DNA of 48,663 bases. Source: Oscillospiraceae bacterium (lineage in GTDB: Bacteria > Bacillota > Clostridia > Oscillospirales > CAG-272). The position numbers were made by a program, and so were the translations under genes. The stretch is taken from positions 1 to 48,663 of the forward strand of contig SVTW01000011.1 of NCBI GenBank assembly GCA_015063585.1. Reading direction: 5' to 3'. Of this stretch, positions 1 to 48,663 are shown one piece after another (the stretch's first letter is position 1; each line of letters starts with the position of its first letter). A model generated the notes under the pieces. The model did no database searches and had not been told where the DNA came from. It saw only the letters and a list, made by a program, of their open reading frames with translations.

Positions 1-125
1 TTTGCTTTGCGGCTAAACACCGCAATTTTCGACTGCTTTGCAGTCGAAAACCGCAAATTCCGCGCTACAAAAAAGCCTACCGTCGGCTTTTTTGAGCAGA
101 GGCTGCGCCAATGACGCAGCCTCTT
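1..125. repeat. Hairpin-rich dispersed repeat, copy A
   Basis: This 125-bp element recurs in inverted orientation at 16461-16585 with 4 mismatches, and the first 102 bp are identical. It contains a TGCGG/CCGCA stem, a perfect 11-bp stem (TTTTCGACTGC/GCAGTCGAAAA) with a 3-nt loop, a stem flanked by six A and six T (AAAAAAGCC/GGCTTTTTT) that would terminate on either strand, and a GAGGCTGCG/CGCAGCCTC hairpin followed by TTTT. It has no coding potential. It lies just past the nadE stop, so it probably ends nadE transcription. It may extend left of the window edge. Confidence 0.85.
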
Positions 126-176
126 TTGAATGATTTAACGCTTGCGCGCCGCGCATCGGATAGGCAGGTCGACCGA

Positions 177-2087
177 TCAGAGTCGTTCGGCCTCCGCCAT
201 CCACAGTGCCGCGGACGCATCGGAGGGCATTTTCCATTGCCCGCGCGGAGAAACACCGATCGATCCGATCTTCGGGCCGTCCGGCATGCAGGAACGCTTG
301 AATTGTTGTGTAAAGAAGCGGCGAATGAAGGTTTTTAACCAACGGCGCAGCGTTTCCTCGTCATAAACCGACTCAAACGCAGCACGTGCCAAACGGTAAA
401 GCTTGGTTGGCGACGCTCCGTAGCGCAACATATGATAAAGATAGAAATCGTGAAGTTCGTAAGGACCGACGAGATCCTCGGTTTTCTGCGCGATCTCTCC
501 GCTCTCATCAGCCGGCAAGAGCTCGGGAGAAACCGGTGTTCCAAGTACGTCACGCAATGCCGCGGCAAGCTTTTCGCCCCCCTGGCGCTCATAACAGTCG
601 GCGGCATGCGCCACAAGATGGCGGACAAGCGTTTTCGGAATGGCTGCATTGACCGCATACATCGACATATGGTCACCGTTATAGGTTGCCCAGCCAAGCG
701 CCAGCTCGGAAAGGTCTCCCGTACCGATCACCATACCGCCGCAATCATTGGCTATATCCATCAGGATCTGCGTGCGCTCACGCGCCTGACTGTTCTCGTA
801 GGTCACGTCTCGCACGTCGGGATCATGCCCGATATCGCGGAAATGCAGGTTTACCGCATCAAAAATATCGACACAGCGGAAATCGACCCCCAGCTCCTCG
901 CAAAGGACCGTGGCATTGTTTTTGGTACGTTTTGTGGTGCCGAAGCAAGGCATGGTAACGGCAAGAATATCCTTGCGCGAACGCCCCAAAGCGTCAATTG
1001 CGCGAACCATTACGAGAAGCGCGAGTGTGGAATCAAGCCCGCCCGAAATACCAAGCACAAGCTTTTTCGCAAAAGCACGCTCCACGCGCTGCTTCAGCCC
1101 CGCGGTCTGCATGGTAAGAATGCTCTCACAACGCGATGCACGCGCGGCGGGATCTTCGGGAATAAAGGGATGCGGATCGATCACACGCGTCAGCTCGGTT
1201 TCGGAAAGCATCAGAGAAAAGCGGATCTCCTGATAGCTCACACTGTCAAAGCAGGCATTCGCGCGGCGGCGCTCGGATTGCACACGCAATACGTCAATCT
1301 CAGAGATCAGGAGCGATTCACCCGTATACGCGGGTCTCTCGGCAATCGTTTTGCCAAGCTCGGCAAGCAAGGCGTGTCCTCCGAATACAAGATCGGTCGT
1401 GGATTCGCCCTCCCCTGCGCCCGAGAACAGATAAGCTGTCCGCGTCCGCGCGGTTTGCGCACGGATCAAATCCCGGCGCAAGGTATCAGCCCCCACGCAA
1501 TCACAGATTGCGGCGGGATTGCAGATCAGCGTAGCCCCCGCGGCAGCATGGAATACGGCTGGTGCAAGCGGTGCGGCGAGATCGGAGCCGATCTCCACCG
1601 CAATGCGAAGCGCGGACACCTCGGCACACGTAAAGAGCAGATCACGGCCTACCGGCACGTCCTGTCCGTCAAATTTTATGGTTGTGCAAGGGTCGTCAAA
1701 GCAAAAATAACGGCTGTCGCCAAGCTCCTCGGATGGATAGGACTTCGGTACAAAGCCCAAAATCTGTCCACCGCGGCAAACAGCGGCAACGTTGCAGAGC
1801 GCGGAGCCAATTGCCAACGGAAGCCCCACCACCGAAATCAGATTCATGTCACGCGTTTTGGCAACGAAACGCTCAAGTGCGGCATGTGCCGCATCGATCA
1901 ACGACTCTGAGAAAAAGAGATCCCCACAGGTCGCGCCCGTAAGCCCCAACTCGGGAAATACCAATACCCGAACTCCTTCCCGATCCGCCAGGTCGGCAAG
2001 CCGCAGCATCTCGGCAACGTTGTATTGCGGGTCGGCAACCCGAATTTTGGGAACGGCGGCACAAACCTTAATAAAACCGTTTTTCAT
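177..2087 (-). CDS. nadE: NAD+ synthase, glutamine-dependent type, with altered glutaminase site
   Basis: A 636-aa, two-domain NAD synthetase that amidates deamido-NAD+ to NAD+ in the cytoplasm. Residues 1 to about 270 form a nitrilase/CN-hydrolase glutaminase domain. It keeps the catalytic Glu (FPELGLTG, Glu46) and Lys (GFVPKSYPS, Lys115). The segment that normally reads EICEDLW reads EIGSDL here, so the nucleophilic cysteine is Gly167 (codon GGC at 1587-1589). The C-terminal synthetase domain has the PP-loop ISGGLDS near residue 347. The ATG at 2087 is chosen because AAGGA lies just upstream; the open frame reaches 2105 only through a TTG. Length is normal for the family. The synthetase assignment is firm. 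Use of glutamine as nitrogen donor is doubtful, so the enzyme may depend on free ammonia. Confidence 0.93.
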   Translation of the reverse strand: MKNGFIKVCAAVPKIRVADPQYNVAEMLRLADLADREGVRVLVFPELGLTGATCGDLFFSESLIDAAHAALERFVAKTRDMNLISVVGLPLAIGSALCNVAAVCRGGQILGFVPKSYPSEELGDSRYFCFDDPCTTIKFDGQDVPVGRDLLFTCAEVSALRIAVEIGSDLAAPLAPAVFHAAAGATLICNPAAICDCVGADTLRRDLIRAQTARTRTAYLFSGAGEGESTTDLVFGGHALLAELGKTIAERPAYTGESLLISEIDVLRVQSERRRANACFDSVSYQEIRFSLMLSETELTRVIDPHPFIPEDPAARASRCESILTMQTAGLKQRVERAFAKKLVLGISGGLDSTLALLVMVRAIDALGRSRKDILAVTMPCFGTTKRTKNNATVLCEELGVDFRCVDIFDAVNLHFRDIGHDPDVRDVTYENSQARERTQILMDIANDCGGMVIGTGDLSELALGWATYNGDHMSMYAVNAAIPKTLVRHLVAHAADCYERQGGEKLAAALRDVLGTPVSPELLPADESGEIAQKTEDLVGPYELHDFYLYHMLRYGASPTKLYRLARAAFESVYDEETLRRWLKTFIRRFFTQQFKRSCMPDGPKIGSIGVSPRGQWKMPSDASAALWMAEAERL

Positions 2088-2124
2088 AGTGCTGTGTCCT
2101 TTCAAAAAGACTTTTACATCTTCT

Positions 2125-2153
2125 ATTATACTCTATTTTTTTCCGAATTGCAA
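2125..2153 (-). promoter_or_regulatory. Putative sigma-A promoter of nadE
   Basis: On the minus strand TTGCAA is followed after 17 nt by TATAAT, about 40 nt upstream of the nadE start. Both boxes are close to consensus and the spacing is ideal. Confidence 0.7.
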
Positions 2154-2201
2154 GATGCATTTCAATTTTTCCCAATCCGCTTTCGCAATGATCGAAAAAA
2201 C

Positions 2202-2230
2202 TTGACAAAAGCTCGGCTTTTTCGTATAAT
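2202..2230 (+). promoter_or_regulatory. Consensus promoter reading rightward, antisense to acpP
   Basis: TTGACA, 17 nt and TATAAT match consensus perfectly on the plus strand, with a start expected near 2237. Transcription from here runs antisense through all of acpP. The first plus-strand gene reached is comEC at 2686, for which I find no closer promoter. The spacer holds a short AAAGC/GCTTT hairpin that may also be part of the acpP terminator. Confidence 0.65.
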
Positions 2231-2275
2231 AAAGAAAACAGACGACTCCTGCCGCCTGCCCTCTTTATGTTGCAA

Positions 2276-2506
2276 TTATTTGTTTTGCTGTGCTTCGAGA
2301 TACTTCACAACATCATTGATGGTGATGAATTTGTGAATGTCGTCGTCCTCGATCTCAATATCGAATTTGTCTTCGCAAAGCATTACGAGATCGGCAAGCT
2401 CGATCGAGTTGATACCGAGATCGTTTGCAAGCTCGGATTCGGGCTTGATCTCTTCGGGGTCGAGTTGAAGTTCTTCCACCAAAATATTCTTCAGTGTTTC
2501 AAACAT
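2276..2506 (-). CDS. acpP: Acyl carrier protein
   Basis: A 76-aa acidic acyl carrier protein that holds growing acyl chains on a 4'-phosphopantetheine arm during fatty acid synthesis. The attachment serine is Ser34 in DLGINSIELAD; the usual DSL is NSI here, a conservative variant. The three-helix layout and length are typical. A strong GGAGGA ribosome site precedes the ATG. The gene stands alone rather than in a fab operon, and it has its own consensus promoter. It could be a second, specialised carrier protein, since no fatty-acid genes lie nearby. Confidence 0.92.
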   Translation of the reverse strand: MFETLKNILVEELQLDPEEIKPESELANDLGINSIELADLVMLCEDKFDIEIEDDDIHKFITINDVVKYLEAQQNK

Positions 2507-2569
2507 TGCGATTGCTCCTCCAATAAAAAATTTGGCACCAATGCCGTTTTTTTCACGTGTTACCTAATT

Positions 2570-2598
2570 ATTATACAACAAAGTTCTCGTTTTGTCAA
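2570..2598 (-). promoter_or_regulatory. Consensus promoter of acpP
   Basis: On the minus strand TTGACA, 17 nt and TATAAT lie about 60 nt upstream of the acpP start. This is a perfect housekeeping promoter facing the plus-strand promoter at 2202-2230. Confidence 0.8.
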
Positions 2599-2685
2599 GA
2601 ACAATCTTTCCCCTTTTTCATTTTTTTATTTTTGTTTTCAAAGCCGTAATTTCATCAGCGAAAAAAATTACGAGAAAGGAGCTTT

Positions 2686-4614
2686 ATGCATCTCTTTTAC
2701 CGTCGTCCGCTTGCGTTTGCGGCAACCCTGTTTACGCTATCCGCCGTGTTTGCTTTTCGAATGGATGGTAGACTAAAGCTCGCTCTGATCGCGCTTTTCG
2801 CGGTCTCCTTTTTCATTGCTTTTCTGCTGTACTTTTTAAAGCACAGAACTGCGCGCCGCTTTTGCGTCCTGCTCTGTCTCGGTGCCGTGCTACTCTCTCT
2901 CCTTGCCTCCCACCTATTCTTTCAATGCCGTTATCAATCGCTCCGTGCCAAAACGGGCGACGAATGCCGTGCCGAGGGCTACGTGCTTGAACGCATAAGC
3001 GGCGAGCCCTTTTACAGCGCCTTGCGCGTCCACGTAACAAGCCTTGACGGGGAGCCTGCATCCTTTGACGCCATTTTGGAGATGGAATTTCCATCGTCAC
3101 TCCAGCTCGGTGACGGTTTCACCGTGACCGCAATTCCGCGCGAATACACCGCTGAGGAAACCTTTGAGGAGGAAACCTTTCGCCTCTCGGACGGTTGCTT
3201 TCTAATTTTAACGGTCAAGGATCGTGAAAATTGTGTGCGAACCGAAAAACAGCACCCGAATATTGGTCTGTTTTCGGCGGCTCTGAATCAAAGACTGTCC
3301 TTTTTGCTCCGCGAAACGGTTGGCGGCGAGGCAGGTGGGCTTTGCGCGGCACCTCTGTTCGGAAACCGCACGTGGCTCTCGGACACGACCGCGCTCGCGT
3401 TTCGTCGCGCGGGGATTTCCCATCTTTTGGCGCTCAGCGGCTTGCATGTTTCCATTCTGATCGCGTTTCTGGAGTTTTTGCTCCGTCGGCTTCACACACC
3501 GCGCAAGCTCCGCGCCGTTTTGATCCCGCTATTTGCGATCGGATATCTCCTGCTCACAGGATGCGCCGTTTCAACCTGCCGTGCGGTACTGATGGTTTGC
3601 GTATTATACCTTGCCCTGCTCGGCGGCTCTCGTTATGATGCCTTCACGGCACTTTCGGTCCTTCTCGCGCTGATCCTGTTATTTCAACCGTGGTCTGTTT
3701 GCGATCTCTCGCTGTGGATGTCCTTTCTGTCCGCCGCTTCCATCATTATTTTCACGCCGGCGCTCTCCGCCGCGCTTGAAGAAAAAGCATTTTTGCAACG
3801 CTTACCCCGCCTGTTATCGAAAATGCTCATAGCCATACTCACGGCAATTTTTGTAGGCGTGGTTGCAAATTTCGCACTTTTCCTGCTCTCCGCCGCGGTA
3901 TTTGGGGAGATTTCCCTTGCCTCTATTCCCGCAACCCTTCTGCTCTCGATCCCGATCACCTGCCTGCTCGTTTGCGCGGTGTTCTGTCTCCTTTTCCCGT
4001 TTCTGCCGTTCCTGCCTCTCGTTTGTGAAACACTCGCGGATCTGCACTTGGCGGTAGCCTCCTTCTTTTCCTCCATAGAAGCGGTGATGCTTCCCGTAAA
4101 TGACCTTCCAACGCAACTGGTTCTACTCCTGCTGACGCTGGTTCTCATTGCAATTGCGACCCTGCCGCTTCGCCGACCGCTCAAATGGATGGTATGCCTG
4201 CTTCCCACCTTGTTCGCCATTGCCGTGATCACATCGGTGTACGTCACGCAATTTTCTCCGCAATATCACGCCAAAACACAGATCCTGACCAACTATTTCG
4301 GTGAGATCGAACTACGCACCGAACACGGTGAGGCGGTTTTGATCAATCGGGTGCGAAATAACGCGTCGGAGGCATATGAGATCAAGCATGCCGCTCTGGA
4401 GGCGCGATGCACCGACATTGATCATCTCATTTTCACACGCTATTACAATCAGTCCACCTATTTTCTCTCCCGTCTCTGTACAACCATGCGCGTAGAGGTT
4501 TTGCATCTTCCGATTCCTACCAACGCGCGTGAGGAAGCGATCGCTGCCCGCGTGGAGCAGGAGGCATCGCTTTACGGAGTCCGTGTTGTATATGATGCGC
4601 ACGGGTGGAAATAA
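2686..4614 (+). CDS. comEC: ComEC/Rec2-family DNA-uptake channel protein
   Basis: A 642-aa polytopic membrane protein of the ComEC family, which forms the channel that carries single-stranded DNA across the membrane in competent bacteria. The first 75 residues hold membrane segments followed by a soluble DUF4131-type region (about 75-190). The Competence domain follows with its signature LLALSGLHVSILIA (near residue 250) and 8 or so membrane helices. The C-terminal part (about 530-642) resembles the usual metallo-beta-lactamase-like domain, but the HxHxDH metal site is absent: the expected position reads IFTRYYNQS. The protein is also shorter than typical ComEC proteins of about 750 aa. GAAAGGAG precedes the ATG. 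No other competence gene is present in the window. Confidence 0.85.
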   Translation: MHLFYRRPLAFAATLFTLSAVFAFRMDGRLKLALIALFAVSFFIAFLLYFLKHRTARRFCVLLCLGAVLLSLLASHLFFQCRYQSLRAKTGDECRAEGYVLERISGEPFYSALRVHVTSLDGEPASFDAILEMEFPSSLQLGDGFTVTAIPREYTAEETFEEETFRLSDGCFLILTVKDRENCVRTEKQHPNIGLFSAALNQRLSFLLRETVGGEAGGLCAAPLFGNRTWLSDTTALAFRRAGISHLLALSGLHVSILIAFLEFLLRRLHTPRKLRAVLIPLFAIGYLLLTGCAVSTCRAVLMVCVLYLALLGGSRYDAFTALSVLLALILLFQPWSVCDLSLWMSFLSAASIIIFTPALSAALEEKAFLQRLPRLLSKMLIAILTAIFVGVVANFALFLLSAAVFGEISLASIPATLLLSIPITCLLVCAVFCLLFPFLPFLPLVCETLADLHLAVASFFSSIEAVMLPVNDLPTQLVLLLLTLVLIAIATLPLRRPLKWMVCLLPTLFAIAVITSVYVTQFSPQYHAKTQILTNYFGEIELRTEHGEAVLINRVRNNASEAYEIKHAALEARCTDIDHLIFTRYYNQSTYFLSRLCTTMRVEVLHLPIPTNAREEAIAARVEQEASLYGVRVVYDAHGWK

Positions 4615-4695
4615 AAGCAACCAAATAATGGATGTATAAGCCGATGTGATATTCGTCAATACTTTTCATGAAGCCAAAAACGGAGTTTTCATGGA

Positions 4696-5469
4696 ATGTA
4701 TTATAATAAAGTAGAAATCTGCGGCGTAAATACCGCAAACCTGAAGGTTTTAACCGACGAAGAAAAACGCGAATTGCTGTTGCGTGCACGAAACGGCGAT
4801 GAAACGGCTCGTGCAGAGCTGATCAGCGGAAATTTGCGCTTGGTGCTTTCGATCATTCAGCGCTTTTCGGGCAGACGCGAAAACGCGGACGATCTGTTTC
4901 AGGTGGGTTGCATCGGACTTGTAAAAGCGGTGGACCATTTTAACATTGACATGGACGTGAAATTTTCCACCTATGCCGTTCCGATGATCATTGGAGAGAT
5001 CAGACGCTATCTGCGCGATAACAATGCGATCCGCATCAGCCGATCGGTACGCGACCTTGCCTATCGGGCATTGCAGGCACGGGAGGAATTGTTAAATGCA
5101 AAGGAAAGTGAACCAACGGTCGATGAAATTGCCGCAAAGCTGGGAGAAAAAAAAGAAGCCGTTATGCACGCAATGGAGGCAATTGTCGAGCCGATCTCGC
5201 TTTATGAACCGGTCTACAGCGATAACGGCGACTCGCTCTACCTGATGGATCAGCTTGCCGACTCCTCAAACGGTGATGAAACATGGCTGGAAAATATTGT
5301 TCTGCGTGAGGCGATGAACCGCCTTTCCGAGCGCGAGCGAAAGATCATCAACCTGCGCTTTTACCGCAACAAGACCCAGATGGAGATCGCCGAGGAGATC
5401 GGAATCTCACAGGCACAGGTCTCTCGATTGGAAAAGGCAACGTTGGAAAAAATTCGCAAACAGTTATAA
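4696..5469 (+). CDS. sigG: RNA polymerase sporulation sigma factor SigG
   Basis: A 257-aa sigma-70 family protein that directs late forespore transcription. The N-terminus carries the SigG hallmark NKVEICGV (residues 4-11), the region bound by the anti-sigma factor Gin/CsfB in Bacillus. Region 2 contains DDLFQVGCIGL and KFSTYAVPMIIGEIRRYLRD, and region 4 contains GISQAQVSRLEKA, all as in Bacillus SigG. The start at 4696 has GGAG 10 nt upstream. An out-of-frame ATG at 4691 opens a 7-codon frame that overlaps the start. A GTATA at 4634 could be the -35 of a SigF promoter, but no good -10 follows. The gene is not next to spoIIGA-sigE as in Bacillus; it follows comEC. It ends in a strong hairpin shared with fucO. 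Confidence 0.95.
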   Translation: MYYNKVEICGVNTANLKVLTDEEKRELLLRARNGDETARAELISGNLRLVLSIIQRFSGRRENADDLFQVGCIGLVKAVDHFNIDMDVKFSTYAVPMIIGEIRRYLRDNNAIRISRSVRDLAYRALQAREELLNAKESEPTVDEIAAKLGEKKEAVMHAMEAIVEPISLYEPVYSDNGDSLYLMDQLADSSNGDETWLENIVLREAMNRLSERERKIINLRFYRNKTQMEIAEEIGISQAQVSRLEKATLEKIRKQL

Positions 5470-5480
5470 TGATACAGAAC

Positions 5481-5529
5481 AATCACATGAGGGGGCAGAC
5501 GCAATTTGCGTCTGCCCCCTCATGTGATT
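5481..5529. terminator. Bidirectional terminator between sigG and fucO
   Basis: A perfect 24-bp inverted repeat around a single central base. Its core is GGGGGCAGACGC/GCGTCTGCCCCC and its ends are AATCACATG/CATGTGATT. It lies between two convergent genes, so it can stop both transcripts, although the T-tracts are short. Confidence 0.8.
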
Positions 5530-5538
5530 TAAGAGAGA

Positions 5539-6684
5539 TTACATCAGCGACTTATAAAGCGCGATGATATCCTCGAGTGTGGGATCCTTCGGGTTGCCGG
5601 GGCGGCAAGCGTCTGCCATAGCCGACTCCGCGAGGAATAGAACGTCCTCATCCTTGGCAATTGCCTTGAGATCCTGCGGGATTCCAACATCGATCGAAAG
5701 CTGACGAACCGCGTCAACAGCCGCACGGCGGTATTCCTCCTGCGTCATGTTCTCGGTTCCCGCAACGCCCATTGCCTTGGCAATGTCACGGTACTTCTCG
5801 CCCGTCTCAGATGCGTTGTATTCCATAACCGTGGGAAGCAGGATCGCGTTTGCGACACCGTGGGGGGTATCATAAACCGCGCCGAGCGAGTGCGCCATGG
5901 AGTGAACAATGCCGAGACCAACGTTTGAAAAGCCCATGCCCGCGATATACTGTCCCAGTGCCATGCCCTCTCTGCCCTCCTTGGTGTTCGCAACTGCGCC
6001 ACGCAGGCTCTTTGCGATCAGCTCAATTGCTTTGAGGTGGAACATATCGGTCATTTCCCATGCGCCCTTGGTAATGTAGCCTTCAATCGCATGCGTCAGC
6101 GCGTCCATACCCGTAGCGGCAGTCAAGCCCTTGGGCATCGTGCTCATCATTTCCGAGTCAATGATCGCAACAACGGGAATATCATGTACGTCAACGCACA
6201 CGAACTTTCTCTTTTTCTCAACGTCGGTAATAACGTAGTTGATGGTTACCTCAGCAGCGGTTCCTGCCGTTGTGGGGATCGCAATGATCGGAACAGAGGG
6301 ATTCTTCGTGGGAGCTACGCCCTCCAACGAACGTACGTCCTCAAATTCGGGATTTGCGATGATGATACCGATTGCCTTACAGGTATCCATCGACGAACCG
6401 CCACCGATTGCGATCAGATAATCGGCACCGCTCTTTTTGTAAGCCGCAACACCGCTCTGCACGTTCTCAATGGTGGGATTCGGCTTGATATCGGAATAGA
6501 CCTCATAGGAAAGTCCCGCGCCGTCCAGCACGTCGAGTACCTTTTGCGTTACACCGAACTTGATCAGATCAGGGTCGGAGCAAACGAGCGCCTTGCAAAG
6601 ACCTCTGCCCTTTACCTCTCCTACGATCTCCTTGATCGAACCCGCGCCGTGATAGGATGTTTCGTTGAGTACAATTCTTGCCAT
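5539..6684 (-). CDS. fucO: Iron-dependent alcohol dehydrogenase, lactaldehyde reductase type
   Basis: A 381-aa group III (iron-containing) alcohol dehydrogenase that closely resembles E. coli FucO along its whole length. FucO reduces L-lactaldehyde to 1,2-propanediol with NADH during fucose or rhamnose fermentation. The NAD-binding IAIGGGSSMDTCKAIG, the IPTTAGTAAEVT block and the iron ligands Asp194, His198, His261 and His275 (GMDALTHAIE and VHSMAHSLG...TPHG) are all present. AAAGGAG precedes the ATG. No fucose or rhamnose genes are adjacent. The true substrate could be another short-chain alcohol or aldehyde. Confidence 0.88.
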   Translation of the reverse strand: MARIVLNETSYHGAGSIKEIVGEVKGRGLCKALVCSDPDLIKFGVTQKVLDVLDGAGLSYEVYSDIKPNPTIENVQSGVAAYKKSGADYLIAIGGGSSMDTCKAIGIIIANPEFEDVRSLEGVAPTKNPSVPIIAIPTTAGTAAEVTINYVITDVEKKRKFVCVDVHDIPVVAIIDSEMMSTMPKGLTAATGMDALTHAIEGYITKGAWEMTDMFHLKAIELIAKSLRGAVANTKEGREGMALGQYIAGMGFSNVGLGIVHSMAHSLGAVYDTPHGVANAILLPTVMEYNASETGEKYRDIAKAMGVAGTENMTQEEYRRAAVDAVRQLSIDVGIPQDLKAIAKDEDVLFLAESAMADACRPGNPKDPTLEDIIALYKSLM

Positions 6685-6762
6685 AATTTTTGTTCTCCTT
6701 TGTTTGTTAGTTTTTTATATAAGATCATATAGGCTTTATATAATCATTATCTTCGGGTAATT

Positions 6763-7611
6763 TCAGTTGTTGTCCGCAAGCCCTGCCGGGGTCGGTTGCT
6801 CCAGCGCATAAAATACATCCTTGCATCTTGCGAAGATCTCACGCAAATCATATTTGAGCTGCCCCGCATAAGGCCGTTTATCCGCCGCAACACCGTATGC
6901 CTCAATGCCAAGCTTTTCGGCAATGTAGAGGGCGCGGTACAAATGATATTCCTGTGTTACGATCACAACGCGCTGAAAGCGCCAAACCTTCAAAAGCCGC
7001 GCTACACTGTCATAGGTGGAAAGTCCCATTGGGTCGGTCAGAATCGCCTCCTCCGGAACACCGCTTGCCATTGCCGCCTTTCGCATAGCTCCGGTCTCGT
7101 CATAATAGACCGACCGGCTGTCACCGCTCATCAGGATCGCATCTCCGATTCCCGCCTGATACAGCGCCACGGCAGTGCTGACTCGGTCGTCAAGCATAGG
7201 GCTGAGGCGTCCGTCGGGATAAACGCGGCACCCAAGCACCAAAATACAGTCAAATGCCCCCTCCATCTCGGTCAGATCCTCTACCGTCACGATCCGCCCG
7301 TCGGTCTTATCGCAAACAGCCGCGCTGACCGTGCATAGGAGCGCGAAGGACAAAATGCCCAGACAAATGAAAAAACTGCACACGGGAATCAGCCGCCGGC
7401 GGGTAAATTTCCAAACCCGCGAAACGAGCGGTCGCCATGGGATCTTAGCGATTCTTGCAATTGCGCCCTTCCACGGAATTGCGCCAAAGAAAGCCGTAAC
7501 CGATCGCAATATGCGCTTGCAGGATCCCCAAAATTGGGACAGCAGGCGATGGCGAGCAGGCTTTTCGCATGGTTCTTGGCTCACCGGATCCTCTTTTTTT
7601 CTTTTTTTCAA
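6763..7611 (-). CDS. ElyC/SanA/YdcF-family (DUF218) membrane protein
   Basis: A 282-aa protein with a basic N-terminal stretch (1-70), one membrane segment (about 73-97) and an extracytoplasmic DUF218 domain (about 118-270). The domain has the family motifs DCILVLGCRVYPDGRLSP, GVPEEAI, STYDSVARL and EYHLYRAL. Relatives SanA and ElyC affect envelope integrity and peptidoglycan precursor use in enterobacteria; the biochemical reaction is not settled. The start is a TTG at 7611, decided by an AAAAGGAGG site (7619-7627) 7 nt upstream. The gene follows the CotH array on the same strand after 79 nt and may be the last gene of that transcript. Confidence 0.8.
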   Translation of the reverse strand: MKKRKKEDPVSQEPCEKPARHRLLSQFWGSCKRILRSVTAFFGAIPWKGAIARIAKIPWRPLVSRVWKFTRRRLIPVCSFFICLGILSFALLCTVSAAVCDKTDGRIVTVEDLTEMEGAFDCILVLGCRVYPDGRLSPMLDDRVSTAVALYQAGIGDAILMSGDSRSVYYDETGAMRKAAMASGVPEEAILTDPMGLSTYDSVARLLKVWRFQRVVIVTQEYHLYRALYIAEKLGIEAYGVAADKRPYAGQLKYDLREIFARCKDVFYALEQPTPAGLADNN

Positions 7612-7690
7612 TCGTTCGCCTCCTTTTGAAATATCCGATTTACCATCAGTATATTCTCACACAAACGGAAAATCACCATCGGAATGCAGG

Positions 7691-9385
7691 TCAGTAAAAT
7701 TCACCCGTGCCAAAATGCGCTTGTAGCCAATCAAGTCGCCGTACGACCCAGATTTTCATGATTTCCGCCTGCTCACGCTGTACCTTGGAGCGTCCCCACA
7801 TGGAGGCATCGCGTTTGAATTCGGTCGCGTAGGTCTCGGTGATCTTTCCCATCATCTCAAATGCCGCCGTAAATCCGCCGTAATTCTCATACAGTTCGTT
7901 CCAATAGGCGTGCACAAGCTCGCGGAACCACTCGTGCTTCATGATCATCACATACCAAACCGTACGCCGCGCGGCGAAATATGCCGAAGGATTGTGGTAG
8001 ATCTTGGTTTGCGAATCGGAAAAGGCATAGTCATAATCCCACGGGCAGGAAAATGTGAACAGTCCGCTACCCTGTGGGGAAAGATCCACGTGCGTGTAAT
8101 AGCTGAGCTGGTGATCGTCGGAATTGCAGATAAATTCGCTGTGAATGTATTTTCGCACCAGAGAATCCACGTCGATCACCGCCGAGATCGCCCTCTCTGC
8201 TGTGCCGTTTTCCATCGGTATAAGATTGTAATTTTCATCAAACGTATAGTAAGTATCCTCATACGTCGCAGCATATACGATTTTGAATACGTTTTGAAAA
8301 TATTTGGAGGCAAAGCTGGTTTGAGACGGAAGCAAGCCGTCATTTTTGATGTTGAAAACAAGATCCTTGCAATTATGGATATGCTGGAACATGTCGGTGA
8401 ATTTCAGCTTTGAGGCTTCAATTCGGAATGCCGCCTCGGTTGAACGGCGATCCATTTCGTAAAGGTACCCCGACAGGAGCGCGGAGCTATCCTTTCCCGC
8501 CTCCTCAATATCAACCCGCCCCTCGGCGATCTGACTCTGCTCTGCAAGCAAATATACACCTTGATAGCTTCCGTTCAGATAAAGATTCACGTATCGCCAA
8601 TCCGAGGTATACTCGGTCAGGATCATCGAAGCAAGACTAAGTGCCGTTGAATTATGGATCATGGAATCGTCCATTCGCTCGGCAAGCAAAACCCAGCTTT
8701 TAAATTTCTCGCCCTCGTTCATGCCAAGCAGATTTTGCTTGGACTCAAACTTAATACGGTAAGGCTTTTTGTTCGCACCCAGGGTAGAATTTCCGCGTAG
8801 TCGGATCCCCGCGATCTCTTTTTCAAAGCAAAAAGCATCATACGTGCTCTCCAAAGAAACCAAACACGGAACGTAGGTCTCCTTGGACGTGATCGCAACA
8901 CCGTCGGTATGAACGGATATTGTTGGCATATTCTTCGCAAGAATGCGGAAAATACAGGAGCTCTCGCTCCCTGCCGAAACGATTGAATATCCCTCGTGCA
9001 AGGCTGTTACAACGCCACCGTCTACACGAACCGCATCGGTGGACGCGTGCCACACGACCTCACTGTTGCCGCTTTCATGATCCACCTCAAAATGAAGCGT
9101 GTAGGTATCGCCTTCAAACAGATAGATCACACGCTCCCCGATCGCGGCACTTTTCGGCACCTCGGGCGCGGGCTCACTTTCGGTCTCTGTCAACGACTCG
9201 GATTCGGTCAACGACTCGCTTTCTGTTTGGAAGCCCTCCTCGGTTCCCGAGAAAGATTCCCCTTGGGAAGCATCGGAAGGATCGGTGGGATCAAACGGAT
9301 CCCACCCCTTATCGGCTTCTCTGCACGAGGCAAAAATCGGCAGCAAGATTGCGAATATAAGAAAGAGACAAAGAAATTTTTTCAT
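7691..9385 (-). CDS. Lipoprotein CotH-type protein kinase, copy 1 of 4
   Basis: A 564-aa predicted lipoprotein. A signal peptide ends at the lipobox FASC, with the lipidated Cys at 21. A Ser/Glu/Thr-rich stalk follows (about 40-90, repeated SES and TES), then a BIG2-like Ig domain (about 95-175), then a CotH kinase domain. Kinase motifs include IRLRGNST...KKPYRIKF, CNSDDH and SCPWDYDYAF, whose aspartates match the catalytic and metal-binding residues of CotH. B. subtilis CotH phosphorylates serines in spore-coat proteins. The frame is open further upstream, but the ATG at 9385 starts the signal peptide and lies 10 nt after the preceding gene. Its own ribosome site is weak, so coupling to copy 2 is likely. 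The substrate is unknown. Confidence 0.85.
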   Translation of the reverse strand: MKKFLCLFLIFAILLPIFASCREADKGWDPFDPTDPSDASQGESFSGTEEGFQTESESLTESESLTETESEPAPEVPKSAAIGERVIYLFEGDTYTLHFEVDHESGNSEVVWHASTDAVRVDGGVVTALHEGYSIVSAGSESSCIFRILAKNMPTISVHTDGVAITSKETYVPCLVSLESTYDAFCFEKEIAGIRLRGNSTLGANKKPYRIKFESKQNLLGMNEGEKFKSWVLLAERMDDSMIHNSTALSLASMILTEYTSDWRYVNLYLNGSYQGVYLLAEQSQIAEGRVDIEEAGKDSSALLSGYLYEMDRRSTEAAFRIEASKLKFTDMFQHIHNCKDLVFNIKNDGLLPSQTSFASKYFQNVFKIVYAATYEDTYYTFDENYNLIPMENGTAERAISAVIDVDSLVRKYIHSEFICNSDDHQLSYYTHVDLSPQGSGLFTFSCPWDYDYAFSDSQTKIYHNPSAYFAARRTVWYVMIMKHEWFRELVHAYWNELYENYGGFTAAFEMMGKITETYATEFKRDASMWGRSKVQREQAEIMKIWVVRRLDWLQAHFGTGEFY

Positions 9386-9395
9386 ATGTGACTCA

Positions 9396-11117
9396 TTATG
9401 ACGGGTCTGCAAGACCAATGCCTCCGAACACGCCCTCGCCAAATTGAATGTCCAGCCACGCAATACGGGTCTGTAGCCACTGATAAACCGTATTGGCACA
9501 TTCCACTTGATCGTCTTCACGGCTCCAAAGAACGCCGTCCTGAATAAAGTCGTCACCGTATATTTCGGTCATTTCCCGAATCATGCTCATAACGTGCTCA
9601 AAATGATTGGTCGACTCGATAATCTCGTTCCAATAATCCTGCACCATTTCACGGAACCATGCATGATTCATCATCATTACAAACCAGGGCACGCGGTTGC
9701 AAGCCATGTAATCCTCGGGATCGTAATATGCCTTGTCCTTGAAATTATACATCGTAAAATCAAAATCCCACGGGCAGGAGAATATTAGCTTGCCCGATCC
9801 GTTTTCGGTGAAATCAACGTGCCAATACATGCTCTTCTGATGCGCGTCGTGATTGGCGATCAGCTCGGTGAGAATATACATCCGCACAAGCGAATCCATA
9901 TCCACCACTGCCTCGATCACCTCTTTTGAGGACGCGGCATCGGACCACGGAACCATATCATGGTTTTCATCAAGCTTGTAAAATTCGTTTTTAAAGGTTG
10001 CGAGATAAGCAATCTCAAACACGTTTGAGAAATACTTGGCGATATATGTCTTTTGCTCCTCCGTCAATCCATTGTTTTTCAGATCGTAATTCGAACGATT
10101 CTTCTGAAAGCTCTTGCCCTGAAAGGTAGTCATCGGATGCTTGGAACCGCTGATCGAAATGATTGGGTCGGAGGACTGCGAATTGAGTTCGATCATATAT
10201 CCCGATTTGAGCGCGGTGCTTTCCTCGCCCGCTTCTTCAATATTAACACGGTTTTCCTGAATCTGCGGCTGTTCCGCCAGCAGATACACCCCCTGATCCT
10301 TCCCGTTGATAACCAAACGCACGTAACGCCAATCCGAGGTATATTCCTTTACAATGATCGACGCAAAGGACAGACAGGTGCTGTTTCGAATCATGGAATT
10401 GTCATAACGGTCGGCAAGAAGCACCCAGCTCTTGCACTCCGCCCCCTCATTCATACCGAGCAGGTTACGCTTTGATGTAAATTTAATGCGATAAGGCTTT
10501 TTGGAAAGATTATAGGTTGAGTTTCCGCGATAACGGATACCCGCGCCCACCTTTTCAAAGCATTGCGCGTCAACGTCACTTTCAAGGTCGATCAAACAGG
10601 GCGTGTAGGTCTCACGCGAATTGATCTTTGCCCCTTGCGTGTCAATCGTGATCGTTGGCATGGTTTTCGAAATCACACGCACGATACAGCTCGTTTCTCC
10701 ACCGCCGGATACGATCGCGTATCCCTGCGCGTGAGCCTGAACCGTTCCGTTGGAGACCGTGACACAGCTCTCGTCGGAGGAGTTCCACACGATCTCGCTT
10801 GCTTCACCATCTGCCACCCCGTCGGTCTCGCTGACACGGTAGCTCAGCTCGTAGCTATCGTCAACAAACAAATAAAGAATCGAATCCGCGATCACCGCAG
10901 TTGGAATAACGTCGGGTTCGGTCTCGGTTTCGGTATCCGATTCGGACTCGGACACAGATGCCGACTCAGAGACGGATTCGGACACAGATTCAGAACCCGA
11001 AAAAGACTCGGATCCAAGGTCCGACGTGGGATCTTCCCCCGCACCGGGCGTTACGTTACAGGATACAAGGGACAGAATCAATAAAAGGCTCAGCAGAAAA
11101 CAAACCGTCTTTTTCAT
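9396..11117 (-). CDS. Lipoprotein CotH-type protein kinase, copy 2 of 4
   Basis: A 573-aa lipoprotein with lipobox LVSC (Cys20). Its stalk is an almost pure run of SES, SVSES and TETE units (about 36-68). A BIG2-like domain follows (about 74-157, with VTVSNGTVQAHAQGYAIVSGG split by the fold), then the CotH kinase domain (about 165-560). Kinase motifs are RYRGNSTYNLSKKPYRIKF, NHDAHQKS and SCPWDFDFTM. It has the same architecture as its three neighbours, which points to tandem duplication. It sits third in a leftward run of four kinase genes. The Ser-rich stalk has acidic serines of the kind a CotH kinase might phosphorylate, which is inference only. Confidence 0.86.
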   Translation of the reverse strand: MKKTVCFLLSLLLILSLVSCNVTPGAGEDPTSDLGSESFSGSESVSESVSESASVSESESDTETETEPDVIPTAVIADSILYLFVDDSYELSYRVSETDGVADGEASEIVWNSSDESCVTVSNGTVQAHAQGYAIVSGGGETSCIVRVISKTMPTITIDTQGAKINSRETYTPCLIDLESDVDAQCFEKVGAGIRYRGNSTYNLSKKPYRIKFTSKRNLLGMNEGAECKSWVLLADRYDNSMIRNSTCLSFASIIVKEYTSDWRYVRLVINGKDQGVYLLAEQPQIQENRVNIEEAGEESTALKSGYMIELNSQSSDPIISISGSKHPMTTFQGKSFQKNRSNYDLKNNGLTEEQKTYIAKYFSNVFEIAYLATFKNEFYKLDENHDMVPWSDAASSKEVIEAVVDMDSLVRMYILTELIANHDAHQKSMYWHVDFTENGSGKLIFSCPWDFDFTMYNFKDKAYYDPEDYMACNRVPWFVMMMNHAWFREMVQDYWNEIIESTNHFEHVMSMIREMTEIYGDDFIQDGVLWSREDDQVECANTVYQWLQTRIAWLDIQFGEGVFGGIGLADPS

Positions 11118-11144
11118 AAAAGATTCATCCTTTCTTGTAAGAAT

Positions 11145-12821
11145 TTATGATTTGGATTCGATCAGATAATTTCCCTTTGCAATCGTTTCATTAAACCAAT
11201 TCATTCGCGTGGTCAGCCATTCCAGCACGATCTGTGCCTGCTGATCCTGCGCGTGCTTGCGTCCCCAGAGAACACGGTCTTCCGCAAAATCCGCGGCGTA
11301 GGCATCCGAAATCGTCTCAATCAGATCCAGCTGACGCATAAACTGCTTGTTATCGCGGTAGAGCACGTTCCAATACGAGGTTACCATATCACGAAACCAC
11401 TCGTGATTCAACATCATAACGTACCACGTCGCGCGTTTTGCCTGCATAAAGGCTTCGGGATCGTAATACTCGTATTCCCACACGTCATTGGACCATTTAT
11501 ACATGGTAAAATCATAATCCCACGGACAGGAGAAGGTGAGCAGACCGTTTCCGTTTTCGGAAAAATCGACGTGCATATAATAGCTTTTCTGATGTGCGTC
11601 GTGATTGCAGATCAGCTCATCGAGGATATATTTACGCACCAGCGATTCAATGTCCAAAACCTCGGCGATCACGTCCTTGGCATTGGTTTTATCGGACGGG
11701 ACGAGCTCGTAGTTTTCGTCCAAGGCGTAGAACTTATTTTCATAGGTGGCATAGTAAACAACGTCAAAGGCATTGTTCATATACTTATTGATAAAATTCA
11801 TCTGCGCGGCGCTGAGACCGTTGTTTTCCACCTTGTAGCGCAGAGTACGGGAATCAAAAAGCTTTCCCCACAGCGTATGAAAATAATAATCGGTGCATTT
11901 GACCTCGATCTCATGTACGATCGGGGATTGGTCCAATTCAAACATATATCCCGACTCGAGCGCGTCGCTATCCTTGCCCGCCTCTTCGATATTGACACGA
12001 TTTTCATTGATCTGCGCCTGCTCGGCAAGCAGGAACACACCTATGAATTTACCGTTCAGCTCAAATCTGACGTAGCGCCAATCCGAGGTATACTCGGTTA
12101 CAATTGCGGACGCAAGGCTCAGACAGGTGCTGTTTCGCACCATCGAATTGTCAAAATACTCGGCAAGCAATACCCAACTTTTGCACTCAGCCCCCTCATT
12201 CATACCCAAAACATTGCGTTTGGAGGAAAATTTGATTCGATAAGGCTTTTTATCGCCGCAATCGTAGGTGGAGTTGCCACGGTATCGGATCTCACCCGAA
12301 ACACGATCAAAGCAAAACGCGGGATTGGTGGAATCCATATCGATCAGGCAGGGGGTATATTCATCACGGGATACGATCGGCTTTCCGTTGGTGTTGACCG
12401 AGATCGTTGGCATCTCACGCGGAATTACACGCACAACGCATTGCTCATCCCCGCCCCCCGTCACGATCGCGTAGCCGTCGCGGTGCGCCGTCAAAACGCC
12501 GTTTCGCACGCTCACGGTTTCGGGATCAGAGGATACCCACTGAATTTCACTCATATATCCGTCACTTTTTCCGTCGGTGGTGCTGACGTTAAAATTCAGC
12601 TTGTATTCTTCCCCCTCCATCATGTAGATCACGGTTTCTCCGATCACGGCGGTGGGAATGGGATCGGGCTCGGATTCCGCCTCGGTATCGGATTCGGATT
12701 GCTCGGAATCGGAATCGGTTGAACCGGATTCCTTGCCCTCATCAGCAGGTGCTTCCCTATAACATGCGGAAACCGAAAAACACATCACCAAGCATAGCAT
12801 CAGGCAAATGAATTTTTTCAT
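11145..12821 (-). CDS. Lipoprotein CotH-type protein kinase, copy 3 of 4
   Basis: A 558-aa lipoprotein with lipobox VSAC (Cys20). The stalk is a shorter acidic Ser-rich segment (about 28-55, with SDSEQSESDTE). A BIG2-like domain and a CotH kinase domain follow. Kinase motifs are IRYRGNSTYDCGDKKPYRI, CNHDAHQKSYY and SCPWDYDFTM. AAGAGGTTG precedes the ATG. It is separated from copy 2 by 27 nt. An insertion between the N-lobe and the catalytic aspartates (about 285-320) differs among the four copies, which suggests different substrates. Confidence 0.86.
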   Translation of the reverse strand: MKKFICLMLCLVMCFSVSACYREAPADEGKESGSTDSDSEQSESDTEAESEPDPIPTAVIGETVIYMMEGEEYKLNFNVSTTDGKSDGYMSEIQWVSSDPETVSVRNGVLTAHRDGYAIVTGGGDEQCVVRVIPREMPTISVNTNGKPIVSRDEYTPCLIDMDSTNPAFCFDRVSGEIRYRGNSTYDCGDKKPYRIKFSSKRNVLGMNEGAECKSWVLLAEYFDNSMVRNSTCLSLASAIVTEYTSDWRYVRFELNGKFIGVFLLAEQAQINENRVNIEEAGKDSDALESGYMFELDQSPIVHEIEVKCTDYYFHTLWGKLFDSRTLRYKVENNGLSAAQMNFINKYMNNAFDVVYYATYENKFYALDENYELVPSDKTNAKDVIAEVLDIESLVRKYILDELICNHDAHQKSYYMHVDFSENGNGLLTFSCPWDYDFTMYKWSNDVWEYEYYDPEAFMQAKRATWYVMMLNHEWFRDMVTSYWNVLYRDNKQFMRQLDLIETISDAYAADFAEDRVLWGRKHAQDQQAQIVLEWLTTRMNWFNETIAKGNYLIESKS

Positions 12822-12848
12822 AGCAACCTCTTTCTTTCGGCATCAAAG

Positions 12849-14534
12849 TTAATTTTCGTTTTTTGCGGGGACGCGTGCGATGTTTTCGTTGAGCCACGCA
12901 ATGCGCGCCACGAGCCAATCATAGGTAATGGGGATCTGCTCACGGTAGTCCTCGGTTCTTCCCCATTTGTTCAGATCAAACTGAAAATCGCCGCCATAGA
13001 CCTCAAGAATGCTGCGAATCAGGGAGAGTGCGTTCGAGTATCCGCCGGTTTGAGCATAAAGCGAGTCCCACGTCTCAATGACACGTTCGCGGAACCACGC
13101 GTTGTTCATGATCATCACATACCAAAGATTCCGTGTTGCGGAATAGTGTACGTCGGTTTCACGGTAGTTGACCGAATCCCAGTGCACAAATGCGGTATCA
13201 AAATCCCAAGGGCAACCGAAGATCAGCTTTCCCGAACCGCCCTCAGAAAGATCAACGTACATAAAATAACTCTTTTTATGCTCATCGCCGTTGCAGAAGA
13301 TTTCGCTGTGAATGTATTTTCGCGCCATGGAGTCCAGATCAATTACGGCAGCGATTGCCTCCTCGCAGGTCATCTCACTTGGGACAAGACGAAAGGCTTC
13401 GTCAAACTCATAGCTGATGCCCTCATATGTGGCACTGTAGACGATCTGAAAAACACCGTTCAGATATTTTTCGGCAAACTTGGTTTGTCCTGTGGTCAGC
13501 CCATCATTTTTGATCGTATAAAACAGCGCGGTACGCTTGCTGTCATTTGGCGTCGCGGTATATCGGTCACCAAGGAAATTATAGATCTCAAGGTCACCGA
13601 ATTCCAGATAAAAGCTCGGAGGATTGCTGGAGGCATCAATTTCGAACAGATATCCCGACCGAAGCTCTCCGCTTTCTTCTCCCGCTTCCTCAATGTCGAT
13701 GCGTTCATCATGGATCTGACTTTGCTCCGCCAACAGATAAACGCCCTTTTTCTCGCCGTTGAGCTCAAGCATCACATAGCAGAAATCCGAGCTGTATTCG
13801 GTGAGGATCATCGACGCGAAGGTGAATGCCGAGGCATTGCGGATAAAGGAATCGTCGTAGCGCTCCGCCAGCAAAACCCAGCTTCGGCATTCAGCCCCCT
13901 CATTCAGCCCCAAAACATTGCGTTTCTCGGTGAATTTAATGCGGTATGGCTTTTTGGAGCGCGAAAGCGTAGAGTTTCCGCGCAGGCGGATACCCGCACC
14001 AACCTTTTCAAAGCAAAGTTCGCTGTTTTCGGTTTGCAGGTCGATCAAGCACGGCACGTAGGTTTCCTTTGACGAGATCGACGCACCGTCGGTATCAATA
14101 CGAAGCACCGGCATATTATCAGCAAGCACGCGCACAACGCATTGTGTCGCACCGCCGCCCGACACGATGGCATAGCCCTCTTTTTGCGCGCGGACCGTTC
14201 CGTTTTCCACCGTAACACAATCGGAGGAAGTGCTCCACGGAATTTGAGGGTATGAACCGGATGCAGTCTCGGATAAGGTGGTTGTAAAGGTCAGGTTGTA
14301 TTTTTCACCGACAAACAGATACACGCTTGTCTCCGCAATTTCCGCCGTTGGGATCACGGACGGGGCGGGGTCCGTCTCAGATTCGGTGTCGGACTCTGTT
14401 ATACTGTCCGCTTCGGATCCGGTATCGGCAGACTCTACCGAATCGGTTTCAATCGGATCGGTATTCCCTCTGTTACAGGATACAAGCAAAAGCAAGAGTA
14501 AAACACATAACAGAAAATGCAGGATCGATTTCAC
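12849..14534 (-). CDS. Lipoprotein CotH-type protein kinase, copy 4 of 4
   Basis: A 561-aa lipoprotein with lipobox LVSC (Cys20), an acidic Ser/Thr-rich stalk (about 30-60), a BIG2-like domain and a CotH kinase domain. Kinase motifs are IRLRGNSTLSRSKKPYRIKF, CNGDEHKKSYF and GCPWDFDTAF. Translation starts at a GTG at 14534, set by GGGAGG at 14544-14549; no ATG fits. It is the promoter-proximal gene of the kinase operon. A possible mother-cell (SigE/SigK-like) promoter lies upstream. The four copies are transcribed away from the neighbouring spoIIA operon's terminator. Confidence 0.85.
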   Translation of the reverse strand: MKSILHFLLCVLLLLLLVSCNRGNTDPIETDSVESADTGSEADSITESDTESETDPAPSVIPTAEIAETSVYLFVGEKYNLTFTTTLSETASGSYPQIPWSTSSDCVTVENGTVRAQKEGYAIVSGGGATQCVVRVLADNMPVLRIDTDGASISSKETYVPCLIDLQTENSELCFEKVGAGIRLRGNSTLSRSKKPYRIKFTEKRNVLGLNEGAECRSWVLLAERYDDSFIRNASAFTFASMILTEYSSDFCYVMLELNGEKKGVYLLAEQSQIHDERIDIEEAGEESGELRSGYLFEIDASSNPPSFYLEFGDLEIYNFLGDRYTATPNDSKRTALFYTIKNDGLTTGQTKFAEKYLNGVFQIVYSATYEGISYEFDEAFRLVPSEMTCEEAIAAVIDLDSMARKYIHSEIFCNGDEHKKSYFMYVDLSEGGSGKLIFGCPWDFDTAFVHWDSVNYRETDVHYSATRNLWYVMIMNNAWFRERVIETWDSLYAQTGGYSNALSLIRSILEVYGGDFQFDLNKWGRTEDYREQIPITYDWLVARIAWLNENIARVPAKNEN

Positions 14535-14561
14535 AAAAATCTGCCTCCCTTCACGATAAAC

Positions 14562-14590
14562 ATTATATGGTTAATTTTATTATATCATAT
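14562..14590 (-). promoter_or_regulatory. Possible SigE/SigK-like promoter of the CotH operon
   Basis: On the minus strand CATATAAT lies 27 nt upstream of the GTG start, with ATA 18 nt further upstream. CATA at -10 with a weak -35 fits mother-cell sigma factors of sporulation, but the region is AT-rich, and TATAAT within the same bases could serve sigma A instead. Confidence 0.35.
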
Positions 14591-14635
14591 TAATATTGGA
14601 AATTCAAGTTTTTTTTGAAAATGTATAGAAATGTA

Positions 14636-14673
14636 TAAAAAGACGGAACAAACGAAAAAAACGTCTGCTCCGT
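14636..14673 (-). terminator. Terminator of the spoIIA operon
   Basis: On the minus strand a 12-bp stem (ACGGAGCAGACG pairing with CGTTTGTTCCGT, two G-U pairs) is followed by TCTTTTTAT. It lies just past the sigF stop. T-rich sequence on the other side would let it work on the plus strand too. Confidence 0.75.
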
Positions 14674-14711
14674 TATTTTTTGTGTTCAAAATGGAAAGGA
14701 TAACCAAGTGC

Positions 14712-15449
14712 CTACGAATTCAATTCCTCTTTCAGCGCGGCAAGAATTTTCTTTTCCTCGCGCGAAACCTTGACCTGTGTCAACCCCAATGCGTTTGCCG
14801 TTTCCTGCTGCGTCATGTTGCGGTAATAACGCAACAATACGATTTTGCGCCAAACAGGAGGCAGCCTGTTGATGCACTGTGAAAGCGCGATCCTGTCACA
14901 GATACGCTCGCTCTCGCGCTCGCTTTCCTCATCGGCGAGCACCCCCTCATAGGTCACGCTATCCTCACCGTACACAAAATCGGACAGCGAGGTGATGGGA
15001 GAGATCGCGTCGAGCGAAATTGCCGCCTCCTCTACACTCACGCCGCATCGCTCCGCCAGCTCGGCAATGCCTGCCTCGCGCCCTTCCTCGCTCAAAATCC
15101 GATTCTTTTCATGCACAAGCGCAATGCCCTGTCTGCGGTAGATCCGACTGACCTTGATGGGGCCGTCGTCGCGCAGATGCCGTCGGATCTCACCCACGAT
15201 CAATGGCACAGCGTAAGTGGAAAATGCCGTTCCGCGATCGAGAGAAAAGGACCGAATCGCCTTGATCATACCGATCAGACCGATCTGCACAAGATCCTCG
15301 TATTCCGTTCCGCGATCCAAAAAACGCCGCGCGACCGTTCGTACAAGTCCGATATTTTCCTCTACCAATTCCGCCTCTGCCGATTCGTCACCGTCCCGTA
15401 CCCGCTGCAGCAGCATGCTGTTGCGTTCATAAACAGACGTTTGCTCCAT
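14712..15449 (-). CDS. sigF: RNA polymerase sporulation sigma factor SigF
   Basis: A 245-aa sigma-70 family factor, the first forespore-specific sigma. Region 2 shows EYEDLVQIGLIGMIKAIRSF and AFSTYAVPLIVGEIRRHLRD, and region 4 shows TQQETANALGLTQVKVSREE. Gene order spoIIAA-spoIIAB-sigF on the minus strand identifies it. SpoIIAB holds it inactive until SpoIIAA is dephosphorylated. The spacing from spoIIAB is 42 nt. A terminator follows at once, so spoIIAA-AB-sigF is a complete operon with no extra genes such as spoVA. Confidence 0.96.
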   Translation of the reverse strand: MEQTSVYERNSMLLQRVRDGDESAEAELVEENIGLVRTVARRFLDRGTEYEDLVQIGLIGMIKAIRSFSLDRGTAFSTYAVPLIVGEIRRHLRDDGPIKVSRIYRRQGIALVHEKNRILSEEGREAGIAELAERCGVSVEEAAISLDAISPITSLSDFVYGEDSVTYEGVLADEESERESERICDRIALSQCINRLPPVWRKIVLLRYYRNMTQQETANALGLTQVKVSREEKKILAALKEELNS

Positions 15450-15491
15450 AATATCCGATCACCTCGCCCAAAAAGCTCGGCAAGCCATGGC

Positions 15492-15944
15492 TTACCTATG
15501 TAAACGCTTGAGCAGAGTGACGGTTGTGCCCCGCCCCACACGGCTGCTCACATTGACGCCATCGCAAAAGCTCTCCATCACGGTAAAGCCCATGCCGCTT
15601 CGTTCGCCCTCCGCATCGGTGGTGAACAGCGGCTCTCGAGCACGCTTTACATCGTCAATTCCACACCCCTTGTCACGAATTTCAATTTGAATCATGCGAC
15701 CCTCGCACAGCTTCACGGTGATCACAATTTCGCCAACCGTATCGCGATAAGCATGCACAATACAGTTTGTAACCGCTTCGGAAACCGCGCATTTGATGTC
15801 TGCAAGCTCTACCGCCGTTGGGTTGAGCTGGGCGCAAAAAGCTGCCACCGCCGCACGTGCCATGCTCTCATTGACCGATTTTGACGGCAACTGCAACCGC
15901 ATCTCATTTTCAACCTCGGCACAAAAATCCACTCTCGTCCTCAT
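15492..15944 (-). CDS. spoIIAB: Anti-sigma F factor and serine kinase SpoIIAB
   Basis: A 150-aa GHKL-fold kinase that binds SigF and phosphorylates SpoIIAA. The ATP-binding motifs are SEAVTNCIVHAY (N-box), RDKGCGIDD (G1) and SGMGFTVMESF (G2). The core begins ENEMRLQLPSKS, which matches the usual N-terminus. Here it is preceded by 12 or so extra residues. The ATG at 15944 is kept because AAAGGAGA stands 8 nt upstream, while the internal ATG has no good site. It lies between spoIIAA and sigF. Confidence 0.95.
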   Translation of the reverse strand: MRTRVDFCAEVENEMRLQLPSKSVNESMARAAVAAFCAQLNPTAVELADIKCAVSEAVTNCIVHAYRDTVGEIVITVKLCEGRMIQIEIRDKGCGIDDVKRAREPLFTTDAEGERSGMGFTVMESFCDGVNVSSRVGRGTTVTLLKRLHR

Positions 15945-15973
15945 TTTTACTGTCTCCTTTTATTCTCACGTTT

Positions 15974-16309
15974 TTAATTTTTCTTTGTTCGCAAAATGGA
16001 CACCATTCGCTCCATTCCCGCCAACTTTATGATGCGAAGCACTGCGGCGCTCGGATCCAACACAGCCAACGTACCGCCGTATTGCTTGATCAGCGCAAAG
16101 CGTCCCATGATAAGCCCGAGCCCGGAGCTGTCCATAAAATCAACCGCCGACAGCTCCAGCATCACGCGCATCGGCCGCTCAGCCGTCAGCCTTGCGTCAA
16201 TGCCTGTCCGCACTGCCACCGCGCTGTGGTGATCGATCTCACCGCCCACACGGATCACCAGAACGTCGCCCCTTGTTTCATAAACCACCTGCGTTCCATT
16301 TCGAATCAT
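15974..16309 (-). CDS. spoIIAA: Anti-sigma F factor antagonist SpoIIAA
   Basis: A 111-aa STAS-domain protein. Its motif FMDSSGLGLIMGR contains the serine (Ser62) that SpoIIAB phosphorylates and SpoIIE dephosphorylates. Unphosphorylated SpoIIAA displaces SigF from SpoIIAB. It is the first gene of the operon, 29 nt before spoIIAB. GGGGG lies 12 nt before the ATG, a rather long spacing. I could not find a clear SigH promoter or Spo0A box upstream. Copy B of the dispersed repeat separates this operon from the tasA-sipW operon. Confidence 0.95.
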   Translation of the reverse strand: MIRNGTQVVYETRGDVLVIRVGGEIDHHSAVAVRTGIDARLTAERPMRVMLELSAVDFMDSSGLGLIMGRFALIKQYGGTLAVLDPSAAVLRIIKLAGMERMVSILRTKKN

Positions 16310-16460
16310 TTTCTCACATTCCCCCTTTTTGAGCAGTCTTTGCCCTTATTTTATCATACGTTATGCAAAAAAAATGTCGGAGTGTGGCAGAAAGAAAAAT
16401 TTTTAATGGAATGAAACTGCGAAAACGCGATCGTATGCAAATGATACGAAAAATATAAAA

Positions 16461-16585
16461 AAGAGGCTGCGCCAATGACGCAACCTCTGCTCAAAAAAGC
16501 CGACGGTAGGCTTTTTTGTAGCGCGGAATTTGCGGTTTTCGACTGCAAAGCAGTCGAAAATTGCGGTGTTTAGCCGCAAAGCAAA
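16461..16585. repeat. Hairpin-rich dispersed repeat, copy B (inverted)
   Basis: Reverse complement of positions 1-125 with 4 mismatches. Relative to copy A the terminal GAGGCTGCG hairpin is inverted: its loop reads TCATTGG instead of CCAATGA, and only one further C-to-T change then remains. On the minus strand the final hairpin is followed by TTTTTT, so it should end transcripts from the tasA-sipW operon before spoIIAA. Confidence 0.85.
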
Positions 16586-16591
16586 AACGTC

Positions 16592-16633
16592 GGGGGTGAG
16601 TACCAAATGCATTTTTGCATTTGACTCACCCCC
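16592..16633. terminator. Long hairpin at the end of the tasA-sipW operon
   Basis: GGGGGTGAGT pairs with ACTCACCCCC, and inside it CAAATGCA pairs with TGCATTTG across a short loop with a 2-nt bulge. The 18-bp hairpin lies 50 nt past the last gene of the operon. The adjacent T-tract is weak, so it may protect the 3' end rather than terminate. Confidence 0.6.
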
Positions 16634-16684
16634 TTCTCTGTCTGATAATAGTTTTAAATTAGTTTACTTGATATGCTGCAACAT

Positions 16685-17308
16685 TCAGGCGGTTACCCTT
16701 CCCGATTTCCATGCAGCCGGAAGGATATAATATTCTTTTTTGTGTATTGCAACCGTCTCTTGGGAAGCAACCACATAGCCCTCCCAGCTAATGGGAGACT
16801 CCCACTCGCCGTTTTCATTTTTTGTGATCATGGTTTTATACACCACAATTTTAGAATCATTGATGTAGGAGGAAAACTCATCAAACGTGTAGAGAAAAAA
16901 GGACACGATCTCATCCGCTTCTCTTTCGCAGGTTAAGACAAAGCCCAAATTGCCCGCGCGTGGAATATTATTCATGTTTCCGCCCTGTATTCCATTTTCA
17001 TAGCAGGTGATCATATCACCGTATTGCGCCATATTAGCATGGATCGTTTCTGTGAGATTCAATCCGTATTTAGAGGAATACAGAATTTCATGCAAAAGAG
17101 ATTGATGATTTTTCCCAAGATCACTGTCTTGATCGGTTCCCGGTAAGACCACGTCGGGCGCAAAGAAAAAATCATTTAAGATCAAAGAGGTGGCTGCCGA
17201 GAATTCTTCTACGAACGGCGCGTTGTAGTACCATACAGCATATACACCGCCACAGCCGAGGATCATCGCAAAAACGACCACCATTGTGAAAACACGTATT
17301 ATTTTCAT
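16685..17308 (-). CDS. Surface protein with SipW-type signal peptide
   Basis: A 207-aa protein not assigned to a named family. Its N-terminus (MKIIRVFTMVVVFAMILGCG, then GVYAVWYY) is the SipW-dependent signal seen in TasA/camelysin proteins, with cleavage expected after Ala24. The mature part is hydrophilic, with mixed alpha/beta character and no membrane segment or known motif. It is the last gene of the operon, about 100 nt after the 306-aa protein with the same signal. The shared signal and operon suggest it is a SipW substrate, for example a minor fibre subunit, anchor or tip protein. That role is inferred. Confidence 0.75.
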   Translation of the reverse strand: MKIIRVFTMVVVFAMILGCGGVYAVWYYNAPFVEEFSAATSLILNDFFFAPDVVLPGTDQDSDLGKNHQSLLHEILYSSKYGLNLTETIHANMAQYGDMITCYENGIQGGNMNNIPRAGNLGFVLTCEREADEIVSFFLYTFDEFSSYINDSKIVVYKTMITKNENGEWESPISWEGYVVASQETVAIHKKEYYILPAAWKSGRVTA

Positions 17309-17409
17309 CCTTTTTGTGTTATCCTTTTCGAACTGTAAGCTTTGGATTTTTTTTATGAACCGGCGTTTCGGTTACAATTATTCCGAATCCTTGAGCGGCT
17401 CCGCGTGCC

Positions 17410-18330
17410 TCAATCCGGAATTGCCTGAATGATCGCATTCAGGGTCGAGTGCACCGGTGTACCATAATAGCGGTCAAGGGAACGCCACGTTCCGGTTGCG
17501 AAAGACCGTGTTTGATCGCCTGTGGAATATGCCACCACCTGCGCGTAACCAACAAAGGCATGTTCTCCGCTGATATTCTCCCATTCACCATATTGATAAA
17601 TCGGATAATTGGTTTGAACGGTTCTGCCATACTGATTTACGTAGGTATGGTATCGAATATTCCCATTTTGATCGCGTTCATACAAATAATTTCCGTTTTC
17701 ATCTGTTTTGGGATATCTTGTATAAACGGTAGCATATACGATCACATATCCTTCCGGAATTTCAGGGTCGGTTTTCCAATGCGTGGAAAATAAGATCATT
17801 TCGTTTCCCGCATAATATTTGTTTTCTTCCTTCCAACCGTGATCTCCGTCCATAAAAAAGTTCATACCCGTTTTGGTATCACCGTCAATCGCCTCGCGTT
17901 TCAGCATCAGCTGATATTCGGGCGTTTGGGTTTCCTCATTCAAAAGCGAGCTTCCAAACAGCGTACGCAGAGCTTCCGCGTCATCTCCGGTTTGTTGCAT
18001 GGTTCCGATAAAGGAATTATTATGGAGCGTAATGCCGCTTGCGCGCGGCGAGGAGTTAAAGGCTGCGATCAATGCATCATAGGAATCGGTATAGGTTACA
18101 TCATTGATCTCAATGTTGGTTTCCTGTTTATTATTTAAAATATGCAAGAATTTGTCAACGATCTCAATGTTTTTTTCAGGAACATCGCGCCAATTCCCCA
18201 TTGTGAAGGAAAGGTCCGCCGATGAAGGGTCGATAAAGTGAGCCTCATAATACCAAGCGGCATAAACCCCGCCGCAGCTAAACACAAGCAGCAGGCTCAA
18301 GAAAATAATCAAAAATCTGGTTATTCTCAT
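17410..18330 (-). CDS. Large surface protein with SipW-type signal peptide
   Basis: A 306-aa protein. Its N-terminus (MRITRFLIIFLSLLLVFSCG, then GVYAAWYY) matches those of the TasA-like protein and the 207-aa protein, with cleavage after Ala24. The start overlaps the sipW stop codon by one base; a second ATG three bases upstream would give one more residue. Translation is thus coupled to sipW. The frame is open much further upstream inside sipW, but that part is not signal-like. The mature region carries Tyr/Asn/Gly-rich segments (about 215-265, NGNYLYERDQNGNIRYHTY and similar) reminiscent of adhesive surface proteins. No catalytic motif is visible. A role as co-secreted matrix or fibre partner is inferred. 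Confidence 0.75.
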   Translation of the reverse strand: MRITRFLIIFLSLLLVFSCGGVYAAWYYEAHFIDPSSADLSFTMGNWRDVPEKNIEIVDKFLHILNNKQETNIEINDVTYTDSYDALIAAFNSSPRASGITLHNNSFIGTMQQTGDDAEALRTLFGSSLLNEETQTPEYQLMLKREAIDGDTKTGMNFFMDGDHGWKEENKYYAGNEMILFSTHWKTDPEIPEGYVIVYATVYTRYPKTDENGNYLYERDQNGNIRYHTYVNQYGRTVQTNYPIYQYGEWENISGEHAFVGYAQVVAYSTGDQTRSFATGTWRSLDRYYGTPVHSTLNAIIQAIPD

Positions 18331-19268
18331 CATTTTTTCTGTCGACCTTTGGGAAGCGTAATTTTCAGATTGCCTTTTTCCTCGTGAATCCGAATATGCA
18401 CAATCGGATCTTTCCGCTGTATTCGCATGGACATACGGAAACGGGAAATTACGATGGGGGCTATGCTGTAGCTTGCAGGAAGCTCCTTCCAATCGGCGGA
18501 ATCCATGATACGCAAGCGCTGTTCAATTTCACGCGTGAGTATTTTTTCGACGATCGGAATGGCAATTTGACCGAACAAAATCAACAAGATACAGAGCCAG
18601 CCCGCGGGGGCTTGCAAAAACAGAACGATGTTTCCGACAAAGGGAACGCGCTCGCCCCTGTAGATCGCCTGCATCTGAGAATACAGCACAGGGTAGGAGT
18701 CGCTGTATTTATTCGCGTCTCCCTGCAAACGAAAATAGCGAACGTCCGGGTGCTTTTCGTTGGGTTCCTCAATTCCGATAATACGGTGAATCACAGGGCC
18801 GTTTTCGGTTTTGTAAACCACAATGTCGTAGAGCTCGAGCTCCGATTCGTCGGGCAAATCATGCACCAGGATCAGGTCAAACACCTGAAGCTGGTCAACA
18901 AGGTTATTTCTGTCCAGATATGCGTTGTTTTCATGCTTTGTTGCCATAGAAGGGGTTTTTACCACTCGCAGCGTTGCAAGCCCCAGATCGTTGGTTCTTT
19001 CGGCAAAAAACAAGACCATGGAAAGGCAAAACGCCAAAACAAAAACAACCGAAACAACAAAAGCCGCAACCTTTGGAAGCCACACAAATCTTTTTTTCTT
19101 TTTCTTCGCTCTGAAATACTCCGCGCGGATATTCTCGTCCTCGTATCCCTTTCGGATCAGCTTGACCGTGGATCGAAGCAAGGAGACGATCATAACGGTG
19201 AACAGCAAAGTAAAACAGAGAAAAACAATCAAGCACAGTACAAATACATATTTTTCATACAGCGTCAT
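18330..19268 (-). CDS. sipW: Signal peptidase I, SipW type
   Basis: A 312-aa membrane protease of the Ser/His (ER-like) signal peptidase group. A membrane segment lies at about 10-32 and another at about 70-93, a further one near 215-240, and a basic cytoplasmic tail follows. The nucleophile is Ser107 in VKTPSMATK. The general base is His161 in GPVIHRIIG, where bacterial SPase I has Lys. GDANKYSD is also typical of SipW. GGAG lies 6 nt before the ATG at 19268, while the open frame extends to a TTG. The tail after residue 240 is longer than in Bacillus SipW. Its neighbours on both sides carry the signal type it cleaves. Confidence 0.9.
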   Translation of the reverse strand: MTLYEKYVFVLCLIVFLCFTLLFTVMIVSLLRSTVKLIRKGYEDENIRAEYFRAKKKKKRFVWLPKVAAFVVSVVFVLAFCLSMVLFFAERTNDLGLATLRVVKTPSMATKHENNAYLDRNNLVDQLQVFDLILVHDLPDESELELYDIVVYKTENGPVIHRIIGIEEPNEKHPDVRYFRLQGDANKYSDSYPVLYSQMQAIYRGERVPFVGNIVLFLQAPAGWLCILLILFGQIAIPIVEKILTREIEQRLRIMDSADWKELPASYSIAPIVISRFRMSMRIQRKDPIVHIRIHEEKGNLKITLPKGRQKK

Positions 19269-19298
19269 GATATACTCCAAATAAAAATTTACCTATTA

Positions 19299-19336
19299 GG
19301 CAAAATCAACCCATGTGATCATGGGTTGATTTTGCC
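19299..19336 (-). terminator. Intercistronic hairpin between tasA-like gene and sipW
   Basis: A perfect 17-bp stem (GGCAAAATCAACCCATG with its complement) around a TGAT loop. On the minus strand the stem's own T-rich arm and following AAT-rich sequence make a weak terminator. It lies 14 nt after the fibre gene stop and 31 nt before sipW, so partial read-through would give much fibre subunit and little protease. Confidence 0.7.
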
Positions 19337-19349
19337 TACTATCATAGAA

Positions 19350-20129
19350 TCAGTTGGATACCTGGGCGGGCTGACGGCTATCGGTGATGTAAACGGTAAC
19401 CGAGCCGGCAAGAATTGCCTCCTGAAGAACGTCCCATTTTTCCAGATTATCAATTTTTGTACCTTTGAACTCATCTGTAAAGTCAATGTGCGTCTGCGTA
19501 CCGGCGGTAGAATTATCAATATCTTCCTCAAACAGATGGTGATAATCCAATTCAATATAATACCAAACGGGATCATGTACACTATTTTCCAGCTCAGCAA
19601 AAACAGAAACGTCCAGATTTTGGTATCGATCAGCAAGTGCCTGTGCCTCTACCTGAGTGGTAATAGGCGTTAATGTTTTACCGGATGCCGGAGTATACTT
19701 GAAAATCGGAATATCAACCTGGCTAACCCCTTCTCCATAAACATATTTGATGGGGGAATGTTCCTCAAATGTAACATTGAACTTCAAGTTTGCCATATCT
19801 GTCGTGGTGGTCTGGTCGTATGCCTTGAACAGGAACACCATGGAGCCTGCTCCGCTGAGGTCGGCAATATAGTCACCCGGAGTTTCGGGTGCAACGGTCT
19901 CTGCACCGTCATAGTTATCGGAAACCGATACCTGCAGGTTCACATACTTAGCATAGAAGTAACCCTGCTGGTTGCCGGGGTTGATGTATGCCTGCATGGA
20001 GATATCGATATTATTCGATTCACCGCCGACAAAATCGTGATCCTCAAAAACCCACTGTGCGTAAACACCGCCAACCGTGACGAGAATTGCAAGTACGATC
20101 AAAAGACTAAAGTGTTTTACAATTTTCAT
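19350..20129 (-). CDS. TasA/camelysin-like fibre subunit
   Basis: A 259-aa exported protein. The signal peptide ends TVGGVYAQWVF, with SipW cleavage expected after Ala24. The mature protein is acidic and beta-rich, begins with a conserved WxF segment, and has no cysteine pair or catalytic motif. TasA in Bacillus polymerises into biofilm fibres. Identity is supported by the signal type, size and position directly before sipW. A strong GGGAGG site and a consensus promoter indicate high expression. Sequence similarity to TasA itself is low by eye, so I give no gene symbol. Confidence 0.78.
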   Translation of the reverse strand: MKIVKHFSLLIVLAILVTVGGVYAQWVFEDHDFVGGESNNIDISMQAYINPGNQQGYFYAKYVNLQVSVSDNYDGAETVAPETPGDYIADLSGAGSMVFLFKAYDQTTTTDMANLKFNVTFEEHSPIKYVYGEGVSQVDIPIFKYTPASGKTLTPITTQVEAQALADRYQNLDVSVFAELENSVHDPVWYYIELDYHHLFEEDIDNSTAGTQTHIDFTDEFKGTKIDNLEKWDVLQEAILAGSVTVYITDSRQPAQVSN

Positions 20130-20158
20130 TTTTATATCCTCCCTATGGATTTTTTACC

Positions 20159-20187
20159 ATTCTATCACACTTTCTCCGATTTGTCAA
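20159..20187 (-). promoter_or_regulatory. Promoter of the tasA-sipW operon
   Basis: On the minus strand TTGACA, 17 nt and TAGAAT, about 30 nt upstream of the tasA-like start. No other promoter is seen in the operon. Confidence 0.75.
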
Positions 20188-20237
20188 TACTTTTTTCAGA
20201 TTTATTATAATCATCTCAAAATCGGTCTGTCCCGGCA

Positions 20238-20281
20238 AAAAAAAAACAGACACCCGAACGCTTTTTGGCATTCGGGTGTCT
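20238..20281 (-). terminator. Terminator of rplU-prp-rpmA
   Basis: On the minus strand AGACACCCGAA pairs with TTCGGGTGTCT and is followed by GTTTTTTTTT. It lies just past the rpmA stop. Confidence 0.88.
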
Positions 20282-20298
20282 ATTTCCGTCAGATAAGA

Positions 20299-20580
20299 TC
20301 AGTCTGCGTAAACGCTGACTTTCTTCTGAGATTTGGTCTTATGCTCAAACTTAACGCGACCATCGATGAGAGCATAGAGGGTGTAGTCCTTGCCTACGCC
20401 AACGTTCTCGCCGGCGCAAACAGCGGTGCCTCTCTGTCTTACGATGATGTTGCCGGCAACAACTGCCTGACCGTCAGCCTTCTTTACGCCAAGGCGCTTG
20501 GACTCACTGTCACGGCCGTTCTTCGTGGAACCGACACCTTTCTTATGAGCAAAGAACTGTAAACTGAGCTTCAACATCAT
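20299..20580 (-). CDS. rpmA: 50S ribosomal protein L27
   Basis: A 93-aa ribosomal protein L27. The conserved N-terminal core is [14 protein letters not shown]. As in other Firmicutes it is preceded by a short extension, [10 protein letters not shown], which the protease Prp removes after FF; Prp is encoded next door. Removal exposes the N-terminus that reaches the peptidyl transferase centre. AGGAGG lies 6 nt before the first ATG and 9 nt before a second, adjacent ATG, so either may be used. It is the last gene of the rplU-prp-rpmA operon. Confidence 0.97.
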
Positions 20581-20636
20581 TCTTTTCCTCCTAAATAATT
20601 TGTATCCCCCGAAAGGGATTTTGGGGACACGGCAGA

Positions 20637-20999
20637 TCAATCCTCCCAGGGTTTGTCCTGAACGCTGACGTCCAGATAGTCTCCGTACTCCTCCAGCATG
20701 TCACTGAGCTGCAGATAATAACCCATCATGATACCCGAAACGGCATAACGCTTGTAATCATCGGATTCAAATTCGGGCAGCGCCGCTTTGGCGCGCACGC
20801 GGATCCGTGTTGCTCCCTCGTCGATATCGTAATCAACCGAGGACGCGTATGCAACTTCAATGGTGTTGACAAGAAACATCGTCATCGATGAGACCGCCGC
20901 GCATAAAATGTCATCGCCAGCCTCGCCATATCCTGTGTGACCCTGCTCTTCAAAGCCGTAGAACACTCCGCCGCTTCTGAAAAACACGATTTTCGTCAT
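20637..20999 (-). CDS. prp: Ribosomal-processing cysteine protease Prp
   Basis: A 120-aa YsxB/DUF464 protein. The catalytic pair is His21 and Cys33 in [18 protein letters not shown]. It cleaves the N-terminal extension of L27, a step essential in Staphylococcus aureus. Its place between rplU and rpmA is conserved in Firmicutes, and both the extension on L27 and the protease are present here, which supports a working pair. Confidence 0.95.
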
Positions 21000-21022
21000 G
21001 TTCTCTTACCGACTGCCGAGAA

Positions 21023-21334
21023 TCAGCCTTCGATCTTTACGATCTGCACCTTAGTGAAGGGCTGTCTGTGACCGATCTTCTTCTTCTCGTTCTTCTTGGA
21101 CTTGTACTTCATGACATAGATCTTCTTGTTCTTGCCATTTTTCAGTACCTTTGCGGTGACCTTTGCACCGTCAACGGTGGGCGTACCAGCCTTGAAGCCG
21201 TTGTCGTTAGACAGAGCCATAACGCTGTCGAAAACGATTTCGTCTCCTTCGTTTGCGTCGAGCTTTTCAACAAAGATAATGTCCTGCTCGATTACTTTGT
21301 ACTGCTTTCCGCCGGTTTCGATAACTGCAAACAC
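21023..21334 (-). CDS. rplU: 50S ribosomal protein L21
   Basis: A 103-aa ribosomal protein L21, FAVIETGGKQYKV at the N-terminus and GHRQPFTKVQIVKI at the C-terminus. Translation starts at a GTG at 21334, 8 nt after an AGAGAGG site; the longer open frame from 21373 lies in the leader. It is the first gene of the operon, preceded by an L21-type leader and a consensus promoter. Confidence 0.97.
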   Translation of the reverse strand: MFAVIETGGKQYKVIEQDIIFVEKLDANEGDEIVFDSVMALSNDNGFKAGTPTVDGAKVTAKVLKNGKNKKIYVMKYKSKKNEKKKIGHRQPFTKVQIVKIEG

Positions 21335-21417
21335 GAAAAGCACCTCTCTTTCTGATAGACTCGCTGATAGCATGGCGGCGTTTTTGGACGCACTTAAAAA
21401 GAGCCATTTTCAAGCGG
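21335..21417 (-). ncRNA. L21 leader, probable autoregulatory mRNA element
   Basis: The 5' untranslated region between the predicted start near 21417 and rplU. It contains the segments TTGCCGCTTGAAAATGGCTC and AAACGCCGCCATGC, which resemble the Firmicutes L21 leader that represses its own operon when bound by L21. A match to the Rfam L21_leader model would confirm it; I rely on position and recalled sequence. Confidence 0.65.
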
Positions 21418-21423
21418 CAAACT

Positions 21424-21452
21424 ATTATATCATGTTTTTATACGCTTGTCAA
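21424..21452 (-). promoter_or_regulatory. Consensus promoter of rplU-prp-rpmA
   Basis: On the minus strand TTGACA, 17 nt and TATAAT, a perfect match, about 90 nt upstream of rplU. Confidence 0.85.
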
Positions 21453-21551
21453 GAGTTTTTTTGTATTTTTTTCTACTATATTTCATTTATTTGAAAATTA
21501 GTTTTCGTTTTCAGATACTTTCCCAAAAAACGTTTTTTCAAACAGCCTCGC

Positions 21552-22985
21552 TTACTCCTCGCGCAAAAAATACGGTGGATTCTTATGCTCCTGCGCGGAA
21601 AAATCAAGCGAAAGCAGCCACTTCACGGTTTTGGGGTCGATCCCACGCAACGTTACGGCATAATCGAGCAGAATGCGATAGACCTCGGGCTGAGACCGCT
21701 TTTGCAGAGGGCGTGGATCGGCGGTGATGCGCTCGGTCAAGCCCTCCCAAAATCGGAACGGCGAACCCACACGCGGCAGAAGATAGTCGAGCGCATGCGC
21801 AAAACGCCCACTCTCCAGATAGCGCTCCAACACCTCGGCAATATGCGAAAGCTTTTGCAGTTCGCCAAATCCGATCCAACGGCTTTGCAGAACGGTATAG
21901 GGCGGATCTGGCAGACATTGATAGCCGTATTCCTCTGCCCGCGCCCGAAGCTCGGTGCCGTGAAGCAGCTTGAGGAATCCGAGCTGGAGCAGGTCAGAGC
22001 ATCCATAGGCATCGTCAAAAGAGCGTGCGAAACGTTCGTAGCTTTCATACGGCAAGCCCGCGATCAGATCGAGATGCACGTGAATATTACCCATACCGTG
22101 TATCCTTCGAACCGCTTGGATCACCGCCTGCGGCTTGATATGACGCGACACCGCGGCAAGTGTTTCGGGGTTGGTGCTTTGCAAGCCGAATTCAAGCTGG
22201 ATCTTCCCCTTTGGAAAAGCGGCAAGAATTTCAAAGCTCTCCTCATCAAGAAGCGTAGCGCACACCTCAAAATGATAATTTTTGGTATAACAGGGGGCAA
22301 GCAGAGCTTTCCAGATCGCGTTCGCGCGGCGGATATCGGCATTGAAGGTGCGGTCCACAAATTTGATGATCCTGCAATCGGTCTCCTCAAATTTTTGAAG
22401 ATCCGTAAGCGTCTGCTCTACGCTTTTGAAGCGAACGCCATGCGTTGCGGAGGAAAGGCAGTAGGCACAGGAATAGGGGCAACCGCGAGAGGATTCATAA
22501 TATAGGATCCCGCCGGTTGCCTCATTCAGGCGGTAGAGGATCCCCTCGTCGCGCATCACATTCGGTCTGCCTCCTTCAATCACGCGCGGAAAATCGGTTT
22601 TCGCTCGAATCGCGCGGCAGATCATGGGAAGCGCGTCCTCCCCCTCTCCGCAAATGACCGCGTCCAAAAACGGCAGCTTGTCAAAGCGCTCGGTGGCATA
22701 GGAGACCTCCGGACCGCCAAAAATGATCCGCGCGTTTGGCAAAATCGAATGGAGCGATTCGGCAAGAGACAGCATTTCGTTCAAATTCCAAATATAGCAG
22801 GAAAAACCGTAAATATCGGCATTTTCCTGCCATAGTGCCTCCAGAACGTGCGCACTTCTGTCACGCAAACTGTGTTCCAGAAGGATAACCTCAAAGCCCT
22901 CGCGCTCCAGCGGGGGACGCAAGCAGCGCAATGCGAGATTGCTATGCACCCATGACCCATTGAGGGCAAACAAAACCACTTTCAT
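21552..22985 (-). CDS. B12-binding-domain radical SAM protein (DUF4080 type)
   Basis: A 477-aa protein. An N-terminal cobalamin-binding-like Rossmann domain (about 1-140, with VHSNLAL and FGGPEVSY) is followed by a radical SAM barrel whose cluster motif is RGCPYSCAYCLSS (CxxxCxxC near residue 175). A C-terminal region of the DUF4080 kind follows. Related proteins are common in Clostridia, but their substrates are unknown. AAAGGAGA precedes the ATG. It has its own promoter just after the ATPase gene upstream, and a GGATCCC hairpin in its short leader. I do not assign a reaction. Confidence 0.85.
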   Translation of the reverse strand: MKVVLFALNGSWVHSNLALRCLRPPLEREGFEVILLEHSLRDRSAHVLEALWQENADIYGFSCYIWNLNEMLSLAESLHSILPNARIIFGGPEVSYATERFDKLPFLDAVICGEGEDALPMICRAIRAKTDFPRVIEGGRPNVMRDEGILYRLNEATGGILYYESSRGCPYSCAYCLSSATHGVRFKSVEQTLTDLQKFEETDCRIIKFVDRTFNADIRRANAIWKALLAPCYTKNYHFEVCATLLDEESFEILAAFPKGKIQLEFGLQSTNPETLAAVSRHIKPQAVIQAVRRIHGMGNIHVHLDLIAGLPYESYERFARSFDDAYGCSDLLQLGFLKLLHGTELRARAEEYGYQCLPDPPYTVLQSRWIGFGELQKLSHIAEVLERYLESGRFAHALDYLLPRVGSPFRFWEGLTERITADPRPLQKRSQPEVYRILLDYAVTLRGIDPKTVKWLLSLDFSAQEHKNPPYFLREE

Positions 22986-23053
22986 TGCCTTCCGTCTCCT
23001 TTTTCGGATCCCAAACCGGCGGGATCCTATCCGTTTTTTTCATTCGTATCATC

Positions 23054-23082
23054 ATTATATCATATTTTCTTCAAATTTGCAA
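23054..23082 (-). promoter_or_regulatory. Promoter of the radical SAM gene
   Basis: On the minus strand TTGCAA, 17 nt and TATAAT. The -35 box overlaps the end of the upstream ATPase gene. A hairpin GGATCCC/GGGATCC lies in the leader next to the ribosome site. Confidence 0.6.
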
Positions 23083-24153
23083 GGAAAAGAGTCTTTCGCA
23101 AAACTTTTTTGTAAAAGCTTCCTTTTGGGAGAAATCCATTGCGTCGGCATAGATCTCCTCAAGCAAAAAATGCGATTCCCGCACCCGCGCGAGCTCCTCG
23201 ATCGCGCCGCCGAGCATGGCTCGCCGCATGCGCGCGGCATAAACCAAGCTGCCGCGGATCGGCTTCATGCGCGCCGTTTGCACAAAGCGGCGCATTCCGA
23301 TCACACGGTGGGGATTTTGCCACGTCCGCCGATCCCCCACCGCAAAAGCGATTCCGCTATCGCAAAAGAAGATCCCGTCTAAGGATTCGGGGAGAAGCGG
23401 ATCGTGTGACAGGCGTACCGCAAGACGCTTTTGAACGGCAATTTTTCCAAGCGCGTCCAACAGATACTGCGCCGCGCCGTGACAATCCTCAATCCGGAAA
23501 AACTGCGTCGCACGCGTGAAATAAGAGTCAAGGCGCACCTCCCCCCGCATGCCGATCGAGCCGATCAGCGCAGGCTGCATCCGATATCCGCTCCCAAAGG
23601 AAAAATCCCGTGTCAGGCGCTCCGCCATCGCCTCAATTGCCGTGATCCGCAAATACGGATACGCAAGCTCCCCATGCATACGAGCCATCTCCCCTGCCGC
23701 CGCCAGATAACGGTAAGCCCTGCGGTAGGCGGCACGCTTTTCACGGTTGATCGCCTCAATTTTCTCAATCCGGTCGCCAAGTTGCTCGGCATTCCAAAAT
23801 GCACCGAGATCCACCAGCTCCTCCCGTGCCCCCGGGGTGTGCGGCTCATATACGTGCGGCGCGGTCGCGTCAAGCAAGGCAATACTGCGTTTGCCAAGGG
23901 TCAGGATCACTCCGTCAAGGGAATTCGGATCGGAGGAACAATATACATATTCAGCCTGCCACCCACACGCCTCGCCCGCGTCCGCCACGTCTCGCATAAA
24001 ACGGCTTTTGCCCGTCCCGGGACCTCCCTTGATCGCGTAAACGTGTCCGATGCGTCGGTCGTCAAAGCATTGCGGGTAGTAAGAAAAAAAGCCGTCGGCA
24101 CTGTTGGACGCGGCAAAATACGCATCCTCTTTTCTTTTTGAAAGCGACATCAT
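23071..24153 (-). CDS. P-loop ATPase, PRK06851-like
   Basis: A 360-aa protein with a Walker A motif, AIKGGPGTGKSRFM (near residue 45). The remainder fits the PRK06851 group of ATPases found in spore formers, whose role is unknown; I name this group from recollection. Two adjacent ATG codons (24153 and 24150) lie 5-9 nt after GGGAGA; I use the first. The gene is divergent from spoIIIAA with a gap of 107 nt, so the two may share regulatory sequence. There is no signal peptide or membrane segment. Confidence 0.7.
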   Translation of the reverse strand: MMSLSKRKEDAYFAASNSADGFFSYYPQCFDDRRIGHVYAIKGGPGTGKSRFMRDVADAGEACGWQAEYVYCSSDPNSLDGVILTLGKRSIALLDATAPHVYEPHTPGAREELVDLGAFWNAEQLGDRIEKIEAINREKRAAYRRAYRYLAAAGEMARMHGELAYPYLRITAIEAMAERLTRDFSFGSGYRMQPALIGSIGMRGEVRLDSYFTRATQFFRIEDCHGAAQYLLDALGKIAVQKRLAVRLSHDPLLPESLDGIFFCDSGIAFAVGDRRTWQNPHRVIGMRRFVQTARMKPIRGSLVYAARMRRAMLGGAIEELARVRESHFLLEEIYADAMDFSQKEAFTKKFCERLFSLQI

Positions 24154-24260
24154 CAGCGTCTCCCTTCTTTTTTGTAGCAGTATATGCAACCCATGCGGAA
24201 AGGTTCTTTTTTTCGCTTTTTCCGCATATAGTAGCACAAAGACTGCCGAAAGGAGATACC

Positions 24261-25181
24261 ATGCAGACCTCTTATACGTATCGACAAGTCAAGCAACCGC
24301 TCCCGCGCACCTTAGCAGAGCTGTTACCGCCGCGCCTGCGGACTGCCATTGAGCGGCAAGCCTCTGCGGATCACACAGAAGAAATACGCTTGCACGCAAA
24401 CCGCGAGGCAACCCTGACGGTAGCGGGAGAAAACCGACCGCTCGGCATAACGTTGACCGCGCAGGAGATGCAAGCCCTTTTGCGCGCCATGTGCGAGGGA
24501 TCGCTTTACGCATACGGTGAGAGCATCAACCGAGGCTTTCTGACACTGTCGGACGGGATTCGCGTAGGGGTTTGCGGCACTGCCGCCGTGGAAGGCGGGC
24601 GCGTGATCGGGGTACGGCAAATTTCGGGCTTAATGATTCGCATTCCGCATCGGACAGAAGCAAGCGTTGACCGGATCACGCAAATGATTTTCGGTACAGA
24701 TACCCTGCGCGGCACCCTCATTTATGCTCCGCCCGGAGTGGGGAAAACAACGCTTCTGCGCAGGGTCGCGGAGGAGGTCGCCGCCCCTGTTCACGGAGTT
24801 CGCACCGTGGTGGTGGACACGCGTGACGAGCTTGGATACGGCTTGGACGATCCGCGATTGACCCTCGACGTGTTGATCGGGTATCCGCACGATCTTGGAA
24901 TTGAAATTGCCGTCCGTTCACTCGGCGCGGAGCTGATCATTTGCGACGAGATCGGCTCGGAATCCGAGGCGGCTGCCATTCTTGCGGCATCCAATTGCGG
25001 GGTTCCGCTTGTGGCATCGGCACATGCAAAAAGTCTGCCGGAGCTGCTTCGTCGCCCCGCGATACATGCGCTCCACCGTGCGAAGGCATTTGACTTTTAC
25101 ACAGGGCTTTCAAGGCAAAACAAGCGCTTCGAGTTTACTTTTACAACGCAAGCGGAAGCCGATAACGGAAACGGGATATGA
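24261..25181 (+). CDS. spoIIIAA: Stage III sporulation protein AA, secretion-type ATPase
   Basis: A 306-aa ATPase related to type II/IV secretion ATPases. Walker A is APPGVGKTTLLR (Lys162) and Walker B is ELIICDEIG. It is thought to drive or assemble the SpoIIIA-SpoIIQ channel between mother cell and forespore. AAAGGAG precedes the ATG at 24261; the longer open frame begins in the divergent promoter region and has no ribosome site. It overlaps spoIIIAB by 4 nt (ATGA). Confidence 0.96.
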   Translation: MQTSYTYRQVKQPLPRTLAELLPPRLRTAIERQASADHTEEIRLHANREATLTVAGENRPLGITLTAQEMQALLRAMCEGSLYAYGESINRGFLTLSDGIRVGVCGTAAVEGGRVIGVRQISGLMIRIPHRTEASVDRITQMIFGTDTLRGTLIYAPPGVGKTTLLRRVAEEVAAPVHGVRTVVVDTRDELGYGLDDPRLTLDVLIGYPHDLGIEIAVRSLGAELIICDEIGSESEAAAILAASNCGVPLVASAHAKSLPELLRRPAIHALHRAKAFDFYTGLSRQNKRFEFTFTTQAEADNGNGI

Positions 25182-25654
25182 TCGCGATCAAGCTTTTGGG
25201 AAGTCTGTTGCTTCTGACCAGCGGTGTGTGGATCGCGATTTATGAAATTCGGATCGGTCAGACACGGATCTCGATCCTCGATGCGTGGATCGAATTGATA
25301 GAGGGCGTGCGCACCGAAATCGATTGTTATTTGCGCCCGATCCATGAAATTCTGATCCACTATCCCCCCGATCGGCTTTGTGCGTGTGCCGCGGGAAAAG
25401 CGGGCAACACGCTTCACGCGCTTTTGCAGGGGGCTCTGCCCTATCTCGACCGCGATACCCGCCGTCTGCTCTCCGCTTTTGTAAAGGAGGCGGGGGACTC
25501 CTATCGGGAGGATCAGCTCAAGCGGTGTGACTTTTATCTTTTGGCGCTTCGCAAAAAGCGCGACGCGCTCGCCGCCGCAAGCCCCGCCAAGATCAAGCTT
25601 TGCATCACGCTCTCGCTTTGCGGTGCGATCGGAACGGCGCTCCTGCTTTGGTGA
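25178..25654 (+). CDS. spoIIIAB: Stage III sporulation protein AB
   Basis: A 158-aa protein with an N-terminal membrane segment (about 3-22) and a soluble helical domain that resembles GspF-type platform proteins, ending in a second hydrophobic stretch (LCITLSLCGAIGTALLLW). It starts inside the last codons of spoIIIAA (ATGA), which implies coupled translation. It is slightly shorter than the Bacillus protein (about 171 aa). Confidence 0.93.
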   Translation: MIAIKLLGSLLLLTSGVWIAIYEIRIGQTRISILDAWIELIEGVRTEIDCYLRPIHEILIHYPPDRLCACAAGKAGNTLHALLQGALPYLDRDTRRLLSAFVKEAGDSYREDQLKRCDFYLLALRKKRDALAAASPAKIKLCITLSLCGAIGTALLLW

Positions 25655-25705
25655 ACCGATACAAGGCACCACGTTTTTAAGTACAGAGGAAGGACTCGAA
25701 AAAAC

Positions 25706-25900
25706 ATGGATATTTCCCTCATTATTCGGGTGGCGGGAATCGGCATTTTGGTTGCCGTTGCCTCTCAGATCCTGAACAAAAGCGGACGCGACGAGCAAGC
25801 GATGTTTGTAACCATTGCGGGGATCGTGGTAACGCTGATGCTGCTGATCAGCGAGATCGGAGCGCTTTTTGATCTGGTGCGCTCGGTCTTTGGAATGTAG
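25706..25900 (+). CDS. spoIIIAC: Stage III sporulation protein AC
   Basis: A 64-aa protein of two membrane helices with the family sequence VAGIGILVAVASQILNKSGRDEQA. Size and position between AB and AD are diagnostic. It follows spoIIIAB by 51 nt. Confidence 0.95.
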   Translation: MDISLIIRVAGIGILVAVASQILNKSGRDEQAMFVTIAGIVVTLMLLISEIGALFDLVRSVFGM

Positions 25901-25901
25901 C

Positions 25902-26294
25902 ATGCAGATCGTCAAATATACAGCCTTCGCGATCCTCGCGCTCCTGATCCTGTTGGTCCTCAGGCAATGGAAGGGGGAGAGTCCCCTGCTGGTCCGCCTT
26001 GCCGTGACGGTCCTGTTCGGCGGAGCTGCCCTGAGTGCCGCCGCGCCGCTTCTGCAATACCTGCGCACATTGATGGGAATGGGCAACGCCTCCCCCTATG
26101 CCGAGCTCCTTTTCAAGGCACTCGGTATCGCAACGCTCACGCAGATTGCCGCATCGGTCTGCCGAGACTGCGGCGAGGGCAGTGTTGCGGACGGGGTGGA
26201 GCTGGTGGGGCGGATCGAACTGTTGCTGCTGAGCTTGCCTTTGATCGCGGAAATTCTGAATGCAGCGCAGGAACTGATGCGCTTGGGAGGTTGA
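25902..26294 (+). CDS. spoIIIAD: Stage III sporulation protein AD
   Basis: A 130-aa membrane protein with three hydrophobic segments, including an N-terminal one (VKYTAFAILALLILLVLRQW) and a C-terminal one. The ATG is separated by one base from the spoIIIAC stop, and its ribosome site is weak, so translation is probably coupled. The family motif LFKALGIATLTQIAASVCRD is present. Confidence 0.93.
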   Translation: MQIVKYTAFAILALLILLVLRQWKGESPLLVRLAVTVLFGGAALSAAAPLLQYLRTLMGMGNASPYAELLFKALGIATLTQIAASVCRDCGEGSVADGVELVGRIELLLLSLPLIAEILNAAQELMRLGG

Positions 26295-26296
26295 AG

Positions 26297-27460
26297 GTGA
26301 AAAAAGGATTTCGTATCGTTCTCCAACTTCTGCTTGCGCTTTGCCTGCTCCCCCTGATCGGAGTCTCGGTCCATGCAGAGGAGGCAAGCGCCTCCGGGGA
26401 AACGGACCGCGTACCGAGCGAATTTTCCGATCTGCTCGAGGTTCTCCCCGAGGAGCTTTTGGAGCTACTCCCCGACGGAATTTTTTCGCAAAACACAAGC
26501 GACGTGGGTGAAGCGGCACGGCAGATGAGCGATTTTTCCTATTTATTAAGTACTCTGCTCTCTTTGATCGGACTGAATCTCGGCAGCTGCGCAAAAATGC
26601 TTGCCTCGGTGTGCGGACTTCTGCTCCTCTCGGCAATTCTGCGTATCATGCGCACCTCGATTGGAAACGAACGCCTGGGGGCAGCCTTTTCGCTCTGCTC
26701 CACACTTGCCATCACATTGGCGCTCCTACGCGAGAGCTACTTACCGCTCGCGGACATGATGGCGTATTTCCAAATGCTTGGAAATTTGACGCTTGCCGCG
26801 ATCCCGCTCATGGGGGCTCTGTACGCAATGGGGGGGAACGTGAGCGCGGCGGTGGCATCCTCCGGCGGACTTGCCGCCTATATGACGGTACTGGAACAGC
26901 TGGTTGGGAAAAGTATTCTTCCCTTTTGCGGCATCTGCATGGCATTTGCCTTGGTGCGTGCGCTGGATCCCTCGATCCGCCTCGGAGCACTCTCCAATAC
27001 GGTCAAAAAGCAATATTCCACCGCTTTGGGCTTTTTGATGATGCTCCTGCTCGCCATGCTTGCCGCACAAACCACACTCGGTGCCAAAGGCGATTCCCTT
27101 ACGATGCGAAGTGTAAAGTTCGCGGCAGGCAATCTCATACCCGTGGTTGGCGGCTCGGTGTCCGAGCTTTTGCGAACTCTGAGCGCGGGCATTGGATATC
27201 TGCGCGGTACGGTTGGGATCTGTGCCACGCTCCTGCTCCTGCTAACCCTCCTTCCCACCCTGATCGAATTGCTGCTTTTGCGCGGTGTTTGGCAGCTTGC
27301 CGCATCCTTTGCCGATCTGCTCGGCTGTGAGAATGAAAAAAAACTGCTTGACGAATTTGCGTCTCTGCTCGGATATCTGATTGCCGCCGTCAGCATATGC
27401 TCGTCGGTTCCGTTGCTGTCGGTCACACTACTGTCGCATTGCGCGTCGGCAATCGGCTGA
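26297..27460 (+). CDS. spoIIIAE: Stage III sporulation protein AE
   Basis: A 387-aa protein with a cleavable-looking signal peptide (1-26) and seven or so membrane helices, the largest membrane part of the SpoIIIA complex. It starts at a GTG at 26297, 6 nt after GGGAGG; the longer open frame lies inside spoIIIAD. The gap from spoIIIAD is 2 nt. Confidence 0.94.
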   Translation: MKKGFRIVLQLLLALCLLPLIGVSVHAEEASASGETDRVPSEFSDLLEVLPEELLELLPDGIFSQNTSDVGEAARQMSDFSYLLSTLLSLIGLNLGSCAKMLASVCGLLLLSAILRIMRTSIGNERLGAAFSLCSTLAITLALLRESYLPLADMMAYFQMLGNLTLAAIPLMGALYAMGGNVSAAVASSGGLAAYMTVLEQLVGKSILPFCGICMAFALVRALDPSIRLGALSNTVKKQYSTALGFLMMLLLAMLAAQTTLGAKGDSLTMRSVKFAAGNLIPVVGGSVSELLRTLSAGIGYLRGTVGICATLLLLLTLLPTLIELLLLRGVWQLAASFADLLGCENEKKLLDEFASLLGYLIAAVSICSSVPLLSVTLLSHCASAIG

Positions 27461-27470
27461 GAGGAAAAGT

Positions 27471-27965
27471 ATGAAGGATTATCTGATCACCCTGATCGCC
27501 GTGGCAATGGCGATCACGGTATTTGAAATTTTATCTCCCGCGGGGATACGCGGTGCACTCACGCGGCATATGCGATGGCTCACCGGGCTTTTGCTGATCT
27601 GTGTTCTGATCGCGCCCCTCCGAAACGTGATCGACTCTTTGCAAGACCTTGTAAGCGGAGATATCTCCCTTCCCGAGCTGGAGTTTCCAAACGAGGACGG
27701 ATACCGTGACCAAATGGAATCGGCACTTGGCGAGGCATCGACCGAATATTTTACGCAGTCGCTTACACGTATGCTGGAGGAACGGTTTGCAATCGAGACG
27801 GGAGAAGTTCGCTGTCACGTAGAGTGGCAAAAGGACGGCGAATTGCTCGCACCGAGTCGCATCACGGTTATTTTGTCGGGGCGGGCGATCTGGAAGGATA
27901 CAGGCGCGATCGAGGCATTTGTGGAATCGCTTTTGGGCTGTGAATGTATCAGCGCGATCGACTAA
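27471..27965 (+). CDS. spoIIIAF: Stage III sporulation protein AF
   Basis: A 164-aa protein with two N-terminal membrane helices (about 5-22 and 35-52) and a C-terminal ring-building (RBM-like) domain. GAGGAAAAG precedes the ATG at 27471, 10 nt after spoIIIAE. Confidence 0.93.
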   Translation: MKDYLITLIAVAMAITVFEILSPAGIRGALTRHMRWLTGLLLICVLIAPLRNVIDSLQDLVSGDISLPELEFPNEDGYRDQMESALGEASTEYFTQSLTRMLEERFAIETGEVRCHVEWQKDGELLAPSRITVILSGRAIWKDTGAIEAFVESLLGCECISAID

Positions 27966-27977
27966 GGAGGTTTTACT

Positions 27978-28469
27978 ATGATTTCTTTTTGGAAGGGCGA
28001 GCATGGCGGAAAGGGTTGGCTGTTGATCCTGCTGGCTCTGATCGGTGTTGGACTTTTGATCTTCGGCGGCATTTGGGAAAAAGAAGAAACGGAACGCCCT
28101 GCGGATCATGCAACAAACGTGGAGGAGACCCTGCGCGCCTATCAGACAGAGCTGGAAACGCGCATACGGGAGATCTGCGCATCGACCGCGGGGGTAAGTG
28201 ACGTCCGCGTGATCGTAACGCTTGCAAGCGGCTTTGAGGCGGTTTACGCCACCGAACTCATTGACGGTGATGAAAGATACGTCATTCTTGGAAACGGATC
28301 CAACGCGGAGGCTCTCTTACTCTCTCACGCCGCACCGAAAATAACGGGAATAGGCGTGATTTGCCGGGGCGGCGGAAACGCAACGGTACGTCGGGAGCTC
28401 ATCGCGTTGCTCAGCGCAGCATTCGATCTGCCCACAAACCGCATCTATATTACTGAAGCAAAGCCTTGA
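27978..28469 (+). CDS. spoIIIAG: Stage III sporulation protein AG
   Basis: A 163-aa protein with one membrane helix (about 14-31) and an extracytoplasmic ring-building domain (about 45-160, with STAGVSDVRVIVTLASGFE). In Bacillus it forms a large ring in the intermembrane channel. TAAGGAGG precedes the ATG. Confidence 0.94.
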   Translation: MISFWKGEHGGKGWLLILLALIGVGLLIFGGIWEKEETERPADHATNVEETLRAYQTELETRIREICASTAGVSDVRVIVTLASGFEAVYATELIDGDERYVILGNGSNAEALLLSHAAPKITGIGVICRGGGNATVRRELIALLSAAFDLPTNRIYITEAKP

Positions 28470-28504
28470 TTTTCAAAAAATTTTTCACAAAAGACACTTG
28501 CTTT

Positions 28505-28533
28505 GCATATTTTAAAGTCGCCGTTCATATGTT
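28505..28533 (+). promoter_or_regulatory. Putative SigE promoter of spoIIIAH
   Basis: GCATATT, 14 nt and CATATGTT closely fit the mother-cell SigE consensus. It lies in the 96-nt gap between spoIIIAG and spoIIIAH, the widest in the operon, and could give spoIIIAH its own expression. Confidence 0.6.
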
Positions 28534-28565
28534 ATAGCGAATCAAAATACAGGAGGAAACTACCT

Positions 28566-29159
28566 ATGAAAAACAAAACCACTGCGCTCAGTGAAATTCC
28601 GAAAACAAACAAATTCAAAGCCGTGATCGTAAAACTCGGCAGACGAAATCTGATCATCGCCTGCTCGGTATTTCTGATCGGTGTTGCCGTATTGCTCAAT
28701 TGGGTTCTGTTTGCGGGTGCCGCAGATTCGGACGGATACGACGGATACGATCAGCCGAGCGGAAATATCGGTCAAACGCCTTCCGACACAACCGACACGA
28801 CCGACGATGCCGCCAACACCTACTTCTCCGCAACGCAGATCAGCAGACAAAAAGCGCGTGACGAAGCACTTGAGGTCTTGCAGGCTGTAGTTGACAACGT
28901 TGACTCCAGCGAAACCGCCAAGGCAGAGGCACTCGCAAGCATCAGCGCCATTGCCGATGAGATCCAGAAGGAAGCCGACATTGAGTCTCTGCTCAAGGCA
29001 AAGGGCTTTGAACAGTGCGTCGCCGTTCTCAACGGAGATAAGGCTACCGTTGTGGTAAGCGCCGACACCCTGCAGCCCGCACAGCTCGCGCAGATCAACG
29101 CCGCTGTTTACGAACATACGGGCATCGCTCCCTCGGGCGTTACGATCATTCACAAATAA
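28566..29159 (+). CDS. spoIIIAH: Stage III sporulation protein AH
   Basis: A 197-aa protein with a basic N-terminus, one membrane helix (about 31-50), an acidic Ser/Thr/Asp-rich linker (about 52-85) and a C-terminal ring-building domain (about 90-197) that pairs with SpoIIQ from the forespore side in Bacillus. AGGAGGAAAC precedes the ATG at 28566. SpoIIQ is not encoded here; in Clostridia its place is often taken by other proteins. Confidence 0.95.
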   Translation: MKNKTTALSEIPKTNKFKAVIVKLGRRNLIIACSVFLIGVAVLLNWVLFAGAADSDGYDGYDQPSGNIGQTPSDTTDTTDDAANTYFSATQISRQKARDEALEVLQAVVDNVDSSETAKAEALASISAIADEIQKEADIESLLKAKGFEQCVAVLNGDKATVVVSADTLQPAQLAQINAAVYEHTGIAPSGVTIIHK

Positions 29160-29167
29160 TCGGTTTG

Positions 29168-29215
29168 AAGGGACCTATCCACAAATGCACGCGCCATTTG
29201 GGATGGGTCCTTTTT
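29168..29215 (+). terminator. Terminator of the spoIIIA operon
   Basis: A long imperfect stem (AAGGGACCTATCC with GGATGGGTCCTT, extended by CAAATG/CATTTG) followed by TTTTTCGTTTTTT, directly after spoIIIAH. Confidence 0.85.
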
Positions 29216-29305
29216 CGTTTTTTTGTAAAAAATTAACAAAACACACTTTTATTCGGATCAATTCGTGCGCAAATGGGAGAAGTGAAAAAAATGTCCGTAA
29301 AATGC

Positions 29306-29334
29306 TTGACAAGCAAAGAAAAAAGGGATATAAT
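29306..29334 (+). promoter_or_regulatory. Consensus promoter of feoA
   Basis: TTGACA, 17 nt and TATAAT, a perfect match, with transcription expected from about 29341, where the first palindromic operator sits. Confidence 0.88.
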
Positions 29335-29342
29335 GATAGGCA

Positions 29343-29358
29343 GTTAGCATAGGCTAAT
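29343..29358 (+). promoter_or_regulatory. DtxR-like operator at the feoA start site
   Basis: The inverted repeat TTAGC-N4-GCTAA spans the predicted transcription start. It matches the half-sites of DtxR/IdeR/MntR-family boxes (TTAGG/TTAGS with CTAA). A second copy precedes feoB. An iron-dependent repressor binding here is inferred. Confidence 0.65.
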
Positions 29359-29400
29359 CGCAAAAAATCGGATGAATTGCCGTTGGAAAGGATGATGGGA

Positions 29401-29616
29401 ATGACACTTTTGCAAGCAGAAGAAGGAAAAGAATATATCATTCGGGCAATTGAAACCGACGACGAGGAGCTTGATGCGTTTCTCTTCTCCCTCGGATGCT
29501 ACAGCGGAGAACCCATCACAGTTGTAACACATCGCAAAAGCGGATGCGTTGTTTCGATCAAGGACGGCAGATATAACATCGACCGTGAATTGGCAAACGC
29601 CATTGTGATCGGCTAA
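29401..29616 (+). CDS. feoA: Ferrous iron transport accessory protein FeoA
   Basis: A 71-aa SH3-fold protein of the FeoA family that assists FeoB in ferrous iron uptake. The beta-rich core includes LFSLGCYSGEPITVV and VSIKDGRYNIDRELA. AAAGG lies 9 nt before the ATG at 29401; an in-frame TTG and two nearer ATG codons have poor spacing. A short terminator hairpin separates it from feoB. Confidence 0.9.
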   Translation: MTLLQAEEGKEYIIRAIETDDEELDAFLFSLGCYSGEPITVVTHRKSGCVVSIKDGRYNIDRELANAIVIG

Positions 29617-29617
29617 A

Positions 29618-29640
29618 AATAATCCTCGGATTATTTTTTT
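29618..29640 (+). terminator. Terminator or attenuator between feoA and feoB
   Basis: AATAATC pairs with GATTATT around a 4-nt loop and runs into seven T. It starts one base after the feoA stop, so feoB needs read-through or its own promoter. Confidence 0.65.
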
Positions 29641-29648
29641 GCCCAAGA

Positions 29649-29664
29649 GTTAGCGGCGGCTAAC
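29649..29664 (+). promoter_or_regulatory. Second DtxR-like operator, upstream of feoB
   Basis: A perfect inverted repeat, GTTAGC-GGCG-GCTAAC, the same half-sites and 4-nt spacer as at 29343-29358. It lies 77 nt before feoB. No strong promoter is visible beside it. A GTTAAT/ATTAAC hairpin (29701-29718) follows. Confidence 0.6.
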
Positions 29665-29740
29665 CTCCGTTTCGGTAAACCGACCGAAAAACCAATTCCT
29701 GTTAATCTTTTTATTAACATATTTTGGAGGATTTTTAATC

Positions 29741-31813
29741 ATGAGAATTGCACTTACAGGCAATCCCAACAGCGGTAAAACGACCATGTTCAACGCGTTG
29801 ACCGGACGAAATGAGAAGGTCGGCAACTGGGCGGGCGTAACCGTTGAGAAAAAAGAGCATGCCATCAAACGCAGCTTTTGCAAAGGCATGGGGGAATTGA
29901 TCGCGGTCGACCTTCCCGGCGCATACTCGATGTCCCCTTTCACCTCGGAGGAAAGCATTACAAGCTCATACGTAAAAAATGAGCAACCCGATGTGATCAT
30001 CAACATCGTGGATTCCACCAACCTCAGCAGAAGCCTCTTTTTCACCACACAGCTCCTGGAGCTCGGGATCCCGATGGTCGTTGCCCTGAACAAGACCGAC
30101 GTCAATAAGAAAAAGGATAACAAAATTGACGCGGCATTGCTTTCCGAAAAGCTCGGCTGCCCTGTTGTGGAAACGGTCTCTACCTCAGCCAACGGCATGA
30201 AAGAAGTTGTTGCCGCCGCGGTTTCGGTAGTGGGCAAAGAACAAAAAGCGCCTTACGTGCAGGGCGATATTGATCTGAACGACAAAAAGACGGTTGAAGA
30301 AGCAGACAGACAGCGCTTCGCCTTTGTAAATGACATTGTTGCAAGTGTGGAAACACGTAAAGTGCTCACCAAGGAAAAGAACTATCAGGATAAAATTGAC
30401 GCCGTTCTCACCAATAAGTGGCTCGGTATCCCGATCTTCGCGGTCGTTATGTTCCTCGTGTTCCAGATCTCGCAGGCATGGCTCGGCGTTTGGATCGCCG
30501 AGGGCTACGTATTCCATGAGGGCGCCGAGAATGAATGGGCGATCCCCGGTCTCGTTACCTTTATCGAAATGTTTGGTGAATGGGTTGGCGGCTTGATGGA
30601 AAACGCAAATCCGTTGCTCACCTCGATTTTGGTGGACGGTATCATCGGCGGTGTGGGTGCCGTTGTTGGCTTCCTGCCTCTGGTAATGGTCATGTACTTC
30701 CTGCTTGCGCTCCTTGAGGATTGCGGCTATATGGCACGTGTGACCGTTGTGCTGGACCCCATCTTCAAAAAGGTTGGTCTTTCCGGTAAATCCGTTATTC
30801 CCTTTGTGATCGGCACCGGTTGCGCCATTCCCGGTGTTATGGCCTGCCGCACGATCCGCAATGAGCGTGAGCGCCGCGCCACCGCGATGCTTGCTCCCTT
30901 TATGCCCTGCGGCGCAAAGCTTCCCGTGATCGCCCTTTTTGCGGGTGCCTTCTTCGATGAGGCGTCTTGGGTTGGTACGTTGATGTACTTTGTCGGCATC
31001 CTTCTGATCTTCCTGTGCGCGCTTCTCGTAAACAAACTGACGGGACACAAAAACAGAAAATCCTTCTTTATCATTGAGTTGCCCGAATATAAGGCACCCA
31101 GCTTCCCCAAGGCACTTCTTTCGATGTGTCAGCGCGGTTGGTCCTACATCGTAAAGGCAGGTACAATCATTCTGGTATGTAATTTTGCCGTTCAGCTCAT
31201 GCAGACCTTCGGTTGGAATCTCCAGCCGGTCGATGCCGCAAAGGATTCGATCCTTGCAACGATCTCGACCCCCTTTGCGTATCTCTTTGCTCCCATTGTC
31301 GGCGTTGTGGCATGGCAGCTTGCCGCAGCAGCGATCACGGGCTTTATCGCAAAGGAAAACGTGGTGGGTACGTTGGCGGTTTGCTTCATCGGACTTGAAA
31401 ATCTGATCGACGCGGAAGCACTTGAAATGATCGGCGGTGCCGGTGCTGAGGTTGCCGGTATTCTGGCGATCACCAAGGTTGCCGCTCTCGCTTACCTGAT
31501 GTTCAACCTCTTCACACCTCCCTGCTTTGCCGCAATTGGTGCAATGAACTCCGAAATCAAGAGCAAAAAATGGCTCTTTGCAGGCATTGGGCTCCAATTT
31601 GGTGTGGGATACTCGGTTGGATTCCTCGTTTACTTCTTCGGAACGCTCTTTACCACCCGCAATTTCGGCGCGGTCTGGATGCCGATCCTCGGATGGGCGA
31701 TCGTGGCACTTTTCGCGGCGATTCTTACGGTCCTGATCATTAAGAAAAATAAAGAGCTCAAAGAGGAGTACACGCTTTCTCAATTTGTGAAAAAGGAAAC
31801 TACGAAAGTTTGA
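29741..31813 (+). CDS. feoB: Ferrous iron transporter FeoB
   Basis: A 690-aa membrane transporter with an N-terminal G domain. G1 is GNPNSGKTTMFNALTG, the switch region reads WAGVTVEKKEH, G3 is DLPGAYSM and G4 is NKTD. A helical GDI-like domain (about 165-225) and the membrane core with two Gate regions follow, including VIGTGCAIPGVMACRT and APFMPCGAKLPV. It imports Fe2+ in anaerobes. GGAGG precedes the ATG. Length is typical. It is followed within 20 nt by the small Cys-rich partner. Confidence 0.97.
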   Translation: MRIALTGNPNSGKTTMFNALTGRNEKVGNWAGVTVEKKEHAIKRSFCKGMGELIAVDLPGAYSMSPFTSEESITSSYVKNEQPDVIINIVDSTNLSRSLFFTTQLLELGIPMVVALNKTDVNKKKDNKIDAALLSEKLGCPVVETVSTSANGMKEVVAAAVSVVGKEQKAPYVQGDIDLNDKKTVEEADRQRFAFVNDIVASVETRKVLTKEKNYQDKIDAVLTNKWLGIPIFAVVMFLVFQISQAWLGVWIAEGYVFHEGAENEWAIPGLVTFIEMFGEWVGGLMENANPLLTSILVDGIIGGVGAVVGFLPLVMVMYFLLALLEDCGYMARVTVVLDPIFKKVGLSGKSVIPFVIGTGCAIPGVMACRTIRNERERRATAMLAPFMPCGAKLPVIALFAGAFFDEASWVGTLMYFVGILLIFLCALLVNKLTGHKNRKSFFIIELPEYKAPSFPKALLSMCQRGWSYIVKAGTIILVCNFAVQLMQTFGWNLQPVDAAKDSILATISTPFAYLFAPIVGVVAWQLAAAAITGFIAKENVVGTLAVCFIGLENLIDAEALEMIGGAGAEVAGILAITKVAALAYLMFNLFTPPCFAAIGAMNSEIKSKKWLFAGIGLQFGVGYSVGFLVYFFGTLFTTRNFGAVWMPILGWAIVALFAAILTVLIIKKNKELKEEYTLSQFVKKETTKV

Positions 31814-31829
31814 TGGAGGACTTTGCATC

Positions 31830-32033
31830 ATGATGTCGATTACAGATTGGATTGCCGTTTTCGTGATCCTTCTGATTATCGGAGGCGCAACGGCATATAT
31901 CATCAAAGCCAAGAAAAGCGGTAAAAAATGCATTGGTTGCCCCGATAGCTGCTCTTGCAGCTCCCAAAAAGGCTCCAATGGCAATTCCGGTTGCAACGGC
32001 TGCTGCCATTGCAACGAACACAAAGACAGTTAA
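31830..32033 (+). CDS. FeoB-associated Cys-rich membrane protein
   Basis: A 67-aa protein with one N-terminal membrane helix (about 8-27) and a Cys-rich tail with about nine cysteines (CIGCPDSCSCSS, GCNGCCHC). Such proteins lie after feoB in many Firmicutes and may bind iron, a role sometimes compared with FeoC; function is not proven. GGAGGA precedes the ATG. Confidence 0.88.
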   Translation: MMSITDWIAVFVILLIIGGATAYIIKAKKSGKKCIGCPDSCSCSSQKGSNGNSGCNGCCHCNEHKDS

Positions 32034-32118
32034 CCGAAAGGGTGCCAACCAAGTGCCGATCCGCGCGCTTGGGCGGTGCCCTTCTCTTTTATCCGACCGT
32101 TTGCAAGAAAAACAAGGA

Positions 32119-32152
32119 AAAAATGAAAAAACTCTTGCATTTTTTCATTTTT
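32119..32152. terminator. A/T hairpin after the feo operon
   Basis: AAAAATGAAAAAA pairs perfectly (13 bp) with TTTTTTCATTTTT around an 8-nt loop. It may end feo transcription. The 3' arm lies inside the gpmI promoter spacer. Confidence 0.5.
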
Positions 32153-32162
32153 GGTATATAAT
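32135..32162 (+). promoter_or_regulatory. Promoter of gpmI
   Basis: TTGCAT, 16 nt and TATAAT, about 50 nt upstream of the gene. Confidence 0.65.
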
Positions 32163-32215
32163 AGTATTTGTGAAAATATGTCTTTTCAAAGAACAATAAT
32201 CCGGAGGAAAAAACA

Positions 32216-33877
32216 ATGAACAAGAAACTCGAAAAGCTTACGAACTTTGATGGCGTAAAGGGTCCCGTTCTCACGATCGTGATGGACGGTGTCGGACTTG
32301 CGCCCGATACGGTATCCAATGCGGTTGCGGGCGCGTATACCCCCAATCTCGACGCATTGATGAAGAACTATCCCATGGTTTCGCTCAAGGCACACGGAAC
32401 CGCTGTCGGACTTCCCTCCGACGACGATATGGGTAACAGCGAGGTAGGACACAACGCACTCGGCGCAGGTCAGGTATTTGCACAGGGCGCAAAGCTGGTA
32501 TCCAACTCTATTGAAAGCGGCAAGATGTTTGCGTCGGCTACGTGGCAGGAATTGGTTGCCAACGTAAAGGCAAACGGCTCTACCCTCCACTTCCTCGGTC
32601 TTTTCTCCGACGGTAACGTACACTCGCATATTGATCACCTCAAGGCAATGCTCAAACAGGCAAAGGTTGAGGGTGTGACGCGTGTTCGCGTTCATATCCT
32701 GCTCGACGGACGCGACGTTGGCGAGACCTCCGCGCTCGAATATATCAATCCCTTTGAGGCATTCCTTACCGAGCTCCGCGACGCATCCTACGACGTGAAG
32801 ATCGCGTCCGGCGGCGGACGTATGACGATCACCATGGACCGTTATGAGGCAAACTGGGCAATGGTGGAAGCCGGTTGGAAGACGCACGTGCTCGGAGAAG
32901 GTCGTCAATTTGCATCTGCGGCAGAAGCGGTTCAGACCTACCGTGATGAGCTCAAGGTGATCGACCAGGATCTGCCCGCCTTCGTGATTGCCGAGAACGG
33001 CCAAGCGGTTGGAACCGTGGAGGACGGTGACAGCGTGATCTTCTTCAACTTCCGCGGTGACCGCTCGATCGAGATCTCCAAGACCTTCGACGCTCCCGAC
33101 GGCGCGTTTGATAAGTTTGACCGCGTTCGCGTTCCCAAGGTGGTATATGCCGGCATGCTCGAATATGACGGTGACCTGCACATTCCCGCCAAGTACCTGG
33201 TATCGCCTCCCGAAATCACCAACACCATGAGTGAGTATATGGCAGACGCAGGCATTCCCGTGCTTGCGATCTCCGAAACGCAGAAATACGGCCACGTGAC
33301 CTATTTCTGGAACGGCAACAAGTCGGGCAAGTTTGACGAGGCACTTGAAACCTATATTGAGATCCCCTCCGACGTGGTTCCCTTTGAGCAGAGACCTTGG
33401 ATGAAGTGCGCGGAGATCACCGATAAGCTGCTTGAGTGCCTGCAAAGCGGAAAATACAAGTATCTGCGCGTCAACTTCCCCAACGGTGATATGGTTGGCC
33501 ATACCGGTTCCCTTGCAGCTACGCGTTGCTCCATGGAAGCACTTGACCTTCAGCTCGGCAGAATCCTTCCCGTTGTAGATGCCCTCGGCGGTGTTGCGCT
33601 GATCACGGCTGACCACGGAAACGCCGATGAGATGTATGAAATGGACAAGAAGACCAAGCAGCCCAAGGCTGACAAGAACGGCAACTTCAAATCCAAGACC
33701 AGCCACACGCTCAACCCCGTTCCCTGCATCATCTACGACAACACCGATGCAAAGAATCACTACACCGTGAAGGCTGACGGCAGCTACGGACTTTCCAACG
33801 TAGCCGCAACCACGGTCAACCTCCTCGGCTACAAGGCACCCGAGATGTGGGACGAATCGATCATTGAGATTCTGTAA
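32216..33877 (+). CDS. gpmI: 2,3-bisphosphoglycerate-independent phosphoglycerate mutase
   Basis: A 553-aa manganese-dependent enzyme of the alkaline phosphatase superfamily that interconverts 3- and 2-phosphoglycerate in glycolysis. The nucleophile is Ser75 in MGNSEVGHNALG. Other metal-site motifs are MDGVGLAP, LLDGRDVGETS, FNFRGDRSIEIS and TADHGNADEM. It is longer than the usual 510 aa, as in a known longer subgroup. The codon use is strongly biased, as expected of a highly expressed gene. GGAGG precedes the ATG. Confidence 0.95.
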   Translation: MNKKLEKLTNFDGVKGPVLTIVMDGVGLAPDTVSNAVAGAYTPNLDALMKNYPMVSLKAHGTAVGLPSDDDMGNSEVGHNALGAGQVFAQGAKLVSNSIESGKMFASATWQELVANVKANGSTLHFLGLFSDGNVHSHIDHLKAMLKQAKVEGVTRVRVHILLDGRDVGETSALEYINPFEAFLTELRDASYDVKIASGGGRMTITMDRYEANWAMVEAGWKTHVLGEGRQFASAAEAVQTYRDELKVIDQDLPAFVIAENGQAVGTVEDGDSVIFFNFRGDRSIEISKTFDAPDGAFDKFDRVRVPKVVYAGMLEYDGDLHIPAKYLVSPPEITNTMSEYMADAGIPVLAISETQKYGHVTYFWNGNKSGKFDEALETYIEIPSDVVPFEQRPWMKCAEITDKLLECLQSGKYKYLRVNFPNGDMVGHTGSLAATRCSMEALDLQLGRILPVVDALGGVALITADHGNADEMYEMDKKTKQPKADKNGNFKSKTSHTLNPVPCIIYDNTDAKNHYTVKADGSYGLSNVAATTVNLLGYKAPEMWDESIIEIL

Positions 33878-33914
33878 TCTCCTATATTGATCGAAATATA
33901 GAAATATATTGATT

Positions 33915-33947
33915 GAAATTGCCGATGCTTCTGGCATCGGCAATTTC
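33915..33947. terminator. Hairpin after gpmI
   Basis: GAAATTGCCGATGC pairs perfectly with GCATCGGCAATTTC around a 5-nt loop. No T-run follows on the plus strand, so it may stabilise the gpmI transcript or allow read-through into the PHP gene 30 nt on. Confidence 0.55.
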
Positions 33948-33976
33948 AAAATATTCCAAAAAGGACACACTCTACT

Positions 33977-34687
33977 ATGCAATACAAAACCGAATTGCAT
34001 GCCCACTCCGCAACCGTCAGCCCCTGCGCGTCGGTAACGCCCGCTCAGCTTGTGGAGCGTTATACCGAGGCGGGCTATACCACCCTTGTTCTCACCGAGC
34101 ACTACTGCGACTACGTCATCGATCCCGCGGGCGAAACGTGGGAAGAAAAAACAGAACACTATCTTTCGGGCTACCGCGCCTTGAAACATGCGGCAAAGGA
34201 TCGCTTGCAGATCCTGCTCGGTTGTGAGCTGCGTTTTCTCGGATCGCAAAACGACTATCTGGTGTTTGGTATGGACGAGCAATTTCTGCTCACCCATCCC
34301 GCGCTTCATCACATGACCCCCGAAACATTTTCCAGCTTTGCGCGTGAAAACAGTCTGCTGTTCGTTCAGGCACACCCCTACCGCCGCGGTATGGATCGCA
34401 TCGATCCCACGCTTCTTGACGGTATGGAGGTCTTCAACGGACACCCCGACCACAACTCACACAATCTCAAGGCGCTTGCTACAGCCGATCGGTATGGGCT
34501 GATCCGCACGTCGGGAAGCGACTATCACAGTGCAAGCGCATTGCCCGCGGGCGGGATCCGAACGAGTGACCCCATCACCTCAATGTCGCAATTGCTCGAC
34601 ATTTTGCGCAGCGGTAATTACACGCTGATCTGCTCCGGAAAAAATGCCGCGCGCGACGGCTTGACCGATATGCCCGCGAAATCATGA
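33977..34687 (+). CDS. PHP-domain phosphoesterase
   Basis: A 236-aa protein with the PHP metal-binding motifs ELHAHSATVSP (His8, His10), TEHYCDYV, FVQAHPYRRG and SGSDYHSA. PHP proteins hydrolyse phosphoesters such as histidinol phosphate or 3'-5' phosphoadenosine compounds; the substrate cannot be read from the sequence. It lies directly before the uracil-DNA glycosylase gene (19 nt), and the two are probably co-transcribed. Confidence 0.85.
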   Translation: MQYKTELHAHSATVSPCASVTPAQLVERYTEAGYTTLVLTEHYCDYVIDPAGETWEEKTEHYLSGYRALKHAAKDRLQILLGCELRFLGSQNDYLVFGMDEQFLLTHPALHHMTPETFSSFARENSLLFVQAHPYRRGMDRIDPTLLDGMEVFNGHPDHNSHNLKALATADRYGLIRTSGSDYHSASALPAGGIRTSDPITSMSQLLDILRSGNYTLICSGKNAARDGLTDMPAKS

Positions 34688-34706
34688 TGATAACGGAGGA
34701 ATTGAT

Positions 34707-35270
34707 ATGGAAAACACGTTAGAGGCGCTTGCCGCGCGCTGTGCGGACTGCCAAAAATGCGCACTCGGACAAACACGCACCAACCTCGTATTCGGAACGG
34801 GAAATCCCCATGCGGATCTGATGTTTGTGGGCGAGGCTCCGGGGGAACAGGAGGATCTTACGGGAACGCCTTTTGTCGGCCGCGCAGGTCAATTGCTTGA
34901 CAAATTCCTTTATGCGGTTGATATTGAACGAAAAGACGTTTACATCGCCAATATTTTAAAATGCCGTCCTCCGAAGAATCGCGATCCTCTACCCGAGGAG
35001 GAGGACGCCTGCATCGGCTATCTGCGCGAGCAGGTTCGCCTGATCCGCCCGAAGGTGATCGTTTGCCTGGGTCGGATCGCCGCAATGAAGCTGATCAAGC
35101 CCGATTTCAAGATCACAAAAGAACACGGCACGTGGTTTGAAAAGGGCAACTACCTGATGACGGCTGTTTATCACCCCGCTGCTCTTTTGCGCGATCCCCG
35201 CAAGAAAGAGGACATGCTGGAAGATATGAAGCGCATCAAGGCAAAGCTTGACGAAACGGAGGCAATATAA
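34707..35270 (+). CDS. Uracil-DNA glycosylase, type 4-like (Fe-S)
   Basis: A 187-aa enzyme that removes uracil from DNA. Motifs are GEAPGEQEDLTGTPFVG (motif 1) and YHPAALLR (motif 2). Four cysteines, two in CADCQKC and others in LKCRPP and VICLG-like VIVCLG, fit the 4Fe-4S cluster of families 4 and 5. GGAGGA precedes the ATG. It is part of a run of short-spaced plus-strand genes. Confidence 0.92.
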   Translation: MENTLEALAARCADCQKCALGQTRTNLVFGTGNPHADLMFVGEAPGEQEDLTGTPFVGRAGQLLDKFLYAVDIERKDVYIANILKCRPPKNRDPLPEEEDACIGYLREQVRLIRPKVIVCLGRIAAMKLIKPDFKITKEHGTWFEKGNYLMTAVYHPAALLRDPRKKEDMLEDMKRIKAKLDETEAI

Positions 35271-35272
35271 GC

Positions 35273-36220
35273 TTGAATTTTCCCGCGTTACTTTCGATCA
35301 TGGTCACCCTTTTTCTACTCATGATCTGCGGCTTTATTTGCCGAAAAACCAATATAATTGATACCGCATCCTCCAAGGCACTCTCACGGCTGATCGTTTC
35401 GGTTGGTCAACCAATGATGATCGTCTCGGCGCTTGCCAATGCGGAGTACAGTGCGGAAAATCTCACCATTGCATGGCAAACAACGGTTATCAGCTTTGTG
35501 ATCCATGCGCTGATTGCGCTGATCGCCTATCTGATCTGCCGCCGACACAACCGCGTGGATCAAATGAAGATCTTTGAATTTTCCTTGGTGTTTGCCAATT
35601 GCGGATTTATCGGATTTCCGATCCTCGATTCGATCCTCGGCGAGGGAAAAGGCAGCTTTATGGGCGCCTTTTACGTCATCGCGTTCCATCTGTTTCTTTG
35701 GACTTGGGGTATCATCATTCTCGCGCGCGGACGTGAGGACATCCGAATGACACCCAAAAAAGCTCTCCTCAATTACGGAACGGTGCCCTGCGCCATCGGA
35801 ATTGCGCTTTATTTGCTCAAGGCGGTGTTCGTGCTTCCCGAGTCGGTTGGAAAATTCATGTCCTATCTCGGAAATCTCTGCACACCGATCTCGGTACTGA
35901 TCACGGGCGCGTTGCTTGCAACCATCGCGCTTCCGAAAATGCTGACCAACGCAAAGCTTTATCTGCATTCCGCAATCAAGCTGATCGCATTTCCTGTGCT
36001 GATCTGTCTGCTTGCCAAGCTTTGCGGACTCAGCGAAACCTACATCCTGATGGCAACCGCAATGGCGGGAGTGCCAAGCGCGGCTACCATCACCATGCTT
36101 GCCGAGCTCTATGACATTGAACCCGGCTATGCTTCTCAAACGGTGGGAATGACGTCGGTTCTCTCCACCGCTACCCTTCCCGTTGTGATGCTCTTTGCGC
36201 AATGGATCACGTCACTCTGA
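35273..36220 (+). CDS. AEC-family (auxin efflux carrier-like) transporter
   Basis: A 315-aa membrane protein with ten hydrophobic segments in two halves, typical of AEC transporters, which in bacteria move organic acids such as malate. The start is a TTG at 35273, with GGAGG 10 nt upstream inside the end of the glycosylase gene. Family features include VSVGQPMMIVSAL near the start and FANCGFIGFPILDSILG in the middle. The substrate is unknown. Confidence 0.88.
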   Translation: MNFPALLSIMVTLFLLMICGFICRKTNIIDTASSKALSRLIVSVGQPMMIVSALANAEYSAENLTIAWQTTVISFVIHALIALIAYLICRRHNRVDQMKIFEFSLVFANCGFIGFPILDSILGEGKGSFMGAFYVIAFHLFLWTWGIIILARGREDIRMTPKKALLNYGTVPCAIGIALYLLKAVFVLPESVGKFMSYLGNLCTPISVLITGALLATIALPKMLTNAKLYLHSAIKLIAFPVLICLLAKLCGLSETYILMATAMAGVPSAATITMLAELYDIEPGYASQTVGMTSVLSTATLPVVMLFAQWITSL

Positions 36221-36246
36221 TCTGCCGAAAAACGTTACTTAAATTC

Positions 36247-36285
36247 AAAGATGCCGCAAATGCGAAATGCATTTGCGGCATCTTT
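36247..36285. terminator. Bidirectional terminator between AEC gene and fhs
   Basis: A perfect 17-bp stem (AAAGATGCCGCAAATGC and complement) with a 5-nt loop, T-rich on the plus side. It separates convergent genes. Confidence 0.88.
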
Positions 36286-36301
36286 ATTTATTTTCGTTCA
36301 A

Positions 36302-37972
36302 TCAGAACAGGCCCGAGATCTTACCGTTTTCGTCCACGTCGATCTTTTCAGCTGCGGGAACCTTGGGAAGACCCGGCATAGTCATAATATCGCCCGTGAG
36401 CGCAACCACAAAGCCAGCACCTGCGCTGATCTTTACGTTTCGTACGGTCACGGTAAAGCCTTCGGGTGCGCCCGGTTTGGTGGGGTCATCCGAGAAGCTG
36501 TACTGCGTTTTTGCCATACAAACAGGGCAACGGTCAAAGCCGAGCGCAGTAAGCTGCGCGATCTGCTTCTTTGCGGCAGGCAGGAAGGATACACCCGCAC
36601 CGCCGTAAACCTTTTTCACAATTGCCTCGATCTTCTCCTCAATGGTGCAATCGAGCTCATAGGAGAAGCTGAAATCGCCCCGCTCTTCCTCGCAAAGGCG
36701 AACCACCTCGCGTGCAAGTGCCTCGCCACCCTTACCGCCTTCTGCCCATACGGTAGAAAGCACGGTGTTTACACCAAGCTCGCGGCACTTGCGAATGACA
36801 AGCTCCACCTCGGCATCGGTATCGGTGGGGAAACGGTTCACTGCTACCACACAGGGAAGCTTATATACGTTGCGGATGTTGGAAACGTGACGAAGCAGGT
36901 TGGGCAGTCCCTTTTCCAGTGCCTCGAGATTCTCGGTTCCAAGCTCGGTCTTTGCAACACCGCCGTGCATCTTGAGCGCGCGAATGGTTGCGACCATAAC
37001 AACCGCCGAGGGAGTCAGACCCGCCATACGGCACTTAATATCAAGGAACTTTTCCGCGCCGAGATCGGCTCCAAAGCCTGCCTCGGTAACGGCATAGTCA
37101 CCCAACTTCATTGCCATACGCGTCGCGATAACGGAGTTGCATCCGTGTGCGATGTTTGCGAAAGGACCGCCGTGTACAAACGCGGGGGTGCCTTCCAGCG
37201 TTTGAACCAGGTTGGGCTTGAGCGCGTCCTTAAGCAGAGCCGCCATTGCGCCGACAGCACCGAGCTGACCCGCGGTTACCGGCTTTTCATCATAGGTATA
37301 GGCAACCACAATGCGCGAGAGTCTCTCCTTGAGATCGGTAATCGAGCTTGCGAGACAGAATACAGCCATAATTTCGGAGGCAACCGTAATATCGTATCCG
37401 TCCTCACGCGGAACACCGTTCACTCGTCCGCCAAGACCGTCGGTTACAAAACGGAGCTGACGGTCGTTCATATCCACGCAACGCTTCCAGGTGATGCGTC
37501 TGGGGTCAATGTTCAGCGCATTGCCCTGATAGATGTGGTTATCGAGCATTGCCGCGAGCAGGTTATTTGCCGCGCCGATTGCGTGGAAGTCACCCGTAAA
37601 GTGCAGGTTGATATCCTCCATGGGAACCACCTGCGCCCAGCCACCGCCTGCCGCGCCGCCTTTGATACCGAACACAGGACCGAGAGAAGGCTCACGAAGT
37701 GCGACCATTACGTTCTTTCCGATGCGGCTCAAACCGTCGGCAAGTCCGATCGTGGTGGTGGTTTTTCCCTCACCCGCGGGGGTGGGGGTGATAGCGGTTA
37801 CAAGAATCAGCTTGCCGTCCGCTCTTTTGCTGTCCTTAAGCAACGAATAATCAACCTTGGCTTTGTACTTACCGTACTGCTCCAGGTAGTTGTCCTCAAT
37901 GCCTGCAACCTTTGCAATGTCCACAATGGGCTTCATTTCAACAGATTGCGCAATTTCGATATCGGTCATCAT
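36302..37972 (-). CDS. fhs: Formate-tetrahydrofolate ligase
   Basis: A 556-aa enzyme that makes 10-formyl-tetrahydrofolate from formate, ATP and tetrahydrofolate, feeding purine synthesis and, in acetogens, the Wood-Ljungdahl pathway. The ATP site is [34 protein letters not shown] and [16 protein letters not shown] are conserved blocks. Length is typical. CGGAGG precedes the ATG pair. No other one-carbon genes are adjacent. Confidence 0.97.
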
Positions 37973-38006
37973 ATTTTCAAAACCTCCGAAAAATATTTTA
38001 CACTAA

Positions 38007-38035
38007 ATTATACCACATTTTCGACTTTTTGTCCA
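38007..38035 (-). promoter_or_regulatory. Promoter of fhs
   Basis: On the minus strand TGGACA, 17 nt and TATAAT, 34 nt upstream of the gene. Confidence 0.7.
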
Positions 38036-38095
38036 TACCTTTTCTTTTTTTTACGCATTTTCGGGGGTTTGAACAAAAAAATGATACAAAGAGAA

Positions 38096-38139
38096 TGGAG
38101 TCAGTGCCGTAAGCCTTGACTCCTTCCCTATTTTTTTGG
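38096..38139. terminator. Terminator after the metal ATPase gene
   Basis: GGAGTCA pairs with TGACTCC around a 13-nt loop. A run of seven T follows on the plus strand; on the minus strand the tail is weaker. It lies between fhs and the end of the ATPase operon. Confidence 0.5.
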
Positions 38140-38165
38140 TCAGATTGTGAAATCTTGTCAAACAT

Positions 38166-40043
38166 TTAACGGGTGATTCGATATCGCAGTGTCCGCATTG
38201 CGTTCAGAATCGCGATGACCGCAACTCCAACGTCCGCAAAGGTTGCCGCCCACATATTGGTCATATTAAACAGACTTAACGCAAGGAAAAAGAGCTTTAT
38301 CCCCAATGCGAAAACCGTGTTTTGGACCACGATCCGCCTTGTAAAACGCGCTATGGAAATTGCATCGGCGATCCTTGCGGGATTATCGTCCATCAAAACC
38401 ACGTCCGCCGCCTCGATCGCGGCATCGGCACCCAACACCCCCATCGCGATTCCAACGTCGGCGCGTGCGAGAACGGGCGCATCATTGATGCCATCCCCCA
38501 CAAACGCGAGCGTCTTCTTTTTCTCCCGCAAGAGCCTTTCCATGCAGGCTACCTTATCCTGCGGCAAAAGCTCGGCGTGATAGGCATCAAGCCCCAGCCG
38601 TTCGGCAACGGCGCGTGCGGAAGCCGCACGGTCGCCCGAAAGCATCGCAAGCCTTTGCACGCCGTTCTCACGCAACCGTGAGATCGCGCTATCCGCGCCT
38701 TTTTTGATCCGGTCGGAAATGAGCGCAGTACCAAGCCAAACACCGTCGGCGGCAACATAAATGACACTTCCCTCCTCAGCGTTCCACTCGGAAAAAGAAA
38801 TCTCCTCCGCTCGCATCAGCGCGGCATTTCCAACCAAAACGCGACTGCCCTCAATCTGCGCATACAGCCCCAGCCCTGCCGCCTCCGAGACCTCGGCAAA
38901 TGGGAGCGCGCCGTCGCCCTCCGTCGCCCAAGCGTCCAAGAAAGCCCGCGCGATCGGATGATTGGAATTCTGCTCCGCGGCGGCACAGAATCGCAGCAGG
39001 GTGAAGCGATCAGTCCCTCCCGCAGGATGGACCGCGGCAAGACTGAAACGCCCCTCGGTAAGGGTTCCGGTTTTGTCGAAAACCACGGTATCGGTATCCG
39101 CCAATGCCTCAAGCCAATTCGCGCCCTTGATCAGAACACCGTGACGCGACGCACACCCCAAGCCGCCGAAATAGGAAAGCGGGATCGAGATCACAAGCGC
39201 GCAGGGGCAGGAGACCACCAAGAAAATGAGCGCCGTGTGCAACCAACGCTGCCAATCCCCCGTGAGGATCGAAGGGATCACCGCCAAAAGAAACGCCACA
39301 AGCACCACACAAGGGGTATACCAATGCGCGAATTTTGTTACGGCATTCTCCGCCTTTGATTTTACCAAAGCGGAGTTTTCTACAAGCTCCAATATTTTGG
39401 AGACCGTGGACTCCGCAAAGGGCTTTTTGACCGTCAACCAAAGCGGCGACGTTAAATTCACGCAACCGCTCGCCGCCTCATCGCCCTTGCCCACGGCGCG
39501 CGGAACCGCCTCACCGGTGAGGGAAACCGTATTTAATTCACTCGTCCCCCGCAAAATAACACCGTCAAGCGGGATCCGCTCTCCCGGGCGCACCAGAATG
39601 GTCTCTCCTATCGCGACCTCCTCCGGATCCACCACATACTCGGTTTCGTTTCGGATCACGCGCGCTTCGTCGGGGCGGATCTCCATTAAGGCAGCGATCG
39701 AACGGCGGCTGTTTCCAACCGCGATGCTCTGAAACAGCTCTCCAACCTGATAAAAGAGCATCACAAACACCGCTTCGGGATATTCGGCAAGCACCAACGC
39801 CCCCACCGTTGCAATGCACATCAAAAAATTTTCATCTAAAAGCTGTCCGTGCGCGACGTTGAGGATCGCCTTGCGCCACACATCCCATCCAACAAAAAAA
39901 TAAGGGATCAGAAAAAGCGGCAGTTGTATATACCAAACAGCAGGAAGGATCCGCAAGAGCAGCCCTGCACTTAACGCGACAAAAATGCCGCTTGCGACAA
40001 GAATACGGCGAAACGTGCGCCGCTGACCTTTCGTTAGCTTCAT
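38166..40043 (-). CDS. cadA: P1B-type heavy-metal-exporting ATPase (Zn/Cd type)
   Basis: A 625-aa P-type ATPase that pumps metal ions out of the cell. Metal-binding Cys279 and Cys281 lie in the membrane motif SCPCALVIS, as in Zn/Cd/Pb pumps. The phosphorylated residue is Asp323 in FDKTGTLTEG. The HP pair (NSNHPIARAF) and GDGINDAPVLARADVGIAMG are present. Unlike most CadA/ZntA proteins it has no N-terminal metal-binding domain; a separate 73-aa HMA protein is encoded 14 nt upstream. The ATG is preceded by a weak AGG, so translation is probably coupled to the HMA gene. Confidence 0.92.
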   Translation of the reverse strand: MKLTKGQRRTFRRILVASGIFVALSAGLLLRILPAVWYIQLPLFLIPYFFVGWDVWRKAILNVAHGQLLDENFLMCIATVGALVLAEYPEAVFVMLFYQVGELFQSIAVGNSRRSIAALMEIRPDEARVIRNETEYVVDPEEVAIGETILVRPGERIPLDGVILRGTSELNTVSLTGEAVPRAVGKGDEAASGCVNLTSPLWLTVKKPFAESTVSKILELVENSALVKSKAENAVTKFAHWYTPCVVLVAFLLAVIPSILTGDWQRWLHTALIFLVVSCPCALVISIPLSYFGGLGCASRHGVLIKGANWLEALADTDTVVFDKTGTLTEGRFSLAAVHPAGGTDRFTLLRFCAAAEQNSNHPIARAFLDAWATEGDGALPFAEVSEAAGLGLYAQIEGSRVLVGNAALMRAEEISFSEWNAEEGSVIYVAADGVWLGTALISDRIKKGADSAISRLRENGVQRLAMLSGDRAASARAVAERLGLDAYHAELLPQDKVACMERLLREKKKTLAFVGDGINDAPVLARADVGIAMGVLGADAAIEAADVVLMDDNPARIADAISIARFTRRIVVQNTVFALGIKLFFLALSLFNMTNMWAATFADVGVAVIAILNAMRTLRYRITR

Positions 40044-40057
40044 GACAAGGACCTGTT

Positions 40058-40279
40058 TTATTTTACGATCACCGAGCAGTCGGGATCCACGCGCTTGACC
40101 GCCTCACAAGCAAGACGCACAACCTCGTCCCATTTCTCGTCCTCAGCCTCCAGCACAAGCTTTTGCGCGAAAAAGCTGACGGTTGCACTTTGCACGCCGT
40201 CAATCTTTAAAATCAGGCGCTCCATTTTTGCGGCACAGTTTGCACAGTCAAGATCATTCATCGAAAATGTTTTTTTCAT
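40058..40279 (-). CDS. Stand-alone heavy-metal-associated (HMA) domain protein
   Basis: A 73-aa ferredoxin-like HMA domain. The metal-binding motif is DLDCANCAAKME (Cys12 and Cys15), with the acidic residue typical of Zn/Cd-binding rather than copper-binding versions. AAAGGG precedes the ATG. It lies between the regulator and the ATPase, which lacks its own HMA domain, so it probably acts as the pump's detached metal-loading domain or chaperone. Confidence 0.9.
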   Translation of the reverse strand: MKKTFSMNDLDCANCAAKMERLILKIDGVQSATVSFFAQKLVLEAEDEKWDEVVRLACEAVKRVDPDCSVIVK

Positions 40280-40325
40280 AGCGATTCCCTTTCAAATTAT
40301 AAATAAATTTCAGTTATTGCAATGT

Positions 40326-40682
40326 TTATTCGCGAACGTGATCCATTCCCTGCCCGAGAATTGCGTGAATGTGATCGTCCGCGAGCGAATAGAAAACGGT
40401 TTTCCCCGCGCGGCGGAATTTGACCAGCCTTGCCTGCTTGAGCACGCGAAGCTGATGCGAAATTGCCGAAATATTCATGCCCAAAAGCTGAGCGATATCG
40501 CAAACACAAAGCTCGGTTTCAAAGAGCACGTACAAAATGCGAATACGTGTGCTGTCTCCAAACACCTTAAAAAGCTCGGAAAGTGCAAACAGCTCCTCGT
40601 CATTCGGGCATTGTCCATCCGCATGCGCGATGCGGTCGGGATGGATCTCCGCACACCTGCATTGCGGCGCAATTTCCTTCAT
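40326..40682 (-). CDS. cadC: ArsR/SmtB-family metal sensor, CadC-like
   Basis: A 118-aa winged-helix repressor. It combines the CadC alpha3N thiol site (ELCVCDIAQLLG, plus N-terminal CRC) with the SmtB/CzrA alpha5 zinc site: DDHIHAILGQGMDHVRE holds the Asp, His, His and Glu in the right spacing. It would release DNA when Cd, Pb or Zn binds. GGAGGGG precedes the ATG at 40682; the open frame reaches a GTG upstream. A palindromic operator overlaps its promoter. First gene of the efflux operon. Confidence 0.9.
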   Translation of the reverse strand: MKEIAPQCRCAEIHPDRIAHADGQCPNDEELFALSELFKVFGDSTRIRILYVLFETELCVCDIAQLLGMNISAISHQLRVLKQARLVKFRRAGKTVFYSLADDHIHAILGQGMDHVRE

Positions 40683-40700
40683 GTTCTCCCCTCCTATCAC

Positions 40701-40716
40701 TTGAACAGTTGTTCAA
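40701..40716 (-). promoter_or_regulatory. CadC/SmtB-type operator
   Basis: A perfect inverted repeat, TTGAAC-AGTT-GTTCAA, over the predicted transcription start of the metal efflux operon. It matches the TGAA...TTCA half-sites bound by ArsR-family sensors. Confidence 0.75.
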
Positions 40717-40721
40717 TTGAT

Positions 40722-40750
40722 ATTTTATCACAAACATTCCGATTTGTCAA
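40722..40750 (-). promoter_or_regulatory. Promoter of the metal efflux operon
   Basis: On the minus strand TTGACA, 17 nt and TAAAAT. The operator lies just downstream of the -10 box. Confidence 0.75.
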
Positions 40751-40800
40751 TCCTTTCTTTTATTTTTTTGATTATTTTTCATCTGAACCGTTTGATTCAA

Positions 40801-40844
40801 AAAAACGCTTTCACTATCATTTTAACGATAGCAAAAGCGTTTTT
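40801..40844. terminator. Terminator after mrp
   Basis: AAAAACGCTTT pairs with AAGCGTTTTT, and inside it CTATC pairs with GATAG. T-tracts are present on both strands. It lies between mrp and the metal efflux promoter. Confidence 0.82.
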
Positions 40845-40898
40845 CATTCTGGTTTTTATGCTGTGCGGAATGCACCTGCCCATTTTTCGATTTTTGGC

Positions 40899-41741
40899 TT
40901 AGTTTGCCTCGATCTTTAATTTTTCAATAATCTTCTGCACCGCCGCATCCATGTAGTCGTTTTCCATCAGCTCCAGCATACCGCGGTCAACAAGTGCGGA
41001 AAGCTTAGGATCCATGGGAATACGCGCAAGAAGATCGTATCCGAAGTTGGCGGCAACCTCCTCTATGTGGCTCTCACCAAACACGCGGATCTCCTTACCG
41101 CAATCGGGGCATTTGATATAGCTCATATTCTCAACCAGACCCAATACGGGAATGTTCATCATATTCGCCATATTTGCCGCCTTGCTCACGATCATCGAAA
41201 CAAGATCCTGCGGGCTGGAAACGATCACGATTCCGTCAAGCGGAAGCGATTGGAAAACGGTAAGCGGTACGTCACCGGTTCCGGGAGGGCAATCGACCAG
41301 GAGCACGTCCGCGTTCCAAATGGTGTCCTTCCAGAATTGCTGAACGGTTCCCGCAATGATCGAGCCGCGCCAAACAACCGGCTTGGTTTCGTCCCCAAGC
41401 AGGAGGTTGACCGACATCACATCGATACCTGTGGTGGTAGAAGGGGGGATCATGCCGTTGTCGTCTCCGTAGACCTCCACGTTTTTCATGCCGAAGGTCT
41501 TGGGGATCGAGGGACCCGTAATGTCAGCGTCCAAAATTCCGACCTTATATCCCTCGCGTTGCAGGAGCACTGCCAGCATAGAGGTGACGAGCGATTTTCC
41601 AACGCCGCCCTTTCCGCTGACCACGCCGATAATATGCTTGACCTCGCTCAAGGGATTGGCGGGGATCAAAAGACTTTCCTGCTTTCTCGACGAGCAATTT
41701 GCCGAGCACGTAGAGCAATCATGTGTACAATTTTCTGTCAT
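40899..41741 (-). CDS. mrp: Mrp/NBP35-family iron-sulfur carrier ATPase
   Basis: A 280-aa deviant P-loop ATPase (VVSGKGGVGKSLVTS, near residue 42) of the Mrp/ApbC/NBP35 group, which binds 4Fe-4S clusters and delivers them to target proteins. The C-terminal cluster motif is KCPDC. The N-terminus has extra cysteines (CTHDCSTCSANC), as in NBP35-like members. DADITGPSIPKTFG and DCPPGTGD are conserved. AGGAC precedes the ATG. It forms a single-gene unit with its own promoter and terminator. Confidence 0.92.
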   Translation of the reverse strand: MTENCTHDCSTCSANCSSRKQESLLIPANPLSEVKHIIGVVSGKGGVGKSLVTSMLAVLLQREGYKVGILDADITGPSIPKTFGMKNVEVYGDDNGMIPPSTTTGIDVMSVNLLLGDETKPVVWRGSIIAGTVQQFWKDTIWNADVLLVDCPPGTGDVPLTVFQSLPLDGIVIVSSPQDLVSMIVSKAANMANMMNIPVLGLVENMSYIKCPDCGKEIRVFGESHIEEVAANFGYDLLARIPMDPKLSALVDRGMLELMENDYMDAAVQKIIEKLKIEAN

Positions 41742-41781
41742 AGTTCTGTCCTCACTTTGATAAACCTATTTTAGCCTCATT

Positions 41782-41810
41782 ATTATACACCCATATCGCG
41801 AAAAATGCAA
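41782..41810 (-). promoter_or_regulatory. Promoter of mrp
   Basis: On the minus strand TTGCAT, 17 nt and TATAAT, about 40 nt upstream of mrp. Confidence 0.7.
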
Positions 41811-42038
41811 GTGAAAAGCAAAATTTATTTTTTACTTTCGATATATTTTGCAAAAGATCGAAAAAAAAGACCGTCTTGCCGCCTGCCCCCGCATCATATA
41901 ATGCGGACAGTTCACGCCGGTAGTGTAAGCGGGGCGCGACAAATGCTTCGTCGATTGTATCCTGCTTCAAAATGAAAGGTCGCTTTTCATGTCTTTTAGA
42001 ATAACTTTTAAATTATGGTAGCATATGATAGGATATTC

Positions 42039-42067
42039 TTGACAAGCATTTTTGTATATGGTATAAT
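42039..42067 (+). promoter_or_regulatory. Consensus promoter of the PQ-loop/esterase pair
   Basis: TTGACA, 17 nt and TATAAT, a perfect match, 31 nt before the first gene. Confidence 0.85.
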
Positions 42068-42098
42068 AGCTCCACAAACCAAGAGGAGTTTTCAAAAT

Positions 42099-42401
42099 AT
42101 GGCAGAATTATTGGAAATTTTAATGATCGTCAGCTTCGGGGCGTCCTGGCCCATGAACGTGCTGAAATCCTGGCGCGCAAGGAGCGCCAAAGGCAAAAGT
42201 GTTGCGTTTCTTTGTCTGATTATCGCGGGCTACATCGCGGGCATTGCTTCCAAGCTGGTAAATGAGACCTATATGGCAAGCTTTGCAAGCAAATGGTACG
42301 TTTTGTTTTTCTACTGCTTGAACCTACTCATGGTTTCGGCAGACCTTTGCATTTATTTTCGAAACCGCGCGCTTGACAAAAGGCAGGAGGTGGCGAGATG
42401 A
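42099..42401 (+). CDS. Small PQ-loop/SemiSWEET-like membrane protein
   Basis: A 100-aa protein with three hydrophobic segments (about 4-20, 38-55 and 68-87). The segment GASWPMNVLKSWRARSAKGK resembles the PQ-loop motif (P-Q then R..S.KG.S), with Met-Asn in place of the glutamine. Three-helix PQ-loop proteins dimerise to form small sugar or metabolite channels. AGAGGAG precedes the ATG at 42099. It overlaps the esterase gene by 4 nt (ATGA). The substrate is unknown. Confidence 0.7.
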   Translation: MAELLEILMIVSFGASWPMNVLKSWRARSAKGKSVAFLCLIIAGYIAGIASKLVNETYMASFASKWYVLFFYCLNLLMVSADLCIYFRNRALDKRQEVAR

Positions 42402-43147
42402 GTCGGTCGTTTCTAAACGTTTCCTATGGGGATCACCCCATGCAAAAGCTGGATCTTTATCTGCCTGACGCGGAGAACTTCCCTACCTTTCTCTATTTTC
42501 ACGGCGGAGGGCTGGAAAAGGGTGACAAAACAAGAACCGCGCACGTTGGCGCCTATCTTTCCGCGCGCGGCATTGCTTTCATTTCCGCCAATTACCGTCT
42601 CTACCCCGATGCAAAATATCCCGATTTCATTCGCGACGCGGCGCTTGCCGCGGCATGGGTCAAAAACAGGATCGGGGAATATGGCGGCAGCAACCGCGTC
42701 TACCTTGGTGGAAGCTCTGCCGGCGCGTATCTTTCCATGATGCTCTGCTTTGATGCCACCTATCTTGCGGCACACCGCCTCACCCCCTGCGATTTCACGG
42801 CGTTTCTGCACGACGCCGGGCAGCCCACCAAGCATTTTCGGGTATTGCGTGAGCTTGGAATCGACCCCAAACGGATCATTGTGGACGAAGCCGCTCCGCT
42901 CTACCATATCGGAACCGCCCCGGTCTATCCGCCCATGCGCCTGATCGTTTCGGATCACGACATGCAAAACCGCTATGAACAAACGTGTCTCACGCTCTCC
43001 ACGCTCCGCCACTTCGGATATCCTGAGGATCGCTTCGATTGGAAGTTGATGCAGGGCAAGCACTGTGCTTACGTAAAGGCGCTGGACGAGCACGGTGAAA
43101 GTGTGTTCGGTGCAATGATCCTTGCTTTCATGCAAACCTATTCGTAA
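42398..43147 (+). CDS. Alpha/beta hydrolase, HSL/BD-FAE-like esterase
   Basis: A 249-aa cytoplasmic alpha/beta hydrolase. The oxyanion-hole motif is YFHGGGLEKGD, the nucleophile Ser107 lies in GGSSAGAYL, an acid is in VSDHDMQ and the base is His222 in QGKHCAY. The arrangement suits short-chain esterases such as carbohydrate acetyl or feruloyl esterases. Coupled translation with the PQ-loop protein suggests a joint role, perhaps on an acylated sugar; this is inferred. Confidence 0.85.
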   Translation: MSRSFLNVSYGDHPMQKLDLYLPDAENFPTFLYFHGGGLEKGDKTRTAHVGAYLSARGIAFISANYRLYPDAKYPDFIRDAALAAAWVKNRIGEYGGSNRVYLGGSSAGAYLSMMLCFDATYLAAHRLTPCDFTAFLHDAGQPTKHFRVLRELGIDPKRIIVDEAAPLYHIGTAPVYPPMRLIVSDHDMQNRYEQTCLTLSTLRHFGYPEDRFDWKLMQGKHCAYVKALDEHGESVFGAMILAFMQTYS

Positions 43148-43152
43148 ACGTA

Positions 43153-43192
43153 AAAAAGATCTTCCGAGCCGCTTGGCACAGAAGATCTTTTT
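43153..43192. terminator. Bidirectional terminator after the esterase gene
   Basis: AAAAAGATCTTC pairs with GAAGATCTTTTT around a 16-nt loop, with T- and A-tracts on both sides. Confidence 0.85.
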
Positions 43193-43318
43193 ACTTTTCG
43201 CAACACAACATATTTATTATATCACATTTTTTATCGTTTGTAAAGCATTTTTTGATTGATAACGCAAAAATCTGTGTTTTACACAAAAAATATTTGTCAA
43301 CTTCTTACAATTTGCCAA

Positions 43319-43347
43319 TTGTAAAAGCAATTTTTTTGTGCTATAAT
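43319..43347 (+). promoter_or_regulatory. Promoter of the long non-coding transcription unit
   Basis: TTGTAA, 17 nt and TATAAT. The start is expected near 43353. No coding sequence with a credible start follows for about 500 nt. Confidence 0.75.
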
Positions 43348-43352
43348 AAGGG

Positions 43353-43817
43353 TGCAAGAAAAAAAGGAGGTAAGGTCCAATGGGCTGACGAACTTCACTC
43401 TTTTCAACGCGAGGGTAGGAAAACCGATCCACAATAAAAACGGTTTGAATAGGTAGCGTGAGAAAAAGCGAGTGTATATGTGCGTGTGAAGATAGATTTT
43501 ATAGAGTTTTTGGGAGTAGATTCAAACCGGTCTTCGTAAAAATTCGAAAATAGATAGGAGAAAAAAACACACCGATCATATCGCCTTCGCCGAAAAGAGA
43601 ACCACAAACTTCGCCTTTTGTAAATGAGAACAATGCAGACAAACAGACGGTATTCTCGTTAGAGAAAGTGGAAAATTGTGTTTTGTGCGGCTTGAGAAAA
43701 AAACAAAAGGTAGACTAGGAAAGAGAGGATAACAAAAGATGTTAGATACTAAGAACGAACAGAAGTGACCCTTGATTGTGGGCTTACAACCGCGATCAAG
43801 GGTCACTTCTTTTTTTA
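43353..43817 (+). ncRNA. Candidate large structured non-coding RNA
   Basis: About 465 nt between a good promoter and a very strong terminator, with no supportable open frame. The strand is purine-rich with A-rich linkers between complementary blocks: CGGTTTGAAT (43441) with ATTCAAACCG (43520), CCTTTTGT (43614) with ACAAAAGG (43703), AATGAGAA with TTCTCGTT nested inside, and AAACCG with CGGTTT as an alternative. AAGGAGGTAAGG near the 5' end is not followed by a usable frame. It does not look like tmRNA, RNase P RNA, 6S RNA or SRP RNA by recalled core motifs. Size and style recall the ornate large RNAs (ROOL, GOLLD, OLE), but I cannot verify a match. Confidence 0.65.
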
Positions 43818-43848
43818 GGCTCCCCCACCCTGCACGAGTGGGTTTTTT
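43761..43848 (+). terminator. Double terminator of the non-coding transcription unit
   Basis: First hairpin: AGAAGTGACCCTTGAT pairs perfectly (16 bp, plus 5 inner pairs) with ATCAAGGGTCACTTCT, then seven T. Second hairpin at 43824-43842: CCCAC with GTGGG, then six T. Confidence 0.9.
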
Positions 43849-43887
43849 CAACATTGGATCTATGGCGACACGTCGCCATCTGCCCAA

Positions 43888-44145
43888 TTACTGTTTTTTC
43901 TTCAAGGTGATGTCAGGCTCAACCGCTTTTCCCGCATGCTCAACCACACAAAAAGCATTGACAAACCCACGCGCCAACTTCGTCATAAAGGTGCTTGCCG
44001 TTGCGCTGATCGTTGTCACCTTGCTCAGCAATACCCCTACCGACGTACCGAGCGCAATGATAATGCCGCTCGCCGATACCAACGAGGTGGTGATTGCGGT
44101 AGGATCAATATAGAACGCCATGAAATTCATTCCTGTAAACAGCAT
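43888..44145 (-). CDS. Small membrane protein of the envelope-polymer operon
   Basis: An 85-aa protein with one hydrophobic segment (about 16-42) and a basic C-terminus. The N-terminal FYIDPTAITTSLVSASG resembles short YIDPGTGSM-type proteins that I recall next to sulfatase-like genes in Clostridia. It is the last gene of the operon, about 60 nt after the YidC fusion gene. The ATG at 44145 follows GGAGAG closely; a GTG at 44169 has no ribosome site. Function is not known. Confidence 0.65.
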   Translation of the reverse strand: MLFTGMNFMAFYIDPTAITTSLVSASGIIIALGTSVGVLLSKVTTISATASTFMTKLARGFVNAFCVVEHAGKAVEPDITLKKKQ

Positions 44146-44206
44146 GTTCTCTCCATTCCGCCGCTCCACGCGGCTTGTATTCGATGTAGTGGGAATTTCC
44201 TATCTT

Positions 44207-46285
44207 TTATTTCCGTCGCAGTGCTTGCTTCTCAATCAGCTTCCCAAGGATCCATTCCGCACCCACCGGATCGGAGTTTCCAACGTTATAGACTGCCGCA
44301 TTCAAAGCTTGCTCTATTCTCTGCTCATGCTCGCCCGCCCTCGCAAACATATCCTTTACGATGGAGGCGATGTTGGAAACGTCGTGCTTTTCAATGGATA
44401 CGCCGATCTCATCACGGAGCGTGATCTCAATGGGCGTGCAATCGATCTTTTGCCAATTTTCATTGAGCACCTTCATTTTGGTGTTGACAAAAAGGGTGGG
44501 ACGCTTTGTTGCAAAGCTGAATTCAAAGGAAATGCCCGACCAGTCTGTAATCATTAGATCGGAAGAATAGATGGACTTGTTGCTTGAAAAATCAAGCTCA
44601 AAGGTCAGCCCCTCCCCTACCCGATCGCGCCATTTTTCAACGGTCTCGTTCATGCGGGAGGCATAACGCTTGACGTATTCGGGATGGGGACGAACGGTGA
44701 TATGGTATTCGTCACTGAGTAGATTTTCCAGCATCGTATCAATGCAGGAATCCAAAATATTGTCTTCGTTCCAGGTCGGCGCGATCAGAATTTCACGTCT
44801 GCCCTCGGTTTTATGCGTTTTACGCTCCGCCTCTCCGAGCGGGATCAGATCGTCCACCAACGGATAGCCGAACTCCACGCATTTCTTTTCGGGAAGCCCG
44901 TACACGCGCTCGGTGGCGCGCACCTCACGCTTAATATGCGGTCCGGCACAGAAGACGGTGTCAAAGGCATCGAGCGAGCCCTCCTTCATTCCCATATGCA
45001 TGCTCATCAGCGCGTGGGGAATGTAGACGTACTCAACATCCTTTCTCATCATGGATTTTTTCAGATAATATTTATCAAGGTCGGGCGTGGTCATCACAAC
45101 CATATCGCATTCAAGCCGCAGCATCAGGCTGATCGTCTTTTTCAGTCCAATGTAGTAGGGTTTGATTCTCGGCTCGCTCTGCGCGATCTCGAAAATGATA
45201 TCATTGGGGTCGTTGGTGACGTAATGGATCACCATATCCGACCGAGCAAGCAGCTCTGCGATAAGACCCTTGAAATATTTATAAAAGCCGCTTTTTTCGG
45301 AATAGATCACCAGATGCTTGTTTACAATGGAGAAAAAGCGTCTGTAATCCTGCCGCTCGCGCCTTTTATTCTCCTTGATCCGCCGCTTTTCGGCATCCTT
45401 ATCAACCCCCTCCTCAAGCTTGGCAAGTGCTGCGCGCGATTTTTCAAGTGCCTCGTAATCAACGTGCTTTTTGGGGCTGATCGCGAGATTGAGCAGGAGA
45501 AGCTGGATCACCGAGAAAACGTTGCCCGCCATCCAATAGATCGCAATGCCTGCGGGCACAAAGCAGCCAAGATACAACGACAGCGCCACGGAAAAGATCA
45601 TGGTGCCGTATTTGTTTCCGTTTCCCTGCTCATGCTGGAGCACGTTCGCCTTGTTTTGGGAGAAGCAAAGCAACCAGGAGGACGCTGCAGCCAGCAACGG
45701 AATGACGGTGTAAACACCCCAAACCGCCGTTGGGATCACAGTCAGCTCCAAGCCCAAAAAGCGGCTGTCGAAGCCCGCGATCGACTCGTAAAGCCACGAA
45801 AAGCCTGCGGGAAGCGTATAATCCCCCGCTCTGACCGCTTCGATCAGCGCGAGCTGGAAGGACGAGCTTTCGGTATTTACCCCTGCCGCCGTTGCCAACT
45901 CCATAATGTCACGCTCCGCCACGCCAAACAAATACGTCAAGGGGCGGTTGATGATATACACCACGCCAAGCAGCAGCACAATTTGCATAATAAGCGGCAC
46001 CAGCGTGAGCATCGGGCGGTATTTTGTACGCTTGAAAAGCTTGGTCTGCTCGGTGGCAAGCATTTGGCTGTCACCGTTATACTTGACCTTGAGCATATTC
46101 ATCTCGGGTTGGATCTTTACCATCAGGATCGAGTTGTTGTGAATCCATACCGAGATCGGCAAAAGAACTATTTTGGTTGCCAAGGTGAAAAGCAGGATTG
46201 CAATGCCGTAATTGCTCACAAGCTGCCAGCACCATTTCATAAGCACTCCCAGAGGAATGCAGATATAATATAAGATCTGATCCAT
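44207..46285 (-). CDS. YidC/Oxa1 insertase-like domain fused to CDP-glycerol glycerophosphotransferase domain
   Basis: A 692-aa fusion. Residues 1 to about 270 are a YidC/Oxa1 insertase core with five or so membrane helices (about 8-45, 90-112, 183-208, 226-270). They include TLATKIVLLPISVWI, whose Lys38 takes the place of the groove arginine. A charged coiled-coil linker follows (about 275-320). Residues 322-690 form a TagB/TagF-type glycerophosphotransferase domain with PHALMSMHMG, VRPHPEYVKR and SSDLMITDWSGISFEFSFA. Such transferases use CDP-glycerol to build teichoic-acid-like chains. GGAGAAGAG precedes the ATG. It lies 28 nt after the LtaS-like gene. It is not in the rpmH-rnpA-yidC context, so it is probably not the housekeeping insertase. 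Confidence 0.88.
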   Translation of the reverse strand: MDQILYYICIPLGVLMKWCWQLVSNYGIAILLFTLATKIVLLPISVWIHNNSILMVKIQPEMNMLKVKYNGDSQMLATEQTKLFKRTKYRPMLTLVPLIMQIVLLLGVVYIINRPLTYLFGVAERDIMELATAAGVNTESSSFQLALIEAVRAGDYTLPAGFSWLYESIAGFDSRFLGLELTVIPTAVWGVYTVIPLLAAASSWLLCFSQNKANVLQHEQGNGNKYGTMIFSVALSLYLGCFVPAGIAIYWMAGNVFSVIQLLLLNLAISPKKHVDYEALEKSRAALAKLEEGVDKDAEKRRIKENKRRERQDYRRFFSIVNKHLVIYSEKSGFYKYFKGLIAELLARSDMVIHYVTNDPNDIIFEIAQSEPRIKPYYIGLKKTISLMLRLECDMVVMTTPDLDKYYLKKSMMRKDVEYVYIPHALMSMHMGMKEGSLDAFDTVFCAGPHIKREVRATERVYGLPEKKCVEFGYPLVDDLIPLGEAERKTHKTEGRREILIAPTWNEDNILDSCIDTMLENLLSDEYHITVRPHPEYVKRYASRMNETVEKWRDRVGEGLTFELDFSSNKSIYSSDLMITDWSGISFEFSFATKRPTLFVNTKMKVLNENWQKIDCTPIEITLRDEIGVSIEKHDVSNIASIVKDMFARAGEHEQRIEQALNAAVYNVGNSDPVGAEWILGKLIEKQALRRK

Positions 46286-46313
46286 TCTCTTCTCCGACTG
46301 ATTTTACAGCTTT

Positions 46314-48167
46314 TTATTTATAAATCTTTCCGATCGTTGTGCGTTTCAGGATCTCCCAATTCGCGGCAACCCGCGCGCTTCCCGTGATCCGGTATTCCAC
46401 GATCTCGTCGGCACGCTCATCGCCCAAGGAGACAGACATCTCAAAGAGATATCTTCTCACGCGGTCCTCGCCCTCGGGAATATCAAAGAAGGACTCGCCT
46501 TTTTTAAGAGCGGTTAAGCCTTCGGACTCATAAATCGTTGCCCAAAGCTGATCCTGTGAGATCTGTGCCGTGCTGGTCTTCAGCTCGGTACCGCTCTCCC
46601 CCGCTCTTTTGAAGAGCATTGCGGTAACTCTCGTACCGTTGTCCGACGAGGAACCCGTTTGACCGATCAGCTTGGTATCGCTGATGGCAGCGGGGTGGTC
46701 GCCCGTAATCACAATCGTCGCATCCTCATAAACACCCAGCGACTTCATCTGTTCAATGTACTCATATATAATGGTCAAACTCTGCTTGAGCGCCATTGTG
46801 GTATCCGAACGCTCGCGCTCGTCGGCTTCTTCCCAATTCAAGTTATATTTTACCGGTGTATGGCAACCAAACAGATGTATGAAGCTGAATTGACCGCGGG
46901 TCTCCACCTTTACAAATTCATTTTGCGTGATGTATTCGTAAGCGTCCTTCATATCCGCGTTGTATTCGGGCAGATCGCTCTCATAAACCGCGTGGGCATT
47001 GAAATCGGGAGTGCTCAGGTAGCCCGCCATACTCTTCAATGTAAACGGCAGGCAGGTGCTCATCGACAGGCGGAGCATATCCGTGGAAAGTCTTGCATTG
47101 CTGTCGATCGTGTATCCCTGAACGCCCGAAATGTTGTCTACGTAACCCGACATATACGACGCATCATCGTAAACATAATATTTTTCGGTATAAACGTTTA
47201 CGTTGTATCCGTTATTATGCAATTCACGCAGATATCCGCCATCGGTATAGATATCCTTAAAATAGTTGAGGCGGGTGTCCGAGAAATCATTTTCCTTTCC
47301 CGTCAGGATCGAAGCAACCGCGGGATAGGTCCTGCAATACAGGCTGGTGTAATCGTTGTAAAAGGTAAAGCCACCGAGACCGTCCAGATATTCCGGCTCG
47401 GTCTTTTGCAGTTTTTCGAAGTAGCGGACGTCAAAACGGTCGATGAGAAAGAAAACAACGTTTCGTCCGCCCGAGAGCTCATTGAGGTTTTCAAAAGTCA
47501 GCACGCTCGGTTCTTTTCCAACCGTCTCCTCGCCATCCACAGGTTCCTCCACCCGTTCGGTTACGGGGACGTAGACGTCGGTACTGAACGAGAGTGCCGC
47601 AAAGCCCACCGTCTGTGTTGCCAGGACAACGATCAGCACAACGGCGCAGGAAACGAAAAACGGCGCGATGTTCTTTTTCTTGAGGAGTACCGCCGCGGCA
47701 ATGACCAAAGCACCAACCACAAGCCAAAGCACCAGATTCAGAACGGTTGCCATGGGACCTGCCTCGGTGACACCTACCCCATCTCCCACAAGCGCGTTGA
47801 CCCCAAGATTGAGATAGTAGCGTTGCGCGAAAGCCATTACGCTGAGCCATACCAAAATGGCAGCTGTGATATCGTAAGCCACACCGTCGAGCAACATCAA
47901 AATTACAAAAAGCACCGCGGAGACTGCCAGCGCGAATGCAATGCACAGCGGGAAGAAATCGCCGAGCGAGAACAAAAACTCGCCAATGTTGCCGCAGTAG
48001 GTTTCAAACGGTCCGAAAAAGCATACCGTCAACGGCAGGGTAAGGGAGAGCAGAAGTGTAAGCGGAATTTTTCTGCTTGCGAGATAGATGCGCCCACTCG
48101 CTCCCTCTCTGTTTTTGGAGTTTGCCGTATATCTTGAATTTGGATTTTTCATGTTTGTTTTAGCCAT
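46314..48167 (-). CDS. LtaS-like membrane sulfatase/phosphoglycerol transferase family protein
   Basis: A 617-aa protein with a basic N-terminus, five membrane helices (about 35-200) and an extracytoplasmic alkaline-phosphatase-fold domain (about 230-560). Candidate catalytic residues are Asp243 in VVFFLIDRFD (Glu in LtaS), Thr280 in CRTYPAV, and Asp490/His491 in ITGDHPAAI. LtaS-type enzymes polymerise glycerol phosphate; other members transfer phosphoethanolamine or cleave sulfate. Its place directly before a glycerophosphotransferase fusion favours a glycerol-phosphate polymer. AAGGAG lies 8 nt before the ATG at 48167. Confidence 0.85.
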   Translation of the reverse strand: MAKTNMKNPNSRYTANSKNREGASGRIYLASRKIPLTLLLSLTLPLTVCFFGPFETYCGNIGEFLFSLGDFFPLCIAFALAVSAVLFVILMLLDGVAYDITAAILVWLSVMAFAQRYYLNLGVNALVGDGVGVTEAGPMATVLNLVLWLVVGALVIAAAVLLKKKNIAPFFVSCAVVLIVVLATQTVGFAALSFSTDVYVPVTERVEEPVDGEETVGKEPSVLTFENLNELSGGRNVVFFLIDRFDVRYFEKLQKTEPEYLDGLGGFTFYNDYTSLYCRTYPAVASILTGKENDFSDTRLNYFKDIYTDGGYLRELHNNGYNVNVYTEKYYVYDDASYMSGYVDNISGVQGYTIDSNARLSTDMLRLSMSTCLPFTLKSMAGYLSTPDFNAHAVYESDLPEYNADMKDAYEYITQNEFVKVETRGQFSFIHLFGCHTPVKYNLNWEEADERERSDTTMALKQSLTIIYEYIEQMKSLGVYEDATIVITGDHPAAISDTKLIGQTGSSSDNGTRVTAMLFKRAGESGTELKTSTAQISQDQLWATIYESEGLTALKKGESFFDIPEGEDRVRRYLFEMSVSLGDERADEIVEYRITGSARVAANWEILKRTTIGKIYK

Positions 48168-48220
48168 CAAAAATGCTCCTTGATAAAAATGATTCATTCG
48201 TAATCAATATACAATTATAT

Positions 48221-48249
48221 ATCATACACCCTTTTCGACATTTTGTCAA
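48221..48249 (-). promoter_or_regulatory. Promoter of the envelope-polymer operon
   Basis: On the minus strand TTGACA, 17 nt and TATGAT, about 55 nt upstream of the LtaS-like gene. Confidence 0.75.
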
Positions 48250-48430
48250 GTCAATAAAAGGAAAAACCAATCGGCGGAAGTTAATAAACCCGAACGGTAC
48301 GGAAAGATTTTCATTATATCATCGCAATTTGACTTTTGACCGAAATGCTTTATGGACTTCCCAATAATTTTGCATTACCATGTATCTCATGCTCGCAAAA
48401 TTACAAGAACCTTAAAAAAGATTTCAAAAG

Positions 48431-48457
48431 GGGCTGACGAAAATCAATCGTCAGCCC
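48431..48457. terminator. Hairpin in the right-hand spacer
   Basis: GGGCTGACGA pairs perfectly with TCGTCAGCCC around a 7-nt loop. On the minus strand CTTTTG follows, a weak terminator tail. Confidence 0.55.
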
Positions 48458-48498
48458 TCAAAATTTGCGTCGGAGGAAGCAAAGAAAAGCCAAATCGG

Positions 48499-48527
48499 TT
48501 GAAAAATTCATAGAAATATGATATAAT
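48499..48527 (+). promoter_or_regulatory. Promoter of the rightmost gene
   Basis: TTGAAA, 17 nt and TATAAT, 39 nt before the partial gene. Confidence 0.7.
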
Positions 48528-48566
48528 AAACTCACCGATAAATAAGAATTTGGCGAGGTGAAATAC

Positions 48567-48663
48567 ATGAAAATATTATGGATTATTATTTTGGTAGCAG
48601 ATAATCTACTACCATTGTTGCTTGCGCATTTTTATCCAAACTATAAGCATAAAGAAATGGCAC
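48567..48663 (+). CDS. Start of an unidentified membrane or exported protein (cut by window edge)
   Basis: Thirty-two codons are visible, beginning MKILWIIILVADNLLPLLLA. One hydrophobic segment is followed by a His/Lys-containing stretch. GCGAGGTG lies about 7 nt before the ATG, and a good promoter precedes it. The family cannot be told from this fragment. Confidence 0.6.
   Translation, partial: MKILWIIILVADNLLPLLLAHFYPNYKHKEMA

Follow-up and report, generated by a model that had tools for sequence, protein, structure and literature searches.

A Putative Stand-Alone Structured RNA of Gut Clostridia with a Conserved Micro-ORF at Each End

Results

Layout of the Locus

The stretch of DNA analyzed here (the window, 48,663 nt of an Oscillospiraceae bacterium contig) carries at 43319–43848 what is very probably a stand-alone, chromosomally encoded structured RNA, belonging to a family without an Rfam match and bearing a conserved micro-ORF at each end. 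We base this on the sequence and its comparison with relatives; the features are collected in Table 1. The original prediction had placed an independent unit of about 460 nt here, rather than a leader, behind a near-consensus promoter and ahead of a double intrinsic terminator. Both signals are present, the second terminator being the weaker, the next gene lies on the other strand, and no neighboring gene is conserved among the relatives. The prediction had also given terminator 1 a perfect 16-bp stem and a run of seven T. The seven T are there, but the stem consists of 15 Watson–Crick pairs followed by a G-U pair (20 pairs when G-U pairs are counted).

Table 1. Features of the element and of its divergent side, in order of position in the window.
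Feature	Position	Strand	Basis or remark
Hairpin and T-run, predicted end of a short divergent RNA	43152..43192	−	read from sequence
Divergent promoter TTTACA-17-TATAAT, extended −10 (TGTGATATAAT)	43216..43244	−	11/12 consensus matches, TG before −10
Main promoter TTGTAA-17-TATAAT, extended −10 (TG ahead)	43319..43347	+	10/12 consensus matches
Shine-Dalgarno 1 (AAAGGAGGT)	43363..43371	+	sequence, relatives
ORF1, ATG GGC TGA (Met-Gly-stop)	43380..43388	+	start-stop minigene common to relatives
P2a 5' strand (CTCTTTTC aac GCGAGG)	43398..43414	+	pairs with 43584–43599; MFE, equivalent helix in relatives
P2b 5' strand (CGGTTTGAAT)	43441..43450	+	10 bp with 43520–43529
ATAGAT internal motif, conserved	43492..43497	+	relatives
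P2b 3' strand (ATTCAAACCG)	43520..43529	+	sequence, relatives
P2a 3' strand (CCTTCGC c GAAAAGAG)	43584..43599	+	MFE, sequence
P3 5' strand (GCCTTTTGT)	43613..43621	+	pairs with 43703–43711
P4 hairpin TTCTC-GTTA-GAGAA	43653..43666	+	variant forms in relatives
P3 3' strand (ACAAAAGGT)	43703..43711	+	sequence, covariation; next to Shine-Dalgarno 2
Shine-Dalgarno 2 (GAGAGG)	43723..43728	+	within most conserved block
ORF2, ATG TTA GAT ACT AAG AAC GAA CAG AAG TGA (MLDTKNEQK*)	43739..43768	+	relatives
Terminator 1, stem 43762–43809, then seven T	43762..43816	+	5' arm holds ORF2 stop (43766–43768)
Terminator 2, weaker than terminator 1	~43824..43848	+	sequence, scan

A scan of 43100–43950 returned four promoter-like sites (1.4 ± 1.4 in shuffled sequence) and two terminator-like sites (0.8 ± 0.9). 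Given these shuffle counts, the scan alone is weak and the case for the unit is made by the relatives. The minimum free energy (MFE) of 43354–43848 was −132.8 kcal/mol, lower than in all 100 shuffles (−111.9 ± 5.8; z = −3.6), a difference owed partly to the terminators. Frames opening with ATG, GTG or TTG and lying mostly inside the unit encode 31–61 aa on the plus strand and 45–103 aa on the minus strand. The window's own assembly, which is 86.5% complete, holds one full copy only.

The unit reaches further left than first noted, as it includes a divergent promoter and the hairpin terminator that goes with it. The predicted divergent RNA of the window is about 60 nt long and begins near AUGUUGUGUUGC. 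Its terminal hairpin is palindromic and probably also terminates the upstream plus-strand gene. We searched the other copies for TTTACA or TTGACA, a spacer of 15–19 nt and a TAnnnT-type −10, required to lie upstream of the main promoter and to direct transcription away from it. Of the 109 copies with a located main −10, 94 contain this pattern and none has it on the other strand; shuffled sequences contained it 18 times in 2180. About ten of the 15 copies that it missed have a near-consensus promoter by eye, and five have none (L047, L133, L171, and L172 twice). In the copies displayed, the predicted start of the divergent transcript is near TGTTGTG or TATGGGCG; within a few tens of bases the transcript commonly runs, by eye, into a hairpin with a T-run.

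Relatives and Their Distribution

We assembled 134 distinct copies of the element after merging those with identical 3' ends and setting aside three covariance-model matches judged spurious or secondary (L145, L146 and the second match in L156). Many of the copies stem from related species and do not count as independent. By blastn, conserved 5' and 3' blocks were found in congeners and other genera, in 62 of 196 genomes, a count that includes many matches of 20–50 nt that may be due to chance. The main-promoter region was among the parts conserved (query 8–53 of 43330–43860). A pattern written for the 3' block matched 86 stretches in the GTDB collection. Among the matches listed (80 of 86), all are metagenome-assembled genomes labeled Clostridia or Oscillospiraceae bacterium; the RGIG records in that list come from the cecum, colon or rectum of buffalo, deer, goat, sheep, cattle or yak, and the SIG records carry no source name.

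A covariance model built from 30 sequences of the 3' end (R1) matched 74 of 394 order genomes, spread over 36 of 168 genera, 22 of 391 in a class sample and 2 of 299 in a phylum sample, one of the last two being weak (34 bits) and the other the window's own genome; these tallies include that genome, and the class and phylum samples also contain members of the order. The order and class tallies are upper estimates because any match was counted, such as a partial or antisense terminator alone (G127, G212) or what we read as a spurious hit (G750, G560). Several genomes have copies on different contigs (e.g., G223, G369, G354), and tandem copies occur in L159 and L172. One copy is in G425, a single-contig genome of 2.9 Mb that may therefore come from an isolate. 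The family is widespread in gut Clostridia and apparently undescribed. Neither PMC8040213 nor PMC2864571, as far as the consulted parts of these sources go, nor the other open-licence literature consulted contained a description of the element or its peptides that we recognized. PMC8040213 lists thousands of candidates, and a similar motif may lie unnamed in supplementary lists of this kind.

Two Conserved Micro-ORFs

The original prediction saw no credible reading frame in the unit. Long frames are indeed absent, but there are two conserved micro-ORFs, each behind a Shine-Dalgarno sequence. Judged by this conservation, a purely noncoding reading of the unit fails.

ORF1 is a start-stop minigene (Shine-Dalgarno, AUG, one or two codons, stop) and is conserved as such, being present in 119 of the 130 relatives with enough upstream sequence; L059, L082, L101 and L106 lack that sequence. 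A script located promoter, Shine-Dalgarno and start in 111 copies. Counting the start, ORF1 has two (11) or three (94) codons in 105 of these, and all 105 have the start in a CC-N-AUG context. The stops of the 111 are TAA (90), TGA (12) and TAG (9). Reading added 14 more ORF1s: those of L020 (true ORF1 ATGAGAAATTGA), L165, L155 and eleven others. L165 has lost its first start codon and shows two further minigenes after it; other copies, such as L047, L119 and L033, have two or three minigenes. ORF1 is 13 codons long in four copies (the two tandem copies of L159, L163 and L173) and disrupted in L080, and none was seen by reading in six divergent copies (L156, L157, L160, the second copy of L167, L169 and L170). 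The 13-codon sequences, in the order just given, are MYTKRQSPKVTGR, MYTKRQNPKVTVR, LYNVKTETSVKPV and LYRTLTETSAKTV and come from two different families.

ORF2 follows a second Shine-Dalgarno sequence and encodes 7–10 residues, mostly MLD[IT]K..., in 134 of 134 copies, all of which were found through the 3' module made up of that Shine-Dalgarno, ORF2 and the terminator. For 96 of the 134, the search pattern demanded a start codon and YTAGAT, which biases the start and codons 2 and 3; the stop was not demanded. It is TGA in 113 copies, TAA in 17 and TAG in 4, and no copy is longer than ten residues. The commonest peptides are MLDIKSEQK (38) and MLDTKSEQK (18). Distant copies swap codons and keep length and stop (LSEPKNEQK, LAEPKSEEN, MIEPKSFGK, MKTDFKSEQN, MKLQIDSEQK). 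In 129 of 134 copies the stop codon of ORF2 falls within the terminator's 5' arm; in L172 it lies just outside the stem, and the script returned no stem for the other four. The opposite arm tracks the stop, its middle base forming G-C in 27, A-U in 3 and G-U in 1 of 31 copies.

A codon-substitution test on ORF2 did not single out frame 0: the synonymous share was 24.5% in frame 0, 5.6% in frame 1 and 26.4% in frame 2 (33.8% stop-involving), for ORFs of nine codons with the stop thereby fixed. As the test did not distinguish the frames, the case for translation rests on the conserved Shine-Dalgarno, start, stop and length. A dual-function small RNA would combine a function at the RNA level with an encoded peptide; the comparison shows covariation and ORF2 conservation side by side, and the element is at most a candidate.

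A Core Variable in Sequence and Constrained in Shape

Between the micro-ORFs lies the core, the least conserved part of the element. As far as the alignments go, it appears variable in sequence and constrained in shape, and the covariation in P3 and the pseudoknot, together with the long-range helices of relatives, bears out the structured RNA originally proposed. P2a and P2b are nested long-range helices that follow ORF1 and enclose a variable domain, and their complementarity is kept despite differing sequence. This includes the 10-bp long-range pair singled out in the original prediction (P2b), which we consider real, as its sequence shifts among relatives and its complementarity does not. 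Own P2 strands scored 19.25, swapped strands 16.11 ± 0.46, with a maximum of 17.65 in 2000 permutations; this test and the P3 permutation test used 30 of the 134 copies and ignored their kinship. In single sequences P2a was recovered in 48 of 62 copies, but 15 of 62 shuffled controls yielded it as well. It begins at a median of +21.5 from the AUG of ORF1.

Seven of the nine P3 pairs are changed on both sides across 31 relatives. P3 and the pseudoknot together gave a covariation of 0.286, compared with 0.172 ± 0.012 in shuffles (0 of 500 as high) and at most 0.115 for slid partners. Double changes were found in eight of their pairs, a number reached by 4 of 500 shuffles with kinship ignored; the terminator, its 3' arm having been picked by complementarity, is excluded from this count. 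Pair counts are restricted to the 31 copies of the 134 in which every block is present, in an alignment built of fixed-length blocks. The distance from the end of P3 to the AUG of ORF2 is 25–31 nt in 69 of 71 copies. P4 takes the forms TTCTC/GAGAA, TTCTT/AAGAA and, once, TTCTG/CAGAA in the relatives.

In many relatives ATAGAT is preceded by ACACGRCGGUG...CGY, from which an H-type pseudoknot could form. Among the 57 copies with this motif the pseudoknot pair is G-C in 45 and A-U in 12 with no exceptions; 56 were found by a pattern allowing only G/A and C/U, and the 57th (L050) with any loop letter. The motif is absent from the window copy, which keeps P2a, P2b, P3 and P4, and nine compact copies of about 215–270 nt are without the pseudoknot. 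We also considered a switch, drawn by eye, in which the P3 5' strand would pair with AACAAAAG before the AUG of ORF2 and hide it. The corresponding spacers of L098 and L111 do not follow the changes in P3, and the switch was rejected.

Genomic Surroundings

The gene downstream of the element is on the plus strand in 44 cases and on the minus strand in 36. With no conserved co-directional gene downstream, and with the window's next gene on the other strand, we rejected a riboswitch or attenuator leader. The 123 flanking proteins fall into 112 Pfam families, none of which occurs in more than three, and the 25 commonest include no integrase or transposase. No defense family recurs beside the element either: 15 PADLOC families are each represented by one of the 123 neighbors, which argues against a defense island. 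A phage, plasmid or viral element was likewise rejected, as blastn against phages and plasmids gave no match and neither did a search of IMG/VR viral contigs with the one exact 3'-block pattern.

The window's neighbor gene at 44207–46285 has full-length orthologues in 5 of 34 congeners, and no copy of the element lies in the adjoining 0.9–1.5 kb of any of them; the position of the element is therefore not conserved within the genus. The flanks of the five all differ, so that these are rearranged loci and not clean empty sites. This gene (minus strand) is a single 692-residue ORF that joins a YidC/60KD_IMP insertase (26–266) to a CDP-glycerol glycerophosphotransferase (320–601). The five orthologues are near full-length at 57–61% identity, and the match in G018 (L178) has one internal TAA. 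Adjoining the fusion gene at 43888–44169 (minus) is a 93-residue protein, and tblastn found a similar small ORF beside the L180 orthologue; small ORFs next to the other orthologues look alike by eye. In L131 a Gut-1 RNA (RF01706, 1814–1888) lies about 200 nt 3' of the element end. Elsewhere tRNA genes lie close downstream (L127 1384–1456, L129 1326–1409, L088 3410–3482).

Comparison with Known RNA Classes

None of the 4227 families of Rfam 15 reached its gathering threshold by cmscan in the 48.7-kb window or at the loci of 20 relatives. The element thus has no clear match to a common RNA, which agrees with the original view that the known housekeeping RNAs do not fit. A relaxed scan (E up to 10), which covered two elements, gave four sub-threshold matches on 43200–43950, the best of them Ms_IGR-7 on the terminator at 28.1 bits (cut-off 45). 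ROOL, GOLLD and OLE are large structured orphan bacterial RNAs, and the original prediction offered that class or a new RNA as alternatives. We take all three to be among the 4227 families; none gave a covariance match in the window or at the 20 relatives' loci, and membership was rejected, leaving the suggestion that the RNA may be new. The element further differs from them in its conserved micro-ORF at each end and in having neither a phage or plasmid match nor an Rfam match.

ARAGORN found no tmRNA in the window; a normal tmRNA lies elsewhere in 5 of 5 genomes tested, and that of the window's genome is at G000:C90. The raiA/ModT model (RF03072) had no match on the element in the window or at the 20 relatives' loci, and this candidate was also rejected. 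A further search with the raiA model gave 0 of 60 relatives, a weak result since the same search was silent in controls too.

Discussion

In the reading that we favor, to which we give a probability of roughly 0.4, the element is a structured RNA acting in trans, bracketed by two ribosome-loading sites, and the supply of ribosomes sets its stability and its 3' end. A ribosome held at ORF1 would cap the 5' end of the RNA against ribonucleases without entering the core, from which it would be kept out because ORF1 stops just before P2a. A second ribosome would load at ORF2, directly after P3, and could open the base of the terminator. The leading edge of a ribosome lies at about the +21.5 from the AUG at which P2a begins. 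From this spacing and the 25–31 nt between P3 and the second AUG, both ribosome sites would flank the core without entry. The ORF1 cap is not universal, however, given the six copies without a recognizable ORF1, the four with a 13-codon ORF1 and the disrupted ORF1 of L080.

We prefer this to a micropeptide mRNA, which is possible and somewhat less probable. There, ORF2 (MLD[IT]K[SN]xxK) would be the product, and ORF1 and the structure would form a leader with one to three start-stop uORFs gating ORF2. That the core is conserved least and that nine compact copies do without the pseudoknot argues for ORF2 as a possible product; ORF2 with its Shine-Dalgarno is the most conserved block and is found in every copy, even those lacking ORF1 or the pseudoknot, with length differences in frame and several types of stop. 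Yet the peptide has only 7–10 residues, and its C-terminal half is variable. The near-fixed third positions of TTA and GAT suggest a constraint at the RNA level, although they are partly a product of the search pattern in 96 of 134 copies. Nor does a peptide gene need to overlap a terminator, as nearly all copies do. That overlap counts in favor of a ribosome-controlled terminator, in which the ribosome ending ORF2 covers the 5' arm and transcription reads through to terminator 2 or a neighbor, giving short and long isoforms. Within 110 nt, 63 of 125 relatives have a second terminator, compared with 79 of 375 shuffles. We nonetheless consider this account improbable: the other 62 of 125 have no second terminator at that distance, and read-through would lack a common target because the downstream genes are not conserved.

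Less probable again is that the element is an insulated cassette, selfish or mobile, or takes part in phage defense, and happens to have promoters and terminators of its own. The patchy distribution, the several copies per genome in some cases, the tandem copies and the non-conserved window locus, with five congener orthologues lacking an adjoining copy, would suit such a cassette. The blastn searches of phages and plasmids and the one-pattern search of viral contigs speak against it, as do the neighbors, in which integrases and transposases are missing from the 25 commonest families and defense families are scattered singly. The five congener loci are rearranged, with no clean empty site among them, and the cassette keeps a small probability. 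Finally, that the element is a diverged member of tmRNA, raiA/ModT, ROOL, OLE, GOLLD or RNase P is very improbable. The size ranges overlap, but no Rfam family reached gathering in the window or at the relatives' loci, the tested genomes have their tmRNA elsewhere, and the raiA search of 60 relatives, with its silent control, found nothing.

The nearest likeness is to raiA/ModT which, in the consulted part of its description, is a stand-alone structured RNA of Clostridia with a terminator, pseudoknots, and short and long isoforms, acting in trans (PMC11706538). Both are stand-alone clostridial RNAs, and the element adds minigenes; the main text of that paper, as consulted, is without the term "open reading frame", whereas the element has two micro-ORFs. 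The RF03072 model, with 209 positions, also has different motifs. Another conserved structured RNA with a short ORF, downstream-peptide/Yfr6 (about 250 nt), is cyanobacterial, its ORFs typically have 17–100 residues, and the part of the source consulted mentions no start-stop minigene (PMC2864571). ORF1 itself resembles the leader minigenes axe-txe mg2, ler and esp, which likewise consist of a Shine-Dalgarno, AUG, very few codons and a stop; for the two-codon minigene of axe-txe, stabilization of the RNA by the bound ribosome was proposed, in cis (PMC8708949). In the consulted part of that work, minigenes were tested in cis with a protein gene downstream rather than in an independent RNA. Those minigenes sit in the leaders of protein genes, whereas ORF1 stands at the head of an independent structured RNA and has been retained in many bacterial families. 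Lambda bar is another two-codon minigene.

The favored trans-acting RNA may, more speculatively, stand for a new class of RNA machine, in which a core between two ribosomes, one parked on ORF1 and one reading ORF2 and opening the terminator, would monitor free ribosomes or the capacity for initiation and pass the signal on in trans, with the divergent promoter and its hairpin RNA as part of the system; this wider proposal is tentative, possible and still rather unlikely. The element has perhaps been overlooked because it fits no category: ORFs this short are not taken for genes, it is too coding for a noncoding RNA, and it has no conserved neighbor. If the micro-ORFs are translated, an independent RNA would have a start-stop minigene among its conserved working parts, something beyond a curiosity of leaders, and the element would offer a clean system for studying the effect of one ribosome on two codons.
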